The translations under genes and the position numbers were made by a program. The notes below the pieces were generated by a model. That model made no database searches and was not told where the DNA came from. It saw only the letters and a program-made list of their open reading frames with translations. A stretch of DNA of 39,072 nt from Clostridia bacterium. GTDB lineage: Bacteria; Bacillota; Clostridia; Christensenellales; Borkfalkiaceae. Each line of letters opens with the position of its first letter. The first letter of the stretch is position 1. The stretch covers positions 1 to 39,072 of the forward strand of contig JAFQGG010000013.1 of assembly GCA_017415505.1 (NCBI GenBank), written 5' to 3'. Positions 1 to 39,072 of the stretch are shown one piece after another.

Positions 1-4
1 AGGT

Positions 5-19
5 GCAGGCTTAGCCTGC
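5..19. repeat. GCAGGC hairpin repeat
   Basis: A short inverted repeat, GCAGGC-tta-GCCTGC, lies at the window edge. The same hairpin in a slightly longer form closes the second repeat cluster at 33547-33563, so it is one module of a dispersed composite repeat. Confidence 0.6.
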
Positions 20-20
20 T

Positions 21-143
21 TCCTTGCGCGGTTTGGGCGCGAAGCCCAAGACCCGCTGTCAAGCGCGCCGTTAGGCGAAGTGTGCCAAAGTCAAGCAACC
101 GCAGGTTGCGCCTTACGCGGAGCGTTATCCTCGTCAGAGGACG
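21..143. repeat. Composite dispersed repeat, copy L
   Basis: This non-coding unit is built of small hairpins such as TTGGGC-gcgaa-GCCCAA, CAACC-gca-GGTTG and CCTC-gtca-GAGG. By eye its first ~90 bases match 33229-33320 with only a few substitutions, and its second half also matches 33474-33531. No reading frame in it looks like a gene. Confidence 0.8.
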
Positions 144-172
144 GCGAATAGGTTAATCTTGCGCTTAATCTC

Positions 173-196
173 AAAACTTAACCATGGTTAAGTTTT
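173..196. repeat. 24-bp perfect palindrome (CTTAACCATGGTTAAG core)
   Basis: This is a perfect palindrome with core CTTAACCATGGTTAAG flanked by A and T runs. Further copies lie at 266-289, 383-406 (one core mismatch), 33180-33203 and 33356-33379, with a half copy at 33532-33546. It could be a protein-binding site or a mobile repeat. Confidence 0.85.
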
Positions 197-265
197 TATT
201 TTGCCTTAAAATGCCGACTCTACGCACAGTAGAGTTGCGTTTTCGGGGCAATTTTTTCGGTTTCC

Positions 266-289
266 AAAACTTAACCATGGTTAAGTTTT
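266..289. repeat. 24-bp palindrome, second copy
   Basis: This is identical to the core and A/T flanks of the palindrome at 173-196. The spacing between the two copies is 93 bases, filled with unrelated AT-rich sequence. Confidence 0.85.
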
Positions 290-303
290 AGGTTTGTGCC
301 GTT

Positions 304-380
304 ATTTTGCGGAGCAAAATTTCATTGCGTAGCAATTTCACCCGCGTTAAGCGGATTTCACTCGGCGTAGCCGAATTTCA
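304..380. repeat. Series of four short hairpins each ending TTCA
   Basis: Four consecutive units each consist of a short stem with a four-base loop followed by TTCA: ATTTTGC-ggag-CAAAAT, TTGC-gta-GCAA, CCGC-gttaa-GCGG and TCGGC-gta-GCCGA. The last two units are exactly 20 bases long. The first unit recurs in reverse complement at about 33565-33584, upstream of the LRR gene. They look like small dispersed hairpin repeats with no coding potential. Confidence 0.7.
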
Positions 381-382
381 TT

Positions 383-406
383 AAAACTTAACTATGGTTA
401 AGTTTT
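383..406. repeat. 24-bp palindrome, third copy with one core change
   Basis: This is the same palindrome as at 173-196 except that the core reads CTATGG instead of CCATGG, which breaks the symmetry at one base pair. It lies just downstream of the RNase G terminator. Confidence 0.8.
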
Positions 407-429
407 TTGGGGGCGTATCCATAGAATAT

Positions 430-466
430 AAAAATCACGCCGAACCCGAGGAATCGGGTTCGGCGT
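430..466 (-). terminator. Rho-independent terminator of the RNase G gene
   Basis: Read on the minus strand, a 13-bp stem (437-449 with 454-466) closes a TTCC loop and is followed by a T-rich tract at 435-430. It begins five bases after the stop codon of the RNase G gene. Confidence 0.85.
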
Positions 467-470
467 AGCG

Positions 471-1979
471 TTAGTAGAGTATTTGCGCGTTGTTGGGGAG
501 TCGGAGCACCGAGGCGTTGTCACCGCGGACGGTGAAATGTTCCTCTTTATAAGTCTTATGCGGTATGAAATACACGCGCTTGTCCTTCCATTCCGCTTTC
601 AAGTACGGCGTAAACAGTCCTTCGCTCAAAATCTTTTGCATTATGCCCGCGTTCAGCTCGACGATTGCCGCCGTGTAGCCGTCGGCAAAACTGTCGAGGA
701 GGTCGGCGCGAATTTGCGAGATAATAAACATATCGTCGAGGGTATACCCCTTCCCCGCGCAATGTGCGCACGGTTTTACGAGCGACGATTGCACGTCTTT
801 GCCTACCCGTTTGCGGGTGAATTGGGTCACGCAAAGTTCGTTCATGGGCAACACGTTGCACTTTGCCTTATCCTGCGCGAGCGCGTCTTGCAAGGTCTTG
901 GTAACGGCGAGGCGGTGTTCCTCTTCGAGCATATCGATAAAATCGACGGCGATAATCCCGCCGACGTTGCGCAGGCGCACTTGTCGCGCGATTTCCTTTG
1001 CCGCTTCTATATTCACGGCGTACACCGTTTCTTCCAAGCTCGTTTCCCCGATATAACTGCCCGTGTTCACGTCCACGACCGTCATTGCTTCGGTGTGTTC
1101 GATCACCAAATACCCCCCGCTTTCGAGGGGTACGACGGGCTTTGCCGCCTCCGCAACGAGCGGGGTGATTCCGTACTCGCGGAAGAGCGAGCGCCCACCC
1201 GTGTATTTGACGAGTTTCTTTTCGGGGATATCTCCGCGCATTTTCACGAGCGCGAGCAACCGCCTATACAGCGTTTCTTCGCCCACGTGAATGGACGCGA
1301 TTTCTTCCCCGAAGCAATCGCGCAGGGCGCGCAAGGGCAACTCCTCGTCTTGGTAAAGGAGCGCGCCCACGGGCGCGCTTTGCGCCGTTTTCAAGGTTTG
1401 CGCGTACAGCTTTTTCAAGTACGTCGCTTCCGCTTTCAAATGCTTTAACGAGGCGAAGGGGGCTTGCGTGCGCACGATAAACCCCTCGTCCGTCTTTCCC
1501 AAGCGAAGCTTGTCCGCAAAGCGGAGCAAACGCTCCCGTTCCTTTTCGTCCGTGATCTTGCGCGATATCCCCAAAAAATCCGTTTTCGGGAGGTAAATAA
1601 GACACTTTCCCACGAACGATAAGTGCGTGGTGACTTTCGCGCCCTTATTCCCGCGCGGGGGCTTCGTTACCTGCACGATAATCTCGTCGCCCACCCTCAA
1701 ACCGAGCGGTTTGTTTTGCGTACGAATAGGCGTGCCGTCGTACTTGGTATAGTCCGTGTACGTTTCTTCCATGGACAAATAACAGTTTTTCGCCTGTCCG
1801 CAAGAAATAAACGCGGCGTTCATGCCGGAAAGCACGTTCGTGACTTTTCCCTTGTACACGTTCCCGACAAAACACCCGTCGCCCTCTTTTTCCGTGGAAA
1901 ATTCCGCGAGTCTTCCGTCCTCTACGAGCGCGGCAAATTGTTGACCGCAAAAGCGGTCGAAGTACCATTCCTTCTTCAT
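471..1979 (-). CDS. rng: Ribonuclease E/G family endoribonuclease
   Basis: Single-strand-specific endoribonuclease of the RNase E/G family, acting in rRNA maturation and mRNA decay. Starting at ATG 1979 gives 502 aa. An S1-like RNA-binding region covers roughly residues 37-120, and the catalytic core has VDVNTG (D303) and DFIDM (D346). A zinc-link CAHC has C404 and C407. These positions coincide with D303, D346, C404 and C407 of E. coli RNase E, which strongly supports this start over an in-frame GTG at 2033. The long C-terminal scaffold of RNase E is absent, so it is RNase G-like. It follows a spoIVFB-like gene, an order common in Clostridia, but has its own promoter at 2089-2117 and a terminator. 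The Shine-Dalgarno site before ATG 1979 is weak. Confidence 0.95.
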   Translation of the reverse strand: MKKEWYFDRFCGQQFAALVEDGRLAEFSTEKEGDGCFVGNVYKGKVTNVLSGMNAAFISCGQAKNCYLSMEETYTDYTKYDGTPIRTQNKPLGLRVGDEIIVQVTKPPRGNKGAKVTTHLSFVGKCLIYLPKTDFLGISRKITDEKERERLLRFADKLRLGKTDEGFIVRTQAPFASLKHLKAEATYLKKLYAQTLKTAQSAPVGALLYQDEELPLRALRDCFGEEIASIHVGEETLYRRLLALVKMRGDIPEKKLVKYTGGRSLFREYGITPLVAEAAKPVVPLESGGYLVIEHTEAMTVVDVNTGSYIGETSLEETVYAVNIEAAKEIARQVRLRNVGGIIAVDFIDMLEEEHRLAVTKTLQDALAQDKAKCNVLPMNELCVTQFTRKRVGKDVQSSLVKPCAHCAGKGYTLDDMFIISQIRADLLDSFADGYTAAIVELNAGIMQKILSEGLFTPYLKAEWKDKRVYFIPHKTYKEEHFTVRGDNASVLRLPNNAQILY

Positions 1980-2088
1980 TCCGTTCGTCAATCCCAATAA
2001 ATTATACTGACACCGCCGAACCAAACAACTCACACCGTTCCGCTCGCGTCATTCTTCCTATGCTTTATAGTTATACTATATATTTTAT

Positions 2089-2117
2089 AGTATACCACAA
2101 AAACGCTTTATTTTCAA
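2089..2117 (-). promoter_or_regulatory. Sigma-A-type promoter for the RNase G gene
   Basis: On the minus strand TTGAAA (2117-2112) is followed by a 17-base spacer and TATACT (2094-2089). The -10 box lies in an AT-rich inverted repeat with arms 2072-2080 and 2086-2094, which could also be an operator. A weaker candidate, TTGTTT-16-TATAAT, lies at 2028-2001. Confidence 0.65.
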
Positions 2118-2168
2118 GGAGTTTTGACGAAAAAAGCATGGATTTTTGCATAAAATAGCAAAAAAGCG

Positions 2169-3074
2169 TCATTTTTTATGCAAAACGGTGTCATTTTTAA
2201 GCTCGGCGAGCGTTTGCAGGGGCGACTTTGCGCGCAAAAACAGCGCGGACAGTTCGTTTTGCGGTAAATCGAACAGGTGCGTTTCCTTCTCGTCGTACGC
2301 TTCGAGTACGAGATAACTATCCCGGGCGACGAATTTGAGCGCGTCCTTTATAGGCAGGGTGGCGAGCACCGCCACGCGCCGAATTTCCACGCCCTTTTTC
2401 AAAGCGTGGCGGACGGAAAAATCCATGCGTTCGTAACTCGCCGTTTCACGGCGGTTGCCGATCGCGCCCACGAGCAAAAATACCCCGAACGCGCAAAGGG
2501 TGATATTCTTCGTCCAAACGAACGCGAGGAAAAACCCGAGCGCGAAAACGATGGCAAGCAGGGCGCAAAGTCGCCGCGCCTTGCGTTCCGCTTCGGCGCG
2601 GCGCGCTTCCCGTTTGGAAAACGCCCGCACGAGCAAACAACGCAAAACCCGCCCGCCGTCGAGCGGATACGCGGGGAGTAGATTGATCAGCGCGATAGAC
2701 AGCGACGAGTAAAACGCCGTGTCCGTGAACGGATAAGTGGCGGGAAAAAACCACCACAGCGCGCCGAAAAAACCCGCGGTGATTAGGTTGCAAAGCGGTC
2801 CGCTCACCGCCACCGCGATTTCGTCGCGCAAAGTGATCCCGCGAAGATCCCCGTCGATCACCGCGCCGTAGGGCATGAGTACGATTTGGTTGAGCTTGTA
2901 ACCAAGGCGCGCCGCGGCGAACGCGTGCGCGCACTCGTGTTGCAACGCCACCAAACAGCCGAGCAGGAATAAAAACAGCTCGCCCGTGAAACAGTACCAA
3001 ACGCCCACGGCGATAAAAAGCGGGTGCAAACGCAAGCGACGCCGTCGCTTGCGTTTTTCGTCAAATTTTGACAT
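2169..3074 (-). CDS. M50 site-2 protease, SpoIVFB-like
   Basis: Integral-membrane zinc metalloprotease of family M50, which cleaves substrates within the membrane. With ATG 3074 as start the protein has 301 aa. The zinc motif HECAH is at residues 46-50 and the second motif, LLPAYPLDGGR, ends near residue 142. Several hydrophobic segments surround both motifs, and a basic stretch (KRKRRRRLR) precedes the first helix. The C-terminal third is soluble and resembles the regulatory tail of SpoIVFB. An in-frame TTG at 3149 would add 25 residues and overlap the upstream gene, so ATG is preferred. The neighbour upstream is a SpoIVFA-like protein, which makes the pair look like spoIVFAB. In Bacillus that complex processes pro-sigma-K; the substrate here is unknown. 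Confidence 0.9.
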   Translation of the reverse strand: MSKFDEKRKRRRRLRLHPLFIAVGVWYCFTGELFLFLLGCLVALQHECAHAFAAARLGYKLNQIVLMPYGAVIDGDLRGITLRDEIAVAVSGPLCNLITAGFFGALWWFFPATYPFTDTAFYSSLSIALINLLPAYPLDGGRVLRCLLVRAFSKREARRAEAERKARRLCALLAIVFALGFFLAFVWTKNITLCAFGVFLLVGAIGNRRETASYERMDFSVRHALKKGVEIRRVAVLATLPIKDALKFVARDSYLVLEAYDEKETHLFDLPQNELSALFLRAKSPLQTLAELKNDTVLHKK

Positions 3075-3126
3075 ATTCTCGCCGTCCGTTTTCAACCCGT
3101 ACTTCGCGGAAGAAAGGGCGGAAAAT

Positions 3127-4077
3127 TCACTCCTGCGCAATCCATGCAAGACAGTTTTCCTCCGTGAGCGTGAAGCAATCGAGCAACGCGCCGTCCGAGT
3201 ACATGGTCACTTGCACCTCTTTTTCGCCCGCCGAATACCCCACGGGAATATTGGCTTTCACCTCTTCGCCCACGGCAAAGTATACGCTGTCAAGCCCCTC
3301 GAACACCCCCGTAAACGACTGCGAGTGTGCGATTTTTACCGTGTAGCTTTCGTCCGCGTTCTTGGTGATTTCCGCCACTTTGCCGTCCGCCGCGGGGTAT
3401 ACGCAACACGCGTCGGTGAAGGTGAGAATCCCCGTGGGCGAGAGGGTAAGCTCCGCGTCGGAGAGTTCGCTCACGATAGGAGAAAGGGTAAAATCGGCGT
3501 AACCGCGGGTGTCCACGGCGACCTTTTCCGTTTCCGCAAGCGAGCGGAAAAAGGTATTGATCGCGCTGTTTGGCACGAACACGTTCGTCAAAAAGATCGC
3601 TCCGCAAAGCGCGCAAGCGAGCGCAAATTCGGCGTTGAGGGCGATACGCCACCCTCTATCCCGTCCGTTTTCCTCGCTCGGCGCATACCTGCCCCCCTCG
3701 TTTTCCCCGTCTTCCAAAAATGCGTAGTCCTGCGGGTGCAGGCGGGTGTCCGATTCTCCGAACGGCGTTTCGCCCTCCGCGAACAGGCGCACGGTGTCGA
3801 TACGGTCGGGGATATCGTCAAAGCAAACCTCGCCCGCGCTGTTCGCGCTCTCGGCAAACAGCTCCGCTTCCGCGGTGATGCGCTCGGCTTGCGTAGGCTC
3901 GTCGAACACCTTGTCGTTCACGTGCGCGATTACCGACTCTTTCAAATCGGTGGGCGCACTCTTGCTTTCGGGGCGTTTGGGTTCGACTTTGCGCTTTTTC
4001 GCGCGTTTCTTTTTTACGACGTTCACCGTCGATACGGGAATTTCCAACATTTCGGCGTATTCGATTTCTTCGTTCAT
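3127..4077 (-). CDS. Membrane protein with degenerate M23 domain, SpoIVFA-like
   Basis: A 316-aa protein with an acidic and basic cytoplasmic N-terminus (1-145), one transmembrane helix (about 148-167) and an outside C-terminal domain with the M23/LytM fold pattern (about 226-300: YPAADGKV, YTVKIAHS, GLDSVYFAVGEEV, IPVGYS). The usual HxH metal motif reads HSQ, and the upstream zinc ligands are not seen, so it is probably not an active peptidase. SpoIVFA of Bacillus is such a protein and holds SpoIVFB inactive. The gene sits 52 bases upstream of the M50 gene on the same strand. ATG 4077 has a good AAGGAG site. A SpoIIQ-like or generic M23 role is the alternative, but the neighbour favours SpoIVFA. 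Confidence 0.75.
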   Translation of the reverse strand: MNEEIEYAEMLEIPVSTVNVVKKKRAKKRKVEPKRPESKSAPTDLKESVIAHVNDKVFDEPTQAERITAEAELFAESANSAGEVCFDDIPDRIDTVRLFAEGETPFGESDTRLHPQDYAFLEDGENEGGRYAPSEENGRDRGWRIALNAEFALACALCGAIFLTNVFVPNSAINTFFRSLAETEKVAVDTRGYADFTLSPIVSELSDAELTLSPTGILTFTDACCVYPAADGKVAEITKNADESYTVKIAHSQSFTGVFEGLDSVYFAVGEEVKANIPVGYSAGEKEVQVTMYSDGALLDCFTLTEENCLAWIAQE

Positions 4078-4218
4078 AACTTTTTTCTCCTTGCCTTGCG
4101 TTTTTTGCTCTGTCTTATTCTATGAAAGAATACGCCTTATTAGAACGGGGGAAGGAAAAAAGTTTTTCGCTTTTTTCGTCGAAAGCGCGCGATTTTCAAA
4201 AAGTCAAAAAACGACACG

Positions 4219-4249
4219 AAAAACCCCGCGGGCGAACACGCCCGCGGGG
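4219..4249 (-). terminator. Rho-independent terminator after the sigma-factor operon
   Basis: On the minus strand an 11-bp GC stem (4249-4239 with 4234-4224) encloses a TGTT loop and is followed by five T residues. It closes the sigma factor and small membrane protein unit and separates it from the SpoIVFA-like gene. Confidence 0.9.
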
Positions 4250-4264
4250 GAGATGTTTTTTCGT

Positions 4265-4549
4265 TTATACTTCGACTTGTTCTACGCCGTCGCCGTAGTA
4301 AAAGGTTTCCGTCGAATCCTCGGGGATAAGGTCGGGATCGAAGGGCGTTTCGCTCGTAGGGGGCGCGTATTGCAAGGGGTGGTTCAACTCCTCGGTCGTT
4401 ACGAAATGCACGGTCGCGGGGATAAGGAATCCCACCATGATCGCCGCTACCGTAATTTGTTTGATACGCTTACGCGCCCGAAGCCGTAACGCTTCGAGCT
4501 TGGTGATTTTTTCCGTGACCTCACGGCTGACTTCTTTATCCGTTTTCAT
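4265..4549 (-). CDS. Small single-pass membrane protein, candidate anti-sigma factor
   Basis: I do not recognise the family. The 94-aa product has a charged, probably helical cytoplasmic segment (1-31), one transmembrane helix (about 32-50) and a 44-residue acidic, proline-containing outside tail. Its start codon lies 14 bases inside the end of the ECF sigma factor gene, so the two are probably translationally coupled. ECF sigma factors are usually encoded beside a membrane anti-sigma factor. On that basis the protein is a candidate for that role, though it lacks recognisable anti-sigma motifs such as a zinc-binding HxxxCxxC. Confidence 0.6.
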   Translation of the reverse strand: MKTDKEVSREVTEKITKLEALRLRARKRIKQITVAAIMVGFLIPATVHFVTTEELNHPLQYAPPTSETPFDPDLIPEDSTETFYYGDGVEQVEV

Positions 4550-5129
4550 AACCGACTCCCTCCGTTTTCAATTCTTCTTTCAACGCCGTTTTCCCGCGGG
4601 CAAGCAGGTTGTACACCTGTTTGGTTTTGCGCTTGGTGATTTGCGCGATCCGCTCGGGCGAAAGGTCGTCGAAATATCGCAAAATAATCACTTCGCGGTA
4701 TTCCGCTTTCAACCGAAGCAACGCCCGTTGCACCGCTTGACGGCGTTCCTTTTCTTCTATCGTTTCGTGCGCGTCCGCGCCGTAAACGAACGCTTGCAAC
4801 TCGCTTTCCTGCGACGGCGAGTCGTCCGTAATCGCTTCGAGTGAAACTTCCTTTTTTCGCTTTCGCTTTTTGATCGCGTTCAAACTCTTGTTTCGCGCGA
4901 CCTTGTAAAGGTAGGTTTTGAAACTCGCGTCGCCACGCTCCTTGAACGTGCGCCGAAAATACAGCGCGACGAAGGTTTCCTGCAAGAGATCCTCGGCGAG
5001 CGCCTCGTCGTGCACGTAGCCGTAAATAAAGCGAAGAAGTCCGCGACGGTACAAGGAAATAAGCGCTTCAAGCGCCTGCTCGTCGCCGTCTAAAAAACGC
5101 CGATATAACGCAATTCCTTCGTCTTGCAT
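4536..5129 (-). CDS. ECF-family RNA polymerase sigma factor
   Basis: An alternative sigma factor of 197 aa when started at ATG 5129, which has a perfect AAGGAGG site eight bases upstream. An in-frame ATG at 5165 would add 12 residues without such a site. Region 2 spans about residues 15-85, including AEDLLQETFVALY. A lysine/arginine-rich linker (IKKRKRKKE) follows. Region 4 has a helix-turn-helix near the end (LSPERIAQITKRKTKQVYNL). The size and two-region structure are typical of the ECF group. The downstream overlapping gene encodes a small membrane protein that may be its regulator. Which promoters it directs cannot be told from the window. Confidence 0.92.
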   Translation of the reverse strand: MQDEGIALYRRFLDGDEQALEALISLYRRGLLRFIYGYVHDEALAEDLLQETFVALYFRRTFKERGDASFKTYLYKVARNKSLNAIKKRKRKKEVSLEAITDDSPSQESELQAFVYGADAHETIEEKERRQAVQRALLRLKAEYREVIILRYFDDLSPERIAQITKRKTKQVYNLLARGKTALKEELKTEGVGYENG

Positions 5130-5179
5130 ACTTCCTCCTTTCGGATTCGGGCATTTATTAAACAACGCCGAAACCCGTT

Positions 5180-5884
5180 TTACTCACCTTTTTTGAAAAT
5201 TTTATGACAATGTTCGAAATACCAACAGCGGTAGGGCTTTTCACATTGTTCCCCAACGGGGATTTCGGGCGCGGGCGCGTCCTTTTTTTTGAGTTTTCCA
5301 AACTCAAAAACGCGGTTTCCCGCCTGCCGTTCGAGAATCTTCGCTTCCCGCGTTGCGTCCACGATTTTATAGCGAATACCGTCCTTTTCCAAGCGTTCAA
5401 CGCATACCTGCCCCTCTTCTTCGTCGTCGCGAAGCACGAGCATGGACGCGATAAGCTTGACTCCGCATTTGTTCAAAATAAGCCGTTGAAAGCCCAAATC
5501 GAGGATAAACTCTTTGCGTGGCGCACTCGCGTTTTTCACCTCGTAGAGGATATACCCGTTTTCACTCTTTCGCAAAATATCGACGGCGCAATAGTTGCCG
5601 TACCAAGAAAACGCGCCTTCGCAAATGACCGGATAACCCTCGTCTAAAAGCCGTTTGGTCGTTTCGAGCATGGCGGAAAAGTCCAATTTTCCGTCCGCCT
5701 TGAACGCGGTCGTTTCTTCGAACGGACCGAACAGCGACATGGCTTTGTCCCCGAATTCGTTCCCCGCGTCGAGTCGCTGTTGCACCTCGGGCGGAATGAT
5801 TTTAAGTTCAGGTCGGTGCGCGTCCAGCCATAGCATTTTCTCGCATTGCACGGCGCGCACGAAATCGGTTTTGGATACGGGCAT
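5180..5884 (-). CDS. Cas4-like PD-(D/E)XK nuclease with Fe-S cysteines
   Basis: A 234-aa protein resembling Cas4/RecB-type nucleases and the N-terminal part of DUF2779 proteins. The nuclease core is visible as E89, D102 and the E115-V-K117 motif, followed by Q133 of the QxxxY motif (the tyrosine is Leu here). One cysteine near the N-terminus (C14) and three at the C-terminus (C213, C220, C226, in CEKPYRCWYFEHC) match the four-cysteine [4Fe-4S] arrangement of Cas4. Full-length DUF2779 proteins continue into an RNase H-like domain; this one stops after the cluster. No cas genes or CRISPR array are nearby, so it is a solitary nuclease. The start has a clear AAGGAG site. Confidence 0.75.
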   Translation of the reverse strand: MPVSKTDFVRAVQCEKMLWLDAHRPELKIIPPEVQQRLDAGNEFGDKAMSLFGPFEETTAFKADGKLDFSAMLETTKRLLDEGYPVICEGAFSWYGNYCAVDILRKSENGYILYEVKNASAPRKEFILDLGFQRLILNKCGVKLIASMLVLRDDEEEGQVCVERLEKDGIRYKIVDATREAKILERQAGNRVFEFGKLKKKDAPAPEIPVGEQCEKPYRCWYFEHCHKIFKKGE

Positions 5885-5910
5885 AGTTTCTCCTTATAGT
5901 ATTTTCCACT

Positions 5911-5967
5911 TTAACCAAAACAATATAATCTAAACCCAGATTTTAGCGAAAAATTTAATCGTCCGCG
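5911..5967 (+). repeat. 57-bp dispersed repeat, copy 1
   Basis: This segment matches the reverse complement of 16399-16455 at 51 of 57 positions by hand alignment, with no gaps. It lies just upstream of the Cas4-like gene. No continuing protein similarity is seen outside the 57 bases, so it is more likely a non-coding repeat than a gene fragment. Confidence 0.8.
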
Positions 5968-5979
5968 TTTTGCTTGCAA

Positions 5980-6004
5980 AGCGCGCCAACACCGTTGGTG
6001 CGCT
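5980..6004. repeat. Hairpin AGCGC-n-CCAAC / GTTGG-n-GCGCT
   Basis: An inverted repeat of two 5-bp blocks separated by one mismatch encloses a 3-base loop. Together with the sequence to about 6050 it is partly repeated at 6192-6290, including the shared strings GTTGGTG, CCACACATA and TTCTCAAAGGG. Confidence 0.6.
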
Positions 6005-6206
6005 CCACACATATTCATATGTTCTCAAAGGGAAATGGGCGCGAGGATTGCGGGGAATAAGGAAACGGGAACGGAGTTGTGGGAAAATATGAAATGAGGT
6101 GAAAGCTTGAAGCCGTGTAAGCGGAAAACTGTCCACCCCTGCGGAACGGGGTTGCGGGAAACGCACACCTGCTTGTCTACTCTCGCTCCCCGTTGGTGTG
6201 CCCCAC

Positions 6207-6254
6207 ACATATGAATATATGAACATATGTACATATGTTCATATATTCATATGT
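6207..6254. repeat. 48-bp perfect palindrome
   Basis: The sequence is perfectly symmetric about 6230/6231, made of CATATG, ATATATGAACATATG and the central GTAC. It is AT-rich and could form a 22-24 bp cruciform or RNA hairpin, but no T-run follows on either strand. A shorter relative lies at 6009-6019. It separates a degenerate spacer from a tandem repeat array. Confidence 0.95.
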
Positions 6255-6261
6255 TCTCAAA

Positions 6262-6475
6262 GGGAAAATGGGGCGAGGATTGTGAGGAATTTTATAAAGA
6301 AGGAAATGGGGTGAGGATTGTGAGGGGTTTATAAAAAAGGAAATGGGCGAGGATTGTGAGGGATTTATAAAAAAGGAAATGAGGCGAGGATTGTGAGGAA
6401 TTTAGAAAAAAGGAAATGGGTCGAGGATTGCGAGGAATTTATAAAAAAAGGAAACGGGTGGGATTGTAGGGAATG
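6262..6475. repeat. Tandem repeat array, six units of about 37 bp
   Basis: The units share GGAAATGGG, GCGAGGATTGTGAGG and ATTTATAAAAAA. The GAGGATTG core starts near 6273, 6311, 6347, 6384, 6421 and 6458, giving periods of 36-38. The units are contiguous without spacers, so this is a minisatellite and not a CRISPR array. The plus strand is strongly purine-rich across the whole array. Confidence 0.9.
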
Positions 6476-6518
6476 GGAAAAGCGTTGTTTTTGGGGTTGC
6501 AAAAAGTGCTCTTACAGT

Positions 6519-6547
6519 ATAATAGCGTATTTTTTTCATTTTGTCAA
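6519..6547 (-). promoter_or_regulatory. Strong sigma-A-type promoter reading into the repeat region
   Basis: On the minus strand TTGACA (6547-6542) is followed by exactly 17 bases and TATTAT (6524-6519). Transcription would start near 6512 and cross the tandem repeats and the palindrome before reaching the Cas4-like gene at 5884, about 630 bases away. Confidence 0.7.
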
Positions 6548-6558
6548 GCAAAGCGGGC

Positions 6559-6590
6559 AAAAAAGGCTTCGGCATTTTTTTGCCGAAGCC
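6559..6590 (-). terminator. Rho-independent terminator of the SSB gene
   Basis: On the minus strand a 10-bp stem (6590-6581 with 6574-6565) encloses an A6 loop and runs into six T residues (6564-6559). It follows the stop codon of the SSB gene directly and precedes the promoter at 6547. Confidence 0.9.
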
Positions 6591-6596
6591 TTGCGT

Positions 6597-7298
6597 TTAA
6601 TATTCCGCGACGACCGCCTCGTCCGCTTTGTTTTGCAGGGTGTATAAATCGAACTCGGAATCGATATCGAATTCCTCGCCCGCGTCGAACGCGGCGAGTT
6701 TGGAAACGGACACCTCGTACGCCGTCATGGTTTTCACTTCCGTTTCGGAAAGTTTCTTTTGGTATTCTCGGCTTTGAATCCTACCCGAAACGGCAATCCT
6801 GTCCCCCACGGTGAGGTTCTTCACGAACCGCGCGTTCCTGCCCCAAGCGATACAGGGGATATAATCCGATTTATTATACGCGCGGTTGACGGCGATTAAA
6901 ACGTCGGCAATCTCGCGGTTAAAGGGCGTCGTGCGATAGACGGGCGGTTTGCAAATATACCCGCTCAAAAGAATACTGTTGGGATTTTTCCCGGGTAGTT
7001 CGTCGAGAAGCTCCCGCACGAATACGGTGAGCATAAGCTTCGACTTCCCGCCCTCGATTTTGTTATAACTGCGAAACTGTCCGATTGCGCAAAGGGTCTT
7101 GCCCTTGCAAAGCATACCCCCTTGAATGAGCCGTTCAGAAAGCGTGACGGGCAAAATATCCGCCTGCCCCGAAAGGCGCGCAACGCGCACGAAAAATTCG
7201 TAAAAGCCCTCGCCGTATACCTCGTGCGAAAAGGTGGCTTCGCTGACGATTTCTCCGCAAATATAAACCTTGTTGTTCTTGTCCGTAGTGTAGTTCAT
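6597..7298 (-). CDS. Single-stranded DNA-binding protein with two OB-fold domains
   Basis: A 233-aa protein that starts at ATG 7298, which is preceded by GGAGG at good spacing; an in-frame upstream ATG at 7328 has none. The second half (about 105-205) is a clear SSB domain: NSILLSGYICKPPVYRTTP, then ADVLIAVNRAY and YIPCIAWGRNA, ending in GDRIAVSGRIQSREY. The first half repeats the pattern in weaker form (VYICGEIV, YEFFVRVARLSG, LCAIGQFRSYN). The tail is acidic (EEFDIDSEFD) but lacks the DDDIPF-type end of canonical SSB. Two-OB SSB-like proteins of this size occur in Clostridia beside the standard Ssb, so this is probably an accessory paralogue. Confidence 0.85.
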   Translation of the reverse strand: MNYTTDKNNKVYICGEIVSEATFSHEVYGEGFYEFFVRVARLSGQADILPVTLSERLIQGGMLCKGKTLCAIGQFRSYNKIEGGKSKLMLTVFVRELLDELPGKNPNSILLSGYICKPPVYRTTPFNREIADVLIAVNRAYNKSDYIPCIAWGRNARFVKNLTVGDRIAVSGRIQSREYQKKLSETEVKTMTAYEVSVSKLAAFDAGEEFDIDSEFDLYTLQNKADEAVVAEY

Positions 7299-7379
7299 TG
7301 TATAACCTCCGATGTGTTTTATTATCAAAATGATAGTACCGTGTATGCGTTGAACGCGATTTTGGAATAACTTTGCGAG

Positions 7380-8141
7380 TTATTGGTGCTGTCTTCCGTT
7401 CCCGTCGATACGGTAATTTTCCTTATAGATAAGCTCCCCGATGGGTACGAACTCATACCCGCGATTTTTGAGCGTGGAAAAGATAAGCGGGAGCGCTTTC
7501 GCCGTGTGCAAACCGTTGTTATGGCAAAGGATAATCGACCCGTTTTTCGTGCCGTTGATCACGCGCATGGCGATCTCCGTGGCGGAAAGATTTTTCCAAT
7601 CGAGGGAGTCCACGTCCCATTGGATCGTGTAAAGCCCCATTTCCGTCGCCGTATCCACGAGCAAATTATTATAATCGCCGTAGGGCGCGCGAAAGAGGTT
7701 GCTCTTTTGCCCCGTCGCCTTTTCGATTGCCGAAAGCGAGGTGGTAAGCTCGTCTTTGATCGCCTCGTAAGAGAGTTTGCTCATGTACGAATGGGTACGG
7801 CTGTGCGTGCCGAGTTCGTGACCCGCGTCCACGATTTTTTGCGCGTATTCGGGGTATTTTTCCACCCAAAACTGTACGGCAAAGAAGGTGCAACGCACGT
7901 CGTTTTTCGCCATGACGGAGAGCAGTTCGTCCGTGTACTCCACGCCCCACGCGCAATCGAAGCTAATCGCCACCTTTTTCTCTTCCGTTTCCACGCTGTA
8001 AATGGGCAACGAGCGCGTCGCGCTCACCGCTTGTTCCACCCGATTTTTCACGATATAGGTGGGCACGGAAACGGTGATAAGTAGCGCGGTGACGAGCAGG
8101 GCGACGAATATTCCGCCTCGGTTTTTGGACTTCGCTTTCAT
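7380..8141 (-). CDS. Polysaccharide deacetylase, PdaB-like
   Basis: Carbohydrate esterase family 4 enzyme, 253 aa from ATG 8141, which has a GGAGG site; an ATG at 8156 overlaps that site and is unlikely to be used. A signal anchor lies at about 10-32, so the catalytic domain is outside the membrane. Motifs are SFDCAWG (D62; the usual second Asp of TFDDG is Cys), GTHSRTH (H113, H117), RAPYG (R151) and LCHNN (H207). The loss of the second Asp and the overall length resemble PdaB-type sporulation deacetylases, which act on peptidoglycan in the spore envelope. The gene lies 81 bases upstream of the SSB gene without an obvious terminator between them. Confidence 0.88.
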   Translation of the reverse strand: MKAKSKNRGGIFVALLVTALLITVSVPTYIVKNRVEQAVSATRSLPIYSVETEEKKVAISFDCAWGVEYTDELLSVMAKNDVRCTFFAVQFWVEKYPEYAQKIVDAGHELGTHSRTHSYMSKLSYEAIKDELTTSLSAIEKATGQKSNLFRAPYGDYNNLLVDTATEMGLYTIQWDVDSLDWKNLSATEIAMRVINGTKNGSIILCHNNGLHTAKALPLIFSTLKNRGYEFVPIGELIYKENYRIDGNGRQHQ

Positions 8142-8325
8142 TCTTGCTTCCTCCATGATAGCATACCCTCCGCGTCGAAATTTGCAAACGATTGGCGAAT
8201 TTTGACGCTTTTGCGCGAAAACGCTTTTGTAAGGCTACTTTCGCGCCGTTGATTTACTCTATGTGAAAAAACGGAGAAATATGCCTTGCGCGAAAGAGAA
8301 AATCGCGAAATTTTCGTTCAAACGG

Positions 8326-8354
8326 TTTACTTTTTTTTGCGGTTAGTGTATAAT
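8326..8354 (+). promoter_or_regulatory. Promoter placing the transcript start at a start codon
   Basis: TTTACT (8326-8331), a 17-base spacer and a perfect TATAAT (8349-8354) lie directly before ATG 8361. Only six bases separate the -10 box from the ATG, so transcription should begin at or next to the start codon. Confidence 0.75.
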
Positions 8355-8360
8355 ACGGGT

Positions 8361-8615
8361 ATGAGAATTTGGGCAAAACTAATGACGGACGGCAGAATCC
8401 GCAAACAATTCGTATACGAGAACCCCGAAAAGTTGACCTATTCGCACTTTTTCGAGTACTTGACGGACATTTGTCACGAGCTGGATATCCCCACGCCCGT
8501 GCTTACCAAGACGCATATTTTCAACTTCGCGAAGTTCAACCACGTGAAGTTTATCTCGCGCGATTTCGTGGAATCGCTCGGCTACGACCATTTATTTTTA
8601 GAAAATTTGTTGTAA
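8361..8615 (+). CDS. Conserved small protein of unknown function
   Basis: The 84-aa product has no signal peptide or membrane helix. It has the pattern I associate with an uncharacterised short Clostridia family: a beta-strand start (MRIWAKLMTDGRI), a central helix with TYSHFFEYLTDICHELDIPTP, and a hydrophobic-acidic end (DHLFLENLL). There is no Shine-Dalgarno site before the ATG, and the promoter at 8326-8354 suggests a leaderless message. It ends ten bases before the Lrp regulator gene, which has its own AAGGAGG site, so the three genes to 10292 may form one operon. The family identification is from memory. Confidence 0.75.
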   Translation: MRIWAKLMTDGRIRKQFVYENPEKLTYSHFFEYLTDICHELDIPTPVLTKTHIFNFAKFNHVKFISRDFVESLGYDHLFLENLL

Positions 8616-8625
8616 GGAGGCTCTT

Positions 8626-9117
8626 ATGACTACTTTGGAAAAAGAGATTTTGAATATACTTACGGAAGACGCGCGATTTTCGCCCGCGAAAATCGCGGCT
8701 ATGCTTTCCACCGACGAAGAAACGGTGAAAACCTGTATTGCGGATATGGAGCGTCGCGGGGTGCTCGTGAAATACACCGCGATCGTCAACGACGAAAAGG
8801 CGGACGACTCCCGCGTGAACGCGCTTATCGAAGTGAAAGTCACCCCCAAAAAGAAAGAGGGGTTCGACGGTATCGCCAAGCAAATCGCCTCCTTCCCCGA
8901 GGTGAAATCGGTGTACCTCATGAGCGGGGCGTACGACCTCGCCGTGTTTATCGAGGACAAATCCTTGCAACAGGTTTCCCGCTTCGTTTCCGAGCGTATC
9001 TCCACCTTTGACGGCGTGCTTAGCACCGCTACCCATTTCATTTTGAAAAAATACAAAATCGAGGGCGTGGCGACGGAAAAAGAGGATGCGGATTACCGCA
9101 TTTCCATACAGGCTTGA
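8626..9117 (+). CDS. Lrp/AsnC-family transcriptional regulator
   Basis: A 163-aa regulator with an N-terminal winged helix-turn-helix (about 1-60: EKEILNILTEDARFSPAKIA, then VKTCIADMERRGVL) and a C-terminal RAM ligand-binding domain (about 65-140, with ALIEVKVTP and VYLMSGAYDLAVFI). Such proteins sense amino acids and form octamers or higher assemblies. Its stop codon nearly overlaps the start of an aminotransferase gene, so it probably controls that gene or responds to its product. The start has a strong AAGGAGG site. Which amino acid it senses cannot be read from the sequence. Confidence 0.92.
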   Translation: MTTLEKEILNILTEDARFSPAKIAAMLSTDEETVKTCIADMERRGVLVKYTAIVNDEKADDSRVNALIEVKVTPKKKEGFDGIAKQIASFPEVKSVYLMSGAYDLAVFIEDKSLQQVSRFVSERISTFDGVLSTATHFILKKYKIEGVATEKEDADYRISIQA

Positions 9118-9122
9118 CGACT

Positions 9123-10292
9123 ATGCGTGATTTCGTAAACAAAAAAACCAAATTGATACAACCGAGCGGGATACGGAAATTTTTCGATATCGTTCGGGAA
9201 ACGGAAGGGGCGATTTCCCTCGGCGTGGGCGAGCCCGATTTCGTCACGCCTTGGAAGGTGCGCCAAGCGGCGATTTTGTCCCTGCAAAGAGGGTACACGC
9301 AGTACACGGGCAATCGCGGTTTGCCCCAACTTTTGTCCCTCGTTTCCCGCTATCTTTCCGAGCGGTTCTCGCTCGATTACGACCCCGCGCATATCCTCAT
9401 TACCGTGGGCGGTAGCGAGGCGATCGACCTTGCCCTCCGCGCCTGCGTGGAAGCGGGCGACGAGGTGCTTATTCCCGACCCTGCCTACGTGTCTTACTCC
9501 CCTCTCGTATCCCTTGCCGACGGTACGCCCGTGCACGTGGAGTGCTACGAGAAGGACGATTTCGTGTTGAAACCCGAACAGCTCGAAAAGGCGATCACGC
9601 CCAAGAGCAAGGCGATCATTCTCACCTATCCCAATAACCCCACGGGCGCGATCATGACGAAAGAGCAACTCGAAGCGATCGCCCGCGTGATTATCAAGCA
9701 CGACTTGCTCGTGATCTCCGACGAGATCTACGCCGAGCTTACCTACGGGAGAAAACACGCGAGTATCGCTTCGCTCCCCGGCATGAAAGAGCGGACGGTG
9801 TATATCGGCGGTTTTTCCAAGGCGTTCGCCATGACGGGTTGGCGTTTGGGCTTTGCCTGCGCGCCCGCGGAGATCGACGAGGGTATGTTCAAAATCCACC
9901 AATACGGTATGCTGTGCGCCCCCATCACCTCGCAGTACGGGGCGATCGAGGCGCTCAAAGACGGGTTTTTGGACGGGTTCGCGACGGTGGAAGAAATGCG
10001 CGACTCGTACGACAAACGGCGTAAATTCGTGCTCCACTCGTTGCAGAGTATCGGACTGTCCTGTTTCGAGCCGAAGGGCGCGTTCTACGCGTTCCCGTCC
10101 GTGCGCGGAACGGGCTTTGACGGCGAATCGTTCGCGGAAAATTTGCTCAAAACGGAAAAGGTGGCGGTCGTGCCGGGGAACGCGTTCGGGCAGTTCGGGG
10201 AAAACAACGTGCGTATCTCCTACGCCACGAGCATGAACGCGCTTTCCACCGCGTTTGACAGAATGGCGTCCTTCCTGTCGAAAAATCAATGA
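9123..10292 (+). CDS. PLP-dependent class I/II aminotransferase
   Basis: Fold type I aminotransferase of 389 aa. Counting from ATG 9123, the expected residues are all present: N172 in YPNNPTG, D200 and Y203 in SDEIYAEL, the PLP lysine K233 in GGFSKAFAMTGWRLG, and R364 near the end (NNVRISYA) for substrate carboxylate binding. It is closest in feel to the PatA/AspC-like group acting on aspartate or aromatic amino acids; the exact substrate is not determined. An in-frame TTG at 9114 would overlap the Lrp stop codon as TTGA; the ATG is preferred because related proteins start MRDF. No strong Shine-Dalgarno site is visible, which suggests coupling to the regulator gene. Confidence 0.92.
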   Translation: MRDFVNKKTKLIQPSGIRKFFDIVRETEGAISLGVGEPDFVTPWKVRQAAILSLQRGYTQYTGNRGLPQLLSLVSRYLSERFSLDYDPAHILITVGGSEAIDLALRACVEAGDEVLIPDPAYVSYSPLVSLADGTPVHVECYEKDDFVLKPEQLEKAITPKSKAIILTYPNNPTGAIMTKEQLEAIARVIIKHDLLVISDEIYAELTYGRKHASIASLPGMKERTVYIGGFSKAFAMTGWRLGFACAPAEIDEGMFKIHQYGMLCAPITSQYGAIEALKDGFLDGFATVEEMRDSYDKRRKFVLHSLQSIGLSCFEPKGAFYAFPSVRGTGFDGESFAENLLKTEKVAVVPGNAFGQFGENNVRISYATSMNALSTAFDRMASFLSKNQ

Positions 10293-10293
10293 A

Positions 10294-10309
10294 AAATCGC
10301 GCGCGATTT
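10294..10309. repeat. 16-bp palindrome AAATCGCGCGCGATTT
   Basis: A perfect palindrome follows the aminotransferase stop codon. The half AAATCGCGCG recurs inside the spacer of the greA promoter (10355-10364), so it may be a regulator-binding site rather than a terminator; no T-run follows. Confidence 0.5.
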
Positions 10310-10350
10310 GGGAAAATGGGTGAAATTCTTGTAAAAACGAGCAAAAATCA

Positions 10351-10379
10351 TTGACAAATCGCGCGAAATGATATATAAT
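10351..10379 (+). promoter_or_regulatory. Consensus sigma-A promoter for greA-lysS
   Basis: TTGACA (10351-10356), a 17-base spacer and TATAAT (10374-10379) match the sigma-A consensus perfectly. The start point would be near 10386, leaving a leader of about 285 bases before greA. Confidence 0.85.
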
Positions 10380-10385
10380 AAGGAC

Positions 10386-10671
10386 AATCAAATAAACGCC
10401 GTGGCTTTGAAAAAGTGGTCACGGTGGATTTTTAGCGTTCCGTACGGCGGGCGGTTTTTTTGTGTATAGCCACACGACACCGAGTTGAACGGGTCAAAAA
10501 TTATGCGTTTTCGCGGTTTTTGGCAATGCGTTCTCGTAGTATTCTCGGTTGACCGAGTATTTTAACGCGGTATTAGACGAATTTCGTCTAAAAGCCGTTG
10601 TCACTCGGTCTGGATAGGCGAAGGGTAAAAAAGCCTCGCGGAAAATCAAAACGGAACGAACAGGAGTTTTT
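10386..10671 (+). promoter_or_regulatory. Long structured 5' leader of greA
   Basis: This stretch has no gene. It holds a hairpin candidate CCGTG/CACGG (10399-10424), a seven-T run at 10455-10461 preceded by GC-rich sequence, CTCGG-ttga-CCGAG (10544-10557) and TTAGACG/CGTCTAA (10573-10591). The string ACCGAGT occurs at 10479 and 10552, and ACTCGGT-type complements at 10544 and 10603, so mutually exclusive pairings are possible. I see no T-box motif and no riboswitch class I recognise. Confidence 0.5.
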
Positions 10672-11139
10672 ATGGCTGAACAATTTCTTATGACGCAAAA
10701 GGGCTACGACGAAGCGAAAGAAAAGCTTATCTATTTGCAAACGGTGAAACGCCAAGAAATCGTGGAGCGTATCGCGGAAGCGAGAAGCCACGGCGACCTT
10801 TCCGAGAACGCCGAATACGACGCGGCGCGCAACGAACAGGCGGCGAACGAGTTGGAAATCACCGAGCTGGATTATAAGCTCAAAAACGCCGTAATTATCG
10901 AAGATAACGGCGATACCTCTTTCGTGCATATCGGCTCGAAAGTGCGCGTGTACGACGCGGAGCTTGACGAGGAAGAAGTGTACGAAATCACGGGTTCGAC
11001 GGAAGCGAACGCGATTGAGAACAAAATCTCCAACGAATCGCCCGTAGGCGCGGCGCTTTTGAAACACAAAGTCGGCGACACGGTGAAGATCAACGCCCCC
11101 GACGGAGAATATAAGCTTCTCATCAAAGAAATTTTCTAA
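10672..11139 (+). CDS. greA: Transcription elongation factor GreA
   Basis: GreA rescues backtracked RNA polymerase by stimulating transcript cleavage through its secondary channel. The 155-aa protein has the usual N-terminal antiparallel coiled coil (about 1-75) with the conserved tip GDLSENAEYDAA (acidic D42 and E45), then an FKBP-like C-terminal domain ending in DTVKINAPDGEYKLLIKEI. Length is normal. The CAGGAG site is well placed. It is followed 42 bases later by lysS, an order found in many Firmicutes, and both appear to be driven by the promoter at 10351-10379. Confidence 0.97.
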   Translation: MAEQFLMTQKGYDEAKEKLIYLQTVKRQEIVERIAEARSHGDLSENAEYDAARNEQAANELEITELDYKLKNAVIIEDNGDTSFVHIGSKVRVYDAELDEEEVYEITGSTEANAIENKISNESPVGAALLKHKVGDTVKINAPDGEYKLLIKEIF

Positions 11140-11181
11140 AAACGAAGCGCAGGTTTTTTTGCGCGCACGAGGTTATACGAT

Positions 11182-12693
11182 ATGGAACAAACCAAGAACA
11201 AGCCCGTTACCGAGGTGACGGAAGAAGAACAACTTATCGAACAGGCGCGGATTCGCCGTGAAAAGCTCGCCAAGCTCGTTTCGGAGGGCAAAAACCCCTA
11301 CGAACAGGTGAAATATCCCGTGGACGCCGATTCGGAAACGGTGAAAAACAACTTCGAGGCGTACGAGGGCAAGACGGTGACGATGGCTGGGCGTATGATG
11401 TCCCGCCGTATCATGGGAAAAGCGTCCTTCTCGCACGTTTCCGACAAGAGCGGTTCGATTCAAATTTACGTCACTCGCCAAGACATTGGCGAAGAGAACT
11501 ATCTCTCGTACAAAAAGGACTACGATATCGGGGATATTTTCGGCTTTAAGGGGTACGTTTTCAAAACGCAAACGGGCGAAGTGTCCGTGCACGTGACCGA
11601 GCTTATCCTGCTCACCAAATCGCTGTTGCCCCTGCCCGAGAAATACAACGGCTTGCAAGACAAGGACATGAAGTACCGCTTGCGCCACCTTGATCTTATC
11701 ATGAACAAAGACGTACGCGATACTTTCCGCGCGCGCTCTCTCGCGCTCAAAGAAATTCGCGCGTACCTCGATTCCAAGGGATATCTCGAAGTGGACACGC
11801 CCACGCTGTTGCCCTTTGAAATCGGCGCGGACGCAAGACCCTTCCGCACCCACCACAACGCCCTCGATTTGGATATGTTCCTGCGTATCGAAACGGAGCT
11901 GTTCTTGAAACGGCTTATCGTGGGCGGTATGGACAGAGTGTACGAAGTGGGGCGCATTTTCCGTAACGAGGGTATGGACTCCTTCCACAACCCCGAGTTC
12001 ACGACGATTGAAATGTACCAAGCGTACAGCGACTATTTCGATATGATGGATCTTATCGAGGATTTGTATAAGACGGTAACGCAAAAGGTATGCGGAACGC
12101 TCGATATCACCTACCAAGGCACGGTGATTCACATGGGCGAATGGACGCGCATGACCATGGCGGAATCGGTGAAAAAATACGCGGGCGTCGATTTCAACGA
12201 TTGGAAAACGGACGAACAGGCGCGCGCGGTCGCGAAGAAAATGGGCGTGGAAATGGAACACGGCGAGGAATCGACGAAAGGGCACGTGCTTATCGACTTC
12301 TTCGAAGTATTCGTCGAACACGAGCTTATCCAACCGACGATTATCTACGATTATCCCGTGGAGAACTCCCCGCTTGCCAAGCGCAAGCCGTCCAACCCCG
12401 CGTTTACCGAACGCTTTGAATATTTCATGTGCGGGCACGAGTTTGGGAACGCGTTCTCCGAGTTGAACGACCCGATCGACCAAAAGCAACGCATGCTCAA
12501 ACAGGTAGAGGCGAAGCGCGCCAAGGGCAACAACGACGCGCAAATCGACGAAGAATTTATCAACGCGCTCGAATACGGTTTACCCCCTACGGGCGGGCTT
12601 GGCATGGGCGTGGACCGTTTCGTCATGCTCCTCACCGACAGCTCCACCATTCGGGACGTCATTCTCTTCCCGACGATGAAGCCGAAAAAATAA
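11182..12693 (+). CDS. lysS: Lysyl-tRNA synthetase, class II
   Basis: Charges tRNA-Lys with lysine in the cytoplasm. The 503-aa protein has an N-terminal OB-fold anticodon-binding domain (about 65-165, with GRMMSRRIMGKASFSHV) and a class II catalytic core. Motif 2 is RIFRNEGMDSFHNPEF with R261, and motif 3 is GLGMGVDRFVML with R479. The length matches the bacterial class II enzyme. The GAGG site precedes ATG 11182. It is the last gene of the greA unit; a hairpin with a T-rich tail follows at 12703-12738. Confidence 0.98.
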   Translation: MEQTKNKPVTEVTEEEQLIEQARIRREKLAKLVSEGKNPYEQVKYPVDADSETVKNNFEAYEGKTVTMAGRMMSRRIMGKASFSHVSDKSGSIQIYVTRQDIGEENYLSYKKDYDIGDIFGFKGYVFKTQTGEVSVHVTELILLTKSLLPLPEKYNGLQDKDMKYRLRHLDLIMNKDVRDTFRARSLALKEIRAYLDSKGYLEVDTPTLLPFEIGADARPFRTHHNALDLDMFLRIETELFLKRLIVGGMDRVYEVGRIFRNEGMDSFHNPEFTTIEMYQAYSDYFDMMDLIEDLYKTVTQKVCGTLDITYQGTVIHMGEWTRMTMAESVKKYAGVDFNDWKTDEQARAVAKKMGVEMEHGEESTKGHVLIDFFEVFVEHELIQPTIIYDYPVENSPLAKRKPSNPAFTERFEYFMCGHEFGNAFSELNDPIDQKQRMLKQVEAKRAKGNNDAQIDEEFINALEYGLPPTGGLGMGVDRFVMLLTDSSTIRDVILFPTMKPKK

Positions 12694-12702
12694 TCATACA
12701 CG

Positions 12703-12738
12703 CGCGCCGAGAAAACGCTTTTGCTCGGCGCGTATTTT
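12703..12738 (+). terminator. Terminator after lysS
   Basis: A 9-bp stem CGCGCCGAG/CTCGGCGCG (12703-12711 with 12724-12732) with a 12-base loop is followed by TATTTT. It starts ten bases after the lysS stop codon. Confidence 0.75.
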
Positions 12739-12810
12739 CCCGTTGAACGAATACCTGTATGGGCGCAAGCACAAAATACGATTCGTTTACGCAACGAAAA
12801 CGGAGGAAAA

Positions 12811-13779
12811 ATGGACGCAAAAATTACTAAAAAAAGAATCGGAAGACTGCTTTCCTACGATTGGATAAAAATCGTTGCGCTCGCGGCGGCGGCGATCGTT
12901 TTGTGGTCGCTTATTTTCACCATGACGGCGACGCGTATCACGCCCGCGCAACAGTTTACGGTGTTCAATTACTATTGCAACGCCCCCCTTTCCCAAAAAT
13001 TCTACGATAACTATCAATCGGCGCTTTCCAAGGGCGCGTTCTCTTACGAAGTGATCGAAACGAACGTCAACGACCTCACCACGGGCGGTAAAGATTATTA
13101 CCTCACCTTGATCGAGGCGCGTTTTAGCACGGACGAGGGGGATATCCTCTTCGTGCCCGATATTCCCGATCCCGACTCCAAAACGACGGCGGAAGACGGT
13201 ACGGAAAGCTACGCGTACACCTACTCGGAAGCGTTTTTCAACCGCTTCTATATGAATATTTACGATATAGACGCGTATTTAGGCGGTATGGCGGAGTACT
13301 TGAACGGGTTCTACGGCGACTACAAAACGGGTACGCTCGATACGCAAAAGGCGGAAGCGGACTTCGTGGCGAGAATTACGCGCAACAAGGACAAACGCTT
13401 TAAGACGGACGAGGCGATCACGCAAGGCAAAAAGGACGCCGTGGCGCGCTTGGAAAAATATCGCGACGCGCTCGTGAAACTTTCCGCGTACTTGGAAAGC
13501 GGTGTGATCGCGTTGGAAAACAGGACGCTCAAAGGCGAGAACGGCAACAATATTTTGGACGGAAATTACGCGCTCAATATTTGCCCCGACGAGGCGCAAA
13601 TGGGCGAATTGAAAAACTATATCGCGTATAGAGAAGAGTTGGAAGACGGCGTGCGCGCCACCGCTAAGGATATGCAGGTGTATTTCCTCAAAATGCCGGG
13701 CGTAGAGGAAAGCTTCCAATACGAAAGCGTTTGCTACCTCGTACAGCTTCTCGACGCTTCCCGCACCCCCGATGCGTAA
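12811..13779 (+). CDS. Membrane-anchored extracytoplasmic protein of unknown function
   Basis: I do not recognise a family. The 322-aa product has a short basic cytoplasmic start, one transmembrane helix (about 19-39, ALAAAAIVLWSLIFTMTA) and a large outside domain rich in aromatic residues, Asp and Lys, with no cysteine-based lipobox. The region around DILFVPDIPDPDSK and the later helices with many charged residues could suggest a solute-binding-like fold, but that is a guess. ATG 12811 has a strong GGAGG site. Its last eight bases overlap the start of the YaaO-like gene, so the two are co-transcribed and probably coupled. Confidence 0.75.
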   Translation: MDAKITKKRIGRLLSYDWIKIVALAAAAIVLWSLIFTMTATRITPAQQFTVFNYYCNAPLSQKFYDNYQSALSKGAFSYEVIETNVNDLTTGGKDYYLTLIEARFSTDEGDILFVPDIPDPDSKTTAEDGTESYAYTYSEAFFNRFYMNIYDIDAYLGGMAEYLNGFYGDYKTGTLDTQKAEADFVARITRNKDKRFKTDEAITQGKKDAVARLEKYRDALVKLSAYLESGVIALENRTLKGENGNNILDGNYALNICPDEAQMGELKNYIAYREELEDGVRATAKDMQVYFLKMPGVEESFQYESVCYLVQLLDASRTPDA

Positions 13780-15028
13780 GTATTTGAAAAACAAACGCGT
13801 ACTGCGCGCGTGCGAGATTTATAAAATGCTCGACACGAGCGCAAAGCGCAAACATACCTCTTTCCACACGCCCGGGCATAAGGTCGGCGCGTGGGATATC
13901 ACCGAACTTTCCTACTCGGACAACCTCTCCTGTCCGCGCGGTTGTATCGCGCAGGCGGAAAAGGATATCGCGCGCATTTTGGGCGCGGAAAAAAGCTTTA
14001 TCCTCACGGACGGGAGTACTTCGGGCGTGTTCGCCGTGCTCCGCTCGGCAAAATGCGCGGGCGTGAAAACGGTGCTCGCGCTCCCGCCCCTGCATAAGAG
14101 CGTGTACAACGCCTGCGAAACGCTCGGCTTGTCCTTGCTGATTTCGGACGAGGCGGACGGACGGCTTTTGGATAGCGCGGACGCGCTCCTTTGTACCTCG
14201 CCCGATTATTACGGTCGGATTCCCGACCTCAAAAAATACCGCTCCCTTTGCGACGAGCGCGGAAAACTGCTTTTGTTGGACGGCGCGCACGGGGGGCATT
14301 TGCATTTTGACAAAACCCTATACGCGGGCGCGTACGCCGATTTTTGGGTGGACGGCGTACACAAAAGTTTGCCCGCCCTCACGCAGGGCGGGGTCGTGTC
14401 CGCGAGAACGGAAGCGGGCGGGAAATTGCTCGAACAAAGCGTGGATATCTTCCGCACGACGAGCCCGTCCTATCCGATTATGGCTTCCGTCGAGTACGCG
14501 GTGAAATACCCCCGCAACGAGGCGTTGGAACGCGCGGTGCGCGCGTTCGCAAAGAGCGAAGCGCGCGTAGAGGTGCACGGGGATTGGACGAAGCTTTGCG
14601 CGCGGTTTGGGAAGTCCGCGTTCCGCGCGGAAAAGGACTTGGAACGCAAGGGGATCTACCCCGAATTTTGCGACGGGGAGTATATCGTATTCTATCTCTC
14701 CCCCGCGACGAAAGGGCGGGAGTTTGCACGCTTAAAAAAGGCGTTGCGCCGTCTTTTCGAGATTTATCCCTACGAAGAAAAACGCGTTCAACAAAACCCT
14801 GCCCCCCGCGTTTGCACGGCGGGGAAGAAAATCGAGTGGGTCGCGCTCGAAGCGAGCGCGGGGCGCGTTTGCGCTTGCAAATGCGGACTGTTCCCCCCTT
14901 GTACCCCTTTGATTTTCGAGGGGGATAGGATAGAGGAACGGCAAATTAGACTCCTGCAAAGCGCGAACAATATCTTCGGGCTTTCCGAAGGCAAAATCGC
15001 GGTTGTAAAAGAAGACGAAGAGGCATAA
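13772..15028 (+). CDS. Orn/Lys/Arg decarboxylase-family protein, YaaO-like
   Basis: PLP-dependent fold type I protein of the Orn/Lys/Arg decarboxylase major-domain family, 418 aa. Key signatures are HTPGHK near residue 32, a TDGSTSG phosphate-binding segment, LLLDGAHGGHLHF and the PLP-lysine motif DGVHKSLPALTQGG. The length fits the short Firmicutes YaaO/SpeA-type members, which lack the wing domain of the inducible enterobacterial decarboxylases. In Bacillus yaaO sits directly before tmk, exactly as here with a three-base gap. It may make a polyamine or precursor such as agmatine or cadaverine; the substrate is not decided by the sequence. Confidence 0.88.
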   Translation: MRKYLKNKRVLRACEIYKMLDTSAKRKHTSFHTPGHKVGAWDITELSYSDNLSCPRGCIAQAEKDIARILGAEKSFILTDGSTSGVFAVLRSAKCAGVKTVLALPPLHKSVYNACETLGLSLLISDEADGRLLDSADALLCTSPDYYGRIPDLKKYRSLCDERGKLLLLDGAHGGHLHFDKTLYAGAYADFWVDGVHKSLPALTQGGVVSARTEAGGKLLEQSVDIFRTTSPSYPIMASVEYAVKYPRNEALERAVRAFAKSEARVEVHGDWTKLCARFGKSAFRAEKDLERKGIYPEFCDGEYIVFYLSPATKGREFARLKKALRRLFEIYPYEEKRVQQNPAPRVCTAGKKIEWVALEASAGRVCACKCGLFPPCTPLIFEGDRIEERQIRLLQSANNIFGLSEGKIAVVKEDEEA

Positions 15029-15031
15029 ACT

Positions 15032-15658
15032 ATGAGTAGAGGAAAATTTATCACTTTCGAGGGCTGTGACGGTTGCGGGAAGAGCACGCAACTCAAAACG
15101 TGGAGCGAGTATCTCACCGCGCAGGGTATCGAGCATATTTTCACGCGCGAGCCGGGTGGCGGGAAAATCTCCGAGGCGATTCGCGAGATTTTGCTCAACG
15201 GCAAGAATATGGAAATGACGGACGAGTGCGAGGCGCTCCTCTACGCGGCGGCGCGCGCGCAACACCTTGCCGATAGAGTCGAACCCGCGCTTTCCGCGGG
15301 CAAGCTCGTCATTTGCGACCGCTACGTCGATTCGTCGTTTGCCTACCAAGCGTACGGGCGCGGGCTTTCCAAAGAGTTCGTGGCGAAAATCAACGCGTTC
15401 GCGCTGGAAAACTACCTGCCCGACGCGACCGTGTTTATCGACCTCACGCCCGAAGAGGCGTTCGCGCGCAAGCACGGCGCGGACGAAAACGATAGACTTG
15501 AAAAGGCGGGTATGGCGTTCCACCGCCGTGTGTACGAGGGGTTCGACGCGCTCGCCAAAGCCGAACCCGAGCGGTTCGTGCGCGTGAACGGGAAAAACAC
15601 CCCGCAGGGGATTTTCGAGGAAACGCTTGCGAAATTGCAAGAAAAAAACTGCTTGTAA
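15032..15658 (+). CDS. tmk: Thymidylate kinase
   Basis: Phosphorylates dTMP to dTDP for DNA synthesis. The 208-aa protein has the P-loop GCDGCGKST (about 11-19), REPGGGKISEAIREIL for dTMP binding, the DRY motif (96-98) followed by SSFAYQ, and a short LID with an arginine-rich helix (about 150-160). Length and motif order are those of bacterial Tmk. It is three bases downstream of the YaaO-like gene and nine bases upstream of mntP. The usual following genes (yaaQ, holB) are absent, replaced by mntP. Confidence 0.96.
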   Translation: MSRGKFITFEGCDGCGKSTQLKTWSEYLTAQGIEHIFTREPGGGKISEAIREILLNGKNMEMTDECEALLYAAARAQHLADRVEPALSAGKLVICDRYVDSSFAYQAYGRGLSKEFVAKINAFALENYLPDATVFIDLTPEEAFARKHGADENDRLEKAGMAFHRRVYEGFDALAKAEPERFVRVNGKNTPQGIFEETLAKLQEKNCL

Positions 15659-15667
15659 GGACTTCGT

Positions 15668-16312
15668 ATGGGATTTTTCGAGATTTTGACGATCGGGCTT
15701 GCGCTGTCGATGGACGCGTGCGCCGTGGGCATGACGAACGGTATGACCGATTCGAAAATGTCGTGGAAAAAAACCCTGCTCGTCGCGGGGTTTTTCGGCT
15801 TTTTCCAATTTTTAATGCCCCTGATCGGCTACTTCGTCACGGGCGTAATCGCGAACGCGTTTTTGGGTACTTTCCAAAAAATTTCCGCGTGGGTGTCCTT
15901 TGCCCTGCTCGCGTTTTTGGGCGGGAAAATGCTCGTTGATTGCATACGTGGGTGGGTCGTCGCCAAAAAAACGCCCAAGGAAGTCGTTTGCGATATCCAT
16001 TCCGATTCCCCCGCTTGTAGGGGGCAGGAAAGCGTTGGAAGCGTGACCGTGGGAAAGCTGTTTTTGCAGGCGATCGCGACTTCTATCGACGCGCTCGCCG
16101 TGGGCGTCACTTTGCAAATGGCGCAAATCTCCGCGGGCGGTTTGTCGCTCGGCGTGTGGGGTTCGACCCTGCTTATCGGTTGCACGACCTTTCTTTTGAG
16201 CGTGTGCGCGGTGTATATCGGCAAGGCGATCGGGGATAGACTCGCGGACAAAGCCACGCTCCTTGGCGGGTTGGTGCTTATTGCCATCGGCGTGAAAATT
16301 TTATTGGGTTAA
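15668..16312 (+). CDS. mntP: Manganese efflux pump MntP
   Basis: A 214-aa membrane protein of the MntP family, which exports Mn2+. Six hydrophobic helices are visible, arranged as two repeats of three, with the conserved acidic residues in matching positions: LALSMDACAVGM (D16) and IATSIDALAVGV (D141). A polar cytoplasmic loop with three cysteines and histidine (about 100-125) separates the halves. No yybP-ykoY manganese riboswitch is seen, because the gene is embedded in the tmk unit with an AAGGA site. A strong bidirectional hairpin follows at 16475-16504. Confidence 0.95.
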   Translation: MGFFEILTIGLALSMDACAVGMTNGMTDSKMSWKKTLLVAGFFGFFQFLMPLIGYFVTGVIANAFLGTFQKISAWVSFALLAFLGGKMLVDCIRGWVVAKKTPKEVVCDIHSDSPACRGQESVGSVTVGKLFLQAIATSIDALAVGVTLQMAQISAGGLSLGVWGSTLLIGCTTFLLSVCAVYIGKAIGDRLADKATLLGGLVLIAIGVKILLG

Positions 16313-16340
16313 CCTGACGAGATTCGAACTCGCAAGCCTT
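16313..16340 (-). pseudogene. tRNA 3'-end-like remnant (T-arm)
   Basis: On the minus strand GCGAG-TTCGAAT-CTCGT (16333-16317) has a 5-bp T-stem and a canonical 7-base T-loop, followed by an acceptor-like CAGGTTAA. No matching 5' acceptor strand, D-arm or anticodon arm was found upstream, so this is not an intact tRNA. It may be a remnant of an attachment site or a chance match. Confidence 0.4.
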
Positions 16341-16398
16341 AAAAGTGTATTCTTCCGCCAAATGCGTTCTTGAAGCGGTTTATCAAGCCTTTTAACGC

Positions 16399-16455
16399 CG
16401 TAGACGATTCAATTCTTCGCTAAAATCTGGGCTTAGATTATATTGCTTTGGTTAA
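16399..16455 (-). repeat. 57-bp dispersed repeat, copy 2 (inverted relative to copy 1)
   Basis: The reverse complement of this segment matches 5911-5967 at 51 of 57 positions without gaps. It lies about 60 bases from the tRNA-like remnant and 20 bases before the bidirectional terminator. Confidence 0.8.
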
Positions 16456-16474
16456 ACGAAAAAACGAATGAAAA

Positions 16475-16504
16475 GCGCGGTCGTGCATTTTTGCACGACC
16501 GCGC
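16475..16504. terminator. Bidirectional terminator between mntP and the papain-like gene
   Basis: A perfect 13-bp stem (16475-16487 with 16492-16504) with a T4 loop has T residues after it on the plus strand (16507-16511) and four A before it on the plus strand, serving the minus strand. It sits between convergent genes. Confidence 0.9.
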
Positions 16505-16509
16505 GGTTT

Positions 16510-17097
16510 TTATTCCGTAACGGCAACCTGCGACTCCGCTTGCTTTTTTTGGCGGTAAAAATCGGGGTAGTCTTTGAGTTTGCCCGTGAAAATCACCTTG
16601 TCTTGGAACAGCTCGTAAAAATCGTTGGGCGTGGCGATTTTAGGCAATAGCGATTCGTCCACGATTTGAAAGCGCACGAGGATTTCCTTGACGAACTCCG
16701 AGCAATAGTACCCGTTTTTCTTGCGCGCGGTTTTGTGGAAGCCCGCCATAATCACCCCTCGGCGGTTGTAGCTGTACTGCTTTTTGTTCTTGTACATTTC
16801 GTCCAAAAACGCCCAAATTTCCGCGTGTTGCTCCGCCGTGATATCCAAGGCGATCACGCACGCTTCCGTCTTGGAAAAGCGACGGAAAGTGCCCGTGTTG
16901 GGCGATTCCTTGACGAACCCGCCGAATAGAAAAGTCCAAGTATACAACCGCCCGAACGAATACATTCTTTGCAAACCCTCCGTCAAACAAACGGAGGAGT
17001 GGTTGTATTTCGCCTTGGTGAACAGTTTCAAAAGCCGAGAGATACTCGAACCCGTTTGCGAGAGCACGATATACAGTTTTTTCGTTTGCGTGTCCAT
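16510..17097 (-). CDS. Permuted papain-like cysteine enzyme, YiiX/NlpC-P60-like
   Basis: A 195-aa protein started at ATG 17097, one base after the stop codon of the ParB-like gene. Its two signature blocks fit circularly permuted papain-like enzymes: an early histidine block (KAKYNHSSVCL, H33) and a later cysteine block (GYYCSEFVKEIL, C132 with E134). In that fold the His comes before the Cys. No signal peptide or membrane helix is seen, so it acts in the cytoplasm, and its substrate (amide, ester or lipid bond) is unknown. An upstream in-frame start at 17142 would lie inside the ParB-like gene and is rejected. The two genes are surely one transcript. Confidence 0.75.
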   Translation of the reverse strand: MDTQTKKLYIVLSQTGSSISRLLKLFTKAKYNHSSVCLTEGLQRMYSFGRLYTWTFLFGGFVKESPNTGTFRRFSKTEACVIALDITAEQHAEIWAFLDEMYKNKKQYSYNRRGVIMAGFHKTARKKNGYYCSEFVKEILVRFQIVDESLLPKIATPNDFYELFQDKVIFTGKLKDYPDFYRQKKQAESQVAVTE

Positions 17098-17098
17098 A

Positions 17099-17938
17099 TC
17101 AATCGCGCTCGAAGCGTTCCAAAATATCGAGGAACTCTTCAAAGCGGTAGAGGTCTTCTTGGGAGTAGTAATCTATGTAGATTCTGCCCTTTTTGTCGTT
17201 CCCGATCAAGGACACCTTGGTGCGGAAGACGGCGCGCATACGCTCGACGAACGCTTTCAATTCCGCGCTTTTCGCCTGTGCTTTCGCGTTGTTTTCCTGC
17301 TGTAACACCTCGGGCGGGGTGAGGAACGCTTTCACCGCGCGCTCCATTTCGCGCACCGTGTAATCGCGCCGAATCGCCTCTTCCGCGAACGCGTACTGCT
17401 TGTCCTTGGGCACGCGCACGAGCGCGCGGGCGTGTCCTGCGGACAGCTTTCCGCTTTCCACGAGCCCCACCACCTCGGGCGCGAGAGTGAGTAGGCGCAA
17501 AGTATTGGCGACGGCGGGGCGGGATTTGCCGATCAGCCCCGCGATCTCGTCCTGCGTGAGAGAGAACTCGGAGATAAGCCGTTTCATCATATACGCCTCG
17601 TCCATCGCGCTCCATTTATCCGTTTTCAATTTCTCCACGAGCACGAACATTTCCGCGTTTTTCTCGGTGAAACGGTACACCCGCGCGTCCAACTCGCGGA
17701 TACCGCAAAGTTTCGTGGCGTAGAAATCGAAGTCGCCCGAAAGCAGGCGAAACCGCCCGTCGTCCTTTTCGCTCACGGCAAACTCGCCCGCGCCGTTGAG
17801 CATAAAGTACGCCGCGCGCGTCTTCAATTCCCGCTTGTCCCAAGCCCCGATTTCGCTGTCGGGATCGACCATGGACGCGGGGATTTTCCGTTTTTCGTAG
17901 TCCACGTCGAAAATCCTGCGTTTTTTCACTCTTTTCAT
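17099..17938 (-). CDS. ParB/Noc-like DNA-binding protein with degenerate N-terminal domain
   Basis: A 279-aa ParB-family protein. The central domain is typical: SLTQDEIAGLIGKSRPAVANTLRLL (about 126-150, helix-turn-helix) and GKLSAGHARALVRV, then TVREMERAV. A C-terminal region (about 240-279) could dimerise. The N-terminal CTP-binding domain is eroded: where ParB has a GERRxRA box, this protein has GDFDFYA (about 68-74), and the start of the domain lacks the NPxQPR motif. It therefore may not clamp on DNA through CTP. No parA gene is adjacent; the neighbours are a papain-like enzyme and ftsH. A weak AAAGG site precedes the ATG. Confidence 0.85.
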   Translation of the reverse strand: MKRVKKRRIFDVDYEKRKIPASMVDPDSEIGAWDKRELKTRAAYFMLNGAGEFAVSEKDDGRFRLLSGDFDFYATKLCGIRELDARVYRFTEKNAEMFVLVEKLKTDKWSAMDEAYMMKRLISEFSLTQDEIAGLIGKSRPAVANTLRLLTLAPEVVGLVESGKLSAGHARALVRVPKDKQYAFAEEAIRRDYTVREMERAVKAFLTPPEVLQQENNAKAQAKSAELKAFVERMRAVFRTKVSLIGNDKKGRIYIDYYSQEDLYRFEEFLDILERFERD

Positions 17939-17950
17939 AGCCTTTGCACC

Positions 17951-17986
17951 TTTTATAAACGCGGAGCCGTCTAAAACGGCTCCGCG
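17951..17986 (-). terminator. Terminator after ftsH
   Basis: On the minus strand an 11-bp stem (17986-17976 with 17970-17960) with a 5-base loop is followed by TTTATAAAA. It lies between the ftsH stop codon and the ParB-like start, so the ParB-like gene needs its own promoter or read-through; none was clearly seen. Confidence 0.8.
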
Positions 17987-17993
17987 CGGTTTA

Positions 17994-19991
17994 TTATTCC
18001 GTTTTGTCTTCGCCGTCCGTCTTCGGTTCGTCGGGAGTCGTTTCGACGGTAGTCACCGATTCGGCAGGGGGTGTTTTCGTGCCCGCGCTTTCGCCCGTCA
18101 TGCTTGCGAACGGGTTGTTGCCGTGCTCGCCTTCGCGTTGATCCATGAACGCGATGACTTCCTTCCAATCCGCACCGCGCATAAGCAGTTTCACTTCCTC
18201 GGTGTAGATCGTTTCCTTTTCCACGAGTACGCGGGACATATTGTCCATAATCGAGCGGTTCTCTTTCAAGAGTTTGGTCGCCCGCGCGTGCGCCTCGGAG
18301 ATTAAACGGCGAATTTCCGAATCGATCGTCGCCGCCGTTTCCTGCGAATACCCGCCTCGGCTTTGGTTGCCGTACTCCATACCCATGAACACGGGTTGGT
18401 CGGTGTCGTACGCCACGAGCCCGAGTTTTTCGCTCATACCCCATTGCGTTACCATTCTTCTCGCAAGGTCGGATACGTGCTGTAAGTCCGCGCTCGCGCC
18501 CGTCGTAATGTCTTGAATGACGAGTTCCTCGGCAACGCGCCCGCCGAGCGACATACAAATATTATCGATAAGCTTGTTATACGAAATATCGTTGTCGTCC
18601 GTTTCGGGACGGGTCATGGTATAGCCCGCCGCTCTACCGCGGGGGATAATGGAAACTTCGTGTACGGGGTCGCAATGCTTGCAAAGGCAAGCGAGAACGG
18701 CGTGCCCCGATTCGTGATACGCCGTACAGCGTTTGTCCGATTCGGTGACGACGCGACTCTTCTTTTGCGGGCCCATAAGCACCTTGTTGATACCGTCGTA
18801 CAGTTCGAGATTGCCGATCGTTTTCTTGCCCGCGCGCGCCGCGAGGATCGCCGCTTCGTTCAAGAGGTTGGCAAGCTCCGCGCCCGAGAATCCCGCCGTG
18901 ATGCGCGCCACCGTCTTGAAGTTGACGTCCGAAGCCATGGGCTTGTTTCTCGCGTGCACTTTCAAAATTTGTTCTCTGCCCTTTACGTCGGGAAGGTTCA
19001 CGTTGATTTGTCTGTCGAATCTGCCCGGGCGCAACAGCGCGGGGTCGAGAATGTCCGCACGGTTGGTCGCCGCCATGACGATAATACCCTCGTTCGATTC
19101 GAACCCGTCCATTTGCACGAGGATTTGGTTGAGCGTTTGCTCGCGCTCGTCGTGACCGCCACCAAGACCCGCGCCTCTGCGCCGACCTACCGCGTCGATT
19201 TCGTCGATAAAGATAATACAGGGCTGGCTCTTTTTCGCCATGTCGAACAAATCGCGCACGCGCTTCGCGCCCACACCCACGTACATTTCTACGAAGTCCG
19301 AACCGGAAACGGAGAAGAAGGGCACGCCCGCTTCGCCCGCTACCGCTTTGGCAAACAGCGTTTTACCCGTACCCGGAGGGCCTACCAACAATACGCCCGA
19401 GGGGATACGCGCGCCGAGCGCGGAGAACTTCTTCGGGGATTTCAAAAATTCCACGACTTCCGCAAGCTCTTCCTTTTCTTCTTCCGCGCCCGCGACGTCG
19501 GAGAAACGCACTTTCAAATTGTTTTGCACGTGCGCTTTCGTCTTGCCGATACTCATGGAAGAATTGCCCGTACCCGCCGCGCTACGCATGATAAAGTAGA
19601 ACATTACGCCCACGAGCAAAATACTGCCCAAGGGAAGAATACTCGACCAAATGCTACCCGCGTTGGGGTCGGAAAATTCGATATTGATTTTCGAATAATC
19701 AATACCCATGTCCGCCATGAAAATGGAGAACGAGGTATAATCGTAGATACTCGGTCCGCCCTCTACGGTGAAGGTTTCGACCGTCTTACCCGCCGCGTCT
19801 TTTACGAACGCCGTCCATTTATACCCGTCCAAATACAGAGAGGTAATTTCGCCCGCTTGAATCTTTTCAAGCAATTCGTTAAACGGAATCGTTTGCGCGG
19901 CGCGAACGATATCGGAAAGCAGGAAGCCGACGAGGAATACGACGGCGATAGCGACTGCAATCCAAATAAAAGTTTTCGTCTTTTTCGTCAA
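17994..19991 (-). CDS. ftsH: ATP-dependent zinc metalloprotease FtsH
   Basis: Membrane-bound AAA+ protease for quality control of membrane and short-lived cytosolic proteins. The 665-aa chain has helix 1 (about 8-28), an outside domain, helix 2 (about 118-137), an AAA+ module with Walker A GPPGTGKT (204-211), Walker [10 protein letters not shown] and the second-region-of-homology arginines near RPGRFDR, and the M41 protease with HESGH (426-430) plus D502 as third zinc ligand. The tail (about 620-665) is rich in Thr, Glu and Asp and probably disordered. The start codon is TTG, preceded by AAGGAG at eight bases. It has its own promoter at 20077-20105. Confidence 0.98.
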
Positions 19992-20076
19992 AATAGTTTC
20001 TCCTTATGATTGCCTACCTTAATTTATACCCCGCAAAGCGGAAGAATAAACCGTCACGGGGATAAATAACGCTTTA

Positions 20077-20105
20077 ATTTTACCATATCGGCGAAACTTT
20101 TTCAA
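20077..20105 (-). promoter_or_regulatory. Sigma-A-type promoter for ftsH
   Basis: On the minus strand TTGAAA (20105-20100), a 17-base spacer and TAAAAT (20082-20077) precede ftsH by about 85 bases. The leader has no clear regulatory structure. Confidence 0.75.
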
Positions 20106-20157
20106 GCGTTTCGGGGTACGTTTCAAATATTTAACAATCCATTCACGCAATTTTCAT

Positions 20158-20201
20158 AAAAAACGCGCGCGAACGGTGACGAATCACCGCCCCCGCGCGC
20201 G
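20158..20201 (-). terminator. Terminator overlapping the end of the MATE gene
   Basis: On the minus strand outer arms CGCGCGCG (20201-20194 with 20171-20164) and an inner CGGTGA/TCACCG stem are followed by six T residues. The stop codon of the transporter gene (20186-20184) lies inside the hairpin. Confidence 0.85.
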
Positions 20202-21536
20202 GATTTTTTCGGGTATCCAAAACCCGAAAAAGAAAAGCGCGACGCTAAACACCGCTTCCGCGCCCCACGAAACGGTTCTGCCGAGGAAGAACCCTTCCAT
20301 ACCGAGCGTGGGTACGAGCGAGGCGACGGCAATCACTTGCGCCACCGCGCCGATTAGGGTGGTGAAGAACAAATGCCCCGACGCTTTCGCTCCGCGGTAA
20401 AAGGCGTGGAGTAGGTTGTTCACGAGGTTGATAAAGACGAACGGCAGATACGAGCGTGCGAATAAGTAGGAATATTCCCGCGTGAGCGCGTCGGCGTCCG
20501 CGCGCAGGAACAGCGAGCACACTGGCTCGTGCAAAAAGATACAAACGAGCGCGAACGGCAGGGTGAACGCAAGTCCTTGTAATAGTCCCACCCAAACGCC
20601 CTTGCGCAGGTTCTTTGCCGAGCAATCCTCCGCGCCCAAGCTTTGCGCCGTGTAATTGCTCACCGCCCGCGCGGAGTTTTGGTAGACGGACGTGCACAGG
20701 CTATACACGCGCTCGGTCACGGCGTAACTTGCCGAAGCGGACGGACCTAACCCGTTGACGAACGGGGAGATACAACAAGTGGATACGTACATGACCATTT
20801 GTTGCCCCATGTTGGGCAGGGCGTACGGCAAGGCGTGCTTTATATACCGAAAGCGGAGCTTTACCCGTTCCTTGTCCACGCCCAATTCTTGAAAACAACG
20901 GCGCATTTTGAACAGGTATAAAATATCGACGACGACCGCGGCGGCGACGGAAGAGATCGCAAGCCCTTCCACGCCCGTGCCGAGCACACCCACGCACAAA
21001 AGGTTGCCCCCGATATTGACGGCGGTGGTGATCAGCGACATGAAAAACGGGAAACTACCGATCCCGAACGCCGTCAAAACGAACATGAACAGCGTGGGCA
21101 GTAACAGCAAAAACCTGCCCGCCATATCGATTGCGAAATACAAAAACGCTTCTTTTTGCAATCCCCCGTCTATGCGCAACAAATCGAAGACTTGCCCGTG
21201 GAACACGATTAGCAAAACGCTAAGCAGGGTGCAGGCGATAAACAGCATGAGGAAGTTGGTGTAGATAACCGACTTGATTTTTTTATGCTCGCCCGAGGAG
21301 AACAGCCTCGCGATATAAATGGAGAACCCTACGCCGTACCCCCAAAACACCGAATTGATAAGGGTGATTAGCGGTGCGGTCGCACCGATAGCGGCAAGTC
21401 CTATATCCCCCAAGAACTTCCCCGCGATCACCGTATCCACCGTCGAATACGCCTGCGTGAGCACTCCCGACAAAACGAGGGGTAGCCCGAACAGGAAAAA
21501 AGTTTTGAATATATTTCCTTTCGTTAAATCTTTCAA
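20184..21536 (-). CDS. MATE-family multidrug/drug-Na+ antiporter
   Basis: A 450-aa transporter of the MATE family, exporting toxic cations or organic compounds in exchange for Na+ or H+. Twelve hydrophobic helices can be traced in two halves; the start KDLTKGNIFKTFFLFGLPLVLSG and the TVDTVIAGKFLG segment are typical. I place the start at a TTG (21536), 11 bases after AAGGAG, because sequence further upstream in the same frame is the promoter at 21574-21602 and family members begin with this KDLTKG segment. It is divergent from a DeoR-type regulator gene and its promoter abuts a set of TTCTCAA motifs, so control by that regulator is likely. Confidence 0.93.
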   Translation of the reverse strand: MKDLTKGNIFKTFFLFGLPLVLSGVLTQAYSTVDTVIAGKFLGDIGLAAIGATAPLITLINSVFWGYGVGFSIYIARLFSSGEHKKIKSVIYTNFLMLFIACTLLSVLLIVFHGQVFDLLRIDGGLQKEAFLYFAIDMAGRFLLLLPTLFMFVLTAFGIGSFPFFMSLITTAVNIGGNLLCVGVLGTGVEGLAISSVAAAVVVDILYLFKMRRCFQELGVDKERVKLRFRYIKHALPYALPNMGQQMVMYVSTCCISPFVNGLGPSASASYAVTERVYSLCTSVYQNSARAVSNYTAQSLGAEDCSAKNLRKGVWVGLLQGLAFTLPFALVCIFLHEPVCSLFLRADADALTREYSYLFARSYLPFVFINLVNNLLHAFYRGAKASGHLFFTTLIGAVAQVIAVASLVPTLGMEGFFLGRTVSWGAEAVFSVALFFFGFWIPEKIRARGR

Positions 21537-21573
21537 ATCCGTAGCGCACTCCTTGACTTTTTCTTTCCATTCG

Positions 21574-21602
21574 ATTATAATAATAACGGGCGAATTTGTC
21601 AA
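21574..21602 (-). promoter_or_regulatory. Consensus promoter of the MATE gene
   Basis: On the minus strand TTGACA (21602-21597), 17 bases, and TATAAT (21579-21574) are a perfect sigma-A match. The leader to the TTG start at 21536 is about 30 bases. Confidence 0.88.
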
Positions 21603-21652
21603 CCGTTCTCAACGGACGGTTGGTTTTATTGTAAATTCTCAACAATTCTCAT
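21601..21652. promoter_or_regulatory. Candidate operator: TTCTCAA motifs and inverted repeat
   Basis: TTCTCAA occurs at 21606-21612 and 21636-21642, and TTCTCAT at 21646-21652, spaced 30 and 10 bases, roughly whole helical turns. The first copy is also inside CCGTT-ctc-AACGG (21603-21615), with outer arms AACCGT and ACGGTT. The cluster touches the MATE -35 box and lies just before the DeoR regulator start. Confidence 0.55.
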
Positions 21653-21669
21653 TTTTTCGCGGAGGGAAT

Positions 21670-22419
21670 ATGTACCAAAAGGAACGCTTGGACAATATCA
21701 TGCAAATCGTGAAAAGTTGCGGGTACGTGACGGTGAAATACCTCGTGGCGACCCTGCATTACAGCAACGCAACGATCAACCGCGATCTCAACGCGTTGGA
21801 GAAGCAAAAGAAGATCAAGCGCACCTACGGGGGCGTGGAGTACACGCAAACGCAGGGCGTTCCCCTGCCCTTCCGCTATAATAAAATGCGAGCCTCCAAG
21901 CTGAAAATCGCAAAGCGGGCGACGGAGCTCGTGGGTGAGGGCGAAGTGATTTTCGTGGACGCGTCCACCACTTGCGAGTACATGACGGAGTATCTTGCCG
22001 AGAAGAAGGATATCACCGTGATTACGAACAATATGGCGCTCGTCATGCGCCTTAGCGAGTACGGCGTAAACGCCGTGTGTTTGGGCGGGCGGATCGTCGA
22101 ATCGCCCTGTATGCTCGACGGGGCGGAAACGGTGGAAAACGCGCTCAAATACCGCGCGGACAAGGCGTTCTTTTCGACTGCCGAACTTACGAAAGAGGGG
22201 GAAATCGGCACGGGGGAGATCTATTATCTTTTACATAACGCCATGATTCGCCAAGCCAAAGAGGCGTATTTGCTAATCGACAGCGAGAAGATCAAGCCAA
22301 AAAGCGAGAGCAAACGCGCGCTCGGGGACTTAGAAGTCGTCACGGGCGTGGTGAGCGATTACGGGTTTGACGAAGAAACGCGGAAAAAGTTTCCCAAAAC
22401 CGCGTTTATCAAAGCGTAA
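21670..22419 (+). CDS. DeoR-family transcriptional regulator
   Basis: A 249-aa DeoR/GlpR-type repressor. The N-terminal helix-turn-helix (about 1-57) reads ERLDNIMQIVKSCGYVTVKYL with recognition helix ATINRDLNALEKQKKI and the family's KRTYGGV end. The C-terminal sugar-phosphate-binding domain (about 75-235) has VIFVDASTTCEYM, VITNNMALV, CLGGRI and a closing AYLLIDSEKI. ATG 21670 has a GGAGGG site. It is divergent from a MATE transporter gene and 61 bases ahead of lon. Its ligand is presumably a phosphorylated sugar or nucleoside, but nothing near it is an obvious sugar-catabolic gene except the glycosidase fusion further on. Confidence 0.92.
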   Translation: MYQKERLDNIMQIVKSCGYVTVKYLVATLHYSNATINRDLNALEKQKKIKRTYGGVEYTQTQGVPLPFRYNKMRASKLKIAKRATELVGEGEVIFVDASTTCEYMTEYLAEKKDITVITNNMALVMRLSEYGVNAVCLGGRIVESPCMLDGAETVENALKYRADKAFFSTAELTKEGEIGTGEIYYLLHNAMIRQAKEAYLLIDSEKIKPKSESKRALGDLEVVTGVVSDYGFDEETRKKFPKTAFIKA

Positions 22420-22480
22420 ACGCGGAAAAAACGGTCTTGGCGTTGTTTAGAACGCTTAAAGAGAGGGTAATAATATATAT

Positions 22481-24919
22481 ATGGAAAATTACACGATAGA
22501 CAATATAATAAGAACGAACGTCCTGCCCGTGATCGCGTTGCGGGGCAAAGTGGCGTTCCCGAACACGACGATCGTGTTCGAGGTAGGCAGAGAAATGACG
22601 CTCCGCGCGGTGAACCGCGCCAACGAGAGTTTGGACAAGCAGGTGTTTATTTGCACGCAAATGGTGACGGAAAAGGACGCCATTCAAGCGACGGATATTT
22701 ACAAAGTGGGTTGCGTCGCCCGTATCAAGCAAATTTCCCAGCTCCCCGGCGGGAACGTCGTTAGAGTGAGCTGTGAGGGGTTATACCGCGCGAAAGCGCG
22801 GGATTTCGGCGTGGAAGGCGGGTATTTTTACGCCGTTTGCGACGAGCTCGTGCCCGTGTTCGGCGACCCGATCTTGGTGGAAGCGCACTACCGCACGGCG
22901 AAATCGCTCGTTAAAGACGTGCTTTCTTCCGACGGTAAGCTCGCCAAGGACACGCTCGCAAGGTTGGAGCTTTGCCGTGACGCGGACGAGTATATCAACG
23001 TCGCGCTTTCCGCCATGCGCGTGAGGTTGGAAATCAAGCAAAAGAGCTTGGAAGAAACGGAGGTCGTCGAACGGCTCAAACTGTTCGAGCGTTGTTTGAA
23101 CGACGAGCTGGAAATTTCCAAGATCGAAAAGAAGATCGCTTCCACCGTGCGGTTGAATATCGACAAATCGCAAAAGGAATATTTCCTGCGCGAACAGCTC
23201 AAAGCGATCCACAAAGAGCTTGGCGACGACGGCAAGGAAGAGGACGAATACCGCGCGCGTATCCTCGAAAAGAAGTTACCGCAGGATTTAGAGGTGAAGT
23301 GCCTTAAAGAGATCGACCGCATGAGCAAAATGCAGACCTCTTCCCCCGAATACCACGTAATTTCGGGGTATCTCGATCAAGTGCTCGCCCTGCCTTGGAC
23401 GGAAGAAACGACGGACACCGAACGCCTTTCCGATTGCGTGAAAATCCTCAACGAGGATCACTACGGTTTGGAAAAGGTGAAAGAGCGTATCACCGAATAC
23501 CTCGCGGTGTTGAAATTGACGGGGAACATGAAAGCCCCGATTTTGTGCTTCGTCGGGCCTCCCGGCGTGGGCAAAACGAGTATTGCGAAATCGATCGCGC
23601 GCGCGCTCAATAGAAAGTTCGTGCGCATGAGCCTCGGCGGGGTGAAAGACGAAGCGGAGATCCGCGGTCATCGCCGTACCTATATCGGCGCAATGCCCGG
23701 GCGTATTTTGTACGGCATGAAAAACGCGGGGTCTATCAATCCCGTGTTCCTGCTCGACGAGATCGATAAAGTCACTTCGGATATGCACGGCGACCCGTCG
23801 GCGGCGCTTCTCGAAGCGCTCGACCCCGAGCAAAACGCCACCTTCCGCGACCGCTACCTCGAAGCGCCGTACGATTTGAGCAAGGTACTCTTCCTCACCA
23901 CGGCGAACGCGCTCGAAACGATTCCCGCGCCCCTGCGCGACCGTATGGAAATTATCGAGCTTTCGGGGTATACCTTGGAAGAGAAAACGGAGATCGCCAA
24001 ACGCTACCTCGTGCCCAAACAGCTCAAAGCCAACGGCTTGACGGAGAAAAACGCCTCGTTCGAGGCGGACGCGTTCCGCACGGTGATCGAGGGCTACACC
24101 CGCGAAGCGGGCGTGCGTACGCTCGAAAGAACGGTGGGTACGCTGTGTAGAAAGATCGCGGTGAAATACGCGGGCAACCCGCGCATGAGAAAGGTGAAAG
24201 TGACGGGCGAGAAGGTCAAAGAGCTTCTCGGCGCGCCCCGCTTTATCATAGACTCGTCCACCTTGCAACCGCAAGTGGGCGCGGTGACGGGACTCGCTTG
24301 GACGGCGGTGGGCGGTACGACGCTTACCGTGGAAGTGACGGCAATGAAAGGCAAGGGCGAAATCAAGCTCACGGGGCATTTGGGCGAGGTCATGAAAGAA
24401 TCGGCGCAAGCCGCGCTTTCGTATATCCGCGCGCACGCGGACGAGCTGGGCGTGGATAGCGCGCGCTTTACCGACACCGACTTGCATATTCACGTACCCG
24501 AGGGCGCAACGCCCAAGGACGGTCCGAGCGCGGGGATTACCATGGCGACGGCGATTTTGTCCGCGCTTACGGGCAGAGCGGTGCGCGGGGATATCGCCAT
24601 GACAGGCGAGATCACCTTGCGGGGCAAGGTGCTTCCTATCGGCGGACTCAAAGAAAAATCGCTCGCCGCGCGCAGAGTGGGGATTAAGACGGTGATCATG
24701 CCCAAGGGCAACGAAAAGGACTTGGAAGAACTTCCAAAGAGCGTGTTAGAAGAAGTATCGTTCGTGCCCGTGGAAGAGGTGCGCGAGGTATTCGAACTCG
24801 CGCTTGAAAGGGGTGAGGATTTGCCCAAAAAGAGCAAGAAAACCAAGGGCGGGATAGAGCGTATGCCCGTCGTGCCCCAAACGGAAACGCACCGCGACGG
24901 CGTGCGTTGCGACGGGTAA
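22481..24919 (+). CDS. lon: ATP-dependent protease Lon (LonA)
   Basis: Cytosolic AAA+ serine protease that degrades misfolded and regulatory proteins. The 812-aa chain has the N-terminal substrate domain (about 12-200), a coiled-coil region, Walker A GPPGVGKT (359-366), Walker [11 protein letters not shown], and the protease domain with the Ser-Lys dyad: S683 in PKDGPSAG and K726 in GGLKEK. All normal LonA parts are present, with a lysine-rich tail after residue 780. The GAGAGGG site is unusually far from the ATG (about 12 bases). I saw no CtsR or HrcA box. It is directly followed by engB, as in Bacillus lonA-ysxC. Confidence 0.98.
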
Positions 24920-24930
24920 AGGAGGCTACC

Positions 24931-25587
24931 GTGTACGAAACGAAAGACAAACAGCCCGCCGTGATCATCAAAAACGCCACTTTTATTACCTCGGCGGCGC
25001 GTGCGGAGCAGTTTATCAAACCCAACAAACCCATGATCGCCGTTTGCGGGAAATCGAACGTGGGCAAAAGCTCGTTTATCAATATGCTTGCGAATCGCAA
25101 AAAGCTTGCCAAGACGAGTAGCGAACCGGGGCGGACGAGGCTCGTCAACTACTTCGATTTCGGGGAGTTTATCCTCGCCGATTTGCCGGGGTACGGCTTT
25201 GCACGCGTGTCCAAGGGCGAAAAGGAGAAGTGGGCGAAAACGCTCGACCAATTCTTTAAGAATAAAGAGGATATCGCGCACGTGTTCATGCTCGCCGATT
25301 CCCGTCACGACCCCACGGCGGACGACTTGCAAATGATGCAGTTTTTGCACTATCACACCTTGCCGTTCACCGTCGTGTTGACCAAGGCGGACAAGCTTTC
25401 CAAAATGAAGCTCAAAGAAAACACCCGCGCGATCGCGGCGGACTTGTATTTGGGCGTGGAGAACTTGATTGCCACGAGCGCGGAAACGGGTTACGGGAAA
25501 ATGGAGATTTTGGATAAGATCCGCGCCGTCGTTGACCGCGCGAACGCGCCCGCGGAAGACGCGGACGAGGAAGAGGGGGAAGAATAA
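24931..25587 (+). CDS. engB: Ribosome-biogenesis GTPase EngB (YsxC)
   Basis: TRAFAC-class GTPase needed for 50S subunit assembly. Start GTG 24931 follows AAAGGAGG; an in-frame ATG at 24907 overlaps the lon end and has no such site. The 218-aa protein has G1 GKSNVGKSS, a G2 threonine in EPGRTRLVNYF, G3 DLPGYGFA, G4 TKADK and G5-like TSAETG. The tail is strongly acidic (EDADEEEGEE). It follows lon by 11 bases and its stop codon shares one base with the next start. Confidence 0.97.
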   Translation: MYETKDKQPAVIIKNATFITSAARAEQFIKPNKPMIAVCGKSNVGKSSFINMLANRKKLAKTSSEPGRTRLVNYFDFGEFILADLPGYGFARVSKGEKEKWAKTLDQFFKNKEDIAHVFMLADSRHDPTADDLQMMQFLHYHTLPFTVVLTKADKLSKMKLKENTRAIAADLYLGVENLIATSAETGYGKMEILDKIRAVVDRANAPAEDADEEEGEE

Positions 25588-26264
25588 TGGAAGCATTTTT
25601 GTCCACGCCGCTCGGGGTCGCGCTGTTCGTGGCGTTTGACGCGTTGGCGGTACTCGCGGTGATTTGTATTACCTACCGTTGGCTGTTCAAGCGAGTGTTC
25701 GATTGGCTGTTTTCCACAATCGCGATTTTATTGCTCGCGCCCGTTTGGGCGGTGCTTTTCGTTCGCGGAGCGATAGCGAAAAAGCGCGGGGAGATAGAAA
25801 CGGTGCTCGTTTCGGAAGAATATATCGGCAAGAAGGGCAAGACGGTTCGTTTGCACGAGTTTAACCGCGCGTTCTTCCGTTGGAATTTATTGGCGCGCCT
25901 GTTTGATATCTTCTTGGGGCGTTTGAGCTTTATCGGCTGTAAGGCGTTGCCGTTGCGCGATTGCACCTTCCTCTCCGATTCGGAGTACGAACGGCACTTG
26001 GCAAAGCCGGGGCTTATCAATCCGCTCGTCACCTGCGGTTCGGAAGAAACGGACTACGAGGAAATGTGGGAACGGGATAAAAAGTACGCGCTTTCGTTCG
26101 GCTTTTTCAAGGACTTCGGCATTTTTTGGGTGTGGCTGTTGAAGCAAATCCGAGGCGAGGGCAACGCGCATCTTGGCAAAACGCGCGAAAAAAGCTACGC
26201 GCAATATCTGTTGGACGACGAGCGTATCACGCAAGCGGACTACGACGAAGCACAAACTTTATAA
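25587..26264 (+). CDS. Bacterial sugar-transferase-like protein, probably inactive
   Basis: A 225-aa protein with an N-terminal helix (about 8-30), a second hydrophobic segment after KRVFDW (about 42-62) and a cytoplasmic domain aligning with polyprenyl-phosphate sugar-phosphate transferases (PF02397): YIGKKGKTVRLHEF for the RxGxxGxxFxxxKFRTM region, LFDIFLGRLSFIGCKALPL for the DELPQLxNVLxGxMSxVGPRP region and KPGLINP for KPGITG. The catalytic Asp-Glu pair of DELPQ is replaced by Asn-Leu, and VGPRP by IGCKA, so transfer activity is doubtful. It overlaps engB by one base and has a GAGGGGGAA site. A regulatory or scaffold role is possible. Confidence 0.75.
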   Translation: MEAFLSTPLGVALFVAFDALAVLAVICITYRWLFKRVFDWLFSTIAILLLAPVWAVLFVRGAIAKKRGEIETVLVSEEYIGKKGKTVRLHEFNRAFFRWNLLARLFDIFLGRLSFIGCKALPLRDCTFLSDSEYERHLAKPGLINPLVTCGSEETDYEEMWERDKKYALSFGFFKDFGIFWVWLLKQIRGEGNAHLGKTREKSYAQYLLDDERITQADYDEAQTL

Positions 26265-26270
26265 ACGGAA

Positions 26271-26297
26271 AAAAGCGGTGTTTTTAGCACCGCTTTT
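26271..26297 (+). terminator. Hairpin terminator before the MFS-glycosidase gene
   Basis: A 10-bp stem AAAAGCGGTG/CACCGCTTTT with a 7-base loop ends in four T residues. The stop codon of the preceding gene lies seven bases before it. The T-run is short, so partial read-through into the next gene is likely. Confidence 0.65.
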
Positions 26298-26318
26298 GAC
26301 AATTTGACGGGGGCAGGT

Positions 26319-29300
26319 ATGCAATCAAACGGTTTTGGTAAAAAGAATTGGTGGATTTTGATTTTGTTCGGGCTTATCGGGCAAATCGCGTGGGCGGTGG
26401 AGAATATGTACTTCAACCTCTTCGTGTACGAAACGATAAGCACCGATTTGGACGCGGTTACGCTCATGGTACAGCTTTCGGGCGTGGCGGCGACGGTGAC
26501 GACGCTCGTGGCGGGCACGCTGTCGGATAAGACGGGCAACCGCCGATCGTTTATATCGATCGGGTATATCATTTGGGGTTTGACGGTCGCGCTGTTCGGG
26601 TTGATCAGTCCCGCGAATATGCAAGCGATTTTCCAAACGGATTCCGTTCAAGCGGTGTCGATCGCGGTCGCGGTGGTAATCGCGGGGGATTGCGTAATGA
26701 CGCTGTTCGGCTCGACGGCGAACGACGCGGCGTTCAACGCGTGGGTGACGGACAATACGAAAGAACGCTTCCGCGGGAAGGTGGAGGGCGTACTCTCCAT
26801 TTTACCCCTTTTGTCCATGTTGATCGTGGCGGGCGGTTTCGGGATTATCAAGGACGCGATCGGGTATCCCGCCCTCTTTATCGCGCTCGGCGCGGTAATT
26901 TCCGCGTGCGGGGTGGGCGGTTTGTTCTTGATTCAAGACAGCCCCGCGCTCCAAAAGAAAGGCTCGCTCAAAGATATCGTTTACGGGTTCAAGCCGAGCG
27001 TCGTCAAGGCGAACCCCGCGCTGTACACCGTCTTTTGTATCATGGGCGTGTACGGCGTTGCCTGTCAAATTTTCATGCCCTATCTCATTATATATATGAA
27101 GACCTATCTTGGGTTTTCCGTACTCGAATACAGCGTAGTGTTCGGGCTTGCGATTGCACTCGGGGCGGTGATCAACCTCTTCCTCGGCGTTTGGAGCGAT
27201 AAAAAGAACAAGGCAAAACTTTTATATATCGCGCTCGCCGTTATGTCGGCGGGGCTGTTGGGAATGTACTTCGCGCACGCGGAAAGCCACGCGCTCACGC
27301 TCGCCGTATTCGGCGCGTTCGGGTTCGTCATGATTACGGGCTATATCTTCGTATCCGCGCTTTGCGGGGCAATCGCGCGCGATTACACGCCCGAATCGGA
27401 CGCGGGAAAATTGCAGGGCGTACGCATGATTTTCAACGTGCTTATTCCCATGCTTCTCGGTCCGTTTATCGGTAACGCGATCAATAAACGCGCGAATATC
27501 CCGCTGTTGAACGCGGGCGCGGACGCTATGACGACGGAGTACATACCCGTTCCCGCGATCTTCCTCGCGGGTGGGATTGTCGCGCTACTCGCGCTGTTAA
27601 TCGTACCCCTGCTCGTGAAAAAGACGGCGAAAAAAACGCCGTTTAAGCGTTTGCCCACCGATTACGAAACGGGCGAAATTCCGCACGCGGAACACCCGTG
27701 CCCCCAATGCAAGCGGGAGAGCTGGTTGAACCTCAACGGCAAGTGGTCGTTCTATAAAACGGACGGCAAGACGAGAAGCTACGAGGGGGAAATCCTCGTG
27801 CCCTTCTCCCCCGAAACTTTGAATAGCGGGGTGGAAGAGGGATTCGTGTTGCACGCGGGCGAGTCGCTCGTGTACACGCGGAAATTCCGCTTGGGCGCGG
27901 AGCTGTTGCGCGGGAAAACGGTACTGCGTTTCGGCGCGGTGGATAGCGAGTGCGAGGTGTTCGTCAACGGCGAAAAGGCGGGCGGGCATACGGGCGGTTT
28001 CACGGCGTTTGCGCTCGATATCACGGCGCTCGTGCACGAGGGCGAGAACGAAGTGCGCGTGCATTGTACGGACGAGGGCACGCGCAATCACGACGCGCGC
28101 GGAAAACAAAGCGATAAGCGTGGCGGGATTTGGTACACCCCGCAAAGCGGGATTTGGCAAACGGTGTGGATAGAAAGTATGCCGAAAAATTGTATTGGCG
28201 GTTTGAAAATCACCCCGAACGCGACGGAAAACAAAGTGAAAATCCGCGCCGAGGGGGGCGCGCTGACTTTGCGCGTCTACGACGGCGAGCGGGAAATTTT
28301 GACCCAAACCTTCACGGGCGAAACGGAAATTTCTCACCCTTTCGAGTTGTGGTCGCCCGAAAATCCCAAGCTCTATCCCTTTACCTTGGAGAACGCCGAC
28401 GGGGATAAAATCGAGTCGTATTTTGCCGTGCGCTCGTTTGGCACGGGCACGGACGAGCAGGGGATAAAACGGCTTACCCTCAACGGCAAAGCATACTTTT
28501 TCAACGGCGTGCTCGATCAAGGTTATTGGTCGGACGGTATGCTCACCTATCCTTCCGACGCCTCGGCGGAAGAGGAGCTTCGCCTGCTCAAAGCCATGGG
28601 CTTTAACACCGTGCGCAAGCATATCAAGATAGAACCCATGCGTTGGTATTACCATTGCGATAGATTAGGACTCGTCGTTTGGCAGGATTTCGTAAACGGG
28701 GGCGGGGAGTATTCCTTCCTGCATATTGCCGCGCTTCCCTTCCTCGGTTTCCACCACCGCGACGACGATTATAAATACTTCGCGCGGGAAAACGAGCGGG
28801 GCAGGTATGCGTTCATGCGTGCTTTGGACGAAACGGTGGAACAGCTTTACAACTGCCCGTGTATCGGCGTTTGGGTACCGTTCAACGAGGGTTGGGGGCA
28901 ATTCGACTCGGCAAAAGTCACTGCGTATTTGCGGGAAAAGGACGATACGCGCATTATCGATTCGGTGAGCGGTTGGCACGATCAAGGCGCGGACAAAACG
29001 GAGCTTTTGAGCTTGCATACTTATTATACGCCCCTGCGCGTACCCAAGGACAGCCGACCCGTCGTGTTGAGCGAATTCGGCGGGTATTCCATGAAAGTGG
29101 ACGGGCATATCTTCGCGGAAGATAAGGAGTTCGGGTATAAGAAATTCCAAACGGAAGAGGCGCTCGTATCCGCCCTGCAAACGCTGTTTTTAGACAAGCT
29201 CAAACCGCTGATTGGCAAAGGGCTTTGCGCAAGTATTTACACGCAGGTGTCCGACGTGGAAGAGGAAATCAACGGGCTAGTGACTTACGATAGAAAGGTG

Positions 29301-29381
29301 GTGAAAGTGCCCGTGGAGAAAATGCGGGCGATCAACGACGAGATTTTCGCCGAAGCGAAAAAATACGAGAACTTGCAATAA
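26319..29381 (+). CDS. MFS transporter fused to a family 2 glycoside hydrolase
   Basis: One uninterrupted 1020-aa frame. Residues 1-432 form an MFS transporter with about 12 helices; the loop-2 motif reads GTLSDKTGNRRS and the family resembles sugar (GPH/SLC45-like) carriers. A basic linker (about 433-455) leads into a complete GH2 enzyme: sugar-binding jelly roll (about 465-620, NLNGKWSFYK onward), an Ig-like domain (about 625-705) and a TIM barrel (about 715-1000) with acid/base E857 (VPFNEGW) and nucleophile E919 (VLSEFGG). With an even helix count the enzyme would face the cytoplasm, ready to cleave the imported glycoside. ATG 26319 has a GGGGGCAGG site; a TTG at 26304 is an alternative. 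The exact substrate is unknown. Confidence 0.9.
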   Translation: MQSNGFGKKNWWILILFGLIGQIAWAVENMYFNLFVYETISTDLDAVTLMVQLSGVAATVTTLVAGTLSDKTGNRRSFISIGYIIWGLTVALFGLISPANMQAIFQTDSVQAVSIAVAVVIAGDCVMTLFGSTANDAAFNAWVTDNTKERFRGKVEGVLSILPLLSMLIVAGGFGIIKDAIGYPALFIALGAVISACGVGGLFLIQDSPALQKKGSLKDIVYGFKPSVVKANPALYTVFCIMGVYGVACQIFMPYLIIYMKTYLGFSVLEYSVVFGLAIALGAVINLFLGVWSDKKNKAKLLYIALAVMSAGLLGMYFAHAESHALTLAVFGAFGFVMITGYIFVSALCGAIARDYTPESDAGKLQGVRMIFNVLIPMLLGPFIGNAINKRANIPLLNAGADAMTTEYIPVPAIFLAGGIVALLALLIVPLLVKKTAKKTPFKRLPTDYETGEIPHAEHPCPQCKRESWLNLNGKWSFYKTDGKTRSYEGEILVPFSPETLNSGVEEGFVLHAGESLVYTRKFRLGAELLRGKTVLRFGAVDSECEVFVNGEKAGGHTGGFTAFALDITALVHEGENEVRVHCTDEGTRNHDARGKQSDKRGGIWYTPQSGIWQTVWIESMPKNCIGGLKITPNATENKVKIRAEGGALTLRVYDGEREILTQTFTGETEISHPFELWSPENPKLYPFTLENADGDKIESYFAVRSFGTGTDEQGIKRLTLNGKAYFFNGVLDQGYWSDGMLTYPSDASAEEELRLLKAMGFNTVRKHIKIEPMRWYYHCDRLGLVVWQDFVNGGGEYSFLHIAALPFLGFHHRDDDYKYFARENERGRYAFMRALDETVEQLYNCPCIGVWVPFNEGWGQFDSAKVTAYLREKDDTRIIDSVSGWHDQGADKTELLSLHTYYTPLRVPKDSRPVVLSEFGGYSMKVDGHIFAEDKEFGYKKFQTEEALVSALQTLFLDKLKPLIGKGLCASIYTQVSDVEEEINGLVTYDRKVVKVPVEKMRAINDEIFAEAKKYENLQ

Positions 29382-29396
29382 CGAGCGCAAGCAAAA

Positions 29397-29430
29397 GCAA
29401 AAGACAGCCCCTACGAGGGCTGTCTTTTGC
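29397..29430. terminator. Terminator after the MFS-glycosidase gene
   Basis: A perfect 14-bp stem (29397-29410 with 29417-29430) with a six-base loop ends in a T-rich arm. It starts 15 bases after the stop codon and can act in both directions. Confidence 0.85.
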
Positions 29431-29484
29431 TTTGTCCGCGCGCATAAAAATCCCGTTTTCCCGCAAACTGTGCTTGGAGGGGAT

Positions 29485-30804
29485 ATGGCGAAAAAAGGAA
29501 GTTTTTTGAAGGGCGCGGCGATTATCGCCGCGGGCGGGTTTATCGCCAAGGCGATCGGCGCGCTGTACAGGATTCCGCTGATCGATTTGATCGGCGGGCA
29601 CGGCGTAGGGCTGTACCAACTCGTATACCCCGTCTATTGCATTTTGCTCACCGTTTCCGCGACGGGGATTCCCTCGTCGATTGCAAAGCTCACCGCCGAG
29701 CGGGCGGAAAGGGGGGAATCGACCGCACCGCTGTTTAGGACGGCAATGAAACTGTTTTTGTGTATAGGCGGGGCGGGGAGTTTGCTCATGATAGCGTTCG
29801 CGCCGTTATTGGCGCGCCTGCAAGGCGCGCGGGAAGTGACGGCGGGGTATTGCACGCTCGCGCCCGCCGTGTTCCTCGTGTCCGCGATTTCCGTGTATCG
29901 GGGTTGGTTTCAAGGCAAAAATCAAATGTTGCCCACCGCCCTTTCGGAAATTTTGGAACAGCTCGTCAAGGTGGGGTTTGGGTTGCTCTTTGCCTACCTT
30001 TTTCGCGCGGATATTGCCAAAGCGGTAGTGTTTTTACTGCTCGCCGTGAGCATATCCGAGCTGTTCGCGCTCGCGCTCATGGCGGGGTTGTACCGCCGAG
30101 AAAAAAGGACGGATACGGGCAAGGACGGGGACAGGGTTGCGGTGAAGACGATTTTGCGTATGAGCGTGCCCGTCACTTTTAGTTCCATGCTCATTCCCCT
30201 TTCGGGGTTTTTGGATAGCGTGCTCGCCGTACGGCTGTTGAGCGGGTATTCCGCCGACGCGGTGGGTTTGTACGGACTGTTTGCGGGCGGGGCGGTGACG
30301 GTGATCAACCTGCCCGTTTCCGTTTGCTACGGGATCGCCGCGGCGAGCGTGCCCGCGGTCGCCGCGGCGGTGGCGAAGGGGGCGGGCGTGCGCAAGCGGA
30401 TTTTTTTCGCGCTCGGGATCACCGCGCTCGTCGCCGCGCCGAGCGCGGCGGGGTTGTATTTCTTTGCCGAGCCTCTCGCCAAAATCGTGTTCCGAAGCCT
30501 TTCGGGCGAGGAGCTTGCCACGCTCGTACGGCTGGTGCAGGCGTTTTCGTTGAGCGCGTTTACCCTTTCCTGCACGCAAACGCTGTCCGCGTGCTTGACG
30601 GCGCAGGGCAAACCGCAACACGCCGCGCTGTCCATGTCGATTGGGATTATCGTCAAGACGGCGACCTACTGCGTTTTGCTCCGTAACCCGAAAATTTCCG
30701 TTTTTGGCTTGGCGTACGCCACGAATCTTTGTTATTTGGTTGCTTTTTTTCTCGATATGATTTATAATGTTATTGTATCGAAGAAAAAAGGAGCAAAGAA
30801 GTGA
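29485..30804 (+). CDS. Polysaccharide flippase, SpoVB/YabM-like (MOP superfamily)
   Basis: A 439-aa membrane protein with 12-14 hydrophobic helices of the oligosaccharide/lipid flippase group that includes SpoVB, YabM and MurJ. The start FLKGAAIIAAGGFIAKAIGALYRIPL and VGLYQLVYPVY are typical of SpoVB-type proteins, which export lipid-linked cell wall or spore cortex precursors. ATG 29485 follows GGAGGGG. The gene overlaps the MazG-type gene by four bases (GTGA), matching the Bacillus order yabM-yabN, which favours a YabM-like identity over SpoVB itself. Confidence 0.92.
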   Translation: MAKKGSFLKGAAIIAAGGFIAKAIGALYRIPLIDLIGGHGVGLYQLVYPVYCILLTVSATGIPSSIAKLTAERAERGESTAPLFRTAMKLFLCIGGAGSLLMIAFAPLLARLQGAREVTAGYCTLAPAVFLVSAISVYRGWFQGKNQMLPTALSEILEQLVKVGFGLLFAYLFRADIAKAVVFLLLAVSISELFALALMAGLYRREKRTDTGKDGDRVAVKTILRMSVPVTFSSMLIPLSGFLDSVLAVRLLSGYSADAVGLYGLFAGGAVTVINLPVSVCYGIAAASVPAVAAAVAKGAGVRKRIFFALGITALVAAPSAAGLYFFAEPLAKIVFRSLSGEELATLVRLVQAFSLSAFTLSCTQTLSACLTAQGKPQHAALSMSIGIIVKTATYCVLLRNPKISVFGLAYATNLCYLVAFFLDMIYNVIVSKKKGAKK

Positions 30805-32225
30805 TTACGGTAATCGGATTGGGCGTGGAAGCGGGGGATTTGACCCGTCGCGGAGAAAACGCGATTAGACAGGCGGAGCAAGAGGGTAGAAAAATTTTGG
30901 TGCGGACGGCGCATACCCGTTCCTATCAATCGGTGTTGGATTTGGGCGTGGCGCACGAAACGCTCGATAGCGTTTACGGGCGCAGTCGAAGCTTTGCAAC
31001 GCTTGCAAAGAACCTTGCCAAAGCGGTTTGCTTGGCGGGGGAGAACGCCGTCTACCTCGTAGACGGCGCGGCGACGGAGGATAACTCCGTGAAAGAGCTT
31101 ATCAAGCGCACGCGCGGGAAGATAGAGATTATCGACGGCGTTTCCAAAGTGACGGCGCTCACCCGCGTAGCGGGGTTTACGGGCTGTTCGTATTCCGCCG
31201 TTTCCGCGTACGAGCTTGCCGAGCGCGCGGGCGAGCTTTCCCTGCCCCTTATCGTGTACGATATGGACGATAGGGCGCTCGCGAGCGATTGTAAATTGCT
31301 CCTCGGCGATTTGTACGGCGAGGAAACGCAAGTAAAGTATCTTTGCGGGGGCAAGGCGAAAAAGGGCGCGCTGTACGAGATAGACCGTTTCAGCGTTTAC
31401 GACTATACTTCCGCCGTGGCGATCGAGCGGATTCCGCTACTCGAAAAAACGCGCTTTACGGCGGAGGATCTCAAAGAGATTATCGTGCGACTTCGTATGC
31501 CTGACGGCTGTCCTTGGGATAGGGTGCAAACGAACGAGAGTATAAAAATGTCGGCGGTGGAAGAGGCGTACGAACTCGTGGACGCGATCGACCAAGACGA
31601 CGACGAAAAGATACTTGAAGAAACGGGGGATTTGCTGTTGCAAGCGGTGTTCCACGCGGTACTTAAAGCGGAAACGGGCGCGTTCAACCTCACCGACGCG
31701 TTTAGCGGGATTTGCCAAAAACTCATCACTCGGCATACCCACGTATTCGGCGAAGACAAAGCCAAGGACGAAAACGGCGCGCTGTCCGTGTGGGAAAAGA
31801 ACAAAATGACGGAGAAACACCAAGTCACTTACGCGGACGCGGTGAACGACGTGCCCAAGTGTTTCCCCGCGGTGATGCGGGCGCAAAAGGTGGGTAAGCG
31901 CGCGGGCAAAGCGGGTATGGATTTTGCGAGCGTGGAAGACGCCGCGCGCCGTATGCAAGAGGAGCTTGCCGAGTTTTTCGAGGCGCGCGCAAAGGGCGAT
32001 AGCGCGGAAACGGAAAAGGAGCTTGGCGACTTGCTGTTTGCCGTCGTGAATATCGGCAGAAAGGCGGGTTGCGACTGCGAAAAGGCGCTCAAAGAGAGCG
32101 TGGATAGATTCGCAAAACGCTTCACGCGCGCCGAGGCGCTCGCGCTTGCGGACGGCAAGGAAGTGACGACTCTTTCCGAAGCGGAGTGGGACGAGTACTA
32201 TATCAAAGCGAAAGAAGAAGTATGA
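30801..32225 (+). CDS. mazG: Two-domain MazG nucleotide pyrophosphohydrolase, YabN-like
   Basis: A 474-aa fusion of a tetrapyrrole-methylase-like domain (about 1-215, MITVIGLGVEAGDLT and VYLVDGA) and a MazG NTP pyrophosphohydrolase (about 220-474). The MazG part has CPWDRVQTNESI, the EExxE-type helix SAVEEAYELVDAI with the downstream EETGDLLLQAVFHA, and a second repeat with EELGD-like KELGDLLFAVVN. It cleaves non-canonical or excess NTPs to limit mutation and stress. The fused methylase domain is typical of the Firmicutes YabN form. Start is GTG 30801 with an AAAAGGAG site, overlapping the flippase stop codon; its end overlaps dusB. Confidence 0.95.
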   Translation: MITVIGLGVEAGDLTRRGENAIRQAEQEGRKILVRTAHTRSYQSVLDLGVAHETLDSVYGRSRSFATLAKNLAKAVCLAGENAVYLVDGAATEDNSVKELIKRTRGKIEIIDGVSKVTALTRVAGFTGCSYSAVSAYELAERAGELSLPLIVYDMDDRALASDCKLLLGDLYGEETQVKYLCGGKAKKGALYEIDRFSVYDYTSAVAIERIPLLEKTRFTAEDLKEIIVRLRMPDGCPWDRVQTNESIKMSAVEEAYELVDAIDQDDDEKILEETGDLLLQAVFHAVLKAETGAFNLTDAFSGICQKLITRHTHVFGEDKAKDENGALSVWEKNKMTEKHQVTYADAVNDVPKCFPAVMRAQKVGKRAGKAGMDFASVEDAARRMQEELAEFFEARAKGDSAETEKELGDLLFAVVNIGRKAGCDCEKALKESVDRFAKRFTRAEALALADGKEVTTLSEAEWDEYYIKAKEEV

Positions 32226-33163
32226 AAACGAAGGCGTTGAAAATTGGAAACGCGGAGATAGAGAATAATATATTTCTCGCACCGCTCGCGGGGTACACCA
32301 ACTACCCGTTCCGTCGGCTTTGCAAGGGCTACGGCGCGGGGCTTTGCTATACGGAAATGGTGAGCGCGAAGGGCTTAAAATACGGGAGCGAGAACACCAA
32401 AGGACTTTTGTACACCGACGAAAAAGAGGGCTTGACCGCCGTGCAAATTTTCGGGAACGAACCGGATACTATGCGCCAAGCGTGCGAAAACGAGGCGCTC
32501 GCGCCCTTTCCGATCGTGGATATCAATATGGGCTGTCCCGTACCGAAAATTTATAAGAACGGCGAGGGGAGCGCGTTGCTCGAAAACCCCGCGCTTGCGG
32601 AAAAAATCGTGCGCGAGTGCGGGAAGAGCGGGAAAATTATCACCGTGAAAATGCGTATCGGTATCCGCGAAAACGAGTATATCACCGCGGAGTTTTGTAA
32701 GCGTATGGCGGGCGCGGGCGCGAGCGCGATTACCGTGCACGGCAGGACGAAGGAAAAGGTATACGCGGGCGAGGTGCATTTCGACGAGATCGCCTCGGCA
32801 AAACGGGCGGTGGAAGTGCCGGTGATCGCCAACGGGGGCGTATTCTCGAACGAAGACGCGGAAAGACTGCTTGCCGAAACGGGCGCGGACGGCGTAATGG
32901 TAGCGCGCGCCGCGCTGTTCGACCCGCAAATCTTTTGCGCGCTCACGGGCAGAGCGGGCGAGAGCAAGCTTGAAATGTTTGAAAAACAGCTAAAATGGAC
33001 GGGGCAGGTATGCGACGAACGCTTTACGACGGTATTTATGCGCAAAATGGCGGCGTTCTATATCAAGGGCGAGCGAGGCGCGGCGTCGTACAAGGACAGG
33101 CTGTTCTCGGCGCAAACGCCCGCGGAAATATTGGCAATCGCGCAAGAAATGTGGGCAGGCTAA
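32222..33163 (+). CDS. dusB: tRNA-dihydrouridine synthase, DusB-like
   Basis: Flavoenzyme that reduces uridine to dihydrouridine in the tRNA D-loop. The 313-aa protein has LAPLAGYTNYPFRRLC for FMN binding, the DusB-type active-site segment INMGCPVPKIYKNGEGSAL with C105, VKMRIG, TVHGRT and IANGG for the barrel, and a C-terminal helical tRNA-binding part. The ATG overlaps the MazG stop codon (ATGA), so the three genes from the flippase to dusB form a tightly coupled operon. In Bacillus-type genomes dusB lies elsewhere, near lysS; here it is joined to yabMN. Confidence 0.95.
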   Translation: MKTKALKIGNAEIENNIFLAPLAGYTNYPFRRLCKGYGAGLCYTEMVSAKGLKYGSENTKGLLYTDEKEGLTAVQIFGNEPDTMRQACENEALAPFPIVDINMGCPVPKIYKNGEGSALLENPALAEKIVRECGKSGKIITVKMRIGIRENEYITAEFCKRMAGAGASAITVHGRTKEKVYAGEVHFDEIASAKRAVEVPVIANGGVFSNEDAERLLAETGADGVMVARAALFDPQIFCALTGRAGESKLEMFEKQLKWTGQVCDERFTTVFMRKMAAFYIKGERGAASYKDRLFSAQTPAEILAIAQEMWAG

Positions 33164-33179
33164 TTTTACACCCAAGCCA

Positions 33180-33203
33180 AAAACTTAACCATGGTTAAGT
33201 TTT
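33180..33203. repeat. 24-bp palindrome, fourth copy
   Basis: Same CTTAACCATGGTTAAG core and A/T flanks as at 173-196. It starts 16 bases after the dusB stop codon and opens the second repeat cluster. Confidence 0.85.
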
Positions 33204-33210
33204 TGGAATA

Positions 33211-33353
33211 TGGGTCAAGGGACGAAGTTCCTTGCGCGGTTTGGGCGCGAAGCCCAAGACCCGCTGTCAAGCGCGCCGATAGGCGAAGTAAGCCAAAGTC
33301 AAGCAACCGCAGGTTGCGCCCACGCGAAGCGTTATTCCCGTTAGGGAAAGACG
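33211..33353. repeat. Composite dispersed repeat, copy R1
   Basis: By eye 33229-33320 is nearly identical to 22-113, with the same small hairpins (GGA-cgaag-TTCC, TTGGGC/GCCCAA, CAACC/GGTTG). It is bracketed by palindromes at 33180 and 33356. No gene is seen. Confidence 0.8.
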
Positions 33354-33355
33354 AA

Positions 33356-33379
33356 AAAACTTAACCATGGTTAAGTTTT
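33356..33379. repeat. 24-bp palindrome, fifth copy
   Basis: Same core and flanks as the other copies; it separates repeat copies R1 and R2. Confidence 0.85.
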
Positions 33380-33387
33380 GAAAATAA

Positions 33388-33531
33388 GGGTCAAGGGACG
33401 AAGTTCCTTGTGGGGTGTAGGGGTGAAACCCATACGCTGACGGCAGTCCCGTTCGAAGAACGGAAGAACCCCCAAGTCAAGCAACCGCAGGTTGCGTCTT
33501 ACGCGAAGCGTTATCCTCGTCAGAGGACGAC
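33388..33531. repeat. Composite dispersed repeat, copy R2
   Basis: The first part (AGGGTCAAGGGACGAAGTTC) and the last part (AAGTCAAGCAACCGCAGGTT onward) match R1, while the middle is replaced by different hairpins such as CCGTTC-gaa-GAACGG. This mosaic shows that modules are exchanged. Confidence 0.7.
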
Positions 33532-33590
33532 AAAAACTTAACCATGGGCAGGCTAAGCCTGCCAATGAAATTTTGCTCCGCAACGGAGCA
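33532..33590. repeat. Half palindrome plus two hairpins before the LRR gene
   Basis: A half copy of the palindrome (to 33546) runs into GGCAGGC-taa-GCCTGCC (33547-33563) and then TGCTCCG-caa-CGGAGCA (33574-33590). The second hairpin touches the GGAGG ribosome site of the next gene (33592-33596). Confidence 0.65.
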
Positions 33591-33600
33591 TGGAGGATTT

Positions 33601-34710
33601 ATGGCAAAAACATTATCAAAAAGCGCGCCCTTTTTACGGGTTTGTAAAAATTGCGGGGAACGCGTTTCCGACGGCGCGACCGCTTGCAAAAAGTGCAAAG
33701 CGACCGACTTTTACGAAACGGAAACCGATTATTTGCAAGCGCACTACGAAATTATCGGCGATACGCTCGTTCGTTGCGCGCACGAGGAGAAGAAAATGTG
33801 GCTTCCGTCCTTTCTTCGCGTCGTCGGTCCGCACGCGTTTGCGGAGTGTAAGAAAATCGAGGAGATCGAGTTCCCGTTCGCCTTGAAGGAAATCGGGCAA
33901 AACGCGTTCGGGGGTTGTAGCGCCCTGCAAAAAATCTCGTTGCCCGCCGATATCGAGCGGATCGGTACGGGTGCGTTCGCCTATTGCCACGCGTTGAAAA
34001 CGGTGGAATACAGGGGTTTGATAGACGGCTTTTTCGAAATCGAACAAACCGACCTTTTCCGAGGTCTTGCGTGCCCCACGCTGTACATCGACGGCGCGCC
34101 CCTCGAAGAATTGATAGTGCCCGCGTGGGTGACGGAGCTGAAAGAAAAGCAGTTTTGGGGCGCGAAGTTTTTGAAAAGGGTCGTTTTACCGCCCACCGTC
34201 AAGCGGATCGGCGCGCACGCTTTCGAGTTTTGCGAAAACCTCGAAGAGGTCGTTTTTTCGGAGGGGTTGGAACATATAGATACTTACGCGTTTCTCGGCA
34301 CGGGCGTGAAGGAAATCGTGCTCCCCGTAAGTTTGAAAACCATGAACGCTTGCGTTTTTCAATCGTGCAAGAAATTGACGAAAGCGACGGTGAAAAAGAA
34401 TTTACGGCAAATCGGCGTGAGCGCGTTCGAGAAATGCACTTCGCTTCGCGAGGTGGTGATTGCCGAGGGGGTGCAAGGGATTCAAACGAGCGCGTTTAGA
34501 GGGTGCACGGATTTGGAGAAAATTATCATTCCCAAGAGCGTGAGCTTAGTGGCAATGTGGGCGTTCAAGGACTGTTCCAAAAGCAAGCTCCGCATCTACG
34601 CCCGCGCGCTTTGGAAACCGCGGTTTTGGCGGGGCGGGAGTTGCAGTTGGAATCCCAACCGTTGCCGAGTGAAATGGAATTATAAAAAAGAAAGGGATAA
34701 AAACGGATAA
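33601..34710 (+). CDS. Zinc-ribbon and BspA-type leucine-rich repeat protein
   Basis: A 369-aa protein with an N-terminal zinc ribbon (C15, C18, C29, C32) and about nine LRR_5/BspA-like repeats (about 62-340) of the form IGxxAFxxCxxLxxIxLPxxV. No signal peptide, membrane helix or cell-wall anchor is visible, so unlike most BspA proteins it is probably cytoplasmic. The end is basic with several Trp and Arg (WKPRFWRGGSCSWNPNR). ATG 33601 has a GGAGG site. The function is unknown; protein binding through the repeats is a fair inference. It sits alone between the palindrome cluster and ppdK. Confidence 0.85.
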   Translation: MAKTLSKSAPFLRVCKNCGERVSDGATACKKCKATDFYETETDYLQAHYEIIGDTLVRCAHEEKKMWLPSFLRVVGPHAFAECKKIEEIEFPFALKEIGQNAFGGCSALQKISLPADIERIGTGAFAYCHALKTVEYRGLIDGFFEIEQTDLFRGLACPTLYIDGAPLEELIVPAWVTELKEKQFWGAKFLKRVVLPPTVKRIGAHAFEFCENLEEVVFSEGLEHIDTYAFLGTGVKEIVLPVSLKTMNACVFQSCKKLTKATVKKNLRQIGVSAFEKCTSLREVVIAEGVQGIQTSAFRGCTDLEKIIIPKSVSLVAMWAFKDCSKSKLRIYARALWKPRFWRGGSCSWNPNRCRVKWNYKKERDKNG

Positions 34711-34777
34711 AAACGGTGATTTTGGGGAAAAATTTTGATGAAATTTGAAAAAAATATCAAAAAGACGGCGGAAAGGC

Positions 34778-34806
34778 TTGATATTTCTTTCAATTTATAT
34801 TAAAAT
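34778..34806 (+). promoter_or_regulatory. Sigma-A-type promoter for ppdK
   Basis: TTGATA (34778-34783), a 17-base spacer and TAAAAT (34801-34806) precede ppdK. The leader of about 100 bases contains a small CGCCC/GGGCG hairpin (about 34841-34860) followed by a T-run at 34865-34871, which could be an attenuator. Confidence 0.7.
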
Positions 34807-34915
34807 AATATATGGTAAAAAACAAGACCTCGGTTTTCGCGCCCCGAAAAAAGCGGGCGGGATTGTTTTTTGCGGTTAAAAAAGAAAAAAATCATTTTTG
34901 GAGGAAATAAACATT

Positions 34916-37561
34916 ATGGCAAAAAAATATTGCTATCTCTTTACGGAAGGCAATGCGAAAATGCGCGAGATCCTCGGCGGTAAAGGTGCGAACCTTGCGG
35001 AAATGACCAATATCGGTCTTCCCGTACCTCAAGGCTTCACCATCTCTACGGAGGCTTGTACGCAGTACTACGAAGACGGCAGACAAATCAACCCCGACAT
35101 TCAAGCCGAAATTATGGAATACATCGAAAAGATGGAAAACATTTGCGGTATGAAGTTCGGCGACAAGGAAAACCCCTTGCTCGTATCCGTGCGTTCGGGT
35201 GCGCGCGCTTCCATGCCCGGCATGATGGACACCATTCTCAACCTCGGTTTGAACGAAGAAGTGGTGAACACGCTCGCCGCGAAATCGGGTAATCCCCGTT
35301 GGGCTTGGGACTGCTATCGCCGTTTCATTCAAATGTTCTCGGACGTCGTTATGGAAGTGGGCAAGAAGTATTTCGAAAAGCTCATTGACGAAATGAAAGA
35401 AAAGAAAGGCGTTACGCAAGACGTAGAATTGGACGCGGACGATTTGAAAGCGCTCGCTAACCAATTCAAGGCGGAATACAAAAAGCAACTTGGCAAAGAA
35501 TTCCCCAACGATCCCAAAGAACAGCTCTTCGAAGCGGTAAAAGCGGTATTCCGTTCTTGGGACAACCCCCGTGCGAACATCTACCGTATGGACCACGACA
35601 TCCCTTACAGCTGGGGTACTGCCGTAAACGTACAAATGATGGCGTTCGGTAACATGGGCGAAACTTCCGGTACAGGCGTTGCGTTCACGCGTGACCCTGC
35701 AACGGGTGAAAAAGGTCTTATGGGTGAGTTCCTCACCAACGCGCAAGGCGAAGACGTAGTTGCCGGCGTTCGTACGCCGATGCCTATCGCGCAAATGAAA
35801 GAAGTGTTCCCCGAAGTGTACGAACAATTCTTGAACGTTTGCAATATCCTTGAAAATCACTACCGTGATATGCAAGATATGGAGTTCACGATCCAAGACC
35901 GTAAACTTTATATGCTTCAAACGAGAAACGGTAAGAGAACGGCTGCGGCGGCTATCAAGATCGCTTGCGACTTGATCGACGAAGGCATGATCACCGAACA
36001 GGAAGCGGTTATGCAAATCGACGCGAAGAGCCTCGACATGCTCTTGCACCCTCAATTCGACGCAAAAGCGCTTAAAGACGCGGATAAGAACAACGTAGTG
36101 GGCAAAGGTCTTGCGGCTTCCCCCGGTGCGGCGGCTGGTAAGATCGTGTTCACGGCGGAAGACGCGGTTATCGAAGGCAAGAAGGGCGAGAACGTAATTC
36201 TCGTTCGTTTGGAAACTTCCCCCGAAGATATCGAGGGTATGAAGTACGCGAAGGGTATCCTCACCGTTCGTGGCGGTATGACCTCTCACGCGGCGGTTGT
36301 TGCGCGCGGTATGGGTACTTGCTGCGTATCCGGCTGTGGCGAAATCAAAATGCACGAAGAAGAGAAATACTTCGAACTCGCAGGCAAGATCTTCCGCGAA
36401 GGCGACGCTCTTTCCCTCGACGGTTCGACGGGTAACATTTACGACACCCTTATCAAGACCGTTCCCGCAGACCCCAACTCCGGTTACTTTGGACGCATCA
36501 TGGAACTTGCGGACAAGTACAAGGCGCTCGGTATTAGAACGAACGCGGATACGCCCGCGGACGCGAAACAAGCGGTTGCGTTCGGCGCGCAAGGTATCGG
36601 TCTTTGCCGTACGGAACACATGTTCTTCGATCCTTCGAGAATCGGCGCGTTCCGCGAAATGATTTGCTCGGATACGGTGGAAGAAAGAGAAGCGGCGCTC
36701 GCGAAGATCGAACCCATGCAACAAGCGGACTTCGAAGGCTTGTTCGAAGCGCTCGGCGGTTATCCCGTAACCATTCGTTTCCTCGATCCTCCCCTTCACG
36801 AATTCGTGCCCACGAGCGAAGAGGATATCGCGGCGCTTGCAAAAGCACAAAACAAGACGGTTGCGCAAATCAAAGAGATTATCGCGGGCTTGCACGAATT
36901 TAACCCCATGATGGGTCACCGTGGTTGCCGTCTTACCGTAACCTATCCCGAAATTGCAGTCATGCAAACGAAGGCGGTTATCAAAGCGGCGATTGCAGTC
37001 GTGAAGAAGCACCCCGATTGGAAGCTCGTTCCCGAAATCATGATTCCTTTGACGGGCGAAACGAAAGAGTTGAAGTTCGTAAAAGATATCGTCGTGAAGA
37101 CGGCAAACGAAGTTATCGCGGCTTCGGGCGTGGAATTGAAGTACGAAGTAGGTACGATGATCGAAATTCCCAGAGCTTGCTTGACGGCGGAAGAGATTGC
37201 ACAAGAAGCGGAATTCTTCTGCTTCGGTACGAACGACTTGACGCAAATGACGTTCGGCTTCTCGCGTGACGACGCAGGTAAGTTCTTGCCCGCATACTAC
37301 GCGAATAAGATTTACGAATCCGATCCGTTCGCAAGATTGGATACGACGGGCGTTGGTAAGCTCATGAAGATGGCGGTAGAAGGCGGTTACAAGGTACGCC
37401 CGAATATGCACTGCGGTATCTGCGGTGAACACGGCGGTGATCCTTCGTCCATCGAATTCTGCCACGAAATCGGACTTTCCTACGTTTCGTGCTCGCCGTA
37501 CCGCGTGCCCATCGCACGCCTTTCCGCGGCGCAAGCGAATATCAAAAATCCTCGCAAATAA
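34916..37561 (+). CDS. ppdK: Pyruvate, phosphate dikinase
   Basis: Interconverts pyruvate + ATP + phosphate and phosphoenolpyruvate + AMP + PPi, central to PPi-linked glycolysis or gluconeogenesis in many anaerobes. The 881-aa protein has the N-terminal ATP-grasp domain, the swivelling phosphohistidine domain with catalytic H458 in GGMTSHAAVVARG, and the C-terminal PEP-binding barrel with GTNDLTQMTFGFSRDD and C836 in CGICGEHGGDP. Length is standard. Codon choice differs from neighbours (many GGT, CGT and GCT codons), as expected for a highly expressed gene. ATG 34916 has GGAGGAAA about ten bases upstream. Its last codons and terminator are duplicated downstream of fic. Confidence 0.98.
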   Translation: MAKKYCYLFTEGNAKMREILGGKGANLAEMTNIGLPVPQGFTISTEACTQYYEDGRQINPDIQAEIMEYIEKMENICGMKFGDKENPLLVSVRSGARASMPGMMDTILNLGLNEEVVNTLAAKSGNPRWAWDCYRRFIQMFSDVVMEVGKKYFEKLIDEMKEKKGVTQDVELDADDLKALANQFKAEYKKQLGKEFPNDPKEQLFEAVKAVFRSWDNPRANIYRMDHDIPYSWGTAVNVQMMAFGNMGETSGTGVAFTRDPATGEKGLMGEFLTNAQGEDVVAGVRTPMPIAQMKEVFPEVYEQFLNVCNILENHYRDMQDMEFTIQDRKLYMLQTRNGKRTAAAAIKIACDLIDEGMITEQEAVMQIDAKSLDMLLHPQFDAKALKDADKNNVVGKGLAASPGAAAGKIVFTAEDAVIEGKKGENVILVRLETSPEDIEGMKYAKGILTVRGGMTSHAAVVARGMGTCCVSGCGEIKMHEEEKYFELAGKIFREGDALSLDGSTGNIYDTLIKTVPADPNSGYFGRIMELADKYKALGIRTNADTPADAKQAVAFGAQGIGLCRTEHMFFDPSRIGAFREMICSDTVEEREAALAKIEPMQQADFEGLFEALGGYPVTIRFLDPPLHEFVPTSEEDIAALAKAQNKTVAQIKEIIAGLHEFNPMMGHRGCRLTVTYPEIAVMQTKAVIKAAIAVVKKHPDWKLVPEIMIPLTGETKELKFVKDIVVKTANEVIAASGVELKYEVGTMIEIPRACLTAEEIAQEAEFFCFGTNDLTQMTFGFSRDDAGKFLPAYYANKIYESDPFARLDTTGVGKLMKMAVEGGYKVRPNMHCGICGEHGGDPSSIEFCHEIGLSYVSCSPYRVPIARLSAAQANIKNPRK

Positions 37562-37609
37562 TTAGCGAACCCTGCGCGGGGCGATTGAAAAATCGCCCCG
37601 CGCTTTTTT
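37553..37609 (+). repeat. Direct repeat A: ppdK 3' end plus terminator
   Basis: This 57-base segment holds the last two codons and stop of ppdK and the whole terminator. It recurs at 38880-38936 with one mismatch, the two copies bracketing the fic gene at an offset of 1327 bases. Confidence 0.93.
37574..37609 (+). terminator. Terminator of ppdK
   Basis: A perfect 13-bp stem (37574-37586 with 37591-37603) closes a GAAA loop and is followed by six T residues. Confidence 0.95.
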
Positions 37610-37630
37610 GTGCTTGCATGGCACACTTGA

Positions 37631-37671
37631 AAAGTTTCTCGTAAAATTATGCCTTTTTTACGAGAAACTTT
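37631..37671. promoter_or_regulatory. 16-bp inverted repeat upstream of fic (operator or terminator)
   Basis: Arms AAAGTTTCTCGTAAAA (37631-37646) and its exact complement (37656-37671) are separated by nine bases. TTTCTCGTAAAA appears again at 37698-37709, overlapping the -35 box and spacer of the fic promoter, 63 bases from the first copy. The repeated motif suggests repressor binding; the T-rich right end also allows a terminator role. Confidence 0.7.
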
Positions 37672-37692
37672 TTCGTTTCATGCGCAAACTTA

Positions 37693-37721
37693 TTGACTTT
37701 TCTCGTAAAAAATATTATAAT
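37693..37721 (+). promoter_or_regulatory. Promoter of fic
   Basis: TTGACT (37693-37698), a 17-base spacer and TATAAT (37716-37721) precede fic by about 30 bases. The spacer contains the third TTTCTCGTAAAA motif, so a bound regulator would block it. Confidence 0.85.
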
Positions 37722-37753
37722 TTAGGAGAAAAGGAGCGTAAGAGGTGCGTTTT

Positions 37754-38815
37754 ATGAGAGATTTTAATTATTCTTTATTAAAAGACCTAAAATGGGATTG
37801 CGAGATAGTAAGTTATTTGACGGCGATTCACGAGGCAAAGGGCAAACAAGAGCTTTACTTAAAGCAACAACCCGAAAAACTTAATAAACTTGTGGAAATA
37901 GCAAAAGTTCAAAGTACGGAATCGTCCAACGATATTGAAGGTATAAGAACGACGAATACGAGATTAAAACAACTTTTAACGGATAAGACTACGCCTAAAA
38001 ACCGTGACGAAGAAGAAATCGCAGGGTATAGGGACGTGCTTAACGTTATTCACGAAAGTTTTGAGTATATCCCTATGACGGTAAACTATATTTTGCAACT
38101 TCATAAGATTTTGTATAGTCATTCGGCAAAGAGTATCGGCGGTAAGTTCAAAGGCGTTCAAAACTATATTACTTTGAGCGAAAACGGCAAGGAAAGTATT
38201 TTATTTACGCCACCTGCGCCTTATGAAACGCCCGAAGCAATAGAGAAGATTTGCAACGAGTTTAATATAGCAATTTCAAAGTGCGAAGTAGACCCGCTTA
38301 TCTTGATACCGATTTTTATTCACGATTTCTTGTGCATACACCCGTTTTCGGACGGTAACGGTAGAATGAGCAGACTTCTCACCACGCTACTCTTATATAG
38401 AAACGGCTATATGGTGGGCAAATATATTTCTTTGGAATCTAAAATCGCTAAGAATAAAAACGCATATTACGATGCGTTAGAAAAGGCGCAAGCAGGTTGG
38501 GACGAAGGAAGAGAAGACCTCGTTCCGTTTATCAAGTATTTGCTCGGCACTATGATCTCGGCGTATAGAGATTTTGAAGATAGAATGGAGTTAGTCAGCG
38601 AAAGCGATTCGGCGTTTGATATGGTTAAAAAAGCCGTAGCGAACAAAATTGGTAAGTTTACCAAAATGGATATCGTAGCAATGTGTCCGTCGCTTAGCAA
38701 TAGTTCGGTAGAAAGTTCACTCAAAAAACTTGCCAAAGAAGGCTTTATCGAAAAGAAAGGCGCAAGCCGTGCCACGTATTATATAAAAATAGCAAACGGA
38801 ACGAAAACTTCTTGA
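37754..38815 (+). CDS. Fic-family protein (AMP transferase-type) with winged-helix tail
   Basis: A 353-aa Fic protein. The catalytic motif HPFSDGNGRMSR is complete (H196), and an N-terminal inhibitory-helix motif SNDIEG (S58, E62, G63) marks a class II, self-inhibited Fic. The C-terminal part (about 285-345) looks like a winged helix-turn-helix (KFTKMDIVAMCPSLSNSSVE, then LKKLAKEGFIEKKG), so it may bind its own promoter repeats. Such proteins usually transfer AMP to target proteins; the target is unknown. Base composition and codon use (many AGA, TTA and ATA codons) are clearly more AT-rich than the flanking genes. A GTG at 37745 with GGAG is an alternative start. Confidence 0.93.
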   Translation: MRDFNYSLLKDLKWDCEIVSYLTAIHEAKGKQELYLKQQPEKLNKLVEIAKVQSTESSNDIEGIRTTNTRLKQLLTDKTTPKNRDEEEIAGYRDVLNVIHESFEYIPMTVNYILQLHKILYSHSAKSIGGKFKGVQNYITLSENGKESILFTPPAPYETPEAIEKICNEFNIAISKCEVDPLILIPIFIHDFLCIHPFSDGNGRMSRLLTTLLLYRNGYMVGKYISLESKIAKNKNAYYDALEKAQAGWDEGREDLVPFIKYLLGTMISAYRDFEDRMELVSESDSAFDMVKKAVANKIGKFTKMDIVAMCPSLSNSSVESSLKKLAKEGFIEKKGASRATYYIKIANGTKTS

Positions 38816-38879
38816 TTTTTTTCATTACAAACGATATGGTTGGTAGGAAGGTAAAAGGATACGGGTGAATAAAAACCTT

Positions 38880-38936
38880 CGCAAATAATTGGCGAACCCT
38901 GCGCGGGGCGATTGAAAAATCGCCCCGCGCTTTTTT
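38880..38936 (+). repeat. Direct repeat B: second copy of the ppdK end and terminator
   Basis: It matches 37553-37609 at 56 of 57 positions, including the CGCAAATAA of the ppdK end. It is not part of a gene here. Confidence 0.93.
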
Positions 38937-38937
38937 T
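38901..38937 (+). terminator. Terminator after fic
   Basis: This is the same 13-bp stem and GAAA loop as the ppdK terminator, followed by seven T residues. It ends the fic transcript. Confidence 0.93.
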
Positions 38938-38942
38938 GTATA

Positions 38943-38997
38943 ACGTAATTCCGTTTTTCGGAATTACGTAAGAAAACCACGCGATAGTCGCGTGGTT
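38943..38997. repeat. Two adjacent perfect hairpins
   Basis: ACGTAATTCCG/CGGAATTACGT (38943-38953 with 38959-38969) and AACCACGCGA/TCGCGTGGTT (38975-38984 with 38988-38997) follow the fic terminator. Neither has a T-run. They may be structural repeats or an attachment region at the end of the inserted segment. Confidence 0.7.
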
Positions 38998-39018
38998 CGG
39001 TGTAGGTTTACCGATGAG

Positions 39019-39047
39019 TTGAAATAAAAGCTCCGATTTAGTATAAT
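39019..39047 (+). promoter_or_regulatory. Promoter reading out of the window to the right
   Basis: TTGAAA (39019-39024), a 17-base spacer and TATAAT (39042-39047) form a good sigma-A promoter. The gene it drives lies beyond the window. Confidence 0.65.
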
Positions 39048-39072
39048 GTAATTGCGACCTGCCAGTTGCAAA

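What the first reader, a model, noticed from the sequence alone, without database searches (positions are those of the whole stretch)
26319..29381. MFS transporter and GH2 glycosidase joined in one polypeptide
The sequence shows a single open frame from a 12-helix MFS carrier through a basic linker into a complete GH2 enzyme with both catalytic glutamates. In established systems the carrier and the intracellular glycosidase are separate proteins encoded side by side. A fusion would place hydrolysis at the exit of the transporter and couple uptake to cleavage. I know of no described protein with this order, but I cannot search.
Basis: partly seen in the sequence, partly recalled or inferred. 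Interest (0 to 1): 0.8.

Follow-up and report, generated by a model that had tools for sequence, protein, structure and literature searches.

The report
Sugar importer fused to a furanosidase
Some uncultured gut bacteria appear to make one protein that joins a sugar-type membrane transporter to a sugar-cutting enzyme, probably so that a rare sugar linkage (galactofuranose) is cut as it enters the cell.

Summary
Window 26319-29381 (+) is one open frame of 1020 codons: a 12-helix MFS carrier, a short basic linker and a full GH2 enzyme with both catalytic glutamates. It is not an artefact: the same order in one frame was found in 22 distinct species genomes, 7 on the window's side (Clostridia by record titles) and 15 in one family that includes Bacilli records. 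Relatives often carry two adjacent genes; 40 of 50 such pairs overlap and 48 of 50 have an SD-like motif before the GH2 start (13.9% of random codons do). None of the 22 fusions has such a motif before an in-frame ATG or GTG at the joint. Trees reject one clade for the fusions, so they arose, or were undone, more than once. The substrate guess needs changing: the enzyme falls with GH2 group III, the furanosidases, though the nearest solved entry is titled a beta-galactosidase. Host galactokinase and mostly missing arabinose isomerase weakly favour galactofuranosides. Coupling is inferred, not shown. MFS-enzyme fusions are known (LplT-Aas); this pair I did not find in ten paper searches.

The parts
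26319..29381 (+). single open frame of 1020 codons: MFS carrier - linker - GH2 furanosidase-type enzyme
26319..27626 (+). MFS carrier part (residues 1-436, about 12 predicted helices)
   Evidence: Pfam MFS_1 23-381; hydropathy; helices to 436 in the model
27627..27698 (+). linker, basic, residues 437-460; contains AAG (27645-27647) where separate relatives have the GH2 ATG start (my reading of the junctions)
   Evidence: junction comparison
27699..29378 (+). GH2 part (residues 461-1020), group III type
   Evidence: Pfam; 7sf2, 9j6n, 9j6m, 7xyr by sequence and fold
28887..28889 (+). codon of acid/base Glu857 (NE motif)
   Evidence: 60 of 60 aligned rows; 22 of 22 fusions
29073..29075 (+). codon of nucleophile Glu919
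   Evidence: 59 of 59 aligned rows with letters; 21 of 21 fusions with letters
29241..29243 (+). codon of Thr975, in the YTQ loop that fits the Thr-for-Trp mark of GH2 group III
   Evidence: 58 of 58 rows with letters; mark described in PMC12243196 (passages)
26271..26297 (+). hairpin with A/U-rich stem upstream of the gene, terminator-like (may serve the upstream gene)
   Evidence: listed by the scan on the minus strand only, in a region with 11 hits against 6.0 in shuffles; fold -16 kcal/mol, z -4.7
29390..29436 (+). strong hairpin with U-rich 3' arm downstream, terminator-like
   Evidence: fold -29.6 kcal/mol, z -7.8; not listed by the pattern scan

Best explanation
A real fusion, read as one chain, of a sugar-type MFS importer with a cytoplasmic GH2 group III exo-furanosidase. 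The carrier brings a small furanoside (most likely a beta-D-galactofuranoside, less likely an alpha-L-arabinofuranoside) across the membrane; the enzyme tethered to its cytoplasmic C-terminus cuts off the terminal furanose by the retaining two-glutamate mechanism, and the freed galactose enters the galactokinase route. The fusion came from a widespread pair of adjacent, mostly overlapping genes, more than once unless fissions explain the scatter. Shown: the open frame, domains, catalytic residues, conservation, absence of a credible separate start, the gene-pair background. Inferred: single-chain product, import direction, substrate, cytoplasmic side of the enzyme, and that tethering helps (by fixed 1:1 dose, anchoring, or local capture).
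For: Domains over cut-offs. 22 species with the fusion in one frame, in two classes, 36-37% identical between the window and L109, L114, L117. The ATG of separate relatives reads AAG (window), ATA (L003), GCT (L016) by my alignment of the junctions. 48 of 50 separate pairs have an SD-like motif of 4 or more bases before the GH2 start, 35 of 50 one of 5 or more; random in-frame codons of the same genes have these in 278 and 29 of 2000; none of the 22 fusions has one before an in-frame ATG or GTG at the joint. Catalytic Glu kept in 22 of 22 and 21 of 21 fusions with letters. Closest solved structures 7sf2 (34-35% identity, TM 0.89 by target) and beta-D-galactofuranosidase 9j6n/9j6m (32-34%, TM 0.85-0.86). 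Galactokinase matches in 12 of 13 genomes searched, 8 over the cut-off; L-arabinose isomerase in 1 of 13. In L085 a ROK-family gene overlaps the end of the fusion.
Against: No expression, uptake or activity data. The nearest solved entry, 7sf2, is titled a beta-galactosidase and 7xyr a beta-glucuronidase by their depositors. The carrier has no meaningful match among solved structures and only generic MFS profile hits, so direction and substrate rest on the enzyme. Galactokinase is common: it also rings in 12 of 14 control genomes (8 over the cut-off), and 4 of the 10 fused hosts searched have hits only below the cut-off; arabinose isomerase rings in 5 of 14 controls and the genomes are incomplete, so both are weak evidence. 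L145 has a TTG with AGGAG 27 bases into the GH2 match, and L109 and L114 have AGGA before an ATT or ATA at the joint, so a weak internal start is not excluded there. Neighbours differ between the fused loci looked at, so no operon support. pTM 0.67 leaves the relative placing of the domains open.
Confidence: 0.6

Rival explanations
1. The fusion is real but brings no coupling: a neutral outcome of overlapping genes. Small indels join them, and carrier and enzyme work as they did apart.
For: 40 of 50 separate pairs overlap and 47 of 50 lie in another frame, so small indels can join them; linkers differ in length and sequence; separate pairs lie among the fused ones in trees; G013 (L004) has the same frame with a TAA and a new ATG between.
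Against: In L114's family the fused form is found in at least 15 of 196 genomes searched, in copies down to 49% identity, which suggests it is at least not harmful and perhaps kept by selection.
Confidence: 0.3
2. Same protein, but the substrate is an alpha-L-arabinofuranoside from plant arabinan or arabinoxylan.
For: GH2 group III also contains alpha-L-arabinofuranosidases (PMC12243196, passages); many relatives come from the gut of plant-eating animals (record titles).
Against: L-arabinose isomerase in 1 of 13 genomes searched, the window's not among them (incomplete genomes); the nearest solved kin with a named furanosidase activity is a beta-D-galactofuranosidase.
Confidence: 0.25
3. Sequencing or assembly error: two normal genes joined on paper.
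For: The closest relatives have two genes, mostly in different frames, so a single indel error could join them.
Against: 21 other species genomes have the fusion, and the fused genes lack an ATG or GTG with SD-like motif at the joint, which an indel error would leave in place.
Confidence: 0.02
4. The carrier exports and the enzyme trims or recycles the cell's own galactofuranose glycans.
For: A bacterial sugar transferase gene and a polysaccharide flippase-type gene flank the gene in the window.
Against: Neighbours checked at six other fused loci (L066, L067, L070, L085, L109, L114) were different or had no Pfam match; the first 12 residues of the 50 separate GH2 relatives show no signal peptide-like stretch, so the enzyme is taken as cytoplasmic.
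Confidence: 0.06

Closest known systems
LplT-Aas lysophospholipid system (MFS carrier plus acyltransferase; fused in one ORF in some bacteria)
   Same: MFS carrier and the enzyme that acts on its cargo, adjacent genes in many species and apparently one ORF in others (PMC11416262, passages)
   Different: Lipid cargo and acyltransferase; ours is a carbohydrate-type carrier with a glycoside hydrolase
GH2 group III furanosidases (subfamilies GH2_18, GH2_19), e.g. beta-D-galactofuranosidase ORF1110 of Streptomyces sp. JHA19 (PDB 9j6m/9j6n); by sequence also 7sf2 of Bacteroides cellulosilyticus, titled beta-galactosidase
   Same: GH2 fold, NE and nucleophile Glu, YTQ loop with Thr; 32-35% identity, TM 0.85-0.89 by target
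   Different: The solved chains of 586-612 residues hold the enzyme alone; here it is the C-terminal half of a membrane protein
Adjacent MFS carrier and GH2 gene pairs in the same bacteria (e.g. L005, L008, L015)
   Same: Same two domains, same order and strand, 68-73% identity to the window for these three
   Different: Two genes, GH2 with its own ATG and SD, usually overlapping the MFS stop
LacS-type GPH carriers with a C-terminal PTS IIA domain (recalled, no call)
   Same: Sugar carrier with a cytoplasmic C-terminal domain
   Different: The extra domain is regulatory, not a hydrolase

Membership tests
Major facilitator superfamily | MFS profile over its curated cut-off and 12 helices | tested here: met
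   MFS_1 116.5 bits, cut-off 33.4; about 12 helices
GPH family (MFS_2-type glycoside carriers) | MFS_2 as the best-fitting profile over most of the carrier | tested here: inconclusive
   MFS_2 30.1 bits (cut-off 27), best stretch residues 6-183; MFS_1 fits far better
Glycoside hydrolase family 2 | sugar-binding, middle and TIM-barrel domains with acid/base and nucleophile Glu | tested here: met
GH2 group III (GH2_18/GH2_19) | nearest to group III structures; Thr in place of the -1 site Trp in loop 8 | tested here: met
   7sf2, 9j6n, 9j6m, 7xyr are the only sequences at E 1e-30 and the top entries by fold; 9J6M and 7XYR are placed in GH2_18 and GH2_19 by PMC12243196, which does not name 7SF2. 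Thr975 in the matching loop in 58 of 58 rows; that it is the published position is my reading, no residue numbers were seen
GH2_18 or GH2_19 singly | score against the subfamily profile | not testable with these tools
   CAZy subfamily profiles are not among the libraries
beta-D-galactofuranosidase | hydrolysis of a beta-D-galactofuranoside | not testable with these tools
   needs an enzyme assay
beta-glucuronidase or LacZ beta-galactosidase | NCBIfam equivalog cut-off | tested here: not met
   PRK10150 70.9 bits against cut-off 544; Bga2A 76.7 against 999
MFS-enzyme fusion (LplT-Aas kind) | carrier and cargo-acting enzyme in one ORF, with separate-gene relatives | tested here: inconclusive
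   one ORF and separate-gene relatives: met; that the enzyme acts on the carrier's cargo is inferred, not tested

The most novel reading that the evidence does not exclude
A natural transport metabolon for galactofuranosides: the carrier hands its cargo straight to the tethered exo-furanosidase, so hydrolysis pulls uptake, and repeated fusion shows that selection favours this coupling.
Probability: 0.25. Interest if true: 0.75.

Novelty: new variant of a known kind. Interest (0 to 1): 0.55.

Why it matters
It is a natural, recurrent case of a sugar-type carrier and a glycosidase in one chain, with dozens of matched unfused relatives as controls. That makes the question whether tethering an enzyme to a transporter helps uptake directly testable. 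It also points to a candidate uptake route for galactofuranosides in gut Clostridia and Bacilli, and warns that analyses which drop GH proteins with membrane helices may miss such proteins.

Tried and rejected
Sequencing-error reading: rejected by the other fused genomes and the missing start sites. Independent start of GH2 inside the fused gene: searched at the joint of all 22 fusions (ten, twelve); no ATG or GTG with an SD-like motif. L145 has a TTG with AGGAG 27 bases into the GH2 match, and L109 and L114 have AGGA before ATT and ATA; judged unlikely, not excluded.

One origin of all fusions: rejected by AU tests for window+L003+L016+L042+L085 (p 4e-50), for the 15 Bacilli-side fusions as one clade (p 9e-46) and for the seven Clostridia-side fusions as one clade (p 5e-75). 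But window+L003+L016+L042 as one clade was not rejected (p 0.27), nor window+L003 (p 0.51), and window+L016 were sisters at support 85 in that tree, while the thinner tree pairs the window with the separate L005 (96). So these four may share one origin. A test of window+L042 did not finish and was not repeated. Trees were 'quick' IQ-TREE runs; the 60 rows hold 24's 60 rows (all ten fused, 14 of 50 separate, chosen by hand) plus 36 others. Changes may be gains or fissions.

Further fusions across the phylum: none in 398 genomes at E 1e-60 with at most two candidates scored per genome. Operon context for substrate: no constant neighbours. The long open frames in L146 and L171 (821 and 917 codons) begin with sequence unlike a carrier and I did not follow them beyond. 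Single-sequence fold of the carrier gave pLDDT 41.5 and was not used. Carrier against solved structures by sequence: one hit at E 0.93. Paper searches: four returned nothing, and no listed title or abstract start told of an MFS-glycosidase fusion; PMC9655821 was looked at in passages only and not used.

Full report
What is there. The + strand frame 26319-29381 encodes 1020 residues. Pfam finds MFS_1 at 23-381 and three GH2 domains within 506-905, all over cut-off. NCBIfam glucuronidase and LacZ-type equivalogs score far under their cut-offs. Hydropathy peaks, merged by me to about 12 helices, end at residue 432 and the GH2 half stays under the threshold. The AlphaFold2 model from 75 window and locus sequences has mean pLDDT 88.4 and pTM 0.67, so each half is well modelled but their relative placing is not. 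The acid/base Glu857 (60 of 60 rows) and nucleophile Glu919 (59 of 59 with letters) are invariant among 60 distinct carrier/GH2 pairs, and in the 22 fusions (22 of 22 and 21 of 21 with letters).

Is the joint real. Of 61 relatives, 45 matched at E 1e-10 and three have the two halves in one frame: G000 (window), G025 (L003) and G024 (L016). G013 (L004) has the same frame but a TAA and a new ATG between. A family search of 201 genomes (77 with a match at 1e-50) added G179. One search used two patterns, both in the carrier half, and kept the best 80 of 128 relatives in named genomes: 7 of the 80 are fused, three of them the G024, G025 and G179 genes again and four new (L085 from a sheep-colon MAG; L109, L114, L117 with Bacilli or Mollicutes titles). 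That makes at least 22 distinct species, the number of fused rows. A phylum sample of 398 genomes had matches in 14 at E 1e-60 and no fusion besides the window's.

How it arose. For one search, 60 distinct pairs were kept from the loci then in hand, after dropping 30 repeats, L001 (the window again), four with a short half (L025, L054, L077, L111; in the G035 gene GH2 is broken into two frames) and two whose halves lie about 1 kb apart (L056, L060): 10 fused and 50 separate. Of the 50, 40 overlap the MFS stop, 47 lie in another frame, 48 have an SD-like motif of four or more bases 4-16 bases before the start, and 35 one of five or more. Random in-frame codons of the same GH2 genes have these in 278 and 29 of 2000. 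In the fused genes nearest the window the codon in the ATG's place is, by my alignment, AAG (window), ATA (L003) or GCT (L016). None of the 22 fusions has an SD-like motif before an in-frame ATG or GTG at the joint; the exceptions with other codons are a TTG in L145, an ATT in L109 and an ATA in L114. A bare indel error would have left both start codon and motif.

Trees. With 60 rows (10 fused) the state changes at least seven times, four forced by starred branches. With 53 nearer rows (5 fused) it changes four times, three forced. With 60 rows reaching further (22 fused, 38 separate; separate rows near the window thinned by hand) it changes nine times, eight forced. AU tests reject one clade for window+L003+L016+L042+L085, for the 15 Bacilli-side fusions, and for the seven Clostridia-side fusions, but not for window+L003+L016+L042. 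Changes can be gains or fissions; the trees do not say which.

What the enzyme is. The four solved relatives at E 1e-30 are 7sf2, 9j6n, 9j6m and 7xyr, and the same lead by fold: 32-35% identity and TM 0.85-0.89 by target for 7sf2 and 9j6m/9j6n, 26% and 0.81 for 7xyr. The depositors title 7sf2 a beta-galactosidase and 7xyr a beta-glucuronidase. The 2025 GH2 subfamily paper (PMC12243196; passages read) puts 9J6M in GH2_18 and 7XYR, called uncharacterised, in GH2_19, together group III, whose activities are beta-D-galactofuranosidase and alpha-L-arabinofuranosidase, and names a Thr in place of the -1 subsite Trp as its mark; it does not name 7SF2. Thr975 sits in the matching loop in 58 of 58 rows with letters. 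That paper filtered out proteins with membrane helices in its analysis of secretion signals, so a fusion like this one would not show there.

Which sugar. Galactokinase (TIGR00131) matches occur in 12 of 13 genomes searched (8 over the cut-off, the window's included), L-arabinose isomerase (PF02610) in 1 of 13 (G179). Ten of the 13 are fused hosts, three (G030, G026, G019) have separate genes. The controls ring in 12 of 14 (8 over the cut-off) and 5 of 14, so galactokinase is common and this is weak evidence; the genomes are incomplete too. The balance favours galactofuranosides. In L085 a ROK-family gene overlaps the fusion's end. Elsewhere the neighbours looked at are unrelated: Lon, a GTPase, a sugar transferase and a flippase-type gene in the window; a class I tRNA synthetase in L067 and a YjeF-type gene in L109.

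How it would work. A 12-helix MFS carrier is expected to have both ends in the cytoplasm (general knowledge), and the first 12 residues of the separate GH2 relatives show no signal peptide-like stretch, so the fused enzyme should face the cytoplasm. Import followed by cleavage of the terminal furanose is the simplest reading. Whether the fusion channels substrate, fixes a 1:1 dose, or is neutral is open.

Against what is known. The nearest kind is LplT-Aas: adjacent MFS and acyltransferase genes, apparently fused to one ORF in some bacteria whose proteins were said to be uncharacterised (PMC11416262, passages). The same passages report that fusing Aas to LplT's C-terminus disrupted LplT expression in E. 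coli, a warning that such fusions are not free. An MFS carrier fused to a glycoside hydrolase was not found in ten searches of the held open-access library, which lacks most subscription papers and preprints; domain-architecture pages of protein databases could not be searched. I therefore call it a new variant of a known kind.

Noticed in passing
L004 (G013), carrier/GH2 junction: Same reading frame as the fusions but with a TAA and a new ATG with SD-like motif between the halves: close to a fusion, or a recent fission.
   Followed up: partly
L085:9044-10060: A ROK-family gene overlaps the end of the fused gene, a possible kinase for the released sugar.
   Followed up: partly
window 34892-37561: Two frames of 880 and 887 codons lie on opposite strands over the same bases; the minus-strand one has no Pfam match, the other was not searched.
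   Followed up: no
window 33544-34710 and 37745-38815: A BspA-type leucine-rich repeat protein and a Fic/DOC-family protein downstream of the fusion.
   Followed up: no
L185 (G869): A GH2 match inside an open frame of 2408 codons, a different large architecture.
   Followed up: no
G025:C25:8898-10019: The galactokinase match lies in an open frame of 675 codons, against 375-405 at the other over-cut-off matches; perhaps another fusion or just an open upstream stretch.
   Followed up: no
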